From the NCBI RefSeq assembly GCF_030646255.1, contig NZ_JAUSNF010000041.1:1-42332 (forward strand): a stretch of DNA of 42,332 nt. Reading direction: 5' to 3'. The notes under the pieces were generated by a model. That model had not been told where the DNA came from and made no database searches. It was given only the letters and a program-made list of their open reading frames with translations. Each line of letters starts with the position of its first letter. Position 1 is the stretch's first letter. Position numbers and translations under genes: made by a program. The DNA comes from Candidatus Burarchaeum sp. Lineage in GTDB: Archaea; Micrarchaeota; Micrarchaeia; Burarchaeales; Burarchaeaceae. Below are positions 1 through 42,332 of the stretch, one piece after another.

Positions 1-825
1 ACAAAAGAAGATATAAAAATAAAGTCAACGGCGTTGCTTAACGAGTTCACGAGCCCCAGCATCCCCTTAGTTCACAATGGAGCTCGTGATATTCTGTCGC
101 GGGTCGCAGCAGCTTACGCATGTTTAACACACTCTGTTGAGAAAGGCAACGTCGTCATAACACCCGAGCATGTCTTTCTCGCTGATGACTTTCTCAGAAG
201 AGTTTATGAGCATCTTGAACTTTCTGAATACCGTAAGTATATAGGTGAGGCTGACCCCTTTGACTCTACAGATGCGCTGAGCGAAGTCATGCAAAAGCTT
301 GAGCCGTCAGATTGGACTCTTCTCAAAGCGGTCTCTATAAAGCCCAAGGCCTCAGCTGAACTCGCGGAACTATTAAATGAGTCGGAAAGAACAGTGCGAA
401 CACGCTATGGAAAATTAAAAGCACTTGGCGTTCTGAAGAGCGCGGAAGGCAGGGGCGGAGGAGTCGAATTAACCTCCAAAGGTGTGTCGCTTTTAAAAAA
501 TACAGCCTGCTTGGAAACTGGCAACTGTGCAAAAAAATGCACAGTTAAAGATGGACAATTAGGTAAAAATGGAGAAACTGTGCAAAAACCTGCACAGTTA
601 GGCGACTTTGATAATCTAACTGTGCAAAAAAATGCACAGTTGCCAGTTAGATTGGGCAACCATATTTTTTTGAAAGTGCGGATTTTGAAGCCTCTACCCG
701 CCTATTTGGGCTCGGATGGTAGGACTTACGGGCCATATAATGAAGGGCAAGAGGTTGAGATGCCCACTGTCGAAGCCCTAGCCGCGCAAGGACGCGGAGC
801 TGCGGAGGTGATTGCCGATGCCTAA
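1..825 (+). CDS. C-terminal part of a replicative-helicase-like protein with winged helix and GINS-B-like domain (5' partial)
   Basis: The frame is open to the first base, so this is the 3' part of a longer gene; the TTG at 34 is only an ORF-caller start. Visible order (counting from the window edge): a helical segment (about 15-80) with the look of the region after the AAA+ core of MCM-like helicases (IPLVHNGARDILSR, then EHVFLADDFL); a winged helix (about 105-165, ESERTVRTRYGKLKALGVL); a low-complexity linker encoding three DNA dyads; and a C-terminal module (about 222-270, LGSDGRTYGPYNEGQEVEMP) that resembles the small B domain of archaeal GINS. I infer a DNA replication protein of an integrated element. 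The helicase core is off-window, so the helicase call rests on the C-terminal pattern only; it could be another AAA+ or primase-helicase protein. The next gene overlaps its stop. Confidence 0.55.
   Translation, partial: TKEDIKIKSTALLNEFTSPSIPLVHNGARDILSRVAAAYACLTHSVEKGNVVITPEHVFLADDFLRRVYEHLELSEYRKYIGEADPFDSTDALSEVMQKLEPSDWTLLKAVSIKPKASAELAELLNESERTVRTRYGKLKALGVLKSAEGRGGGVELTSKGVSLLKNTACLETGNCAKKCTVKDGQLGKNGETVQKPAQLGDFDNLTVQKNAQLPVRLGNHIFLKVRILKPLPAYLGSDGRTYGPYNEGQEVEMPTVEALAAQGRGAAEVIADA
523..641. repeat. Three 24-bp inverted repeats (iteron/operator-like) inside the helicase-like gene
   Basis: Each unit is AACTGTGCA, a 6-nt A-rich spacer, then TGCACAGTT, at 523-546, 576-599 and 618-641. 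Arms are identical in all three; spacers are AAAAAA, AAAACC and AAAAAA. Centre-to-centre distances are 53 and 42 bp, close to five and four helical turns. Unit 1 is read as NCAKKCTV while units 2 and 3 are read in another frame as TVQK(P/N)AQL, so conservation is at DNA rather than protein level. Probable protein-binding sites: a replication origin or an autoregulatory operator. Confidence 0.85.
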
Positions 826-1219
826 AGACCGTCATTTTATTGCCCCAGAGCCCATCATAAACACTACGGCAGCCCAACCTTACTACATAATTAGGGTTGC
901 CGAGCTGCCGCCCTGCCTAGTCTGCCAAGGCGCCTTGAAGCGCATTGGGGGGCAATACTACCAATGCCGCAATCGCGAGTGTGCCCAGGTTTTCCGAATA
1001 TACCGGAAACGCAAAAACTCTTGTAAATATTGCAATCGGTGCGCCAGCCGCAACCACGCCCGCCACGATACGGGCGAGCTAGAGCCGCTTTGCGAGGAGC
1101 ACTATTACACCTGGCACCCGGATTTATCAAAGTGGAAGCCTCCTGTCCCAGGGCAGCCAGTCATATTTTACAGATGGGGGCAAAGGCGAAAAAAGGCCGC
1201 TAGGAGGTTGAACCCATGA
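818..1219 (+). CDS. Small zinc-finger protein of the integrated element
   Basis: The ATG at 818 overlaps the end of the helicase-like gene and follows a strong GGAGGTGAT at 804-812, which decides the start over the TTG at 812. The 133-aa product has several Cys pairs: CLVC and CRNREC form a first zinc ribbon, CKYCNRC plus later Cys and His residues could form a second site. The C-terminus is basic and aromatic (RWGQRRKKAARR). No specific family recognised. A DNA- or RNA-binding role inside the replication operon is an inference from zinc ribbons and position. Its stop overlaps the next start (ATGA). Confidence 0.75.
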   Translation: MPKDRHFIAPEPIINTTAAQPYYIIRVAELPPCLVCQGALKRIGGQYYQCRNRECAQVFRIYRKRKNSCKYCNRCASRNHARHDTGELEPLCEEHYYTWHPDLSKWKPPVPGQPVIFYRWGQRRKKAARRLNP

Positions 1220-1341
1220 AATTACATACCCAACGCCTTGCCCTCGGTTTGTGCCCGCACTGCAAGGCGCGGCTCGAACTTTCGTCAAGGGGGCATCAGG
1301 TTTGCCCAAGGATTGATTGCAAGCGCAAGCGGAGGGATTGA
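1216..1341 (+). CDS. 41-aa zinc-ribbon microprotein
   Basis: Missing from the ORF track because of its size. The ATG overlaps the preceding stop as ATGA, and its TGA lies 1 nt before the ATG of the next gene, so it is sandwiched without gaps in the operon. The product carries CPHC and, about 15 residues later, a CPRIDC pair, which is a compact four-Cys zinc ribbon with a basic tail (CKRKRRD). Coupled translation and the paired Cys argue that it is real. Role unknown; comparable tiny zinc ribbons are common in archaeal viruses and plasmids. Confidence 0.65.
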   Translation: MKLHTQRLALGLCPHCKARLELSSRGHQVCPRIDCKRKRRD

Positions 1342-1342
1342 A

Positions 1343-1702
1343 ATGTATTTGGATTTGGAAACGAAAAAACGGGGGCTGCGTGCCATGCTCTGGGTCATGA
1401 TACATGGCCTATTGGTTGTGAGCGCAGCCTGCACATTAGTTCTACTAAACCAGCTTCACTTTACAAAGTGGCTTTACATTCCCTTCTTTTTCCAGCTTGG
1501 CTTGACGGCAATCGTTGCCCTCTCCATAATTAAAGGAGCGGTGGCCTCGGGCATGAGCGCGGCCGCAGCAGAAATGGAGCGAATTGAGAACTTGAAATTG
1601 CAACAACAACTTGAGGAGGTCGATGCCTATGCAGCGTCGGGAAATGTTGAGAAAACAGTTGAGGACAGCACGAGCGCGCCGAAAAGCGCATCAGAAATTT
1701 AG
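1343..1702 (+). CDS. Membrane protein with two hydrophobic segments and a coiled-coil tail
   Basis: I place the start at 1343, after GGAGGGATTGAA, rather than at the track's 1238, because the upstream part is occupied by the 41-aa zinc-ribbon gene in another frame. The 119-aa product has two membrane segments (about 16-37, VMIHGLLVVSAACTLVLL, and 45-65, YIPFFFQLGLTAIVALSI), followed by a helical acidic tail with heptad-like pattern (EMERIENLKLQQQLEEV). No family recognised. A small two-segment membrane protein in a viral or plasmid operon might be a virion or cell-envelope component, but nothing here proves it. Confidence 0.7.
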   Translation: MYLDLETKKRGLRAMLWVMIHGLLVVSAACTLVLLNQLHFTKWLYIPFFFQLGLTAIVALSIIKGAVASGMSAAAAEMERIENLKLQQQLEEVDAYAASGNVEKTVEDSTSAPKSASEI

Positions 1703-1724
1703 TGAATAACTAGAGGTGATATGA

Positions 1725-1988
1725 ATGAAAACTCCACAGGAATTGATTGAAGCGTCGGAGCGAGCACTTCAGAAATTAGAACAGGCAAAACTAGGCGACG
1801 ACCGGCAGCTCATCCCGGCAATTGAGGAGTGTATAGCCTCTACTGAAAAAAGCCTCGAAAGCATGCGCGCCGCACGAGAGAAAGGACAGACAGACCTTGA
1901 TGAGGCTATTAAAATTGGTGAGACTGTGTTTGCAAATATGATGCTGGTACTGGACGAACTCAAGAAAAGACATTACGAGGTGAGATGA
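1725..1988 (+). CDS. Small all-helical protein
   Basis: 87 aa, start set by GAGGTGATATGA just before the ATG at 1725. It is almost entirely charged helix (ELIEASERALQKLEQAKL, then ELKKRHYEVR), compatible with a short coiled coil or helical bundle; no Cys and no membrane segment. Its end overlaps the start of the next gene, so the two are translationally coupled and may form a complex. No homologue recognised. Confidence 0.7.
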   Translation: MKTPQELIEASERALQKLEQAKLGDDRQLIPAIEECIASTEKSLESMRAAREKGQTDLDEAIKIGETVFANMMLVLDELKKRHYEVR

Positions 1989-2800
1989 TGACTGATGAAG
2001 ACATAGTTGCAGCCCTAGACCTGCTTAACCAGCGAGACTTCAAAGGCGTGCTTGATAGGTTGACGGCGCAGGGCATCAACCTGCAAACATACTCCGAGTT
2101 CGCTAAGATGGCCGAGCACCACCGCGACGGACTTAACCGCGACTTCTACTCTGATGCGCAGGCATTGATGGAGCTGAAGGCTGCGATAAACAAAGAGATG
2201 GCACTATTTAGGAACCACGACACTCGTGGGGTTTATTCGAAGTTGTTCATGAGTGTTGAGAGTTATATGGAGCAGTCTGAGCGCACAATGGCGACTTTTG
2301 CGAAATATCATGCACTTACGGGCCTCGTGGTCAGCACTTACTATGATGCAGTGCGCAAGGCATACACGGACATTGACTGGGAGAAGGAAGAGAAGGCGAA
2401 GCTTGCACAGCACATGGCAAACTCTGATGCCATGATGCAATCCTTGGCAAAGAAGAACGTGCTCTCAATTGATGAAATCCGGGCCCAGGCCAAGGCCCAG
2501 CTCGCCCAGCTCGAAAAAACAGAGCTCGAAATGATGAGCAAGATTGAGGGCAAAACAGACCGCATTGATGAGCTGCGCATCTACAATTTCATAAAAGAAT
2601 ATGTAGAAGTTGAAGACCACGCACCACACACTCAAGAAATCAAAAATGGAAGTAAGATGAGTCCGAATAGGGTAGTTGAAATACTAAAAAGATTAGTAGC
2701 GCGTGGCAATCTTATAGCTACAAATACCAGCAGCGGAGCAGTCGAATATACCCTAGGTTCTAAGTCCATACTCACGACTGAGGAGGGGTCAGAAAACTAG
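1985..2800 (+). CDS. Helical protein with C-terminal winged-helix domain
   Basis: 271 aa. Two ATGs are adjacent; GAGGTGAG at 1977-1984 favours the second (1988) slightly. Residues 1-190 are helical and charged, with a coiled-coil stretch (RAQAKAQLAQLEKTELEMMSK). Residues about 195-260 look like a winged helix (YNFIKEYVE, then MSPNRVVEILKRLVARGNLI and a beta wing). It could be a DNA-binding replication, partition or regulatory protein; no family is recognised. It lies between a small helical protein and the HerA-type ATPase. After its TAG stop the same frame stays open for 28 codons; see rejected items. Confidence 0.75.
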   Translation: MMTDEDIVAALDLLNQRDFKGVLDRLTAQGINLQTYSEFAKMAEHHRDGLNRDFYSDAQALMELKAAINKEMALFRNHDTRGVYSKLFMSVESYMEQSERTMATFAKYHALTGLVVSTYYDAVRKAYTDIDWEKEEKAKLAQHMANSDAMMQSLAKKNVLSIDEIRAQAKAQLAQLEKTELEMMSKIEGKTDRIDELRIYNFIKEYVEVEDHAPHTQEIKNGSKMSPNRVVEILKRLVARGNLIATNTSSGAVEYTLGSKSILTTEEGSEN

Positions 2801-2897
2801 CGTATTTCGAGAACTAACACTCGCGGCGTGAAAGGCCGTATTTTCGCGCATGCTATTGAGCCAGTTAAACACGAAATTCGCAAGTGAGGGATAGAGT

Positions 2898-3860
2898 ATG
2901 AGCAAAAACCCACATAAGGAAACTGATTTGAGGCAACTCCGCGTTGCATACCCAGCCTTGGCCCCAGTCTTTGAGAACGACCCTGACCTTGCGGCCCTGT
3001 TCAAGGGCAGACACTTTGTCCTGAACATCTTTGATGGCGGTTCAATAGCAGCCAACTCAATCCTGAGTGCAAGCTCTGTATTGCTCGGACAGTCCGGCAG
3101 TGGAAAGACTAATGGTCTGGCCGCACTACTTGAGGAGCTTGCGAACGTGGGCGCATCGTTCAGCTGCATTGATAGTGAGGGCGACTTATACACAGTTGCG
3201 GACATCCTCAAGAGTGTGAAGGTGATTGAGGTCAAAAACGCATGGCATGAGGAGGACATCTATGCGCTGGCCCTGTCCACGATTCAGGGCATCGAGCGCA
3301 ACATATTCACCTTCACGGCAACGACCACGATAGAGGAGCGCAGGCGGTTCGTGCTGAACTATTCCAAGAGTCTGTTCGAGATAGCCGACGCACGATATAG
3401 GGAAGGCAAGGCCATGCCTCACCTGCTTGTTATTGATGAGGCGCACCTCTACGCTGCGCAGCAATACTCTTCAGCCGACAAGTGGATGCAGGAGCTGCTT
3501 TTCTTATTCGGCAATATTGCAAGCATGGGAAGGAAGCGAGGGCTCGGCTTGCTTATGGCAACCACCCGGGCAGCTAGGCTGAACAAAGACATACTCTCGC
3601 AAGTTCGCATGCGATGGCTTATGCGTGCCGTTGAGCCGGCGGACATCAAGAGCTACCGGGCCGCACTGAACTCAATTGACGACCCGAACGTGCAATGGAA
3701 TATCATAGCCTCAATCCCTACCCTGCCCATCGGCTGTGCTATTTTCGTGCCGGACGATGGACAGGGCAGGCCCATTAAGTTCAGGATGCGCTATTCTCGG
3801 CACATCAGTACAACGCCGACAATGGAGAACTATGAGAAATACGGAGAAAAGGAGGTGTAG
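2898..3860 (+). CDS. HerA/FtsK-type P-loop ATPase (DNA translocase)
   Basis: 320 aa after a GAGGGATAG ribosome site. Walker A is GQSGSGKT at residues 64-71, Walker B is HLLVIDEAH at 175-183, and a conserved SCIDSEGDL strand follows the P loop. The later segment (LLMATTRAARLNKDILSQ, then RAVEPADIKSY) matches the sensor and arginine region of the HerA-like family, in which LATQRP...LSKDVLSQ is usual. Members pump DNA: HerA in end resection, FtsK in segregation, A32-like ATPases in virion packaging, TraD-like in conjugation. It is shorter than chromosomal HerA and has no NurA partner nearby, so I favour a packaging or transfer ATPase of the element. The family call is firm, the role is inferred. 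Confidence 0.88.
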   Translation: MSKNPHKETDLRQLRVAYPALAPVFENDPDLAALFKGRHFVLNIFDGGSIAANSILSASSVLLGQSGSGKTNGLAALLEELANVGASFSCIDSEGDLYTVADILKSVKVIEVKNAWHEEDIYALALSTIQGIERNIFTFTATTTIEERRRFVLNYSKSLFEIADARYREGKAMPHLLVIDEAHLYAAQQYSSADKWMQELLFLFGNIASMGRKRGLGLLMATTRAARLNKDILSQVRMRWLMRAVEPADIKSYRAALNSIDDPNVQWNIIASIPTLPIGCAIFVPDDGQGRPIKFRMRYSRHISTTPTMENYEKYGEKEV

Positions 3861-3861
3861 C

Positions 3862-4179
3862 ATGGCAAAACTAGGGGTAAAACGCAAAATTGTTTTCAGT
3901 CCAGCACTCGTGATGAAGCAGCCGAAAATTAAAAACGCGCCTTATGTGCTCTCGACTATGCGGGCCGTTGAGGTTGAGCCTTCGCTCATCGCAAGGCTTG
4001 AGCGCAAAGAAGAGGCTGCGATTCAGGAAGCTCGTGAGCTCCTGCAAAGCAAGGGCTATCCTGAAGATGAAGAGCTGGCACTCTGTGCATTTTATGGAGG
4101 AGGCAAGGGCCCTAGGTTCGGCAGGCGAAAGAAGCGGAGCAAGGAAGGGATGCCGACGCTGGCATGGGTGAAGTTGTGA
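3862..4179 (+). CDS. Hypothetical basic protein downstream of the ATPase
   Basis: I use the ATG at 3862, preceded by AAGGAGGTGTAGC, and not the longer frame from 3736 that runs inside the ATPase gene. The ATPase stop (TAG) and this start are 1 nt apart, so the two are co-translated. The 105-aa product begins with a basic strand-rich part (MAKLGVKRKIVFSP), has a central charged helix (SLIARLERKEEAAIQEARELL) and ends basic (RFGRRKKRSKEG). No family recognised. Likely an accessory partner of the ATPase or a nucleic-acid binder. Confidence 0.65.
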   Translation: MAKLGVKRKIVFSPALVMKQPKIKNAPYVLSTMRAVEVEPSLIARLERKEEAAIQEARELLQSKGYPEDEELALCAFYGGGKGPRFGRRKKRSKEGMPTLAWVKL

Positions 4180-4183
4180 GCGT

Positions 4184-4366
4184 ATGTCTCTGGAAAATGG
4201 TTTAATTTATCTTCTCGGCGGCATCTGCATTGCCTCCCTGCTCGATTTTTCCGCAGGCCCCCAGCCCGAGGAAGTCGGCGGTGCGCTAATCCTATTTTGT
4301 GTTCTTGCCGCAGTTGTTAAATATTCCGACTGGCACGATAGGCATGCCGAACGACGACAAGTATAA
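4184..4366 (+). CDS. 60-aa two-pass membrane protein
   Basis: Starts 4 nt after the previous stop. It has two hydrophobic stretches (about 6-22, GLIYLLGGICIASLLDF, and 33-48, GALILFCVLAAVVKY) separated by a short polar loop, and a charged C-terminus (HDRHAERRQ). Size and topology resemble small virion or envelope membrane proteins of archaeal mobile elements, but nothing specific is recognised. Confidence 0.6.
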   Translation: MSLENGLIYLLGGICIASLLDFSAGPQPEEVGGALILFCVLAAVVKYSDWHDRHAERRQV

Positions 4367-4372
4367 ATACTT

Positions 4373-4570
4373 ATGAAACAAATAATGCGCAGTATGGGTC
4401 TTCCAGAACCGCTTACTAATGCTACATCAGGAGACGCATACAGCTGGGTTTCGTCGCAGATTAGTGGGCTAGGGTCAGACTTGCGAGGGGCGGCTATCGT
4501 CTTTGCGGTCGGTGTTATAGTTTGCATTTTCATTTACTGGTACACACACCGCAACGAAGGCAGCGTTTAA
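4373..4570 (+). CDS. 65-aa single-pass membrane protein
   Basis: A TATA-like GTATAAATAC lies immediately before the ATG, partly inside the previous gene. The product has a polar N-terminal half (LPEPLTNATSGDAYSWVSSQ) and one hydrophobic helix near the C-terminus (AAIVFAVGVIVCIFIYW) followed by a short charged tail. It is the last gene of the plus-strand cluster and overlaps the end of the convergent gene by 4 nt. Function unknown. Confidence 0.6.
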   Translation: MKQIMRSMGLPEPLTNATSGDAYSWVSSQISGLGSDLRGAAIVFAVGVIVCIFIYWYTHRNEGSV

Positions 4571-4770
4571 ACTTTCTTTTTTGAATTAAGTTTTTCGAGT
4601 TCGTTCCTAATTTCGCAAAGAGTGCCGGCCATGTCGTCAAGAACATGATGCAGTCCTTCTATTTCGCTTCTAAGTATGGCTGCCCTTGAACATCCTGGGG
4701 AGCATGCGTTTTCAAAGCCTGGGTGCACCCCTTCCGTTCCGCACATGCTACATCTTGGTCTCAATTCCAT
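4567..4770 (-). CDS. 67-aa zinc-ribbon protein with coiled coil
   Basis: Preceded by GAGGTGAGAAA, a strong ribosome site. The N-terminal half carries CSMC and CSPGC, the four cysteines of a short zinc ribbon; the C-terminal half is an amphipathic helix (LRSEIEGLHHVLDDMAG, then EIRNELEKLNSKKK) that could oligomerise. Final gene of the minus-strand cluster, 15 nt after the AbrB-like gene. No family name can be given. Confidence 0.65.
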   Translation of the reverse strand: MELRPRCSMCGTEGVHPGFENACSPGCSRAAILRSEIEGLHHVLDDMAGTLCEIRNELEKLNSKKKV

Positions 4771-4785
4771 TTTCTCACCTCACCA

Positions 4786-4980
4786 TCATACTATGTTGAT
4801 TTTCGGCCGCAAAACAAGCTGGCCATCCCCATTAATAATCCACTCAAACTCCTGCCCCTCCCTGAACTGCCGTTGGTCGATTGTGCTGGTTGGAACGGTA
4901 ATGAAGTAAGCCCGTGCCTCTTTGCCATCCTCGCGCTTGTGCCTGGAGCACTGCAATTTGTAGGTCTTGCTCATAGGCAT
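4786..4980 (-). CDS. AbrB-like swapped-hairpin protein, copy A
   Basis: The track ORF starts at 5031, but a TATA-like GGTATTAAAG sits about 25 bp upstream of the ATG at 4980, and the region before it is not protein-like, so I use 4980 (64 aa); ATG 4974 is an alternative. The C-terminal part (AYFITVPTSTIDQRQFREGQEFEW, then GQLVLRPK) has the beta-strand and K/R-x-G-D/Q-E pattern of the AbrB/MazE DNA-binding fold. It resembles the product of the upstream gene (EGQEFEW and LVLRPKINIV against AGSEVVW and LLLKPKLSMV). Probably a small transcription regulator of the element. Confidence 0.6.
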   Translation of the reverse strand: MPMSKTYKLQCSRHKREDGKEARAYFITVPTSTIDQRQFREGQEFEWIINGDGQLVLRPKINIV

Positions 4981-5027
4981 AATCTTATTAGTAAGTGCTT
5001 TAATACCTCGGTTAAACAGGACTGGGC

Positions 5028-5243
5028 TCACCTACTCAGTTCATGGGATTGGACGGCACGGAGTAGCTTCTGAGGCATACGATTAACCATGCTGAGTTTC
5101 GGCTTTAGCAACAGGCTGCCCACATTATCGGGCTGCCAAACTACTTCCGAGCCTGCCTTGATGTTCTTAGCCTGTACTGCAGTGAGGATGCATAGAAAAA
5201 GCTGCCCGCATCCTTGCAGGCAACGCATGCCAAACAACGACAT
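5028..5243 (-). CDS. AbrB-like swapped-hairpin protein, copy B (diverged)
   Basis: 71 aa, 14 nt downstream of the 268-aa gene. The middle (ILTAVQAKNIKAGSEVVW, then SLLLKPKLSMV) aligns with the neighbouring AbrB-like protein and keeps the strand-loop-strand pattern, while the N-terminus (MRCLQGCGQLF) has two Cys instead of the basic segment seen there. This looks like a tandem duplication followed by divergence. A weak ribosome site before the ATG leaves the start uncertain. Confidence 0.5.
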   Translation of the reverse strand: MSLFGMRCLQGCGQLFLCILTAVQAKNIKAGSEVVWQPDNVGSLLLKPKLSMVNRMPQKLLRAVQSHELSR

Positions 5244-5257
5244 TCGGACGCTTTGTT

Positions 5258-6064
5258 TTACTTCTTGGGCAGCGTCGCACCTATGAGCGTCCTTATGGGG
5301 GCGAACAGCCCCGCATCTGCAAATTGTACTATTGCGTTAGCGAGTTGATTTGCCTCTATTGCAAGCCCATTGAGTTTGCGCATAACTGCTTCTATAGGTT
5401 CAACTGGCTTTCCGTCTGAATCGCGTACCTTGACCATCCATGCGGCCGAGATTAGCTCATCAATGGGTGCCAGCACTCCTTTCTTCATCTGCCTTTTCAA
5501 TTGAAAACTACTATATTCAGCATCCAACGCACGCATGCGCAAGTTGGATTCCATCGGCTCTTGGTCCAAGAGAACGCCAGCATACATTTCATGCTGGAGG
5601 CCTACAACTCTCCAATCAAATGTTACCTCAGGTGTTCCAGTGCTGACCCAGTCCATGCCGCGCATCGCCAAAGCTATGGCACTAGTATTCTGCTCTTCCA
5701 CTATAATCCAACGCGCATTTGGGTCTGCTGGATTCGGCATCTTTCCAGGATGATCAGCAATCTTTCCTCCTTGGTTCACCAAGCCCCAGGTGTCGTCCAC
5801 ATAGTACATGCCAGAAGCGACGTCATGACTTTCAGCTGGCTTAGGCAGCTTGGGCAGGCACACTATTCTATCCGGATCATTTATAGTGATGTTATGCATC
5901 ACGTGGTGTCCTTCCACTTCAATAGTCGGCCTACCATCCTCCATAATATCATACTGTATCATTAACATGGCATCTTTCTTATCCCAGAACTTACGTGGAA
6001 CCCTGATAGAATACTGATCAACGTAGTCGCCTCCTAAAATCATGTCGCCCAATGGTCTTGGCAT
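5258..6064 (-). CDS. 268-aa orphan protein of the integrated element
   Basis: Largest minus-strand product of the element and not recognised. The first 170 residues look beta-rich (SIRVPRKFWDKKDAMLMIQY, WIIVEEQNTSAIAL, EVTFDWRVVGLQHEMYAG) and the rest is helical (residues about 175-268, ending in a hydrophobic helix IEANQLANAIVQFADAGLFA). No signal peptide, no Cys pairs, no catalytic motif seen. It begins 5 nt after the 105-aa gene. A structural (virion) role is one possibility because of its size and predicted beta content, but that is a guess; an adaptor or regulatory role is equally open. Confidence 0.7.
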   Translation of the reverse strand: MPRPLGDMILGGDYVDQYSIRVPRKFWDKKDAMLMIQYDIMEDGRPTIEVEGHHVMHNITINDPDRIVCLPKLPKPAESHDVASGMYYVDDTWGLVNQGGKIADHPGKMPNPADPNARWIIVEEQNTSAIALAMRGMDWVSTGTPEVTFDWRVVGLQHEMYAGVLLDQEPMESNLRMRALDAEYSSFQLKRQMKKGVLAPIDELISAAWMVKVRDSDGKPVEPIEAVMRKLNGLAIEANQLANAIVQFADAGLFAPIRTLIGATLPKK

Positions 6065-6069
6065 TTCAT

Positions 6070-6387
6070 CTATATTAGACGATCTCTAGCATTATATGCT
6101 ACCAATATACCAGAATAATACTTTCTTCCGAATTTTTCATCGCCCCTTGCTTCCGCCTCTCCTTCTAAAAGTCGTTTGGGGTGCAAGAAGGGGTCTAAAT
6201 TTTTGCTTGGAACGAGCCTTGCACCCTGCTCATGGGCGGCACGAAGTGCATACGCAATGTTGAAGTGCTGATTTTTTTCATCGGAGGATCTTCCAAGCCC
6301 GAATTCATACTCACCGTACCTTCTGTAAACCCACACCTTGCCGTGTGGCGGCGCACTTACGGGCCTTACTGCAGCTTGAACTGTCAT
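6070..6387 (-). CDS. Hypothetical 105-aa protein, first gene of the minus-strand cluster
   Basis: Start fixed by GAGGTGATGTAAA before the ATG; a TATA-like CTTAAAAATAAG lies about 45 bp upstream, so this is probably the first gene of the leftward cluster. The sequence is aromatic and charged (VWVYRRYGEYEFGLGRSSDE, later FGRKYYSGILVAYNARD), mixed alpha/beta, soluble. No family recognised. Confidence 0.65.
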   Translation of the reverse strand: MTVQAAVRPVSAPPHGKVWVYRRYGEYEFGLGRSSDEKNQHFNIAYALRAAHEQGARLVPSKNLDPFLHPKRLLEGEAEARGDEKFGRKYYSGILVAYNARDRLI

Positions 6388-6460
6388 TTTACATCACCTC
6401 AGGAATAGCTATATGGCGTGCCTTTACTTATTTTTAAGCTTTTCAGGCGGCCATGCGGCC

Positions 6461-6652
6461 TCAATCCTTGGCCTCAAGTTTTTTCGAATCAGCACACTTC
6501 GGGCAGCGAGGCTTCGGCTTGCCTTGAGTTCCGTCAGCGCCTTGACTGTCAGGTTTCGCTTCTAGCGGTGTGTTGCATTTGGCACACCGTCCATTAGGCG
6601 CATTCTTGCAATCACACACGCTGCACCCGCAATTCCAGCAATTATCATCCAT
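6461..6652 (-). CDS. 63-aa double zinc-ribbon protein
   Basis: A TATA-like GCATAAAAAC about 20 bp upstream suggests an almost leaderless message. The product contains CWNCGCSVCDC, CAKC and CPKC, that is two zinc-ribbon sites in 63 residues, with a Gly/Lys/Pro linker. It is separated from the rest of the minus-strand cluster by 70 bp. It marks the rightmost gene that I would assign to the element; the lipoprotein that follows looks like host sequence. Confidence 0.65.
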   Translation of the reverse strand: MDDNCWNCGCSVCDCKNAPNGRCAKCNTPLEAKPDSQGADGTQGKPKPRCPKCADSKKLEAKD

Positions 6653-6706
6653 TCAAATCACGTTTTTATGCACACCATTAGGCTGCAACCTGACTGCATT
6701 CCCGCC

Positions 6707-7279
6707 TCAGTTTTCGGTCACCGTCACCGTCTTTTCGACCTTTTCAATTGGCGTGACTTGGGCGGCCACATCGTCCTCATCCGCGTCGCTGCACTGGGTT
6801 CCAAGAGCGTTTTCGATGTCCTCGCATGAGTAAAGGGCGAGCTCATAAGTGTAAGTGCCCGCAGACTCGAATTTCTTAAGGGCGCAGCTGCTGGACCGTT
6901 CCTTTATCTCGCAGGCATGCAAATTTGATGAAAACTTCCCGAAATAGGTCACGGCCCTGCCGCCGCATGTGCGTGCAGGGTATTTTTCAGTTTTACAGTT
7001 TTGGATGAGATAGCCCCTGAAATTGGGCCCTTTATTTTCAACGGTATATTTGGCTGTAAAATCTTCCCCTACTGCAACCGACGTTGCCGGAACGTCCAAC
7101 GTCATGATTATGGCGGCCGCGGGGGCGACGCCTTGCGAAGGGGGAATTGGAACAGAATCCTCAGGCTGCTGCGCTGCCGGCGGGCTTGCCGGAGGAGGGC
7201 TGGTCTGCGCATTCTGCGTGCAACCAAAAAAAAGCAGAGCAACCAAAAGCAAGGATAAAATAATCAAAGTCAGCTTCAT
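6707..7279 (-). CDS. Secreted lipoprotein with Pro-rich linker
   Basis: 190 aa with a lipoprotein signal (LLVALLFFGC, lipid-carrying Cys about residue 20), a Pro/Ala/Gln-rich spacer (residues 25-55) and one extracytoplasmic domain. That domain starts with a CARDB/Ig-like strand pattern (LDVPATSVAVGEDFTAKYTVENKGP) and holds six cysteines, probably disulphide-bonded. A GGGGTGGTAGA ribosome site precedes the ATG. It is likely an anchored surface protein; ligand unknown. Confidence 0.75.
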   Translation of the reverse strand: MKLTLIILSLLLVALLFFGCTQNAQTSPPPASPPAAQQPEDSVPIPPSQGVAPAAAIIMTLDVPATSVAVGEDFTAKYTVENKGPNFRGYLIQNCKTEKYPARTCGGRAVTYFGKFSSNLHACEIKERSSSCALKKFESAGTYTYELALYSCEDIENALGTQCSDADEDDVAAQVTPIEKVEKTVTVTEN

Positions 7280-7354
7280 TCTACCACCCCGTGGTAGGGC
7301 TTCTCATGAAAGGAATAAAAGCTTAAACCAGCGTCAGTTCCGGCCTTTGCAAAT

Positions 7355-7783
7355 TCAGCGGTGGTACGGCCTGTTGCTGTTTATCATGTACGCGCGGTAG
7401 ACCTGCTCAATGAGGAACAGCCTGCACATCTCGTGCGTGAAAGTCATCTTTGAAAGCGAGATTGCGGGCGCGCGCCGCTTTATCGATTCGTCTATTCCAT
7501 CCGCGCCGCCGATTATGAGCGTGAGCATCCCCTCCTGCTTTTTCACGAACTGCGCGAACTCCTCTGAACTGAAATGTCTCCCGCCAACATCAAGGATGAA
7601 TGTGCCAGCGCCCAGGTAGCGCTCGAGGCGCTTCGCCTCCTTTGCAGGCCCCTCGTCCTTCAGCTCAACCAGCTCGAGCTTGCAAAAAGGAGCCAAGCGC
7701 TTCGCGTATTCGCCAATCCCTTCGAGAAGATAGCCCTCCTTCACCTTTCCGACTGCGACGATGCGTATTTTTTTAGCGGCCAT
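7355..7783 (-). CDS. rlmH: 23S rRNA (pseudouridine1915-N3)-methyltransferase RlmH
   Basis: 142 aa, a normal length for this SPOUT methyltransferase, which methylates N3 of pseudouridine 1915 in helix 69 of 23S rRNA using S-adenosylmethionine. Family landmarks are the N-terminal IRIVAVGKVK, the SAM-knot segment LIIGGADGIDESIKRRA, then LSKMTFTHEMCRLFLIEQVYRAYMI and the C-terminal YHR (usually YHK). RlmH is mainly bacterial but occurs in some archaea. The ATG lies about 26 bp from an AT-rich box shared with the divergent membrane-protein gene, so the message is probably leaderless. Confidence 0.93.
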   Translation of the reverse strand: MAAKKIRIVAVGKVKEGYLLEGIGEYAKRLAPFCKLELVELKDEGPAKEAKRLERYLGAGTFILDVGGRHFSSEEFAQFVKKQEGMLTLIIGGADGIDESIKRRAPAISLSKMTFTHEMCRLFLIEQVYRAYMINSNRPYHR

Positions 7784-7837
7784 GCACGCGCCATATCCGG
7801 AATTAAAGTTATTAAGCCCGATTGCGCTGCTTATTTC

Positions 7838-8641
7838 GTGATTGAGCTCCTCTTCGCGCTCAAGCTGCTGGTTGCAATCGGGGTAGTTGTCGGGCTCTCC
7901 ATTATCACCGAGAAATCCAGCCCCAAGCTTGCCGGCCTTATTGCAGGGCTTCCAACCGGCTCAGCCATAACGCTGTTTTTCATAGGCCTGGAAAATGGCG
8001 CAGATTTTGCCTCTGTCAGCGCCATCTATAATATGGAGGGCATTGTTGCAATGCTGTCAGTGCTCTTCATTTATTACAAGACAAGCGCCGCGTTCAAGAG
8101 GCACGGCCTGGCCCTTTCCGCGATATTCTCGGTCGCAGGCTATTTCGTGGCAATATACCTGCTGCACTTCCTTAACCTGAACGCAGTGGGGGCGGTCCTC
8201 CTCCCGCTTGCCGCTATAGTCCTATCAACGTATCTGTTCAGGGAAATACGCGACAGCAAGGTCACGGAGCGGATCAGGCTGGGCTTTGGCGTGCTTTTTG
8301 CGCGGGCAGTTGCGGCTGCGGCAATCATACTGGCAGTAATAGGGACCGCGGGCCTTGCCGGGCCGGAATGGGCCGGCCTGTTCACCGCGTTCCCCACCAC
8401 CACGTTTCCGCTGATATTGATAATCCATTACACCTACGGCGAAAAACAGGTCCATACGATAATAAAGCATTTTCCGGTCGGCCTGGCCTCGCTCATTGCC
8501 TATTCGCTAGTAGTTTCGTTGGCATACCCGGTAATAGGCATATACTATGGCACTGCGGCAGCTTTTGCTTCCGCGTTTTTAGTGTGCATATTCATCTATT
8601 TGCTGCACATGCAAAAAGGTCGGCAGTTTCTCCCGGGTTAG
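7838..8641 (+). CDS. Polytopic membrane protein (possibly DUF3147/GlpM-like)
   Basis: The track start at 7574 lies inside rlmH on the opposite strand; I use the GTG at 7838, about 26 bp after the TTATTAAG box, which gives 267 aa beginning VIELLFALKLLVAIG. There are roughly eight hydrophobic segments. A repeated small-residue motif (LAGLIAGLPTGSAITLFF near residue 30 and GLFTAFPTTTFPLILI near residue 185) suggests two homologous halves, as in some small transporters. Similarity to the DUF3147/GlpM group is suggestive only. Substrate unknown. Confidence 0.75.
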   Translation: MIELLFALKLLVAIGVVVGLSIITEKSSPKLAGLIAGLPTGSAITLFFIGLENGADFASVSAIYNMEGIVAMLSVLFIYYKTSAAFKRHGLALSAIFSVAGYFVAIYLLHFLNLNAVGAVLLPLAAIVLSTYLFREIRDSKVTERIRLGFGVLFARAVAAAAIILAVIGTAGLAGPEWAGLFTAFPTTTFPLILIIHYTYGEKQVHTIIKHFPVGLASLIAYSLVVSLAYPVIGIYYGTAAAFASAFLVCIFIYLLHMQKGRQFLPG

Positions 8642-8698
8642 GCGGCACCTACGCATATATAAATCTCGAAACGCATATTTCCATTCCGAAGTGGTCTC

Positions 8699-9463
8699 AT
8701 GGGCGACATAATTATCCCGCATGTTCCAAAAATACGCGTTGCAAGGTCGTATTCAAATGGCATGACATATCCGGAAGCATTCAATGAGTATGGGGGCAGG
8801 TTGGCATCGCATTCTACGCTTCATAGACTCATATATCTTACCGATGCCTACAGTAGCGTATCCGATCCAATACATACGTTTTCACGAGAACTTCTTTTTA
8901 TTTCCGAAGACTTCTGCGAAGGTTTAATTAAAGGAAAGGACATAACAGACAAGCAAACCCTCTGGACTCTTCCTGCATCGTCCTTGGCCGAATGCACAAA
9001 AAATAGTAACTGGGACCCATACGCCCCGGAAACCGGGCTTTTCATAGATCCTATGAAGCTGGAGCAAGACAAAAACCGCATAGTGGTGGTTCCAAAATCA
9101 ATAGTCGTCGTTCCAGAGATCCAGATAAATATAAACAACGGGGACTTCCATGAAGAGACTTGCCTTCCCGTGAAGTACTTTAGGCCAATTATTCCCGGAT
9201 TTGAATGGTGGAATAGAGGGTGGTTATACTGCCCGCCTGGAACTATTCGCCCGGTCATCCGTTCAGTTGTTCGTGGTTCAGGCCAGAACAGCATGTCCTC
9301 TTATCCTCTGCCATCCGTTCGTTTTGCGGTGCTGGAAGTTTTGGATGAGTGGATTACGGATGAGCTGAAAAAACTTGCAGATGAAGCACGAAATGACTTG
9401 AAAAAACTGGCCGAAGTTCCGGCTTCCATAACCGGGCTCATAGATGGCATACTAAAGTACTAA
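8699..9463 (+). CDS. Hypothetical 254-aa protein
   Basis: A clear ATATATAAAT box at 8655-8664 is followed by the ATG at 8699. No signal peptide or membrane segment. The middle has beta-rich stretches (RIVVVPKSIVVVPEIQININ), a Trp/Pro-rich loop (PGFEWWNRGWLYCPPG) and a C-terminal charged helix (EWITDELKKLADEARNDLKKL). No family recognised. Stands alone between unrelated genes. Confidence 0.7.
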   Translation: MGDIIIPHVPKIRVARSYSNGMTYPEAFNEYGGRLASHSTLHRLIYLTDAYSSVSDPIHTFSRELLFISEDFCEGLIKGKDITDKQTLWTLPASSLAECTKNSNWDPYAPETGLFIDPMKLEQDKNRIVVVPKSIVVVPEIQININNGDFHEETCLPVKYFRPIIPGFEWWNRGWLYCPPGTIRPVIRSVVRGSGQNSMSSYPLPSVRFAVLEVLDEWITDELKKLADEARNDLKKLAEVPASITGLIDGILKY

Positions 9464-9487
9464 TCCCGTGGCAGTCGTCAACAAAAT

Positions 9488-9685
9488 TCAGGCCTGCGCC
9501 AGCACAAGCGCCTTCAACTTTTTCATGAGCCTTTGGGGCCTTTTCAGGCCTTCTGCCAGGAAGACAGAAGTCTTCTCGGCGCTTTTCTGCTGGCCTGCAG
9601 GAAGAGGGAAGAACAGGCGCCTTCGCTCAGGGCTCGCGGGCTGGGGGAAGAAGAACCTTTTCTGCGGGTTTGCTTGTGCGGTCAT
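9488..9685 (-). CDS. Possible small basic protein in a palindrome-rich stretch
   Basis: I take the ATG at 9685 because GGTGAGAGAA lies just before it (track start 9715 lacks one). The 65-aa product contains two related segments (KRFFFPQPA and RRLFFPLPAG) and ends in a basic helix. The DNA is full of short dyads (GGCC-TTTTCA-GGCC at 9537-9550; GAAGAC-AGAA-GTCTTC at 9560-9575), which is unusual for a gene. It may be a coding dispersed repeat or spurious. The next 217 bases to 9902 hold no gene I can support. Confidence 0.35.
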   Translation of the reverse strand: MTAQANPQKRFFFPQPASPERRRLFFPLPAGQQKSAEKTSVFLAEGLKRPQRLMKKLKALVLAQA

Positions 9686-9902
9686 TTCTCTCACCAATCT
9701 ATGAAATTTTCTCATGGTTATGAACTTCGGACTGGAAAACTAGCGCATGTTCAGTTTTCTCAATCTTTCATTTCAGTCGGCCCAGTCTTTTCGTTCCGTT
9801 CTAGTTCCGCTCTTTCAGTGCATCAGCTTTTAAACATTTCCCGCTTGAACTGCGCGAAAATCTATATAGAAAAAATATAGTCAGTCGTGCAATGCTGCGC
9901 GT

Positions 9903-10205
9903 TCATGCGGCCCCGCCGGGCCTGCGGTTTGTTATTTTGTAGAATCCGTACAAGATGACTGCAAAGGTAATGGCAGCGATTGCAAATAGCTCTGGAGAGA
10001 TGCGCGATGGGATGCCGAGGTATGTGCCGAGCTGGCTGCCTGCATTAAAGATGGAAGTTTTCATGGATTCGAAGACTATTGCAGTATCTGCCGGCCTGAA
10101 AAACAGGAGCACTATGAGCAAGGCTATCAGGAGTACTAGCAGCACCTTGGAGCCCTTCAGCATCAGCTCTCCCAACGCCCCAAACATGTCATCAAAATAC
10201 GGCAT
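9903..10205 (-). CDS. 100-aa membrane protein
   Basis: Two hydrophobic helices (about 19-41, SKVLLVLLIALLIVLLFF, and 73-92, LFAIAAITFAVILYGFY) flank a polar loop, and the C-terminus is basic (TNRRPGGAA). It starts 10 nt downstream of the 224-aa gene and is very likely in the same transcript. No family recognised. Confidence 0.7.
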   Translation of the reverse strand: MPYFDDMFGALGELMLKGSKVLLVLLIALLIVLLFFRPADTAIVFESMKTSIFNAGSQLGTYLGIPSRISPELFAIAAITFAVILYGFYKITNRRPGGAA

Positions 10206-10215
10206 ATTTCCGCCC

Positions 10216-10890
10216 CTACTTCGCTTGCGCGCCCTCAGCAGGCTCCTGCGTGGCGCCCGTCATGTTGTCCTCCTCCGAGAGGAACATGTAGTTGGCCTTC
10301 GAAAGCTTCTGATAGAAGTCGAGTTCGTGCGCATATGCATCCTTTTCCTGTACCAGCCTCTCAAGGCCCACCCACATTGAGAACCAGCCGAATGGCACGA
10401 GCAGGACCTCTATGAATGATGCGAGCTGGCCAATCACTTCAGGAAGATTTGCGATGTAGGCGTATCCGAAAAGAGCCGCCAGTCCTGCAACCATGAAGTT
10501 TATGCCGCTGCGGCGCCGCCTCTTGTCCTTCTGCTCAAAATCCTTTACCTCGCCGAGGAAGTAGGTCCGCAGGCGCCTTATTATGCGGCTTTCGGCCTTC
10601 TCATCGCGCAGGGCCTTGGGCATGAAAAAGCGTATCTCGAAATTGCCCTTCACGTCAGTGTGCGTGCGCCTCTCGAGCTCCTTCAGCAGGTCGGCCGATA
10701 TCTCCCTTTCAGCGTGGGGCCGCGGGTCGAAGTCCGAGTAGATGTCGTCGTAGGTGTCAAGTGCGATGCTGATGTCGCGTATTGCGATTACGGCCTGCTC
10801 TTTTAGCTCCTCTTTTTTGTCGGCCTCGCGCTTCCTGGCCTCGTCCTTTTTCTCGGCCGCCTTCTCGGCCTGCTTTTCCTCTGGTGCCAT
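10216..10890 (-). CDS. Membrane protein with charged N-terminal coiled coil
   Basis: 224 aa. Residues 1-32 are a Lys/Glu/Ala-rich helix (EKQAEKAAEKKDEARKREAD), residues 35-130 a soluble alpha/beta domain, and residues about 128-175 hold two membrane helices (FMVAGLAALFGYAYIA and FIEVLLVPFGWFSMWVGL), followed by a cytoplasmic-looking helical tail. The ATG lies 25 bp from a palindromic AT box that also serves the lyase on the other strand. Function unknown; co-transcribed with the 100-aa membrane gene. Confidence 0.72.
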   Translation of the reverse strand: MAPEEKQAEKAAEKKDEARKREADKKEELKEQAVIAIRDISIALDTYDDIYSDFDPRPHAEREISADLLKELERRTHTDVKGNFEIRFFMPKALRDEKAESRIIRRLRTYFLGEVKDFEQKDKRRRRSGINFMVAGLAALFGYAYIANLPEVIGQLASFIEVLLVPFGWFSMWVGLERLVQEKDAYAHELDFYQKLSKANYMFLSEEDNMTGATQEPAEGAQAK

Positions 10891-10910
10891 GGACGGCTTT
10901 CGATTGAACG

Positions 10911-10920
10911 GTTTTTAAAC
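10911..10920. promoter_or_regulatory. Shared bidirectional TATA box
   Basis: GTTTTTAAAC is almost symmetric and lies 25-28 bp from both divergent start codons (10890 on minus, 10943 on plus). That is the usual archaeal TATA-to-start distance for leaderless messages in either direction, so one box probably drives both genes. Confidence 0.65.
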
Positions 10921-10942
10921 AAATGCCTACAAATGCAGAAGC

Positions 10943-12424
10943 ATGCACACTACTAGGCGTGAGAGGGACGCGATAGGCGAGGTGCAGGTGCCTTCTGATG
11001 CATACTACGGTGCATTCACTGCCCGCGCCCTCGCCAACTTTCAATTGAGCGGCATGCGCGCGAAGCCAGTGTTTATACGGGCCCTTGCGCTCACGAAGAA
11101 AGCTGCGGCGCAGGCTAATGCAGAGCTCGGCATGCTCGATGCGAAAAGCGCCGCGGCAATCTGCAAGGCCGCAGACGAGGTTTTGGCAGGCAAGCTCGAC
11201 TCCGAGTTCCCGCTCGACGCCTTCCAGGCAGGCGCAGGCACGCCGTTCAACATGAACATGAATGAGGTGCTTGCTAACCGTGCGAATGAGCTGCTGGGTG
11301 GCCCGCTTTCCGCTTCGGGCGGAAAGGGGCCCCTCCCACTTTCTCCAAGCGGAGAAAGGGGCACCATTCCGCAGCGGCGGAATGAGTGTTCTGCGAAGCA
11401 GAAAGTGGGCAGGAAAGGCGAGTACAAGCCCGTGCATCCGAATGACCATGTTAATCTGGGCCAGTCGAGCAATGACGTTATTCCGACGGTCGTAAGGCTC
11501 TCTGTGATGTTGAATGCGCGCGGGCTGGTTAAGGAAGGGCGGGAGCTCGAAGCCGCACTGCAGAAGAAGGCGCGCGAGTTCGGCGATGTGAAAAAGCTTG
11601 GCAGAACTCACCTGCAGGATGCTGTGCCCACAACTTTGGGCAATGAGTTCAATGCTTATGCGAGCGCGCTGCGGCGCGATGTTGATGAACTGGAGTGCGC
11701 ACTTGATAGGCTTGGCGAGCTTGGAATAGGGGGAACTGCACTGGGCACGGGCATAAATGCGCACCCTCAGTTTAAGGAGAAGATTGTACTGTATCTCAGC
11801 AAGCTTACGCAACTCAAGCTGCGCTCATCAAAAGAAACAGTCGAGCTGGCGCAGAACATGAATGCATTCCTGCAGTTCTCGGGCGCGCTGCGCATGCTTG
11901 CGGTTACCTTGGCCCGTGCGGCCAATGACTTGAAGCTTCTGTCGTCAGGCCCGCGCGGAGGGCTGGGCGAACTCATCCTGCCCGAGGTCGAGCCAGGCTC
12001 TTCCATAATGCCTGGCAAGGTCAATCCGTCAATACCTGAGGCGGTTGAGATGTGCGCCTACCATGTGATGGGAAGCGACCGCGCAGTGGAACTTGCGTGC
12101 AAGTCTGGCCAGTTGGACCTGAATACAAATACGCCGCTGATAGCACATGAGCTGCTAGGCTCTGTTGAACTAATGGAAAACTGCTGCCGCATGTTCCGCG
12201 AGAAGTGCGTGGTCGGGATAAGGGCGGACAGAAAGCGCATAGCAGAAATTTATATCAAGAGCAACACATATGTAACTGCACTCACGCCAAGGCTAGGCTA
12301 TGCAAAAGTTGCGGAACTCGTGAAGGAGTCCTTGCGCACAGGCAAAGGAGTGAAGGAGCTCGTACTTGAAAAGGGGCTGATGAGCGAAAAGGAGATTGAA
12401 AAAATATTAATGGAGATTGCATGA
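10943..12424 (+). CDS. Fumarase/aspartase-superfamily lyase with an in-frame insertion
   Basis: 493 aa against about 460 usual. The family signature GSSIMPGKVNP is present near residue 352, along with FQAGAGTPFNMNMNEVLANRA (about 94-114) and HPNDHVNLGQSSND (about 165-178). The reaction is either fumarate plus water to malate or aspartate to fumarate plus ammonia. GAGT and LPEVEPGSS lean slightly to aspartate ammonia-lyase, but I cannot separate the two. Residues about 121-160 (PLSASGGKGPLPLSPSGERG onward) replace a loop of a few residues; the corresponding DNA is a chain of perfect hairpins. The reading frame is kept, and the insert sits in a loop next to the active-site HPND segment. The stop overlaps the next ATG. 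Confidence 0.88.
   Translation: MHTTRRERDAIGEVQVPSDAYYGAFTARALANFQLSGMRAKPVFIRALALTKKAAAQANAELGMLDAKSAAAICKAADEVLAGKLDSEFPLDAFQAGAGTPFNMNMNEVLANRANELLGGPLSASGGKGPLPLSPSGERGTIPQRRNECSAKQKVGRKGEYKPVHPNDHVNLGQSSNDVIPTVVRLSVMLNARGLVKEGRELEAALQKKAREFGDVKKLGRTHLQDAVPTTLGNEFNAYASALRRDVDELECALDRLGELGIGGTALGTGINAHPQFKEKIVLYLSKLTQLKLRSSKETVELAQNMNAFLQFSGALRMLAVTLARAANDLKLLSSGPRGGLGELILPEVEPGSSIMPGKVNPSIPEAVEMCAYHVMGSDRAVELACKSGQLDLNTNTPLIAHELLGSVELMENCCRMFREKCVVGIRADRKRIAEIYIKSNTYVTALTPRLGYAKVAELVKESLRTGKGVKELVLEKGLMSEKEIEKILMEIA
11306..11409. repeat. Hairpin-array insertion inside the lyase gene
   Basis: Four adjacent perfect dyads: CTTTCCGC/GCGGAAAG (11306-11326, 5-nt loop), CTTTCTCC/GGAGAAAG (11339-11358, 4-nt loop), CATTCCGC/GCGGAATG (11365-11384, 4-nt loop) and TTCTGC/GCAGAA (11389-11403, 3-nt loop). 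An outer 10-bp dyad, CCCACTTTCT (11335-11344) with AGAAAGTGGG (11400-11409), encloses the last three. It resembles dispersed palindromic elements that insert in frame, such as those of Rickettsia. Confidence 0.85.
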
Positions 12425-12633
12425 GAATTGGAATTCTGGCCATATTTGCGATGATGCTACTTTTTGCGGCTGCCTTTGCGGCCGAAACCGCTGCAGAAGC
12501 ACCGGCAGGAGCCGAGGCAGAACAAGGCATCAGCGTTGGAGCGGGATCGCAGCTCATTGTGATTGGTGTAGTTGCCACAGTCCTTGTATTTGTGATAATC
12601 TATTTCCTGCTGTCACTGAGAAAGCACGGCTGA
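12421..12633 (+). CDS. Small exported membrane-anchored protein
   Basis: The ATG overlaps the lyase stop (ATGA), indicating translational coupling. 70 aa: an N-terminal signal peptide (ILAIFAMMLLFAAAFAAE), a short Ala/Glu-rich extracytoplasmic stretch and a C-terminal membrane helix (LIVIGVVATVLVFVIIYFLL) with a basic end. Its 3' end overlaps the convergent gene by 21 nt. Function unknown; coupling to a metabolic enzyme is probably just gene packing. Confidence 0.65.
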   Translation: MRIGILAIFAMMLLFAAAFAAETAAEAPAGAEAEQGISVGAGSQLIVIGVVATVLVFVIIYFLLSLRKHG

Positions 12634-13197
12634 AATACGCTTGTCGAGCTTCCCATTCCCGCCGCGGAAAACAACGCGCCACTCTGCACGGCTTTTCCGG
12701 AAATCCAACACGCCTATTTCCTCTATCACACCGTCTCTCAGAAGTTCTATCTTGAGCTGGCCGGTGCTTTCATCACGTGAGCAGTTCAACTTATTGTAGC
12801 TGCCATCGGCATAATCGCAGAGAATTTTTGCTATTTTGAAAGCATCCGCGTTAATTTCCTGAGCGCTGTGCTTATCGCCAACTTTGCCAATATTTTTCAG
12901 CATCAATTTCGCAAGCCAAATGGTTTTCTGCCAGACAGTATCAGGCTGCTCGACTACGGCATTTTCACCATTCGGAAGCGCTTTCGATTCCGCATCACTA
13001 GCAAGTGCCTTTAGACTTCGCAGGAGCCCTTGGGTTTCGGGGGATTCGAAATCTTCCCGCTTTTCAGCAGTATATCTAATTGACTCTGTAAGTACATACA
13101 CTGCTTCTGCCAGCTCATACTTCGTAGGCGCAGGTTCGCGCTTGTTTATAGTAATAAATAACCTATCAACCGGTCTGGCAGGCTTTGCTTGCACCAT
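12613..13197 (-). CDS. Hypothetical 194-aa soluble protein
   Basis: A CTTATAAATTTC box about 28 bp upstream of the ATG suggests a near-leaderless transcript. Residues 1-135 are helical (YELAEAVYVLTESIRYTAEK, later WLAKLMLKNIGKV), and the last 55 residues form likely beta strands (GQLKIELLRDGVIEEIGVLDF). No motif recognised. Moderate GC and ordinary composition suggest a resident gene. Confidence 0.65.
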   Translation of the reverse strand: MVQAKPARPVDRLFITINKREPAPTKYELAEAVYVLTESIRYTAEKREDFESPETQGLLRSLKALASDAESKALPNGENAVVEQPDTVWQKTIWLAKLMLKNIGKVGDKHSAQEINADAFKIAKILCDYADGSYNKLNCSRDESTGQLKIELLRDGVIEEIGVLDFRKSRAEWRVVFRGGNGKLDKRISAVLSQ

Positions 13198-13252
13198 GCC
13201 AAAACTTTATGCGTGAGGAAATTTATAAGCGTATGGCAGCCTGCGCGAGAGA

Positions 13253-14755
13253 TTATACGTCCTCGCCAGTCAAGTTGCGCGCCAGCTCGACAAGGAGCCG
13301 CACGCCAACGCCCGTTGCGCCCGACTGCCTGAAGGGCTTGTCCCGCGTCATCCAGGAAGTTCCTGCTATATCTAGGTGAGCCCACTTGGTCTTCTCGTTC
13401 AGGAAGTTCCACACAAAGCAGGCCGCGGTTATCGTGCCCGCATCGCCCACTTCCGAGCCGATGTTCTTCACGTCAGCCACCTTGCTCTTGACCATGTCCT
13501 TGTACTCGTCCCAGAAGGGCAGCGCCCAGCAGCGCTCGTGCACTGCCTGGCCTGCAGTAATTACTGCCTCTCTGAGCTTGTCATCATTGCTGAGCAAACC
13601 AGTGGCGTGCTCGCCGAAGCATACTGAGACCGCGCCTGTAAGCGTTGCGATGTCGACTAAGTAATCTGATTTGTAGTTCTTCTCGGCATAGGCTACCGCA
13701 TCCGCAAGCACCATCCTGCCCTCGGCATCCGTATTGAGCACCTCAATAGTCTTGCCATTCATCGCCTTCACAATATCGCCCGGCCTCTGCGCGCTTCCGC
13801 TTGGCATGTTCTCGCACAGGGGCATTACGCCCACTATATGAAGAGGAACCTTCAGCCTTGCAAGCGCAATCATCGCGCCGGCAACTGCCGCTGCGCCCGC
13901 CATGTCGCCCTTCATCTCGTCCATTCCCTTCGAGGGCTTGAGCGAGATGCCGCCGCTGTCGAATGTGATGCCCTTGCCTACCAGGCAGAGCGTGGGCTTT
14001 CCGGCAGCCTTCCGGCCGTACTCAAGCACTACGAGGCGCGGAGGTGAAGTGCTGCCGACGCCCACTGCCAGCATCGCGTTCATTTCCATGTGCTTCATCG
14101 CCTTTTCATCAAAAATCCGTACGCCCAGCCCGGCCTTTGAGGCCTCGCGCCTTATTTTTTCGGCCAGCTCGGGCGGCCTCTTGAGGTTCGAAGGATAGTT
14201 CGCAAGGTCGCGCGTGAATTTCAGGCTCTCGGAGAGAATGCGGGCCTCATCGGCATCTTTCTTCATGGACTCGGCATCATCTGCGAATGGGCACAAAACT
14301 TCAATGCGAGCAAGCTCCTTTTCCTCCTCATCTTCGTCTTCCGCTCTGCCTCGTGACTTGCTCTTGAACTCGTCAAACTTGTAGAGCGCATTCAGCGCAC
14401 CCTCGCACACAGTCTTGGCAGGCCTTTCAATTTTCGTGCCCGCTGTTTCCGGCAGCATAAAGGCAACTGACGTCATTTCCTCTGAGCGCGCACACTGGGC
14501 AGCCCGGCCCGCAGTGCCATAGACTGTGTATGAATCAGCCTTTTCGCGCTTGCCCAGACCTGCTAGAAGTATGTGCTTGCACTTGAAGCCCGAGGGCGCG
14601 CGCACAATGTTGATTTCGCCCTTCTTGCCCTTGAACCGTTCCTCCTTCGCGAGCTTTGCAATGCCCTGCATGAGGTCGAGGTCCTCGAATGAAAATACAA
14701 CCAGTGCATCGGATGCGTTTGCACGCACTTCGCCTACCTTGACGTCAAGCTTCAT
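13253..14755 (-). CDS. pepA: Leucyl aminopeptidase (M17 family, PepA)
   Basis: Start moved from 14863 to the ATG at 14755, which has GGTGGGAACT before it and a TTTTAAAC box about 35 bp upstream; this gives the family length of 500 aa. It is a cytosolic di-metal exopeptidase that removes N-terminal residues and acts as a hexamer. Active-site signatures are clear: LVGKGITFDSGGISLKPS with GDMAGAAAV (about 255-290) and NTDAEGRMVLADA (about 337-350), which supply the Lys, Asp and Glu metal ligands and catalytic Arg. The N-terminal ~180 residues are the usual variable macro-like domain, here with an acidic insert (RAEDEDEEEKE). It lies downstream of purH and a regulator on the same strand but has its own promoter. 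Confidence 0.95.
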   Translation of the reverse strand: MKLDVKVGEVRANASDALVVFSFEDLDLMQGIAKLAKEERFKGKKGEINIVRAPSGFKCKHILLAGLGKREKADSYTVYGTAGRAAQCARSEEMTSVAFMLPETAGTKIERPAKTVCEGALNALYKFDEFKSKSRGRAEDEDEEEKELARIEVLCPFADDAESMKKDADEARILSESLKFTRDLANYPSNLKRPPELAEKIRREASKAGLGVRIFDEKAMKHMEMNAMLAVGVGSTSPPRLVVLEYGRKAAGKPTLCLVGKGITFDSGGISLKPSKGMDEMKGDMAGAAAVAGAMIALARLKVPLHIVGVMPLCENMPSGSAQRPGDIVKAMNGKTIEVLNTDAEGRMVLADAVAYAEKNYKSDYLVDIATLTGAVSVCFGEHATGLLSNDDKLREAVITAGQAVHERCWALPFWDEYKDMVKSKVADVKNIGSEVGDAGTITAACFVWNFLNEKTKWAHLDIAGTSWMTRDKPFRQSGATGVGVRLLVELARNLTGEDV

Positions 14756-14807
14756 AGTTCCCACCGGAGCTAATTTCGAAAGCAGGTTTAAAACAGTATC
14801 TTGGTGG

Positions 14808-15149
14808 TTATGCGCGTGCCGCAATCCTGCGCGGAACGGATTCTTGCAGTTCCAAATCAGCATAAGCTGATGCTAGCTTGAAGTTAGTTTCCTGAAGCGC
14901 CTTGACTAACGGGCTTTCAGTGTTCAGCCTGTAAAGTTCGGCGCGGCCTATCTCGCGCGATTTCACAATCATGCCGCGCGCCATCAAATCCTTCCAGATT
15001 TTTTCAATCGTTATGCGGGATATGCCGACCTCTGCCGCCACCTGGCTCTTGGAATAGTCGAACCTGTCGAATGTGAGGAAGAAGCCTAGGACCTTGAGGT
15101 AGGGCGAGGAGCCTAGGATATTTGTGAAGATTGTTTGATTGGTCTTCAT
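14808..15149 (-). CDS. Winged-helix transcriptional regulator
   Basis: 113 aa, starting 12 nt after the purH stop, with GGAGATAAT before the ATG. Residues about 18-75 form a winged helix (SKSQVAAEVGISRITIEKIWKD is helix-turn-helix, REIGRAELYRLN the wing), as in many archaeal ArsR/MarR-like regulators. The C-terminal 35 residues are a helix that may dimerise. Being the second gene after purH suggests autoregulation or control of the purH or pepA region, but no operator is evident. Confidence 0.8.
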   Translation of the reverse strand: MKTNQTIFTNILGSSPYLKVLGFFLTFDRFDYSKSQVAAEVGISRITIEKIWKDLMARGMIVKSREIGRAELYRLNTESPLVKALQETNFKLASAYADLELQESVPRRIAARA

Positions 15150-15161
15150 TATTATCTCCAG

Positions 15162-16706
15162 TTAATGCTTGAAGTGCCTCGTGCCCGTGAAAACCATCGC
15201 AAGCCCGTACTCGTTCGCGGCTGCAATCACATCAGCATCGCGGATTGAACCGCCGGGCTGTATGATTGCGCTCACGCCCGCCTTGGCCGCAAATTCCACT
15301 GTGTCGCGGAACGGGAAGAAGGCGTCGCTCGCCATCGCCGTGCCCTTCACCTCGAGCTTCGCGTCCCGCGCCTTCTCAATCGCTATCTTGCACGCATCCA
15401 CGCGGCTCATCTGGCCCGCGCCTATGCCCACAATCTGGTCCTCGCGCGCGAACACGATGGCATTTGACTTGACGTGCTTTGCGAGAATGTAGGCAAAGCC
15501 GAGCGCCTTCTTTTCATAATCGCTTGGAGCGCGCTTGCTCACGACATTGAACTTCGGGTTGAGCGGGTCTATTGGGAAATAGTCGCTCTGCTGGTAGAGC
15601 ATGCCGCCCAGGATGCTCCTGAAGTCTGTCTCGCCCTCGGCCGGCTCCATGAGCCCGCTTATGTCGAGTATGCGCCTGCTCTTCTTCTGCTTCAGAAGTT
15701 CGAGTGCCGCGGGTTCGTAGCCTGGCGCGAGCACAACCTCGATGAACTGCGGGCCCATTGCCTCCGCAGTCGCCAAATCCACCTTGCGCGTAAATGCAAC
15801 AACGCCGCCATAGGCAGACATGGAGTCAGTGGCAAGCGCCTTCTCATAGCTCTCGCGCAAGGTTTTGCCGAGCGCTGCGCCGCATGGGTTGTTGTGCTTG
15901 AGAATTGCAGTGGCGACGCGCGAGCGCAGGTCGCGTATGAGCATCAGGGCTGAATTAGTGTCCAGCAAATTATTGTAAGAGAGCTGCTTGCCTGCGAGCG
16001 ATTGGATACATGCTAGAAGGGGCTTCCTGCTTTCACCGTTGCAATAGACTGCGGCCTTCTGGTGCGGGTTCTCGCCGTACCTCAAATCCTGCACCTTCCT
16101 GAAGCGCATGACCAGCGTGTTCGGGAACATTTCGTCCTCGGCACCGGCTTTCGCAAAGTGCTTGCTAATCTGGTAATCATACTCGCTCGTGCGCTCGAAT
16201 GCGTGCAGCATGAGCCGCTTGCGCAGCTCGGCTGAAAGCTTGCCCTCATTGGCCTTCAGGTCAGCCAGCACAGGTGCATACTGCGAGGGCTCGACCACAA
16301 CTGCTACATGGTCAAAATTCTTGGCAGCCGCCCTGATGAGCGCAGGCCCGCCGATGTCTATCATCTCAATGCCCGGTTCCTTCTCGAACGGGTAGAGGTT
16401 GATTACTACCAGGTCTATCGGCCTGATGCCGTTCTTCTCCGCCTCGGCCTCGTGCTTCTTGTCCCCGCGCTTGTAGAGTATTCCCCCGTGTATGAGCGGG
16501 TGCAGCGTCTTCACGCGGCCCTCGAAGAGCTCCGGGAAGCCGGTAATGTCCGAAACTTCGGTAACCTTCAGGCCTGCCTTGCGCAGCGCGCTTGCAGTGC
16601 CTCCTGTGGATATGAGTTCAACGCCGAGCTTTGCCAGCTCCTTTGAGAAATCGGCTATGCCTGACTTATCGTAAACGGTTATTAGAGCTCGCTTGACCTG
16701 TAACAC
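15162..16706 (-). CDS. purH: Bifunctional AICAR formyltransferase/IMP cyclohydrolase PurH
   Basis: Catalyses the last two steps of IMP synthesis: formylation of AICAR with 10-formyl-THF, then ring closure. I use the GTG at 16706 (514 aa, normal for the family), because the conserved start is VKRALITVYDKSG and a TTAAAT box lies 28 bp upstream; the track's extra residues are not family-like. Domains: MGS-like cyclohydrolase (about 1-145, ELISTGGTASALRKAG) and the AICARFT domain with QDLRYGENPHQKAA, LKHNNPCGAA, ASDAFFPFRD and a C-terminal FTGTRHFKH. Many archaea use PurP and PurO instead, so PurH is a bacterial-type solution, probably ancient transfer. Confidence 0.96.
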   Translation of the reverse strand: MLQVKRALITVYDKSGIADFSKELAKLGVELISTGGTASALRKAGLKVTEVSDITGFPELFEGRVKTLHPLIHGGILYKRGDKKHEAEAEKNGIRPIDLVVINLYPFEKEPGIEMIDIGGPALIRAAAKNFDHVAVVVEPSQYAPVLADLKANEGKLSAELRKRLMLHAFERTSEYDYQISKHFAKAGAEDEMFPNTLVMRFRKVQDLRYGENPHQKAAVYCNGESRKPLLACIQSLAGKQLSYNNLLDTNSALMLIRDLRSRVATAILKHNNPCGAALGKTLRESYEKALATDSMSAYGGVVAFTRKVDLATAEAMGPQFIEVVLAPGYEPAALELLKQKKSRRILDISGLMEPAEGETDFRSILGGMLYQQSDYFPIDPLNPKFNVVSKRAPSDYEKKALGFAYILAKHVKSNAIVFAREDQIVGIGAGQMSRVDACKIAIEKARDAKLEVKGTAMASDAFFPFRDTVEFAAKAGVSAIIQPGGSIRDADVIAAANEYGLAMVFTGTRHFKH

Positions 16707-16730
16707 GATTACTGCTATTACGCTGCAAAA

Positions 16731-16740
16731 CATTTAAGAG
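16731..16740. promoter_or_regulatory. AT box between purH and the divergent small gene
   Basis: CATTTAAGAG can be read as TTAAATG on minus, 28 bp from the purH GTG, and as TTTAAGAG on plus, about 30-35 bp before the ATG at 16771. Probably a shared core promoter for both directions. Confidence 0.5.
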
Positions 16741-16770
16741 CTTTGGGCGAGCGTGTTGGCTAAAACGTTC

Positions 16771-17118
16771 ATGGATTCCGGGGTGTTGCTTATGGCAGGC
16801 GGAAACGGGCAGGGTCCTTTGTTGGTTGTATCAGGCGCAAATGGAGTGGGTTCTTGGAGGGGCGGCACACGTAGACTGGGCAGCAGGTGGACGGGCAGGA
16901 ATGGCATTAACCCGCGAACAACGACGACAGTTGGCATAGCTGAATGGCGGAAAGTTGACGCGCATGCACTGATGAAAATGACCGAAGAGAAGCCGAAGAA
17001 GTCGGACGTGCAACCTAGCGGGAAGAAGGCCGGGAAAGGCAACGGACGGGCGCGCAAGGGCGACAAAAGCAGCGGCGAAACAGTATACTGCGCATACCAG
17101 GACCAGGACAAGTTCTAG
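16771..17118 (+). CDS. Possible Gly/Lys-rich hypothetical protein
   Basis: 115 aa if the ATG at 16771 is used; the track's GTG at 16753 is too close to the AT box. The first half is Gly/Arg-rich with a repeated GxNG pattern (MAGGNGQG, SGANGVGSWRGG, RWTGRNGINPR), the second half is very basic (PSGKKAGKGNGRARKGDKS). Low complexity, no motif; may be a nucleic-acid-binding protein or not a gene. Confidence 0.4.
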   Translation: MDSGVLLMAGGNGQGPLLVVSGANGVGSWRGGTRRLGSRWTGRNGINPRTTTTVGIAEWRKVDAHALMKMTEEKPKKSDVQPSGKKAGKGNGRARKGDKSSGETVYCAYQDQDKF

Positions 17119-17315
17119 CTGTGCAACCGGGCATGGGCCCAATCAAACGCTTAAAAATGTGGAAAGGCATGATTTGGGCAGGGTGTTGATGTGAAGCAAG
17201 GGGCAAAAAACTGGTTCTTATTCCTAACTCTGCGAATGGCTCATATCAAAATAATGCTGTAGGTAACTCGCATGGGGCGCTCACGTCTAGATCGGGCGGA
17301 CAGGACGCTGGAGGA

Positions 17316-17633
17316 ATGTCGAAGCTGAACAGCCTGGAGGTAGGAAAATTCGTTGTTTTCTGGAAAACGGGAGGAGATCATCTTGCGTTCATGACCGAAG
17401 ATTCAATATTGGAAATGCCGCCAAAGGGGAAGCGCAATGGAGAGCAGATAATACTGGCGCAAATAAGTTCTGACGGAATATTTGAAGTCCTGGTCGCATA
17501 TCCAAAACATGCGCGCCGGAATAACGCGGGAAGGCTGTTGAGGTATGATTTGACGGGTGAAGTGCCGAAACGCATTAGAAAGAAGCCTGAAGGATTCTGT
17601 CTGAACACTCAGGAGACGCACGTGAAAAATTAA
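17316..17633 (+). CDS. Hypothetical protein, probably 5'-truncated by a frameshift
   Basis: 105 aa from ATG 17316, beta-rich (GKFVVFWKTGGDHLAFMTED, FEVLVAYPK) with a basic tail. The same frame is open upstream to 17190 without any ATG, GTG or TTG. A GTG at 17191 with GGTG before it and a CTTAAAAATG box at about 17150 lies one frame off; removing a single A from the A6 run 17205-17210 joins the two and adds about 41 N-terminal residues. So the true gene may be about 17191-17633 with a real or sequencing frameshift. Function unknown. Confidence 0.55.
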   Translation: MSKLNSLEVGKFVVFWKTGGDHLAFMTEDSILEMPPKGKRNGEQIILAQISSDGIFEVLVAYPKHARRNNAGRLLRYDLTGEVPKRIRKKPEGFCLNTQETHVKN

Positions 17634-17640
17634 GGAAGGA

Positions 17641-17712
17641 CTAGTCCTGCACCTTGTGCTCGCCGCGGAAGCCGTAGATTTTCTTCTTCCGGTTACGCCT
17701 GTGTCCGCCCAA
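17641..17712 (-). CDS. Possible 23-aa basic peptide
   Basis: Below the ORF-track limit. A TTTTATAATAGG box on the minus strand (17726-17737) sits about 21 bp upstream of a TTG at 17712, from which the frame reads GGHRRNRKKKIYGFRGEHKVQD before TAG. Composition (11 basic residues) is like very small ribosomal or RNA-binding proteins, but I recognise no family. Non-ATG start and small size keep confidence low. Confidence 0.25.
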   Translation of the reverse strand: MGGHRRNRKKKIYGFRGEHKVQD

Positions 17713-17769
17713 ACCAATCGCCAAACCTATTATAAAACCGCGCCCTATTTAAACCCACTCGGTGCGTGG

Positions 17770-18387
17770 ATGGCGGGGCTGACGCTTGACGAGGGCAAGA
17801 AGCTGATTGCGATAGCGCGCGCCTCGATTTTGCGCTACATGAAGGAGCGCAAGCCTGCCGACGTGTCCGGCTCGCCCGCGCGGCTCATGGAGAAAAGCGG
17901 CGCATTCGTCACGCTTGAAACTTACCCCGAGAAGGAGCTGCGCGGCTGCATAGGCTTCATAATGGCCGTGAAGCCCTTGGCGCAGACTGTTGCAGATTGC
18001 GCGGTCAGCGCGGCTGTGGGCGACCCGCGCTTCATGGCAGTTAATGAGAAGGAGCTGGACTCGCTGGTGGTTGAAGTTAGCGTGCTCACTCCGCTCATGA
18101 AAATCGGGGTCGAGAAGCCCGAGCATTATGCCAAGGCAGTGCAAGTTGGCAAGCACGGCCTCTATATAGAGGATGGATATTACAGCGGGCTTTTGCTGCC
18201 CCAGGTGCCCGTAGAGCAGGGCTGGGATGCGCGCGAGTTCCTTTCGCAGACGTGCGTGAAGGCAGGCATGCCGCCGAATGCATGGCAGGGCAAGCGCACA
18301 GGTGTTTATACTTTCGAGGCCCAGATATTCAGCGAGAAGACGCCCAGGGGCGAGGTTTTCGAGAAGAAGCTGAAGTGCAAGGTTTGA
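17770..18387 (+). CDS. AMMECR1-domain protein
   Basis: Start moved to the ATG at 17770 (205 aa), about 20 bp after a CTATTTAAAC box, because the upstream 38 residues are not family-like. The hallmark LRGCIGFI lies about residue 59, followed by GDPRFMAVNEKELDSLVVEVSVL and VEQGWDAREFLSQTCVKAG, which match AMMECR1 throughout. The domain is universal in archaea and eukaryotes; it often accompanies MEMO and radical-SAM proteins, and its biochemical role is not settled. Next gene starts 2 nt after its stop, so they form an operon. Confidence 0.92.
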   Translation: MAGLTLDEGKKLIAIARASILRYMKERKPADVSGSPARLMEKSGAFVTLETYPEKELRGCIGFIMAVKPLAQTVADCAVSAAVGDPRFMAVNEKELDSLVVEVSVLTPLMKIGVEKPEHYAKAVQVGKHGLYIEDGYYSGLLLPQVPVEQGWDAREFLSQTCVKAGMPPNAWQGKRTGVYTFEAQIFSEKTPRGEVFEKKLKCKV

Positions 18388-18389
18388 TC

Positions 18390-19184
18390 ATGGCAAAAGT
18401 TGCGAAGGTTGGAGGGAAGCTGGCGCTTGTGCTGCCTGACAGCGTGAGCGGAGAAATGGGGCTGAAGGAAGGCGATGAGCTGGCGCTTCACGAGTTGAGT
18501 GCTGGTGCTTATGCAATCACGCGGAAGGGCGCGCAGATTGGGCGCGAGGTTGATGAGCAGGCTGGCGAGGGCGCGGCAAAAGGCGGGCTTGATGACGCAG
18601 CTCTTCGCGTCCTGCGCAAGCTCGAGTCCATAAGGTTTGAGCAGCGCACGCCCAAGCAGGTTGGCGAAATCATGACGAGCGCCGAGAGGCAGGTGCTCGA
18701 TGCGCTTGTCGAAAATAAAATCATCGGGTTCTTCAAGAGCGCCAAGTACAAGGATGGCGTTTACAACATACCGAAGGACATTTACGAGCTTGTGCGGGGC
18801 GGTGGAAAAAAAGTAGTTGCCGAAGTTCCAGCTTCTTCTGCCTATACTAATCCTGAAGAGTCGCTGGAGAAACTTGGCTACACAATTGTGGAGCGCGAGC
18901 AGGATGCCAAGATGCTTTCCGAGAAGCTCAACCCGCAGATAAAGAGCGGCGAGCTGATGGGCGTGCGGGGCTTTGACAGTCGCTTCTACCTTGCGCGCAA
19001 GGGCTTCTACATTGCCATCAGCGAGCGGCTCGAGAAGGCCATGCGCGGGAAGAAGAACCGCACTGCCGCTGAAATTGCAAAGGATGCAAAGGTGAAGGAG
19101 GACGAGTGCTCGGTCGTGCTCAACCTCATGCGCGAGGAAGGCGAGGTGCTGGAGAAGAAGCGCGGCACCTACGAGCTTGCGTGA
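18390..19184 (+). CDS. Regulator with AbrB-like N-terminus and winged-helix domains
   Basis: Start set at ATG 18390, directly after the AMMECR1 stop; the track start lies inside AMMECR1. 264 aa. Residues 1-45 form an AbrB/SpoVT-like swapped hairpin (GGKLALVLPDSVSGEMGLKEGDELALHE). A linker rich in Gly/Ala follows, then a helical region (LRVLRKLESIRFEQRTP) with a winged helix around 95-135 (AERQVLDALVENKIIGFFK) and another at the C-terminus (KNRTAAEIAKDAKVKEDECSVVLNLMREEGEV). Probably a DNA-binding regulator. The last 27 nt are repeated downstream of the stop. Confidence 0.8.
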   Translation: MAKVAKVGGKLALVLPDSVSGEMGLKEGDELALHELSAGAYAITRKGAQIGREVDEQAGEGAAKGGLDDAALRVLRKLESIRFEQRTPKQVGEIMTSAERQVLDALVENKIIGFFKSAKYKDGVYNIPKDIYELVRGGGKKVVAEVPASSAYTNPEESLEKLGYTIVEREQDAKMLSEKLNPQIKSGELMGVRGFDSRFYLARKGFYIAISERLEKAMRGKKNRTAAEIAKDAKVKEDECSVVLNLMREEGEVLEKKRGTYELA

Positions 19185-19219
19185 GGCTGCGGGAAGCGCG
19201 GCACTTACGAGCTTGCGTG
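19157..19219 (+). repeat. Echo of the regulator's 3' end (36-nt period)
   Basis: GAAGCGCGGCACCTACGAGC onward (19157-19183) recurs at 19193-19219 with a single change, ACC to ACT, synonymous for Thr. The first copy ends in the stop TGA; the second reads KRGTYELAW in the same frame and continues to a TGA at about 19256. It looks like the C-terminal remnant of a related gene or a tandem duplication. Confidence 0.85.
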
Positions 19220-19256
19220 GATAACTGCGGGCGCCGGAATGCGGCACGTCAACTGA

Positions 19257-20885
19257 TTAGATGTATTCCTCGCAGAGAGCATCCTGGCTTGGTTGGCCTA
19301 GCGTGCCCTGCAAGGATGTGCATTGGACCAGCCCCGCCTTTGGAAGAGGCCCACTCATGTCAATCCAACTGAGCTGCCCCGTAATCTCATACAGCGAGGA
19401 GGCTGGATAGCTGCATTGGTAGGGCGGCGCCGTAAGCCCTGTGCCGGAAACAGGAGACCAGACTTCATCCGGATTGCTATAGTCTCCATCACAAAAAAGT
19501 TGAGCTTCTGTATCGGGTTCGGCATTTTGATATTCTATGTGGGCGATCACATTATCGCTGCCTTCGCTATCTTTCACCACCTGGCAAGTTGGAAATGCGG
19601 AAGTGCATGCAACATCCATCGGGCAGGGCACATCCGTTGCCCCGGATTTTACGTATCCCGTGACTGTGTGCAGGCCCACGCCGCTTAAGGTGCAGCTTCC
19701 TGAAGCTGGCGCCTCGGTGCCGCCGGCATAACCCGTGCTAGTGCCGGAAAGCTGGTTGAAGTTATACTCCGCCGGAAGGACGGAATCGCAATCTATGCGG
19801 GAGTTTTGGTTCGCGGCAACCAGGTCCTTGTAATCCAGGGTGACTGAAACCGGGTTGTCGCAGTTTACTTGCGGAGTTTCGTCTCCAGCTATGGACAGCT
19901 TGCATTCGGCCGGGGCTGCGCAGTCTTGCGCATTGAACGTAAGCTCGGTGCCTTGCAGCAGGATGTTTTCTGCCAGGGGGTAGCTGTCTTTGTAGAAGCG
20001 GAACGTACCTAGGTCACTACGCGTATAGACGCCACACTGCTTGATATATAGGTCAGTGCGGAATTTTTTTACTCCCGGGGAGCTGAGCGCTATATTCTTC
20101 GAAGCTAGGTTGATTTGCGCCTGCGCGCCGTTTCCTTCCATAGGTATGGTTGCCTTGAGCACATCCACGCCCGTAGTGGTTTCGTAAATCCTCACGTCGC
20201 CCTTGCAGACAACGACACCAGTCATGGCGCCTTGCTGGCAGGTCTTCCACAATGGGGGCGCAGTGGCCGGGCGCGGGCCTTGCACGAGCGCGCCCGTATA
20301 ATCCCAAAGGCCAATCAGGTTGTTCGGCTCGTCTGTGCAGTAACACCACTTGGGAGGAACGCACGCATTGGGCGGGTTGTAGAACTCAGGACCAATATTC
20401 GTTTGCTTGATGTAGGTTACCGGCGCTGCATACAGTGTAGTTAGGAAACCGTTCAGCGTTCCGGCGGCTGCGCCTGAAACGCGGCAGATTAAGGGCGAAT
20501 CATACGTGGTGGCCGTGGAATAGATTGGGACGCCGTCGAGTTGGTCGGTTTCAGGAAGCCATGCAACGGGCGGATGGCCGAGGTAGGCGCGCCATGTGCC
20601 CGGATCAATGGCAAAAAGTCCGCCCGCAGTCGGCGTGACAGTAATTTCCATTCCTGACTGCCAGCAGACGTCTTCATTTTGCATGATCTCCTGATTGTTT
20701 GCCGCTTCGTCATATTTTGCATCAACCGTGCCGCTGATGTCGCCATGCAGATACTGCCAGCTTGCGCCTTGCGCTGCGCAGCGGTAAGATAAGACGGCCG
20801 GCGGCGTTGTTTGCTGGCCCACATTGGCAGAAACTAACGGCAGGAGGAACAGCAAAGCTGCAAGGGCTAACGCGCCTTTTGCCAT
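19257..20885 (-). CDS. Secreted Cys-rich protein with Ig-like repeats
   Basis: Start at ATG 20885 (MAKGALALAALLFLLPLVSAN), 26 bp from a TTAAAT box, giving a classic signal peptide; the track's extra 11 residues come from the promoter. The mature ~520 residues are rich in Cys, Thr, Pro and aromatic residues. The last 240 residues contain two similar modules (DYKDLVAANQNSRIDCDS and EYQNAEPDTEAQLFCDGDY, each ending with a C...Y/H.V/I.G segment), likely Ig-like with disulphides. No C-terminal membrane helix, so probably released or bound to another surface protein. Family not recognised. Confidence 0.75.
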   Translation of the reverse strand: MAKGALALAALLFLLPLVSANVGQQTTPPAVLSYRCAAQGASWQYLHGDISGTVDAKYDEAANNQEIMQNEDVCWQSGMEITVTPTAGGLFAIDPGTWRAYLGHPPVAWLPETDQLDGVPIYSTATTYDSPLICRVSGAAAGTLNGFLTTLYAAPVTYIKQTNIGPEFYNPPNACVPPKWCYCTDEPNNLIGLWDYTGALVQGPRPATAPPLWKTCQQGAMTGVVVCKGDVRIYETTTGVDVLKATIPMEGNGAQAQINLASKNIALSSPGVKKFRTDLYIKQCGVYTRSDLGTFRFYKDSYPLAENILLQGTELTFNAQDCAAPAECKLSIAGDETPQVNCDNPVSVTLDYKDLVAANQNSRIDCDSVLPAEYNFNQLSGTSTGYAGGTEAPASGSCTLSGVGLHTVTGYVKSGATDVPCPMDVACTSAFPTCQVVKDSEGSDNVIAHIEYQNAEPDTEAQLFCDGDYSNPDEVWSPVSGTGLTAPPYQCSYPASSLYEITGQLSWIDMSGPLPKAGLVQCTSLQGTLGQPSQDALCEEYI

Positions 20886-20930
20886 GCGCAGATTGTGCCC
20901 GAGGTGCCTTAAATACATTCTCTCACGTGC

Positions 20931-22616
20931 TCACTGGGGTTTCCGCTTGAACATCTTTATCGTGTAAAGCGTCAGCGCTATGAGCGCGACTGCAAGGACT
21001 CCGGCAAACAAAAGGGCGAAAGGCGAAATGGATGAGAGCGGCCCTTGCGGAGGCTTGGGAGGCTGCGCGGGAGGAGTTGTGGGCGGTGCCTGCAGAACAT
21101 AGGGCGTGCTGTTCGCATTCGTGGCGGCCAGGCCATAGGTGCTTTCGCGCACGCTTATCACGTAGCCGCCCGCAGGTGCGGCAAACTCGCCGCTCATCTT
21201 GCCGGTTATCTTGCTAATCAGGGAATTGACAGTCTTGTTGTCCTTGTCCATTAGCGTTACTGCAACCCTGCCCGCAAGCGGCTGGCCTTTTGCATCTGCA
21301 AGCGAAATCCTGTAAGTCACCTTGCCCGCGCGCACCGAGCTTTCAACTGCGAGGACATTGGGCTGCTCGAGATTATCTGCGGCATAGTGCAGCTCGCTCA
21401 CGTCCATGAGCGTGCCGCCGGGCGTGAGAAGCATGAGCCGGAGCGTGAGCTCGCCGGCGCCTTCTTGCGGCGTGAAGTCAAAGACCGCATCTGAAGGCGC
21501 GGGCGTGAGCGAGAGCACGCGCGAGTCTTCGTACACTGGCGTGCCGTTTGCGGCAGTGCCGGAAGCCAGCAGGAGCCGGACCTCGGCATTGACTGGAGAG
21601 CCCGATGTGGGCGAGGAAGTGCCGAGCTCGGTGATGACTGAGAAGCAGGTGGAAACTTTCGCAGGCCTTTCGGCTATCAGCGGGAAGGGCAGCACGCCTG
21701 CAAACCTTATGCCCGACAGGCCGCCCCTTACGGGTATGCGCACGAGCAGCAGGCTGCGGCCATTGCCCTTGCTAAGCTGCGCATCGAACATGTATGCGCC
21801 TGATGGAAGAGCTCCGATGGGAAATGAAATGTGCCTTGTCTCATTCGCGCTCATGGCAAGTTGGCTGCTGCCGCGTATTGCATTGGCGCTGCTGATGCGC
21901 CCTGCGAGAGCGGAATCCTGCGGTATGCTGCCTGCGAACAGGAGGCGCTCGAGCCATGCATGCTTCACTGCGTCCCACACATAGAGCTTGTAGGCGAGGC
22001 TGACGTCGCCCGCAGCGCCGTTATTCGAGATGTTGAACTCGAGCGAGATGTTTGTGCCGGGCTCCTGCTCTATCAGGCTGTTTATGTTTATCGGGTTGTA
22101 TGGCTCGCCCGAGAGGAGGATTGACGAGCGGTCGATAAATGCATAGTTTGGCTTCTCATCAGTAAGCGTGAAATAAGTTGCTCCCGGGCTCGAGTCCTCG
22201 ATGAGCGTGCTTCCGCCTGTATTGAATTCGCCCGAGTGCATGAATGCCTGCACCGCATATTCGCCTGGCGGCAGGCCTTGCGGCAGGTTGCGCGCAAAGG
22301 AGATGCGCTTTGATGCCTTGGGGGCGAGCTGGAATGTTTCGTCAAGCGCAAACTCGCCCACGACATCGCTGCCAAAACCCGCAGCCGACCTGCGCGCCAC
22401 CTGCAGGGTGAGCACTGATTCGGGAAGGGGATAATCAAGGGAATTTGCCAGGATGAACGAGCCTTCGAGCGTCTCGCCCGCTGCATATGTGCTTTTCGAA
22501 AGCCCGAAGTCAGAAACTTTAGCTGCATTGAAAAAGTCAGGGCATGCCGCAAATGAAAGGGAGGCGAGTGATGTGAATACCGCAAAGCACAAGAGCAAAC
22601 TTGAAAAGTGGGCCAT
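20931..22616 (-). CDS. Large surface protein with signal peptide and C-terminal anchor
   Basis: 561 aa. N-terminal signal (FSSLLLCFAVFTSLASLSFAAC), about 480 residues of beta-rich extracytoplasmic sequence with several CARDB/Ig-like strands (YAAGETLEGSFILANSL, TNISLEFNISNNGAAGDVSL), a Carboxypeptidase-regulatory-like part near 440-490 (DAKGQPLAGRVAVTLMDKD), a Pro-rich spacer and a C-terminal membrane helix (FALLFAGVLAVALIALTLY) with basic tail. Several N-x-S/T sites could be glycosylated. Strong TATA box 28 bp upstream, so leaderless. Probably an anchored envelope protein. Confidence 0.8.
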   Translation of the reverse strand: MAHFSSLLLCFAVFTSLASLSFAACPDFFNAAKVSDFGLSKSTYAAGETLEGSFILANSLDYPLPESVLTLQVARRSAAGFGSDVVGEFALDETFQLAPKASKRISFARNLPQGLPPGEYAVQAFMHSGEFNTGGSTLIEDSSPGATYFTLTDEKPNYAFIDRSSILLSGEPYNPININSLIEQEPGTNISLEFNISNNGAAGDVSLAYKLYVWDAVKHAWLERLLFAGSIPQDSALAGRISSANAIRGSSQLAMSANETRHISFPIGALPSGAYMFDAQLSKGNGRSLLLVRIPVRGGLSGIRFAGVLPFPLIAERPAKVSTCFSVITELGTSSPTSGSPVNAEVRLLLASGTAANGTPVYEDSRVLSLTPAPSDAVFDFTPQEGAGELTLRLMLLTPGGTLMDVSELHYAADNLEQPNVLAVESSVRAGKVTYRISLADAKGQPLAGRVAVTLMDKDNKTVNSLISKITGKMSGEFAAPAGGYVISVRESTYGLAATNANSTPYVLQAPPTTPPAQPPKPPQGPLSSISPFALLFAGVLAVALIALTLYTIKMFKRKPQ

Positions 22617-22637
22617 GCTGGTGCATCTCGCAGATTC

Positions 22638-22650
22638 TTTATATATATTA
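22638..22650 (-). promoter_or_regulatory. TATA box of the 561-aa surface-protein gene
   Basis: Minus strand reads TAATATATATAAA; its centre is 28 bp from the ATG at 22616, the position expected for a leaderless archaeal promoter. One of the strongest TATA boxes in the window. Confidence 0.75.
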
Positions 22651-22684
22651 CTCGGCGCGGCGCTTGGGCCGGCATGCAGCTGGC

Positions 22685-25600
22685 CTAGAACCTGCCCAGC
22701 GCAGTCGGATTGTTAAGCAGGAATATGTTCAGCGCATTTTCAGTTGCAGCGTCAAACCTTCCGGTTTCCTCGATTTTCAGTATCCTCTGCATCTGTTTTA
22801 CAGACTCCTCAGTGCGCGCGTCAAACGCGTTGCTGGAAGTGTCGAGCTGCTCGTCGCCATAATAGTTCATGAACTGGTTCAGGAGTTCCTTGAGCCGCAC
22901 GACCCGCTCACCCTGCGCGCCAGGGCCCAGCTCAGTTACCGCACCTGTTTCCACTATGGGTTCTGGTGCAGGCGCAGAAACCGCCGGTCTCTCAGTTGTC
23001 TCTGGTGAAGTTGTGCCGCCTGCCACCGGTGCAAGCGGAACCGTGCCACCAGTTTCCTGTGCTGCTCCGCCGCGTATTACCACCGGGTTCTGCTGCTGCA
23101 TCCAGGCTGAAAGCTCGCCAAAGGTCGAAGTGTCCTGAAGCGAGCTGAAGGTTGTGCCAAATGCATTGGTCACGTTGAACTGCTGCATGGTCGTAAGCAC
23201 ATTCTCGGTCGGGTCCCACTCGCCCTCAATCCTGCGGAAGGTTATGTGGCCGGACTGGATGGCGCTGACCAGCTGCTGGATGTCGTCATGGGACCAGAGG
23301 CTGAATATCACCATCATTGAGGCAAAGTTCTCGGCATTGAGCACCACGTGCATATCCTCGGGGTCTGATAGCCATACGCCCATGTTCGCCACGTCCGAAT
23401 GGAACCGGTTAATCGCAACTTCCACGTAACGCGTCGGGCTTTCGCGCAGCGAATGGCCCTCGGCATCCAGCCTGTCAAGCTCGCCTTCATAGAATTTCAT
23501 GCCGCCGAGCCTCAGGGTGTCGTTAAGCGGCTTTGCAACAGCCGTGGCCCCCTCGTAGTCCGCTATTGCCGCAGCCGCAGAGTCGAGTTCTGCCGGCCTA
23601 TTTTCACCGGTCAGCCCCTCGCGCTCGGCCACGTGCTCCAGTATATAATAGATCGTCAGGTTTGACTGGAAGTCTTTTCTCAGCTGGTCGCGCACCGCAG
23701 TATTTGACAGGTCTGGGCCATCGGGACCGGCATTCTCCAGCTCCGCGGTCTGCGCCTTAAGGCCGGGTATGAGCGTGCGGTTTATGTAATCCGCGTAGTA
23801 GCCTTCAAAAGTACCATGGGCTATCGCGCCGTGCGGGTCTATGAGGCCCAGGAGCGGTATGGCCGACAGTATCTGGTTGATGTTGCTTTCGCGCCTCACC
23901 TCGCCCCGTGAAGACATGTAGATCACTTCAGGGTTCAGGAATTCCACGCCCGGCAGGTTGCCAACGAAGTCGGTCCTGGCCTCCTCGAGGTTCATGTAGA
24001 ATTTTTTCATTGTCTTGCCCGCCATGAACACCTGGCCGAGGTTTGTGCCGAAGCTTGCGAGCGCGGATGTGAGCGGCTCGCCCGGGATGTAGGTGAATGT
24101 CTGGCCTTCCACCCGCAGGCTCGTTATGCCGAAGTTGCCTCCGCTGAAGCCCAGCTGCACGCCCCAGTCCTTGTCGCTGTTGAAAGGTATGAAGGCTGCG
24201 CCTGAAATGGGCGAGTCCGGGCTGAGCAGGTTGATGCCGACGCTCGCCTGCAGCCCGCCTGTCTTGAAGCCCAGGCCCACAGGCAGATAGAGGTTGCCGT
24301 TCGCATAGTCCACGAGCAGGCTGGCCGAGCCGCTGAATGCCTTGTCCCTGTCCGTGCCAACCTGCAGGCCGTAGCTCGCGCCCGGCCCGATGCCTGATAT
24401 GAGCGAGAAGTTCTTGTTGAGCTGCGCCTCCACCTGCGCATAAATATCGCGCTTCTTCCTGTCCGCCACGCTTGCAATGTCCACGGGCTTGCCGTCCTCG
24501 CCCAGTATGTAAGTGGCGGTCGTCTGCTTGCCTATTGTCTCGCCCATAGTTACGCTGACGTTTTCCAGCACGCCGCTTCCAAGGCTGCCGAGGCCGACTG
24601 TGAATAGCGGCACGTATGTGCGGGTCGTGGTTGCAAGCTCAAGCGTGCCCTGCGTCGGGGTCGCAGTCCATTCGAATTCCGGGTCTATGATGCCCATTGT
24701 CTTCTCGAAAATGTCATTGCTGCTGCGGTCGCCCCTCATGCTGGAGCCCGGCACAAGGCCTGCCCTGAAGCCCGCCTCTATTGCGGCCCTGAACTCGTCC
24801 ATGCTTATGTTGGGCGCGCCCGAACCAATGTAAAGTTTATAGGCCTCGTCGTAATTGAAGTTTGCAATCGCGCCATCCGGCCCCTCTATGATGCCGTTCT
24901 GCAGTATGTTTGTGGCAGTGGTCTCGCCGCCCAGGAGCGTGAGCATGTCAGCGCCTGCGGAGAACACGCGCTTGCCGGCCTCGGTCTGGCCGGTTATCCG
25001 CTGCTCCACGCGGTTCGCGCCGAAGAGCAATAGCATGTTCTCGAAGTTCCGCCCGCTCCCTAGCTCCACGTCCGCAATGCCCGCCCTGTGCTCCACCGCA
25101 ATGATGCCCGTGCCTGCCTCGAAATTCACCGCAGTAACCTGGCTCAAGGCAAAGTCGGTGTCCATGAAAATGCGGGCGACGAGCAGCTTCAATTGTTGCT
25201 GGTCCTCGGCCGAAAGCTTGGCCAGCGAGAATTTCCCTTCGGAATAGTCCAGGCTGAGGCCCTCGGCCTGCGCCGCATTTTTCAATGCCTCGTGCATGCC
25301 CGGTTCATTGTTAAGGAATATCTCAAGGGCAATCATGCGGCCCCTGTCCTGCTGGCCGGTTGTAATGGTATCAAGGCGGGCGGCATTCCAAAGGCGCTGA
25401 AGCTCGGCCTGAGGCAGGCCGTTCAATGTGAATCTGCCGTCGGAATTCATGATGGTTGGAAACTGGGCGAGAATGCTGTCGTAGATTGCGCCCGCCCGCT
25501 CGTCGCTTTGCCGCTGATCGGCCATCATATTCAGAAGGTTCTCGAGTATGACACGGTCGACCTGAGTTCCATAGGGCTTCAGCATCTGGTCAAGGTAGTA

Positions 25601-26917
25601 TGTATCAACTGTACCGAACTGCGCGCTTGAAAGGAGCTGGCCGTCAGGACTGGCAACGCGCACGGTCGGATACTGGACTTCGGTCTCGACCTTGGCCGTT
25701 ACCTGCACCGCAAGCCCATAGAGGTCGTGGTAGCGCAAGTCAATATTGTCCAAGATGCCAGTCTGAACGGTCATGTCCTGCTGTCCAGTTATCAGGCTGC
25801 CCAAATCGCGCATGATGGCGCTCCATGTCTGCGCAGCAAAAGTTTCGGTTTCGGCATTGTCGGTTGCCTTTGCAGTGAGGTGCGCAAAGCCTGCGGTGGC
25901 AATTGTGGCGCCCAGCATGTTGCCTATGAGTTTCCTGAAGCCCGCAGTTCCGACTATCAGGTCCTCGCTTCCGAGTTCCTGTGTGTTGGGCAATGGGTTT
26001 GTTATGCGCTCGGCCGTGAAGGCAAAGTCTTCGGCATCCATGCGGCCCATCTGCAGTACGAGCCCGCCGATGTCGCCATATGCAAGGCCGAGGCCGGTGG
26101 CATTTGCCGGTAGCCGCTCCAGCATTGCCCTTCCATACTCCGTGTCCTGGACCGATGAGAAAAGGTTGTCGTGCCCGAGCATGAACTCGCGCCTCGTAGG
26201 GTCGGCTTCTCCGAACATGCCGCCGATTGCCGATAGGTACCATTTGGCCGCATCGGAATCGGCAGTCCAGCCCCCGCCTATATCAGGGCCTGCCAGGCCC
26301 GTTATGTAATCAAAATAGCGCCTGTCGCTGCTTATCAGGTTCGTAAGCCGCTCAAGAAGCACAGGGTCGTTGGCTACGTAACTCTGGACTGCAAGGCCGA
26401 CAATGGTCTGCTCCTGAGCATTGAATTCCCACGGCTTCTGCTCAATCCCGAGGTTCATCCTGTTGTTCATAGGCTCGGCATACTCGTCAAGCCAGAACTG
26501 CGCGAGCGCGTTCTGCCGCGCCTGGCCTTCCCCCAAATTCTCATCAACGGACACGCCATTGTGCCGCTCATAAAGCGTTGCAAGAAAAGGCTCGATGAAG
26601 AAAATGTTTGCCTGGTCCCGCTCAAGGACTTCCACGTTCACGGTCCTCATCAGGTTCCTCCAGTTTATCGTGCCCCTGCTGTCGCAGATATCCTCGTGGA
26701 GCGTGAGGTAGCCGGCCATGTCCATGAGCGCAATGTTGTCGCCGTAGTGGCCGCGCAGGTAGTCCTGTATGGGCTTGTTGGCATTCGGGTCCTTGTCCCA
26801 GCCCATCTGCCGCATGACTTCATTGGCAATGCGCGGGTCCAGCTGCTTGTGCCCATCATCCTTATGGGGGGCGGGAAGTTGGACTTCGGGGCCGTTCATG
26901 GAAGCATCACTGTCCAT
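22685..26917 (-). CDS. Giant ~1410-aa protein with beta-barrel-like middle and C-terminal peptidoglycan-binding-like domain
   Basis: Start at ATG 26917 (MDSDASMNGPEV), 21 bp after a TTATATAC box; the 22 extra track residues come from the promoter. No signal peptide is visible. Residues 1-800 are mostly helical and unrecognised. Residues about 820-945 are runs of alternating small, polar and hydrophobic residues with turns (GASYGLQVGTD, NLYLPVGLGFKTGGLQASVGINL, DWGVQLGFSGGNFGI), like strands of a membrane beta-barrel. Residues 1285-1330 are a Pro/Thr-rich linker. The last ~80 match the PG_binding_1 pattern (GPGAQGERVVRLKELLNQF, EESVKQMQRILKIEETGRFD). One of the largest genes expected in a small archaeal genome. 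Could be a surface or contact-related effector; export route unknown. Confidence 0.78.
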   Translation of the reverse strand: MDSDASMNGPEVQLPAPHKDDGHKQLDPRIANEVMRQMGWDKDPNANKPIQDYLRGHYGDNIALMDMAGYLTLHEDICDSRGTINWRNLMRTVNVEVLERDQANIFFIEPFLATLYERHNGVSVDENLGEGQARQNALAQFWLDEYAEPMNNRMNLGIEQKPWEFNAQEQTIVGLAVQSYVANDPVLLERLTNLISSDRRYFDYITGLAGPDIGGGWTADSDAAKWYLSAIGGMFGEADPTRREFMLGHDNLFSSVQDTEYGRAMLERLPANATGLGLAYGDIGGLVLQMGRMDAEDFAFTAERITNPLPNTQELGSEDLIVGTAGFRKLIGNMLGATIATAGFAHLTAKATDNAETETFAAQTWSAIMRDLGSLITGQQDMTVQTGILDNIDLRYHDLYGLAVQVTAKVETEVQYPTVRVASPDGQLLSSAQFGTVDTYYLDQMLKPYGTQVDRVILENLLNMMADQRQSDERAGAIYDSILAQFPTIMNSDGRFTLNGLPQAELQRLWNAARLDTITTGQQDRGRMIALEIFLNNEPGMHEALKNAAQAEGLSLDYSEGKFSLAKLSAEDQQQLKLLVARIFMDTDFALSQVTAVNFEAGTGIIAVEHRAGIADVELGSGRNFENMLLLFGANRVEQRITGQTEAGKRVFSAGADMLTLLGGETTATNILQNGIIEGPDGAIANFNYDEAYKLYIGSGAPNISMDEFRAAIEAGFRAGLVPGSSMRGDRSSNDIFEKTMGIIDPEFEWTATPTQGTLELATTTRTYVPLFTVGLGSLGSGVLENVSVTMGETIGKQTTATYILGEDGKPVDIASVADRKKRDIYAQVEAQLNKNFSLISGIGPGASYGLQVGTDRDKAFSGSASLLVDYANGNLYLPVGLGFKTGGLQASVGINLLSPDSPISGAAFIPFNSDKDWGVQLGFSGGNFGITSLRVEGQTFTYIPGEPLTSALASFGTNLGQVFMAGKTMKKFYMNLEEARTDFVGNLPGVEFLNPEVIYMSSRGEVRRESNINQILSAIPLLGLIDPHGAIAHGTFEGYYADYINRTLIPGLKAQTAELENAGPDGPDLSNTAVRDQLRKDFQSNLTIYYILEHVAEREGLTGENRPAELDSAAAAIADYEGATAVAKPLNDTLRLGGMKFYEGELDRLDAEGHSLRESPTRYVEVAINRFHSDVANMGVWLSDPEDMHVVLNAENFASMMVIFSLWSHDDIQQLVSAIQSGHITFRRIEGEWDPTENVLTTMQQFNVTNAFGTTFSSLQDTSTFGELSAWMQQQNPVVIRGGAAQETGGTVPLAPVAGGTTSPETTERPAVSAPAPEPIVETGAVTELGPGAQGERVVRLKELLNQFMNYYGDEQLDTSSNAFDARTEESVKQMQRILKIEETGRFDAATENALNIFLLNNPTALGRF

Positions 26918-26933
26918 TATTCGGCATGCGGCG

Positions 26934-26942
26934 GTATATAAG
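26934..26942. promoter_or_regulatory. TATA box between the giant gene and the HD gene
   Basis: GTATATAAG reads as CTTATATAC on minus, 21 bp from the ATG at 26917. On plus it would start a transcript near 26964, which would include the small upstream ORF at 27005 before the HD gene. Confidence 0.6.
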
Positions 26943-27004
26943 CTTAAGCCCCTAAAACTCGTCGTAGAATGCGGGACGCGCATTGCGGCAGGTTGGCGGT
27001 TGTT

Positions 27005-27067
27005 ATGGTCGTTGTGAAGGATGTCGTGCAGGAAGGCGGACGGGTGTGCGGGTCATGGTCGTTGTAA
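27005..27067 (+). other. 20-codon upstream ORF echoing the HD-gene N-terminus
   Basis: Reads MVVVKDVVQ, against MVVVKDAVH at the real start 50 nt later. Of the differing codons in this stretch, three are synonymous (GTG/GTA, AAG/AAA, GTG/GTT). The frame differs from the HD gene, and its TAA (27065-27067) lies 10 nt inside that gene. Either a duplication scar or a leader ORF that could affect translation. Confidence 0.7.
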
Positions 27068-28278
27068 AAGATGCGGTTCATGGGAACATAAAGGTCGGGG
27101 AGCTTGAGCGCAGGCTGATGGACACTGCGGAACTGCAGAGGCTGCGTGGAGTGAAGCAGCTGGGCATGACTTATCTTGTTTATCCTGGCGCAAATCATAC
27201 AAGGTTCGAGCATGCGCTTGGCACTATGCACATTACGGGCCAGTTCTGCGAGGCTATGGGACTCGGGCAGGCCGAGACTGCAAGGCTGCGCGCTGCGGCG
27301 CTGCTGCACGATGTCGGCCACCTCGCATTCTCGCATGAGAGCGAGGCCGCCTTTGCAAAGATTCTGGGCGGAGGGCACGAGGAGCTCGGGGCGCGCAGGA
27401 TTTTGAAGGGCGAGATTGCGGAAGTGCTCACGGATGCAGGCATCTCGCCGCGCGAGATTGTTGCGCTCATGATGGGCCGGGGAAAGGGGCAGGTAATCGC
27501 GGGCGATGTGGGCGCGGATAGAATAGACTATTTGCTGCGGGACGCGCACTACACGGGCGTGGCCTACGGCGTGATTGACGCGCAGAGAATCATACATACG
27601 GCGCGGCTTGGAAAGGAAGGAAGCGCAGGAAAGGCGGGCGCGGGGAAAAGGGGTGCGCAAGAGACGCTCGTGCTGCAGTGGGGCGGCCTCGAGGCCGCAG
27701 AGTCCTTGCTGATAGCGCGCTACCTGATGTTCTCAACCGTTTACATGCACCATGCTGTGCGCATAGCGGCCTCGATGCTGCGCAGGGCAATGGAGCGCGC
27801 GTTTGACGAGAAGCTGCTCGGCACCGAAATGGCGCTCGAGCTGGACGATGCGTCGATGATGGCGATTCTGGGCGAGGACGGGAAGGCGGCCGAGCTGTCG
27901 CAGCGCGTGCAGTCGCGCAGGCTCTACAAGCGCGCTGCTGTCCTGTGGTGGTCGAGGATGCGCCCTAAGGGCCAGCGCATCTTCACGAGCAGGAAAGGCT
28001 GTGGTGAGATGGAAAAGAAGCTGGAGCAAAAGGCAGGCCTCGGGGCTGACGACGTGATAATAGACGTGTGCGAGGACTATGGCAAGGGCTCGAGCGTGCG
28101 CATACTGATGGAGGATGGGAAGGTCGTGCCGTTGGCCGAAGTGTCGGCTATTGTGAACTCAATCTCGCTTGCAGAGCAGAGGCGCTGGCGCGCAATTGTG
28201 GCGTGCGATGAGGCTAATGTTGAGAAGGTGAAGAAGGCGAGCAAGACTAGTTTCAAAGGCCTGGCCGGCAGCCAGTAA
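27055..28278 (+). CDS. HD-superfamily phosphohydrolase (dNTPase-like)
   Basis: Start at ATG 27055 (407 aa); the track start is upstream of the echo ORF and not family-like. Metal-binding HD residues: H53 (TRFEHALGTMH), H85-D86 (ALLHDVGHLAFSH) and a distal Asp (GDVGADRIDYLLRDAHYTG), exactly the order in archaeal and bacterial dGTPase-like HD proteins that act on nucleotides. A Gly/Lys/Ala-rich segment (KEGSAGKAGAGKRGAQ) is inserted before LVLQWGGLEAAESLLIARYLMF. Substrate not deducible. C-terminal ~120 residues are variable. Confidence 0.88.
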   Translation: MVVVKDAVHGNIKVGELERRLMDTAELQRLRGVKQLGMTYLVYPGANHTRFEHALGTMHITGQFCEAMGLGQAETARLRAAALLHDVGHLAFSHESEAAFAKILGGGHEELGARRILKGEIAEVLTDAGISPREIVALMMGRGKGQVIAGDVGADRIDYLLRDAHYTGVAYGVIDAQRIIHTARLGKEGSAGKAGAGKRGAQETLVLQWGGLEAAESLLIARYLMFSTVYMHHAVRIAASMLRRAMERAFDEKLLGTEMALELDDASMMAILGEDGKAAELSQRVQSRRLYKRAAVLWWSRMRPKGQRIFTSRKGCGEMEKKLEQKAGLGADDVIIDVCEDYGKGSSVRILMEDGKVVPLAEVSAIVNSISLAEQRRWRAIVACDEANVEKVKKASKTSFKGLAGSQ

Positions 28279-28307
28279 AGTAAATTTTAAGCGCGTTTAC
28301 AGCCTAT

Positions 28308-29861
28308 TTAGGCCCTGCGCCCTCTTAGAACGTCTGCTACTGATGCATCATCCCAACCTGCATCGCCCAATATTTTCCGTGTAAGTGCCTGCATAGTATC
28401 TTCCTGAGCACCTTTTTCATCTCCGAATTTTTCCCTTAACTTACTTCTGAGATAGTAGGCGCCTGCCAAGGTTTCTTTATACTTGATTGCATTGTCAAAA
28501 GCCGCCATTGCCTCTTTCAGCAAAGTATCGGAATACTGCATTGAGCCCAGCTTGTACATCACGCATCCAAGATTATGCCATGCATCTGCAAAATCTGGTT
28601 CAAGTCCAACTGCAGTCTTACAATCCGCAAGGGCCGCGTCGAGCCGATTTAATCTGAAATTTACTAAGCTACGGTTATAGCTGGCTTCTGCGGATGGTTC
28701 AAGTAAAATTGCTTTATCTGAATCAGCAAGCGCAGCTTCCAAACGCGAAACTCGTTCTTTCGAAAGCCATTTTTGCCTTTCGGGTGCCCCTATATCTGCG
28801 ATGAGTTCCAACTGGTCAGCGATTTTGCTCTTTGACATTGCCCACCGGTACATAGTCTGCGCTCTTTGGGAATAGTACTCTGCGCAAGTTGGATCGGATT
28901 CAATAAGCAACGTGAAGTCCTGGATTGCGGACTTATAATCTCCCAAATCGCGTTTTGCCTGGCCCCTATAATAGTAGACTACCGTATTGTGCGGTGCAAG
29001 CTTGAGGGTCGTGTCATAATCCCTGATGGCAGCGCGGAATTTGCCTGAATCATGGTATGCCCTGCCTCTGCAATAGTGGGCGCTTTCAAGGCTCGGATCG
29101 CGTTTGATCGCCCTAGTCTGATCCGCGATGGCCTGTTGCAAATTGCCTAGATGGTAATTCGATAGGCCCCGGGAATGGAATACTTGTGCATCTTTCATTC
29201 CGAACTTGATTGCTTTGCTGAAATTATGGATGGCGCCTTCGTAATCCTCTAACTCAAGCAATGCGGTGCCTATCCCGAAATATGCTGCTGGTGAGTTTGG
29301 CTTAAACGCCAAGGCCATTCCGAAGTCCTCGATGGCAGTTTCCAGATCTTCTTTGGAAAGGTTTTGAGTACCTGTTTGAAGATATTCTTTCATCATTCTT
29401 TCTTTTGAAATGTCCGTAGTTGTATTTCTTAGGTCATTCACCCTAATCTTATCGGCAATGGCGCCATCTGCATTCCCTGCGCCTTCCCTTGCCTTGCGCC
29501 TGCCTTCGTAGGCCATTATGGAGCTAGGTTCAAGCCTAATTACAACCGTGTAGTCATCAGCTGCCTTTTGAAACTCGCCACTTTGGAGGTATGCATCGCC
29601 CCGGAGGAGATATGCCCCTGGCGCAGGATAGGCTTCGATTGACAGTGTAAGGTACTCGACAGCATGCTCTGACTTTCCTTCTGAGAGCGCCCGTTTGCCC
29701 CGAGTTAAATAGTGCCTGGCCTCCCACAAGCCACTAGAGGTGATGAAAGCGATTCCTCTCACCCAGGGGTTTTCGCTGTTTGAGAGCTTATGAAAGAACT
29801 CCATATGCTCCGGAGGCCTGCGGAGCTGGGGTTTCTGTCCAATATTTTGGTTCTGCTGCAT
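28308..29861 (-). CDS. Tetratricopeptide-repeat protein
   Basis: 517 aa; ATG preceded by GGTGCATTC, and a CTTAAAAATATT box about 45 bp upstream. From about residue 50 to the end it is a tandem array of 34-residue TPR units, for example YLLRGDAYLQSGEFQKAADDYTVV, YFGIGTALLELEDYEGAIHNF, HYCRGRAYHDSGKFRAAIRDYD and YYYRGQAKRDLGDYKSAIQDF. About ten repeats are visible, with one region (KSKIADQLELIADIGAPERQ) interrupting them. No signal peptide. TPR proteins are scaffolds for protein complexes; partner unknown. DNA is slightly more AT-rich than the neighbours. Confidence 0.93.
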   Translation of the reverse strand: MQQNQNIGQKPQLRRPPEHMEFFHKLSNSENPWVRGIAFITSSGLWEARHYLTRGKRALSEGKSEHAVEYLTLSIEAYPAPGAYLLRGDAYLQSGEFQKAADDYTVVIRLEPSSIMAYEGRRKAREGAGNADGAIADKIRVNDLRNTTTDISKERMMKEYLQTGTQNLSKEDLETAIEDFGMALAFKPNSPAAYFGIGTALLELEDYEGAIHNFSKAIKFGMKDAQVFHSRGLSNYHLGNLQQAIADQTRAIKRDPSLESAHYCRGRAYHDSGKFRAAIRDYDTTLKLAPHNTVVYYYRGQAKRDLGDYKSAIQDFTLLIESDPTCAEYYSQRAQTMYRWAMSKSKIADQLELIADIGAPERQKWLSKERVSRLEAALADSDKAILLEPSAEASYNRSLVNFRLNRLDAALADCKTAVGLEPDFADAWHNLGCVMYKLGSMQYSDTLLKEAMAAFDNAIKYKETLAGAYYLRSKLREKFGDEKGAQEDTMQALTRKILGDAGWDDASVADVLRGRRA

Positions 29862-29925
29862 GAATGCACCGTTCAGTATTAACCGCCGTTATGCCTTCGA
29901 ATATTTTTAAGCTTTCAAAATGAGC

Positions 29926-30090
29926 TTATGCGCCCGCCATCATCAGCGAGACCAGCTTTATCAGGAAAATGAGCACGACCGAGAAGATAAGGACTGCGCG
30001 CGGATCCATCTTGGGCCCTCCGGTGTCGGCGTCCACGAACTGGACTATGCCCGTCGAACTCTGCGGCGCCCTAACGCGGTCGTCTGCCAT
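29926..30090 (-). CDS. Preprotein translocase subunit Sec61-beta (SecG-like)
   Basis: Missing from the ORF track (54 aa). The product matches archaeal Sec61-beta: a cytosolic N-terminal part with GIVQFVDADTGGPKMDPRAV, then one membrane helix (LIFSVVLIFLIKLVSLMM). It is the small third subunit of the SecYE-beta channel in the cytoplasmic membrane. A TTATTAAAATAG box lies 27 bp upstream of the ATG, so leaderless. It explains how the many secreted and lipoproteins in this window could be exported. Confidence 0.93.
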   Translation of the reverse strand: MADDRVRAPQSSTGIVQFVDADTGGPKMDPRAVLIFSVVLIFLIKLVSLMMAGA

Positions 30091-30109
30091 AGTACTGGTT
30101 TTATAATTG

Positions 30110-30122
30110 CTATTTTAATAAG
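30110..30122. promoter_or_regulatory. AT-rich promoter region between Sec61-beta and glmM
   Basis: CTATTTTAATAAG. On minus it is a TATA box 26-27 bp from the Sec61-beta ATG. On plus, ATTTTAATAAG would start a transcript near 30140, ahead of the echo ORF at 30162 and of glmM. Confidence 0.55.
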
Positions 30123-30161
30123 CTTTGCTGATAGGAAGTGCGAGGAGATTCGGTGGCACTT

Positions 30162-30224
30162 ATGGCTAAATTATTCGGCACAAGCGGCATAGATGGCGCA
30201 TTGGGCGGTGGCTATTGTGGGTAA
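30162..30224 (+). other. 20-codon upstream ORF echoing the glmM N-terminus
   Basis: Reads MAKLFGTSGIDGA, against (V/M)GKLFGTSGIRGV at the real start 55 nt downstream. Five of the differing codons are synonymous (AAA/AAG, GGC/GGA, ACA/ACC, ATA/ATT, GGC/GGG). It ends with TAA at 30222-30224, which overlaps the glmM start. Same length (20 codons) and same layout as the echo before the HD gene. Confidence 0.75.
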
Positions 30225-31563
30225 GTTATTCGGAACCAGCGGCATTCGCGGGGTGTTCGGCACAGAGGTTACGCCGGAGCTTGCGCTCAAGGTAGGCTAT
30301 GCGCTTGGCAGGTCTGGCGTGAAGAAGGTCGTTGTGGGCAGGGACACGCGGGCCTCGGGCCTAGTCTTGCAGAAGGCGCTCGCAAGCGGCGCGCTTGCGG
30401 CTGGCGCAGATGTCGTGAATGTTGGGATAGTTTCGACGCCGACATTAGGGTATGCTACGCGGAAGTTCGACTGCCTGGGCGCAATGATTACGGCCTCGCA
30501 CAATCCGCCAGAGTACAACGGCATCAAGATTTTCGAGAAGGGCACCGAGGCATGCGTGATGCGCGAGCGCGATGTGGAGGAGAAAGTAAACGGGAAAGCC
30601 AAGATGAAGGCACCCGCCGCGGAATGGAATGCGATTGGCGCCTCATCCAACTACGATTCCGCCATCCGCGACCATATTGAAATCGCGCTGGAGCATGTTG
30701 ACTGCGCATGCATAGCGCGCAAGAGGCCCAAGGTTCTGGTGGACGCGGGCAATGGCGCAGCCTCGGTAATCTCGCCCTATGCGCTGCGCGAGGCAGGCTG
30801 CCGCGTGATTGGCGTGAACTGCGAGCCCAGCCCAATGTTCTCGCGCAGGCTCGAGCCGAATGCAGAGAATCTTGCTGACTTTTCAAAGCTCGTGCGCGCG
30901 TGCGGTGCTGACCTCGGCATAGCGCATGACGGGGACGGGGACAGGGCCATTGTGCTGGATGAGAAGGGGCAGATGCTCGGGCTGGACGCGCAGCTGGCGC
31001 TCATGTGCGAGAGCGAGCTCGAGGTAAAGCATGGCACGGTGGTAACTACCGTCGAGGCATCGCTTGCAGTGCGAGAGGCTGTTGAGAGGCACGGCGGAAA
31101 AGTTTCGATTGTGCCCGTGGGCAGCCGCGAGGTTGCTGAGAGGATTGAGAGAGGCAAGGGCGCGGTGTTCGGAGGCGAGCCGTGCGGCGAGTACGTTTAT
31201 CCCAAAGCAGGCATGCTTGCTGATGGAGTTTTAGCCGGCCTGAAATTCGTGCACATGTTCTGCGAGAAGGGCAAGCTAAGCGCGCTGCGCGCAACCGTGA
31301 AGACCTATCCGATAATGCGGGGCAAGTATGCGGTGAAGGACAAGGAGAGGGCGATGGCTAAAATAAAGGGCGCACTGATGAAGATGGGCGGCAAGAAAAA
31401 TACCGAGGACGGCGTGCGCATTGATTTTTCAGACTCCTGGCTGCTCGTAAGGCCGAGCGGCACAGAGCCGTTCATCCGCATAACGTGCGAGGCGCGCGAG
31501 GAGAAGGCATGCAGGGAGCTGTATTCTAAGGCCGAGGCGATTGTAAAAAATTCCGTGAGGTAA
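30217..31563 (+). CDS. glmM: Phosphoglucosamine mutase/phosphohexomutase (GlmM-like)
   Basis: Start at GTG 30217 (448 aa); the family begins KLFGTSGIRG, so the track's eight extra residues are dropped. Alpha-D-phosphohexomutase fold: phosphoserine loop MITASHNPPEYNGIK (about 91-105), metal loop DGDGDRAI (about 237-244), sugar loop GGEPCGEYVYP and phosphate-binding RPSGTEPFIRI near the C-terminus. It interconverts glucosamine-6-P and glucosamine-1-P (archaeal paralogues may use glucose or mannose). The GlmU-like gene two genes downstream supports the amino-sugar route to UDP-GlcNAc. Confidence 0.93.
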   Translation: MGKLFGTSGIRGVFGTEVTPELALKVGYALGRSGVKKVVVGRDTRASGLVLQKALASGALAAGADVVNVGIVSTPTLGYATRKFDCLGAMITASHNPPEYNGIKIFEKGTEACVMRERDVEEKVNGKAKMKAPAAEWNAIGASSNYDSAIRDHIEIALEHVDCACIARKRPKVLVDAGNGAASVISPYALREAGCRVIGVNCEPSPMFSRRLEPNAENLADFSKLVRACGADLGIAHDGDGDRAIVLDEKGQMLGLDAQLALMCESELEVKHGTVVTTVEASLAVREAVERHGGKVSIVPVGSREVAERIERGKGAVFGGEPCGEYVYPKAGMLADGVLAGLKFVHMFCEKGKLSALRATVKTYPIMRGKYAVKDKERAMAKIKGALMKMGGKKNTEDGVRIDFSDSWLLVRPSGTEPFIRITCEAREEKACRELYSKAEAIVKNSVR

Positions 31564-31567
31564 TTTT

Positions 31568-32131
31568 ATGGCCGTGAAGAAAACTAAGAAAAAAATTGAA
31601 GTTAAAAATGCGAAACCGCGCGTTGAAAAAGCTAAAGCGGCTCCGGCCGCGATGCCTGCTGAAGAAAGTGAAAGCGTGCGGTTTTCGAAGATGCATCCTC
31701 TGCCAGAGCAGGAGGGCCCGCGTGAAACTACGGATTATGGCACGTGCCCGGTATGCAGAAGGCCGATGCAGGTGCTCGGAGGCTTCACGTGCGACTGGTG
31801 CGGGCTCGGCGTGTGCGAGCACTGCATCAAGAAGTATGAGGGAAGCGGCAAGTACATCTGCCTCTCGTGCGCTTCCAAACTTCCGCGGGCCGAGCAGCTC
31901 AAGATTACTGGTGCAGAAGACCTTACGGACCCTCAGCCAACAGCCATAGGCCGCACTTTCAAGTGGTGGATTACCCTGGCACTAATTGCCCTGCCCGTGT
32001 TCCTCGGCGGGGCGTGGTGGCTCTATGCAGCCGGCCTGCAAATCGAGGCGGTGGGGCTTATAATAGTGCTGATAGCACTTTTACTGTACTGGAACGAGGA
32101 GAGCCAGAAGTGGCTTGGGACTGCTACCTAG
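31568..32131 (+). CDS. Zinc-ribbon membrane protein between glmM and glmU
   Basis: Starts 4 nt after glmM. 187 aa: basic Lys/Ala-rich N-terminus (KKTKKKIEVKNAK), a Cys-rich zinc domain (about 60-100: CPVC, CDWCGLGVCEHC, CLSC; B-box or RING-like spacing) and two C-terminal membrane helices (WWITLALIALPVFLGGAWWLY and AVGLIIVLIALLLYW). Its place inside the UDP-GlcNAc gene set suggests a role in surface glycan assembly or simple co-transcription. No family recognised. Confidence 0.75.
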   Translation: MAVKKTKKKIEVKNAKPRVEKAKAAPAAMPAEESESVRFSKMHPLPEQEGPRETTDYGTCPVCRRPMQVLGGFTCDWCGLGVCEHCIKKYEGSGKYICLSCASKLPRAEQLKITGAEDLTDPQPTAIGRTFKWWITLALIALPVFLGGAWWLYAAGLQIEAVGLIIVLIALLLYWNEESQKWLGTAT

Positions 32132-32174
32132 GATTGCGAAGACGCGTGAATGAAAGCAGCGATTGGTGTTGAAA

Positions 32175-33422
32175 ATGAAATCCATAATATTGGCTGCGGG
32201 CGAAGGAGAGCGGCTCAGGCCGCTTACTTACACAAAGCCCAAGTGCATGCTGCCCGTAGCAGGCAAGCCGATTCTTGAGCATGTGCTTTTGGCAGTGCGG
32301 GATGCTGGCTTCAGGCAGGCAGTCATAGTTGTGAAGTATAAACAGGATAGGATTACGAGCTACTTCGGCGATGGGTCGAAGATGGGCATGCAGCTCGAGT
32401 ACGTTACGCAGGGCTCGAAGTACGGCACTGCGGCCGCATTTGCCACTGCCGAGCAGCTCGTGAATGATGATTTCCTGGGCATAGCGGGAGATGTGATTTG
32501 CGAGTCTGCAGATATCAGGGCCCTTGTGGATGCGCACCGCAAGCACGACGGGCTGATGACCGTGGGGCTAAAAGCCGTCGAGGTGAAGGAGCAGTACGGG
32601 ATTGCAGAAGTGCACGATGACATGATTACGGGCTTTGCAGAAAAGCCCAAGGAATCAAAGAGCAATCTGGCCAATGCGAGCATCTACGCATTTGATGCAA
32701 AGGCCATGGCTGAAATGGCCAAGATAACGCCATCCTCGCGCGGCGAGTACGAAGTTACTGACATGATAAAGAGCGGCAGGGCTCATGCCTATGAGCTGAA
32801 GGGCTACTGGCTCGACATGGGCGTGCCCTGGCAGCTGCTGGATGCTAACCGATACCTGCTCGAGAAAATGTGTGACAAGCGTGAGGGCAGGGTTGAAAAC
32901 TGCACTGTGAAGGGCAAGCTCATTATTGAAAAAGGTGCGCGCGTGTTTGACAGCTACATACAGGGCCCTGTGTTTATTGGAGCAGATTCAAGTGTCGGCC
33001 CGCATGCATACCTGCGCGAGGGCACGAGCATAGGAAGAGGGTGCGACATTAGCGATTCATCCACAATAAAGAACAGCATTTTGATGGACGGCGTGAATGC
33101 AAAGCACCTGACTTACATTGGCGACAGCATTGTGGGCGAGCGCGTGAACTTCGGCGCGGCCACGCAGGTTGCAAATTACAGGTTTGACGAGGGTACGATA
33201 AAGAGCTTGGTGAAGGGCGCGGTAGTTGATACGGGCAAGACCAAGCTGGGCGTGGTGGTCGGCGATGACACCAAGACCGGCGTGCTTTCATGCGTGATGC
33301 CGGGCAAGAAGATTGGCTCGAACTGCTGGATTGGCGCTGGCGTTGTGGTCGAGAATGACGTGCCTGATGATACTGCAATATTTGTGGAGCAGAAGCTGAA
33401 GACTATAAGCAGGAAGAAGTGA
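32175..33422 (+). CDS. glmU: Bifunctional sugar-1-phosphate nucleotidylyltransferase/acetyltransferase (GlmU-like)
   Basis: ATG at 32175 with GGTG 5 nt upstream (track start 32163 is a TTG). 415 aa. N-terminal nucleotidyltransferase domain with LAAGEGERLRPLTYTKPK (residues 6-23), the NTP- and sugar-binding core and FAEKP. C-terminal left-handed beta-helix of hexapeptide repeats from about residue 245 (FDSYIQGPVFIGADSSVGPHA, IGRGCDISDSS, IGSNCWIGAGVVVENDV). In archaea such enzymes acetylate glucosamine-1-P and form UDP-GlcNAc; other sugar-phosphate substrates are possible. Forms a pathway with glmM. Confidence 0.93.
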   Translation: MKSIILAAGEGERLRPLTYTKPKCMLPVAGKPILEHVLLAVRDAGFRQAVIVVKYKQDRITSYFGDGSKMGMQLEYVTQGSKYGTAAAFATAEQLVNDDFLGIAGDVICESADIRALVDAHRKHDGLMTVGLKAVEVKEQYGIAEVHDDMITGFAEKPKESKSNLANASIYAFDAKAMAEMAKITPSSRGEYEVTDMIKSGRAHAYELKGYWLDMGVPWQLLDANRYLLEKMCDKREGRVENCTVKGKLIIEKGARVFDSYIQGPVFIGADSSVGPHAYLREGTSIGRGCDISDSSTIKNSILMDGVNAKHLTYIGDSIVGERVNFGAATQVANYRFDEGTIKSLVKGAVVDTGKTKLGVVVGDDTKTGVLSCVMPGKKIGSNCWIGAGVVVENDVPDDTAIFVEQKLKTISRKK

Positions 33423-33426
33423 ACAT

Positions 33427-34233
33427 ATGAGCGATACTGATAGACCGCCTGCTTACACTATTCTTACCTTACTTACATTGTACTTCACCTTGACAACAAG
33501 TATTAATGCATTTTCTGCTTCTGAGAGCGGGCAAATTGATACACTAGTATCACAATATTCTATGGAGTTAAGAACGATATATGATTCATCAACTATATAC
33601 GCTGAGATTATACAGCTTACAGTTGCATCAATTCCAAAAGAGAGTGTAACACACAACTTATTCGAAGGTGAAGACCATTGCAAAAACGAATGTTTTTACT
33701 CATATATATCTGAAGATTGCATATGGTGCATAGACAGCTATCTAAATCATTCTAGAGATTGCCCATGGTTACCTGCCGTAACGCCCGGCATACCCGTTAA
33801 ATCAATCAATAATAGCTGCGGAATTTCAAAGTCAAAATACCATGATAATAAAAGTGATTGGATATTTCAATTACCGATAGGCTCTGTTCCATATAATGAG
33901 TGGCAATTGCTAACAAATAAGTATAAGGAAATTAAACAAAAAATAAGTGATGATGAAAAACGAATCAAAGAAATACAAGAGGATACAGAAAACCAAGAAA
34001 AAAGAGGCAATATATTGAAAAATAGAATTTTCTATTCGAAGATAGTGGCATATATTCAGATAGTTTCAATCATATATGTGATAATTGATGCCTATTTCAT
34101 ACCTATTAAACGAGTTTTAATCCTTATTAAAAAACGTTTTATAAAAAATGAATTTCCAAATATTATTTCATATATTTTATATGCAAACACAGTATTTTTG
34201 ATTCTGTTACTACTATTACTAGTTCTTCATTAA
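33427..34233 (+). CDS. AT-rich membrane protein of foreign composition
   Basis: 268 aa, 4 nt after glmU. Codon use is much richer in A and T (many ATA, AAA, TTA) than both neighbours, which points to recent acquisition. N-terminal hydrophobic segment (AYTILTLLTLYFTLTTSINAF) acts as signal anchor; then an extracytoplasmic region with a Cys cluster (CKNEC, CIWC, C) and glycosylation-like N-x-S/T sites; a charged coiled coil (YKEIKQKISDDEKRIKEIQED); and two C-terminal membrane helices (YIQIVSIIYVIIDAYF, LYANTVFLILLLLLLVL). No family recognised. Could be a defence, toxin-immunity or phage-derived surface protein. Confidence 0.75.
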   Translation: MSDTDRPPAYTILTLLTLYFTLTTSINAFSASESGQIDTLVSQYSMELRTIYDSSTIYAEIIQLTVASIPKESVTHNLFEGEDHCKNECFYSYISEDCIWCIDSYLNHSRDCPWLPAVTPGIPVKSINNSCGISKSKYHDNKSDWIFQLPIGSVPYNEWQLLTNKYKEIKQKISDDEKRIKEIQEDTENQEKRGNILKNRIFYSKIVAYIQIVSIIYVIIDAYFIPIKRVLILIKKRFIKNEFPNIISYILYANTVFLILLLLLLVLH

Positions 34234-34381
34234 GGATATGTGAAGAAAGGGACGACTAGCAGGACAAGATTCCTAAAATTGTTCGGTTTTCATCAAACAA
34301 GTATATCTTTTAACTGCCATCTAGGCGAATATTTTACTGACTTTGCACAACTCAGCCTAGATTCGCGTTGTCTCTCCGAGC

Positions 34382-34421
34382 CATTCACACCGCGTGAATG
34401 AAGCATTCACAACCCGTGAAT
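34382..34421. repeat. Two tandem dyads between convergent genes
   Basis: CATTCAC-ACCGC-GTGAATG (34382-34400) and ATTCAC-AACCC-GTGAAT (34405-34421), 22-bp period, immediately 3' of the ABC-permease stop. Upstream, CTAGGCGAAT (about 34321) can pair with either GCCTAG or ATTCGC (about 34355-34366). No gene is visible in 34234-34427. Could be operators, a terminator or a small RNA. Confidence 0.6.
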
Positions 34422-34427
34422 AGTCCC

Positions 34428-35177
34428 TCAAATTGAAGTCTTCCCGAAAAGGTAGCTTGCGATTACAGTCACGACTGCAAAGAATGCGAAAAGCACTGAG
34501 AGGTCGAGCATGAGCGGATAGGCACCGGCATTTAGGAGCAGGTCGCGCATGGCATCTATGCCATAGCTGAGCGGGTTTAACGATGCAATCACACGGAGCC
34601 AGTCAGGCATTTTGTCAAGAGGAAAGAGCGCGTTTGAGAGGAAGAAGAGGGGCATGATTACAAAGTTCATCACGAGCTGGAAGGTCTCGACCTCGCGTAT
34701 GACTGATGCGAAGGCAATGCCGACTGCCACAAAGGATGCGGCTATGAGCGCCATAACGAGCACAGTCAGCAGGAACTGGGGCGCAGCGGGCAGGCTCATG
34801 CCCATGAATGTGCCCAACAAAAGAATGATGAGGCCCTGCAGTACTGAGGTTGTGGCCCCGCCCAAGATTCTGCCCAAAACAATGTTCAGCCTGTCAGTGG
34901 GCGCTACCAGCATTTCCTTAAGGAAGCCGAACTCGCGGTCCCATATTATCGACACGCCGGAGAACATGGAGTTGAAGAGAAGAGTCATGCCCACGATTCC
35001 AGGCACGATAAAGAGATTGTAGTTGAGGCCCGGCATAAGCGAGCCTATGCCCGAACCGAGCGCAAACATGAACAGCAGGGGCATGCCGAGGCTGCCCACC
35101 ATCCGCCCCTTGGAGTTGGTGAAGCGCTTGAACTCGCGCAACCAGACTGCGTAGATTTTATCCAATTCAATGGCCAC
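34428..35177 (-). CDS. ABC-2 type transport permease (DrrB-like)
   Basis: I use the GTG at 35177 (249 aa, VAIELDKIYAVWLREFKRF), the usual beginning of this family; it overlaps the ATPase end by 11 nt, so translation is coupled. Six membrane helices with family motifs MVGSLGMPLLFMFALGSGIG, the loop GVSIIWDREFGFLKEMLVAPT and LFFLSNALFPLDKMPDWLRV, followed by NPLSYGIDAMRDLLL. Exports drugs, lipids or surface polymers with its ATPase. Confidence 0.93.
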   Translation of the reverse strand: MAIELDKIYAVWLREFKRFTNSKGRMVGSLGMPLLFMFALGSGIGSLMPGLNYNLFIVPGIVGMTLLFNSMFSGVSIIWDREFGFLKEMLVAPTDRLNIVLGRILGGATTSVLQGLIILLLGTFMGMSLPAAPQFLLTVLVMALIAASFVAVGIAFASVIREVETFQLVMNFVIMPLFFLSNALFPLDKMPDWLRVIASLNPLSYGIDAMRDLLLNAGAYPLMLDLSVLFAFFAVVTVIASYLFGKTSI

Positions 35178-36153
35178 GGAACATACGCCTCCGCATTTCA
35201 TCCACTCCTGAACCTTTTTCCTCTCTTATCGACCTGCCAGTATAATGTATGAATACATCCTCAAGGCTTGGCTTGTGCGTCTCGATTGAGTTGACCGCTA
35301 TCTTCGCCTTTTCTGCCAGCTTCATTACAAGAGGGATTGCGCGGCCGGGCTCGGGCGTGCCAAATGTGAGAACCTGGCCGGCTATTTTAGCATTCGTATG
35401 CTTCACGCTCTTGCTCTTGCCTAATTCTGCAAGAAGCTTCTGCGGGTCCGAGCAGTCTATCTGTATGGAGCTGCCCTGCACAATGTTCTTAAGCGCAGCA
35501 GGCGTGTCGAGCGCAACTATTTTCCCATGGTCAATGATGGCAACGCGGTCGCACAGGTAGTCAGCTTCTTCCAAGTAGTGGGTTGACAAGATTATAGACA
35601 CGCCCTCGCGCCTGAGCTTCTCAATATACTCCCAGATGTGGCGCCGCGTCTGCGGGTCAAGGCCCAGCGTGGGCTCGTCAAGGAAGAGAAGCTTTGGGGT
35701 TTGCAGAAGGCCGCGCGCAATCTCGAGCCTGCGCTTCATTCCGCCTGAGAACACGCGCACCTGCTTGTCCGCCCATTCCGGAAGGTCGACGAGTTCCAGC
35801 ACCGCTTTTATGCGCTTTTGCCTCTCGCCGCCCGGAATGCCGTAAAGCCTTCCGTGTATGTCAAGGTTGTCGAACGCGCTCAGCCTGTCGTCGAGCGTGT
35901 GGTCCTGGAAGACCACGCCTATGGACGTGCGCACCTGATGCGCCTGCGTTTTGATGTCAAACCCGTTTACTTTTGCAGAGCCGCTTGTGGGCTTGAGCAG
36001 GGTTGTAAGCATGTACATGGTCGTGCTCTTGCCCGCGCCATTTGGCCCGAGCAGGCCGAAGAGCTCGCCCTCCTTAACTGTAAGGTTCAGCCCGTCCACT
36101 GCCGTGAAGCCGTTGAATTTCTTGGTTAGGCCTTCGGTTTCGATGATGTTCAT
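35167..36153 (-). CDS. ABC-2 transporter ATPase (DrrA-like)
   Basis: Start at ATG 36153 (MNIIETEGLTKKFNG, 328 aa), 10 residues shorter than the track. Motifs in order: Walker A GPNGAGKST, Q-loop VVFQDHTLDD, signature FSGGMKRRLEIARGL, Walker B LLFLDEPTLGLD, H-loop STHYLEEAD. The C-terminal ~90 residues are the DrrA-type extension (KPSLEDVFIHYTGRSI). It energises the permease encoded next. It lies 26 nt after an AbrB-type regulator, so the three genes form one regulated exporter operon. Confidence 0.94.
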   Translation of the reverse strand: MNIIETEGLTKKFNGFTAVDGLNLTVKEGELFGLLGPNGAGKSTTMYMLTTLLKPTSGSAKVNGFDIKTQAHQVRTSIGVVFQDHTLDDRLSAFDNLDIHGRLYGIPGGERQKRIKAVLELVDLPEWADKQVRVFSGGMKRRLEIARGLLQTPKLLFLDEPTLGLDPQTRRHIWEYIEKLRREGVSIILSTHYLEEADYLCDRVAIIDHGKIVALDTPAALKNIVQGSSIQIDCSDPQKLLAELGKSKSVKHTNAKIAGQVLTFGTPEPGRAIPLVMKLAEKAKIAVNSIETHKPSLEDVFIHYTGRSIREEKGSGVDEMRRRMFRGH

Positions 36154-36179
36154 TTGCCCGCCTATTTTCTCGCTGAATT

Positions 36180-36398
36180 TCAAACCTGCTTCAATATGCT
36201 TTCCGCGAACTTCTTGAGTATGTCGGCCTTGAGGAGCACCAGGGCGCGCCCGTGGCCGCCCATAACGACCAGTTTGTCACCGTTCTTTATGCCAAACTGG
36301 TCCCGTGCCTCCTTAGGTATTACGATTTGGCCCCGCTCGCCAACGGAAACGACGCCGTAAATTCGCTTGTCCTTCATGAGTTCAGACATATAATTCAT
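36180..36398 (-). CDS. SpoVT/AbrB-family transcriptional regulator
   Basis: 72 aa. The swapped-hairpin domain spans most of the protein (YGVVSVGERGQIVIPKEARDQFGIKNGDKLVVMG), then a helix LLKADILKKFAESILKQ. GQIVIPKEAR is the family signature. The ATG at 36398 is about 22 bp from the TTTAAA box, so probably leaderless. A direct repeat lies between the box and the start, suggesting autoregulation. First gene of the ABC-exporter operon and its likely repressor. Confidence 0.92.
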   Translation of the reverse strand: MNYMSELMKDKRIYGVVSVGERGQIVIPKEARDQFGIKNGDKLVVMGGHGRALVLLKADILKKFAESILKQV

Positions 36399-36402
36399 AC
36401 TT

Positions 36403-36423
36403 TACATACTATACATATTTAAA
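36403..36423 (-). promoter_or_regulatory. Promoter and putative operator of the AbrB-exporter operon
   Basis: Minus strand: a TTTAAA box (36418-36423) followed by TATGTA-TAG-TATGTA (36403-36417), a 6-bp direct repeat with 9-bp period located between the box and the ATG. A bound regulator would block initiation. Confidence 0.55.
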
Positions 36424-36426
36424 TGT

Positions 36427-37005
36427 TTATTTGTCGCTGCTCGCATTCATTGCGGGTTTTGCATTTTCAAGATAACTTTTTCCCTCGTCTCTTGAGAGCA
36501 ACGCCTGCCCAGGCATGTGCAGCACCAGGCCCTGCGCGTCTTCAGGAACCTCTACATAAAAGTCCACGTACTCAGCCGTGAGGCCAGGGTCAATGGTAGG
36601 CGATTCGCGGAAGACCTTGTCCCGCCCGCCGGCCACGTCAAAGCGCCTGCCCTCGTCGTCCGTAACGAACAGGCTGCCCTTGTTCGGATAGCTTTTCTCC
36701 TTTCCAAGGTTCTCGATTGAAATGTCGAAGATTACGAATTTCGCGCCCGCGCGGGCAGTTGTTGTTGAAGCAAACATGGCAATGCCCTGCATAACGCTGT
36801 CGGTCTCATGCACGTTTGTAATCGTGTAGCGGAAATTTTCAACTGTGAACGGCTGGCCAGGCACGGCTATTTGCTGCTCGGGCTGATTATCCGGGTTGTC
36901 TGCTTTTAGGAGAAATAGGACCACTGAAATAAGCAGAAGAGAAACTGCTGCTGTTATGAAGAAAGAAAATGCCAGCCTGGTTTTACCCACCATATCTCCC
37001 GCCAT
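36427..37005 (-). CDS. Membrane-anchored DUF4352-like protein
   Basis: 192 aa: N-terminal membrane helix (LAFSFFITAAVSLLLISVVLFLL), a short linker and a beta-sandwich (residues 48-175) with the DUF4352 pattern: FTVENFRYTITNVHETD, then AGAKFVIFDISIENLGKE, SLFVTDDEGRRFD and LTAEYVDFYVEVPEDA. The domain is common in exported proteins of Gram-positive bacteria and archaea; role unknown. ATG 37005 or 36993. Divergent from a lipoprotein gene across a shared TATA box. Confidence 0.8.
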   Translation of the reverse strand: MAGDMVGKTRLAFSFFITAAVSLLLISVVLFLLKADNPDNQPEQQIAVPGQPFTVENFRYTITNVHETDSVMQGIAMFASTTTARAGAKFVIFDISIENLGKEKSYPNKGSLFVTDDEGRRFDVAGGRDKVFRESPTIDPGLTAEYVDFYVEVPEDAQGLVLHMPGQALLSRDEGKSYLENAKPAMNASSDK

Positions 37006-37036
37006 TCCCAGCTGCTAAGTGCTATTTGTTGAAGGC

Positions 37037-37043
37037 ATATAAA
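37037..37043. promoter_or_regulatory. Shared TATA box between DUF4352-like and lipoprotein genes
   Basis: ATATAAA within GGCATATAAAGC; minus reading CTTTATATG. It is 35 bp from the ATG at 37005 and 40 bp from the ATG at 37080, and no other AT-rich box is seen in the 74-bp gap. Confidence 0.55.
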
Positions 37044-37079
37044 GCTGCGTGCGGTTTTGATTACGGGGAGGCTGAGAAT

Positions 37080-37754
37080 ATGGATAACAAGTTTGCGGTT
37101 AGTTTGGTCATAGTTTCTGTGCTTGCACTTTTCCTGCTTGCGGGCTGCAGTTCACAGCAAACGCAGGCGCCGGCACAGCAGGGCTCGCCGCAGCAACCGG
37201 TGTTTCCTGGTTCAGAAGGCGTGCAGCCATCAGCGCAGCCCATAGTGCCGCCCAACGCGCAGGGAGGCTATGTCGGCTCGCCAACCTCGCCGGACACGAA
37301 TAGTGTGGAAGAGGCCCCGGTGCCAGCGCCTTCCACGCCAACTGAGCAGGAAAACACCGATCCCGCAAATTCAACAGGACCCACAAGGATAGGCGTGGAT
37401 CTTCCGCCGGATCCTGCAGCAGGAAATGTGCGGTTTATAGTCGAGGTGCCTGCCAGCACGCCTGCCAATTCCATAATCTACCTGGAGACTTATGATGTGA
37501 ATGGTAGCGTGTGGAGAATGTACCAGATGAGCAAGGACGAATACCTTGGCTGGAATGTTGAGCTGGACCTGGCAACGAGCGGCGGGGTCGAGGACGGCTC
37601 ATTCCACTACCGCTACTCGCGCGATGGCAAGGGCTACGAGACTGCGGAGAAATTAGGCCCATGGGAAATGCCGAACGCCTACCGGACGCGCGCACTGGAA
37701 GAAATTTCAGGAAAGGATGTGCCGGACAAGGTAACTGAATGGAGAGATGTATAA
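37080..37754 (+). CDS. Lipoprotein with a carbohydrate-binding-like beta domain
   Basis: ATG 37080 with GGGGAGGC before it; the track start lies in the promoter. 224 aa: lipoprotein signal (VLALFLLAGC, Cys about residue 23), a long Gln/Pro/Ser-rich spacer (25-115), then a C-terminal domain (NVRFIVEVPASTPANSIIYL, YLGWNVELDLATSGG, FHYRYSRDGKGYE) that resembles CBM20/AMPK-type starch-binding folds, in which V/R-F-x-V strands and W...LDL...YRY are typical. Glycan binding at the surface is a reasonable but untested inference. Confidence 0.75.
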   Translation: MDNKFAVSLVIVSVLALFLLAGCSSQQTQAPAQQGSPQQPVFPGSEGVQPSAQPIVPPNAQGGYVGSPTSPDTNSVEEAPVPAPSTPTEQENTDPANSTGPTRIGVDLPPDPAAGNVRFIVEVPASTPANSIIYLETYDVNGSVWRMYQMSKDEYLGWNVELDLATSGGVEDGSFHYRYSRDGKGYETAEKLGPWEMPNAYRTRALEEISGKDVPDKVTEWRDV

Positions 37755-37781
37755 GCCATGTGGAAAAAACGAGGTGGTTGA

Positions 37782-38663
37782 ATGATGCGTGTTGCAGTAG
37801 TATCTTTTGTTGCCATCCTTTTTTTCGCGGGCACAAGCTTTGCCGCGAGCGTGCCCTCGTGGGTGCAGCCTGGCGTAACTGCCAACTACGAGGTAATTTC
37901 ATCATTTTACGAGAATGACCAGCCGGTAGAAAATGGGGGCGCCCAGGGCACTGTTGAGATAAGTGTGAGCCAAGTCAGCGGAAATGCCGTAACAGGCACT
38001 GCAACGGCGAATATTCCAGCTGCAATGAAAACTGACACTTACGATCTGAACTGCGTTGAGGGCAGCAAGTGCGACTGGCGCTTCTGGGTCGACCCGTCTG
38101 ACCCGACCAACTCGGCTACCGGACCGAACGGCGAGAAGTTGGAAGTGCTCGGCAGGGGGCCTTTTGAATATTACGGAGGCGAGACCGTGCCTGATGCGAC
38201 AATGATAGGTTATTCAAACGAGCAGACTGGCATTTCCTACCGCTACACGTTTGACTCGAGAACAGGTCTAGTATATGCGTATGTTGAAGACTTTCCGACT
38301 CAGAAAACCTACATGTACTATCGCTCCATTAGTGCGGACCTGAGCGCGTATCAGCCGCCTGCCGGAATTCCGCAAACGCCGGCTGCGCCAACAGGCCAGC
38401 AGACAGGAATTCCGGGCCAGCAAACGCCTGCAAGCGGGCAGCAAACTGGAATTCCTGGACAGCAGCAGACGCCTACAACAGGACAGCAGGGTGCTGTCGC
38501 TACGCAAGGAACAGACGCTCAGCAGGGAACTACTGGTGCAACTGCAGGCCAGCCTGCGCAAGATGGCGGCGCAACTGCGGCCCAGAAAGGAAGCTTGTGC
38601 CCCGTGGCTGCAGCATTGCTGCTGCTCGCTGGCTTTGCATATTTCCGCAACGCACAGCGCTAA
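37782..38663 (+). CDS. Secreted protein with Gln/Pro/Thr repeats and C-terminal anchor
   Basis: 293 aa. GAGGTGGTTGA precedes the ATG. Signal peptide (VAVVSFVAILFFAGTSFAAS), a beta domain (about 20-190) with two Cys (DLNCVEGSKCDW), a low-complexity stalk with repeats of GQQTGIPGQQTP (about 195-265), and a C-terminal hydrophobic helix followed by RNAQR. The layout resembles surface proteins held by a C-terminal segment, with a stalk that may be glycosylated on Thr. Ends 4 nt inside the convergent gene. Follows the lipoprotein gene by 27 nt. Confidence 0.75.
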   Translation: MMRVAVVSFVAILFFAGTSFAASVPSWVQPGVTANYEVISSFYENDQPVENGGAQGTVEISVSQVSGNAVTGTATANIPAAMKTDTYDLNCVEGSKCDWRFWVDPSDPTNSATGPNGEKLEVLGRGPFEYYGGETVPDATMIGYSNEQTGISYRYTFDSRTGLVYAYVEDFPTQKTYMYYRSISADLSAYQPPAGIPQTPAAPTGQQTGIPGQQTPASGQQTGIPGQQQTPTTGQQGAVATQGTDAQQGTTGATAGQPAQDGGATAAQKGSLCPVAAALLLLAGFAYFRNAQR

Positions 38664-39634
38664 CCATAATAGGGCTCGATATACGCCTTCAGCTCCTGCG
38701 TGACTTTCACTTGCATCGGCATCCCATCGGCAGTTATGTAAGTCCACTCACGCTCGGTCTTCACAGGCACGCGGATGTTGCTCTTCGCCATGAAAGGATA
38801 GCCCGTGAGCGGGCCGCGCACCTTCCACACGGTCATCGTCTCGCCCTTGTAGGTTATCGGGTTCTGCACGAACGTGATTTCAAATTTCTGCGCGGTGAAT
38901 ATCCCTATCGGAACCTCGACGGTTTCAGTGCCTATTTGCCCTATGGAAGTTATGCTGGAGCAGTTGAACACGATGTCGAGCATGGTTGCGAACTCGCGCT
39001 GATAAAGGCATTCGGATGACGTGCTGTTCACCCATACCTTTATCGTGTCAGTCCGGTTCTTTATGCTCAGCGTGTAGCTGTTGAGCCGGTTGTACCTTGC
39101 CTTCATTTTTTCAACAGGATCATAGACCGGCTCGCCCGGCTCAACGAAAATCTGCTTCTCGTCGCACAGCTTGGGCGCATTGTTAACCTGGGTGCACTCG
39201 TCATAGTAGTAGCTGAAGCCGTCGGTGTACTCGTAGAGGTAAGAATAGGTGAGGGGGCAGTCCTGCGGGCACTGGCCGAAAGTCTCGTTGGCGTCATTGC
39301 CTGCGCACTTGCCATCGCCGCACACTACTGCGGGCTCGGGCGGCGCGGCATTGATGGGCGGCTGCTCGGGCTGCACAGGTGGTTTTGGCGCGGGAGGCTT
39401 TTGCTCAGGTGTCGTGGTTTCGGGCTGCACGTCTTCCGCCGTCTCATTCGTAAGTGTGACATTTACGCCCTCCACGACCACTACGGGCGTGCAGGAAGCA
39501 AGGTCTGACGCAAGCTCGCCATTCGGGCATTTGTATGGCTCCGGAGGCTTCTGCTGGAGCTGGCTCGGGTCAATGGTGCAGCCGGCTAGGAGAAAAATAA
39601 TTAGCGAGAAGGCGAAGATAATGGACTTGCGCAT
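38660..39634 (-). CDS. Lipoprotein with a CGDGKC-type Cys motif
   Basis: 324 aa. Lipoprotein signal (FSLIIFLLAGC, Cys 19), Pro/Glu-rich spacer (about 75-100), then CGDGKCAGNDANETFGQCPQDC, a compact Cys/Asp motif common in exported proteins of DPANN archaea and related to Ca-binding loops, and a ~190-residue C-terminal beta domain (YTLSIKNRTDTIKVWVNSTS, EVPIGIFTAQKFEITFV) with N-x-S/T sites. TATA-like TTTTAATACC 26 bp upstream, so leaderless. Likely a cell-surface binding protein; ligand unknown. Confidence 0.8.
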   Translation of the reverse strand: MRKSIIFAFSLIIFLLAGCTIDPSQLQQKPPEPYKCPNGELASDLASCTPVVVVEGVNVTLTNETAEDVQPETTTPEQKPPAPKPPVQPEQPPINAAPPEPAVVCGDGKCAGNDANETFGQCPQDCPLTYSYLYEYTDGFSYYYDECTQVNNAPKLCDEKQIFVEPGEPVYDPVEKMKARYNRLNSYTLSIKNRTDTIKVWVNSTSSECLYQREFATMLDIVFNCSSITSIGQIGTETVEVPIGIFTAQKFEITFVQNPITYKGETMTVWKVRGPLTGYPFMAKSNIRVPVKTEREWTYITADGMPMQVKVTQELKAYIEPYYG

Positions 39635-39664
39635 GAGACTAGATGGAGGAGGAGGTATTAAAAT

Positions 39665-40018
39665 TTACTTCAGCGCAGGTTCTGTCTTGGGCTCGATAAG
39701 CACTATTCTTGGCACTTCCACTATGTCAAATAATTCCAGAGAGCCTACCATTGTAAGGGTGGGAACGACTATCGTGTGCTGCTCAAGACCTGTGCGTTCA
39801 TTCGCGAAATAAGCCGCATTGGCTTTGCCCTGCGCAGTATCAGGAAATTGTTTAACTACCGCGCCTAGGTGCTTGGGCTTTTTCCATCCTCCCAAAACAC
39901 CTTCTTTGTGATAAAGAGCGTATTTGCGTCCAAAGATTTTGAGAGGCGTTTCGCAGCGTATGTAAGTGCGAGATGCCATAGTAGCCCCAAAACCGGTCGC
40001 ACTGACTCTTACGCTCAT
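39665..40018 (-). CDS. Hypothetical 117-aa protein
   Basis: CAGGTGATTGA just before the ATG and a CTTTTAAATG box about 30 bp upstream support the start. Beta-rich, soluble (SRTYIRCETPLKIFGRKYALYH, later HTIVVPTLTMVGSLELFDIVEVPRIVLIEP). No Cys pairs, no signal peptide, no family recognised. Confidence 0.65.
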   Translation of the reverse strand: MSVRVSATGFGATMASRTYIRCETPLKIFGRKYALYHKEGVLGGWKKPKHLGAVVKQFPDTAQGKANAAYFANERTGLEQHTIVVPTLTMVGSLELFDIVEVPRIVLIEPKTEPALK

Positions 40019-40094
40019 TCAATCACCTGCCAATAATTTGGCTTTGATCATTTAAAAGCTTTTTGCGAGGCATGGGAACCAGGCACGTCATCCG

Positions 40095-42011
40095 TTATTT
40101 CAGCCTAATCGCGTCCAGGTTCATCGGCGCCCTTGTCTCGATGTGCAGCATCTTGTTTATCGTGCGCGCGAGGTCATCGCACTTGCTCTCATCGCCGTGC
40201 AAAGTGAATATGCGCTCGGGGCGGGGCTTGAGGTTCTTGGCGAATGCAAGGAGCTGGGCACGGTCGCTGTGGCCTGAGAATCCTTCAACTGTCTGAATTT
40301 CCATGTTCACCTTGACTGACTGGAGCCTGCCACCCTCGCCGTGCAGCGGCACTTCCTTGGCGCCGTGCTGGAGCTTGCGGCCCAGCGAAAGCGCGCTCTG
40401 GTAGCCTACAAATATTAGCGAGTTCTTCTCGCCTTCTGCAAGGAGCTTCAAATACTCCAGCGATGGCCCGCCGCTCAGCATGCCTGAGGGCGCGAGTATG
40501 ACGCACGGATCGCCGTCCACAATCTCCTGCCTCTTTGTCTTTACAGGCTCGAAAATCTTGGACTCAAAGGGCGAGTTGTTCGAAAGCACGCGCCTCTGCA
40601 CATTCTGGCGCAGGAATTCCGGGTAAGCAGTATGAATCGCGCTGGCCTCGAGAATCATTCCGTCGATGTAGACTGGCACGTTGAAGTCCGGGTGGGTCTG
40701 CGCATACTCCTCGAGCACGAGCATGACCTCCTGCGAGCGGCCGACCGCGAACACCGGTATGAGCGCCTTGCCTCCGCGCGCTATGGTCTTCATTATGGCC
40801 TCCATGAGCTTCTGCTCGGACTCCTGCCGTATGGGCTGGATGTCATTGCGGCCTCCGTACGTGCTCTCCATGAATATGGTTTCGGAGCGCGGGAAGGCGG
40901 CATTGGCCGGGTCGAAGAGCTTTGTGAAGCCGTACTTCAAATCGCCCGTGTAAACGAGATTGTGCAGGCCCTCGCCTATGTGCAGGTGCACCATTGAGCT
41001 GCCGAGTATGTGGCCGGCATTGTGGAACGTGAGCTTTATCTCGGGCGTAATATCGGTTACATCATCGTAGTCGCGCACGATCACGTGGTCAAGCATCCTG
41101 CGCACGTCCTTCTCGTCGTAGGGCGGCGGGCTGTCGCCTTTTGAAAGCACCTTGATGTAGTCGAATTGAAGCAGCACCATGAGGTCGCGCGTGGGCGGGG
41201 TGCAGTAGACCGGCCCCTCAAAACCGTACTTGTATAGGTAGGGCACGAAGCCGCAGTGGTCCAGGTGCGCGTGCGTAACCACGACTGCGCTGAGCTGGTC
41301 GAGCGTGATGCCCATGGATGAAAGGTACGGGAAGGCCTTGGGCCCCTCGTTGGTTTCGGGATTGACGCCGCAGTCTATCAGAATCTTGTCATTGGGCGTC
41401 TGCACGAGTATGCACATGCGGCCGACTTCATGGAAGCCGCCGAGCGCCGTAACCTTTACCCAGTCTGCCTTTGCCGTGGGCTGGGTGCTTATGGTCTTGC
41501 CTAGAGTAAGGAGGAACTTCTTTCGGTTGTCGGCCTCCTTTAGCATGGACTTGCGTATGCCGCTCACCGTATTGCTCGGCATTGTGGGCGTGCGCAGAAT
41601 TTTCGGAGCCCAGCCGGTCTGGTATATTATCTCCTTAAGCGTGGCGCCGCCCTTGCCTATGACGAGGCCGGGCTTGAGCGAGTCGATTGCAACTTCGCAG
41701 AACTGCGGGAAGAACGTGACATCGGTTACGCCAGCCTCGACCGGCACTATGGCCTTAATCTTCTCGAGCGCCTTGTCCGGCGCTGCAAGCGAGGAAGGGT
41801 CGCTGCGCACCAAAACGCGCTTGCGCAGGGTGCCCGCTATCTTGCGTATCAGGTTCTCATCCTTGTAGAACTCCGAAATATTCTTTAGGTATATTACTAC
41901 GTCCGGCCCTTCGTGCTCAACTTTCGAGAGCGAGCACGCTACTGGCAGCAGTTCTTCCACTTTCTTATGCAATTCGTTGTTGGCATTAGCCAATAAAACC
42001 AGCTCTAACAT
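40095..42011 (-). CDS. aCPSF1/FttA: KH-domain beta-CASP ribonuclease, transcription termination factor
   Basis: Start at ATG 42011 (638 aa; family about 630-640). N-terminal KH domains (about 1-140; PGLVIGKGGATLKEIIYQTGW holds the GxxG loop), then the metallo-beta-lactamase core with HAHLDHCGFVPYLYKYG, NAGHILGSSMVHLHIGEG, TGDLKYGF and MESTYGGR, the beta-CASP insert (about 380-520), APSGMLSGGPS, and C-terminal FSGHSDRAQLLAF with FTLHGDE. All zinc and beta-CASP motifs are intact. It cleaves nascent RNA 3' ends and terminates transcription in archaea. Lies next to psmB, a common archaeal neighbourhood. Confidence 0.97.
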   Translation of the reverse strand: MLELVLLANANNELHKKVEELLPVACSLSKVEHEGPDVVIYLKNISEFYKDENLIRKIAGTLRKRVLVRSDPSSLAAPDKALEKIKAIVPVEAGVTDVTFFPQFCEVAIDSLKPGLVIGKGGATLKEIIYQTGWAPKILRTPTMPSNTVSGIRKSMLKEADNRKKFLLTLGKTISTQPTAKADWVKVTALGGFHEVGRMCILVQTPNDKILIDCGVNPETNEGPKAFPYLSSMGITLDQLSAVVVTHAHLDHCGFVPYLYKYGFEGPVYCTPPTRDLMVLLQFDYIKVLSKGDSPPPYDEKDVRRMLDHVIVRDYDDVTDITPEIKLTFHNAGHILGSSMVHLHIGEGLHNLVYTGDLKYGFTKLFDPANAAFPRSETIFMESTYGGRNDIQPIRQESEQKLMEAIMKTIARGGKALIPVFAVGRSQEVMLVLEEYAQTHPDFNVPVYIDGMILEASAIHTAYPEFLRQNVQRRVLSNNSPFESKIFEPVKTKRQEIVDGDPCVILAPSGMLSGGPSLEYLKLLAEGEKNSLIFVGYQSALSLGRKLQHGAKEVPLHGEGGRLQSVKVNMEIQTVEGFSGHSDRAQLLAFAKNLKPRPERIFTLHGDESKCDDLARTINKMLHIETRAPMNLDAIRLK

Positions 42012-42081
42012 CAAACCTATACAAAGCATATTCCGTGTTCATGGTTGCATGATTGGTCTGCTTGGTCGCAGAAGCGCCCGA

Positions 42082-42332
42082 CTAATCTGCCTTTGTGCCT
42101 GTCTCCTGCAGAAGTTTCTTGACTTCCTCCCTGCTGTACTTCTTGTATCCATCTTTTGAAATGTGAATGAGGTCGATGTTCTCGCCCGTTGCCGCATCGC
42201 GCTTCATCGCAGTCGCTATGCAGCGCACGGCGAGCTTGATGTTGTCCTTTATGGGCTTGTTCTCCCTGTACTGGTCTTCCAGCAGGCCGTAGACCATGGG
42301 CGAGCCGCTGCCCGTCGAAACTATGTTCTCGG
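42082..42332 (-). CDS. psmB: Proteasome beta subunit (5' partial)
   Basis: Runs off the right edge; only the C-terminal ~82 residues are present. ENIVSTGSGSPMVYGLLEDQY, then LAVRCIATAMKRDAATGENIDL match the archaeal 20S beta subunit, a threonine protease of the central proteasome rings; the catalytic N-terminal Thr is off-window. The aCPSF1 gene starts about 70 bp downstream on the same strand and could be co-transcribed. Confidence 0.93.
   Translation of the reverse strand, partial: ENIVSTGSGSPMVYGLLEDQYRENKPIKDNIKLAVRCIATAMKRDAATGENIDLIHISKDGYKKYSREEVKKLLQETGTKAD

Follow-up and report, generated by a model that had tools for sequence, protein, structure and literature searches.

The window analysed here is a stretch of 42,332 nucleotides from Candidatus Burarchaeum sp. 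(contig NZ_JAUSNF010000041.1), and it begins inside a gene that holds three copies of a dyad with identical arms, which raises the question of what these sites do within a coding sequence. A preliminary description of this DNA had proposed that they are origin iterons buried in a replication gene and bound by the encoded protein or by a small regulator of the element. How replication starts in mobile elements of DPANN archaea is essentially unknown, and MCM loading without Orc1/Cdc6 is an open question. From the comparisons below we consider it probable that the array (516-648) is the replication origin of a mobile element, or the initiator-binding core of that origin, placed inside the element's own MCM-like helicase gene, and that the element is integrated in or carried by a Micrarchaeota archaeon.

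Table 1. Features of the array and of the gene that carries it (window positions)
Feature	Position	Strand	Details
MCM-like replicative helicase gene, element-borne, 3' part	1-825	+	275 codons including the stop; truncated on the 5' side by the contig end
Winged-helix DNA-binding domain, residues ~90-167	268-501	+	HrcA_DNA-bdg above curated cut-off, E 9e-5
Disordered linker, residues 170-223, holding all three dyads	508-669	+	pLDDT ~25; repeat-richness; codon shuffles
Bracketing inverted repeat, left arm	516-531	+	AACTGGCAACTGTGCA; 16 bp
Dyad 1	523-546		AACTGTGCA-AAAAAA-TGCACAGTT
Dyad 2	576-599		AACTGTGCA-AAAACC-TGCACAGTT
Dyad 3	618-641		AACTGTGCA-AAAAAA-TGCACAGTT
Bracketing inverted repeat, right arm	633-648	+	TGCACAGTTGCCAGTT; 16 bp
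Gins51_C (GINS B) domain, residues 225-270	673-810	+	PF22090 E 1.5e-7, above curated cut-off

Three phased dyads form an array that is symmetric as a whole

As had been described, there are three dyads of the form AACTGTGCA-N6-TGCACAGTT, and all 18 arm positions are perfect. With up to 3 mismatches allowed, 0.03 such dyads are expected per shuffled window, and three were reached in none of 100 shuffles. The dyad centres lie at 534.5, 587.5 and 629.5; the spacings of 53 and 42 bp correspond to 5.05 and 4.0 turns (at 10.5 bp per turn), and we found that the proposed helical phasing is real. The earlier statement about reading frames was also right: in the open reading frame (1-825), dyad 1 starts in codon phase 0 and dyads 2 and 3 start in phase 2, and the three encode the peptides NCAKKCTV, TVQKPAQL and TVQKNAQL. 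Because the codon phase of dyad 1 differs from that of dyads 2 and 3, the protein sequence does not explain the dyads. The preliminary description had noted that occurrence of the dyad throughout the genome would speak against its interpretation; we found the dyad only at 523-641, with no further copy in the 1.21-Mb Micrarchaeota genome at 0 or up to 3 mismatches. The number of repeated 8-mers observed in the linker was matched by none of 2000 codon permutations, and when we scanned the whole 42-kb contig, the linker was the top-ranked 200-bp stretch for repeats.

The array is symmetric as a whole, beyond the single dyads, and this symmetry is new relative to the preliminary description. The two bracketing arms are perfect reverse complements that reach seven bases past the outer dyads, and such a 16-bp inverted repeat appeared in 0 of 200 codon shuffles and 0 of 200 dinucleotide shuffles. 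AT content peaks beside and within the array (73% in 531-570 and 70% in 661-690, against about 52% for this gene region); because this AT-rich flank is only modest, no clear unwinding element is evident.

The array lies in the linker of an MCM-like helicase

Since the window starts at base 1 of its contig, the open reading frame is the 3' end of a longer gene; the 5' end of this gene and the rest of the element are absent from the assembly. The encoded domains are, in order, an AAA+ lid-like helical part, a winged helix, a disordered linker and a Gins51_C (GINS B) domain. Two long frames are homologous to the window protein, one of 648 aa over residues 18-196 and one of 1029 aa over residues 6-166 (34% identity, E about 1e-26), and both contain an MCM P-loop domain. 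They come from a Micrarchaeota bin (G077, CAITNU010000046.1; P-loop E 4e-16) and from Candidatus Fermentimicrarchaeum limneticum Sv326 (G010, CP058998.1; P-loop E 3e-13), and the G010 homologue also has an N-terminal Prim-Pol domain. The window protein is assigned to the MCM family through this homology, its own P-loop region lying beyond the contig end; with the gene being that of an MCM-like helicase of the element, the claim that the dyads lie in a replication gene held up.

The winged helix sits directly upstream of the sites, where the preliminary description had placed it. In the AlphaFold model it has a pLDDT of about 65-85 and the order H-H-H-strand-strand-H; for the fragment as a whole the model is of low quality (mean pLDDT 52), and only its winged helix can be used. 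Profile matches are to Csa3, LrpA and ArsR-type regulators and Foldseek matches are weak (Csa3, MarR and CggR-DNA, only E 2e-3 to 1e-2), and on such weak fold matches the domain looks most like operator-binding regulators of the Csa3, LrpA or ArsR type.

The element is incomplete on this contig. GC content is lower in the first 7000 nucleotides of the window (0.48-0.53, mostly about 0.49) than over 7-28 kb (0.48-0.61), and this lower GC, together with the small element-like genes in the same region, suggests that the element spans roughly the first 4-6 kb. The proteins encoded there include two with DNA-binding domains, a winged helix (1985-2800) and a MazE-like domain (4786-5031). The HerA/FtsK-like ATPase encoded at 2898-3860 is also similar to a family of phage terminase large subunits (phrog_2666, E 1e-12), and from this similarity the element may be viral or may use a packaging or transfer ATPase.

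Diverged helicases carry different sites in the same place

When we searched the genomes of the phylum, we found the helicase in 4 of 301, the window's genome included. The three other Micrarchaeota proteins are about 30-37% identical to that of the window, so the family consists of four members that are all diverged (all below 40% identity); draft bins are the source of three of the four, and contig ends truncate the copies in the window and in G077. Each relative has its own repeat cluster in the linker behind the winged helix, built from the half-sites AACTGTAAAG (G077), ATAGTATCA (G010) and GAAGTATA (the fourth member, G196). In G077, we found a AACTGTAAAG-N5 dyad, GACTGTAAAGGAAAACTTTACAGTT, and 54 bp further on a second copy, within which the contig stops (L024:7126-7140); the array probably continues, and its remainder was not found on any contig of that bin. 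In G010, there are two full dyads, ATAGTATCA-AAAAA-TGATACTAT and TAGTATCA-N5-TGATACTA, plus separate half-sites, and all 9 occurrences of the octamer in 35 kb fall inside 482 bp. The linker of G196, on an 8.2-kb contig, holds a GAAGTATACTTC palindrome together with every one of the contig's five GAAGTATA/TATACTTC octamers; half-sites are present there with no significant excess of spaced full dyads. The G077 and G010 dyads are each unique within their own genome.

The linker ranks first among all 200-bp windows in each of the four contigs, and codon shuffles were as repetitive as the observed sequence in 0 (window), 1 (G077), 0 (G010) and 0 (G196) of 2000 trials. In the three complete linkers an inverted repeat of 16-30 nt brackets the array, that of G196 being 28 nt long and 86% complementary and that of G010 30 nt and 80%. 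Perfect dyads do not account for the long-range symmetry in G196, which lacks full spaced dyads. Helical phasing is partly kept: the 54-bp spacing in G077 is close to that in the window, and spacing in G010 is not regular, with 201 bp between the full dyads. The preliminary description had also named homologues that keep the peptide and lose the palindrome as a result that would count against it; we found that the homologues retain a site cluster in place while peptide and site sequence both differ. What persists is an arrangement and not a sequence: the helicase comes first, then the winged helix, then a disordered linker in which half-sites of 8-10 bp form a symmetric cluster. Such change of peptide and site sequence around a constant cluster is expected of sites that co-evolve with the DNA-binding domain encoded upstream. 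The window and G077 arrays have the core AACTGT in common and their proteins a GxGGG wing, which is a suggestive link between domain and site.

These comparisons bear on several other explanations. That the repeats are a chance product or a functionless local expansion is most improbable: disordered linkers tolerate repeats, but unrelated site sequences recur in the same place in four diverged genes and with dyad symmetry, the window copies occupy more than one reading frame, and the codon shuffles and the 200-bp repeat ranking already disfavour it. A mobile palindrome of the Rickettsia type was considered and rejected, as there are no copies elsewhere and the homologues have different sequences. 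The dyads might also work in the mRNA, as separate hairpins or as one large stem-loop, and the RNA fold z of -8.5 for 505-660 fits this; such a score is expected of any perfect DNA dyad, however, and folding is much weaker in G196 and G010 (DNA z -2.2 and -2.9), where half-site clusters and not strong hairpins are kept. We regard a role at the RNA level as having very little probability.

Sites for recombination or segregation could look similar. The res site of a Tn3-type resolvase consists of three dyad subsites, typically with 53 bp between the first two, and the window has three dyads with this first spacing; in G010, moreover, the truncated serine recombinase gene just downstream of the helicase (L025:12732-13007) holds one more TGATACTA half-site. 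The G196 and G010 clusters are not three-subsite arrays, and no PF00239 resolvase domain is found in the window's genome or in G196 (both assemblies incomplete), and a res site is therefore very unlikely. A centromere-like partition site, to which an adaptor protein would bind so that the element is segregated, is also quite improbable. Sites of the parS/parC kind typically contain clustered short repeats and TubR is among the weak fold matches of the winged helix, but no partition ATPase or TubZ/ParM-like gene was recognised beside the sites, and in all four members the cluster comes after helicase domains and not in a par operon.

An autoregulatory operator would need no origin at all: the helicase or a small element regulator would bind the dyads and repress or block transcription through the gene. 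The resemblance of the winged helix to those of transcription regulators and the DNA-binding proteins encoded nearby agree with this, but the sites are close to the gene's 3' end and a long way from its promoter, and we judge an operator unlikely. The helicase is, in addition, the only gene we found to be common to all four loci, which leaves a separate conserved regulator unsupported and indicates that the sites travel with the helicase. When a helicase comes joined to an origin-recognition domain and with a symmetric array of sites, the simplest explanation is a replication origin. Taken together, these data support the interpretation of the preliminary description, in which we infer both the origin role and binding by the encoded protein.

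The homologues also differ at their C-terminal ends. In G196, a zinc ribbon-like stretch takes the place of Gins51_C, so the GINS hook is not universal. In G010 (minus strand), a nine-G run between the site cluster and the part that encodes Gins51_C shifts the frame (L025:13190-13215); this run may be a sequencing or assembly error, a phase-variable tract, decay or a real break. The G010 helicase gene is flanked by a tyrosine integrase near tRNA-Pro and by the truncated serine recombinase. At about 628000-634000 of G010:C1, Prim-Pol, a zinc-finger-like stretch and MCM are found in one protein beside the tRNA-Pro integrase, and this region is an integrated replicative element in a Micrarchaeota chromosome that is recorded as complete.

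A possible route from sites to helicase loading

For the replication origin that we favour, the following steps can be proposed. In dimeric form, the winged helix of the helicase would bind to the 24-bp dyads along one face of the DNA helix, and the site cluster would seed assembly of the helicase on its own gene. The two-fold symmetry of the whole array would then allow two helicases to be loaded in opposite directions, and the C-terminal GINS B-domain could couple them to replisome proteins of the host. Placed in a disordered linker, the sites would be free to change, giving each element its own site sequence and replicon identity. What we observed are the sites, where they lie, the order of the domains, the bracketing symmetry and a cluster that is kept as its sequence changes; binding by this winged helix, origin activity, the loading mode and the role of Gins51_C are what we infer.

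Tentatively, and with more doubt than confidence, we extend this to a single DPANN-element polypeptide that combines origin recognition, an MCM helicase (with a primase in G010) and a GINS B-domain that hooks it to the replisome of the host. This polypeptide would load itself as two opposed helicases on the two-fold symmetric array in its own gene, and the array would co-evolve with the winged helix as a private origin code of each element. If true, archaea would have here an origin that works without an Orc1/Cdc6 loader. The family is a compact and testable system, with one protein, one 130-bp DNA and an element-specific site array, and it offers a rule for finding origins in other elements, which is to look in the linker behind the winged helix.

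Comparison with known replication systems

The preliminary description had compared the locus to lambda-type phages, and the comparison holds for the placement of sites inside the gene (PMC7466680) and fails for the protein, which is no O homologue. The iterons in the lambda O gene are 4-6 copies of 19 bp with inverted repeats (PMC7466680). Like ori-lambda, the window has dyad iterons with an A-rich centre in the initiator's own gene, here as 3 copies of 24 bp, and repeated sites inside the initiator gene are also found in the three homologues. The lambda O protein only recruits the host helicase, via P. In contrast, homology identifies the product of the window gene as an MCM-family helicase in its own right, which carries a winged helix of its own and a GINS B domain, and we saw no protein homology between the two.

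The Sulfolobus plasmids pRN1 and pRN2 (orf904) resemble this family in having a primase-helicase with a C-terminal winged helix, as in the Prim-Pol, MCM and winged helix of G010. The pRN1 origin is a large stem-loop next to the rep gene; it begins 54 bp beyond the gene and lacks iterons (PMC4234260). A large interrupted palindrome is found close to the 3' end of the rep gene in both systems, but here it is inside the gene and the sites are iteron-like. The pRN1 combination of AEP primase, SF3 helicase and winged helix also differs from what we found, in that the helicase here is MCM and Prim-Pol is seen in G010, the 5' end of the window gene being missing.

Proteins of the PrimPol-PV1 supergroup and MCM proteins of bacteriophages likewise join an AEP primase, an MCM or other ATPase and a C-terminal winged helix. 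C-terminal winged helices of primase/helicases from mobile elements have been proposed to recognise origins, and versions containing MCM are known (PMC5862659). In the phage relatives that we examined, however, there is no site cluster in the gene and no linker followed by Gins51_C. The GINS B-domain is a known C-terminal add-on of archaeal PriS (PMC2861644), whereas the mobile element described here has it fused downstream of an MCM-like helicase and a winged helix. This family brings these features together: intragenic sites, a C-terminal winged helix, MCM and a GINS B-domain. In the part of the literature that we covered, we found no description of an MCM-family gene with an origin inside it.

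Further relatives and other candidate origins

Scans of IMG/VR gave no match, whether the query was the window protein, any of three alignments, either of two homologues or the 24-mer itself, and GTDB contigs returned only the two homologues already seen. Looser winged-helix matches in Micrarchaeota were set aside as membrane or regulator proteins without site clusters. Plasmid and phage collections held only distant MCM/primase relatives, none with intragenic clusters; one distant homologue is the primase of Bacillus phage BSTP12 (25% identity over 71% of the query). In BSTP12, Microbacterium phage Sparcetus and Altiarchaeum virus, which are distant relatives in their MCM gene, the strongest repeats are outside the helicase gene. 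In Altiarchaeum virus and Sparcetus, the MCM/primase gene is preceded by strong repeat clusters (L037:1161-3140 and L038:1561-2260), and these are candidate origins with another placement.
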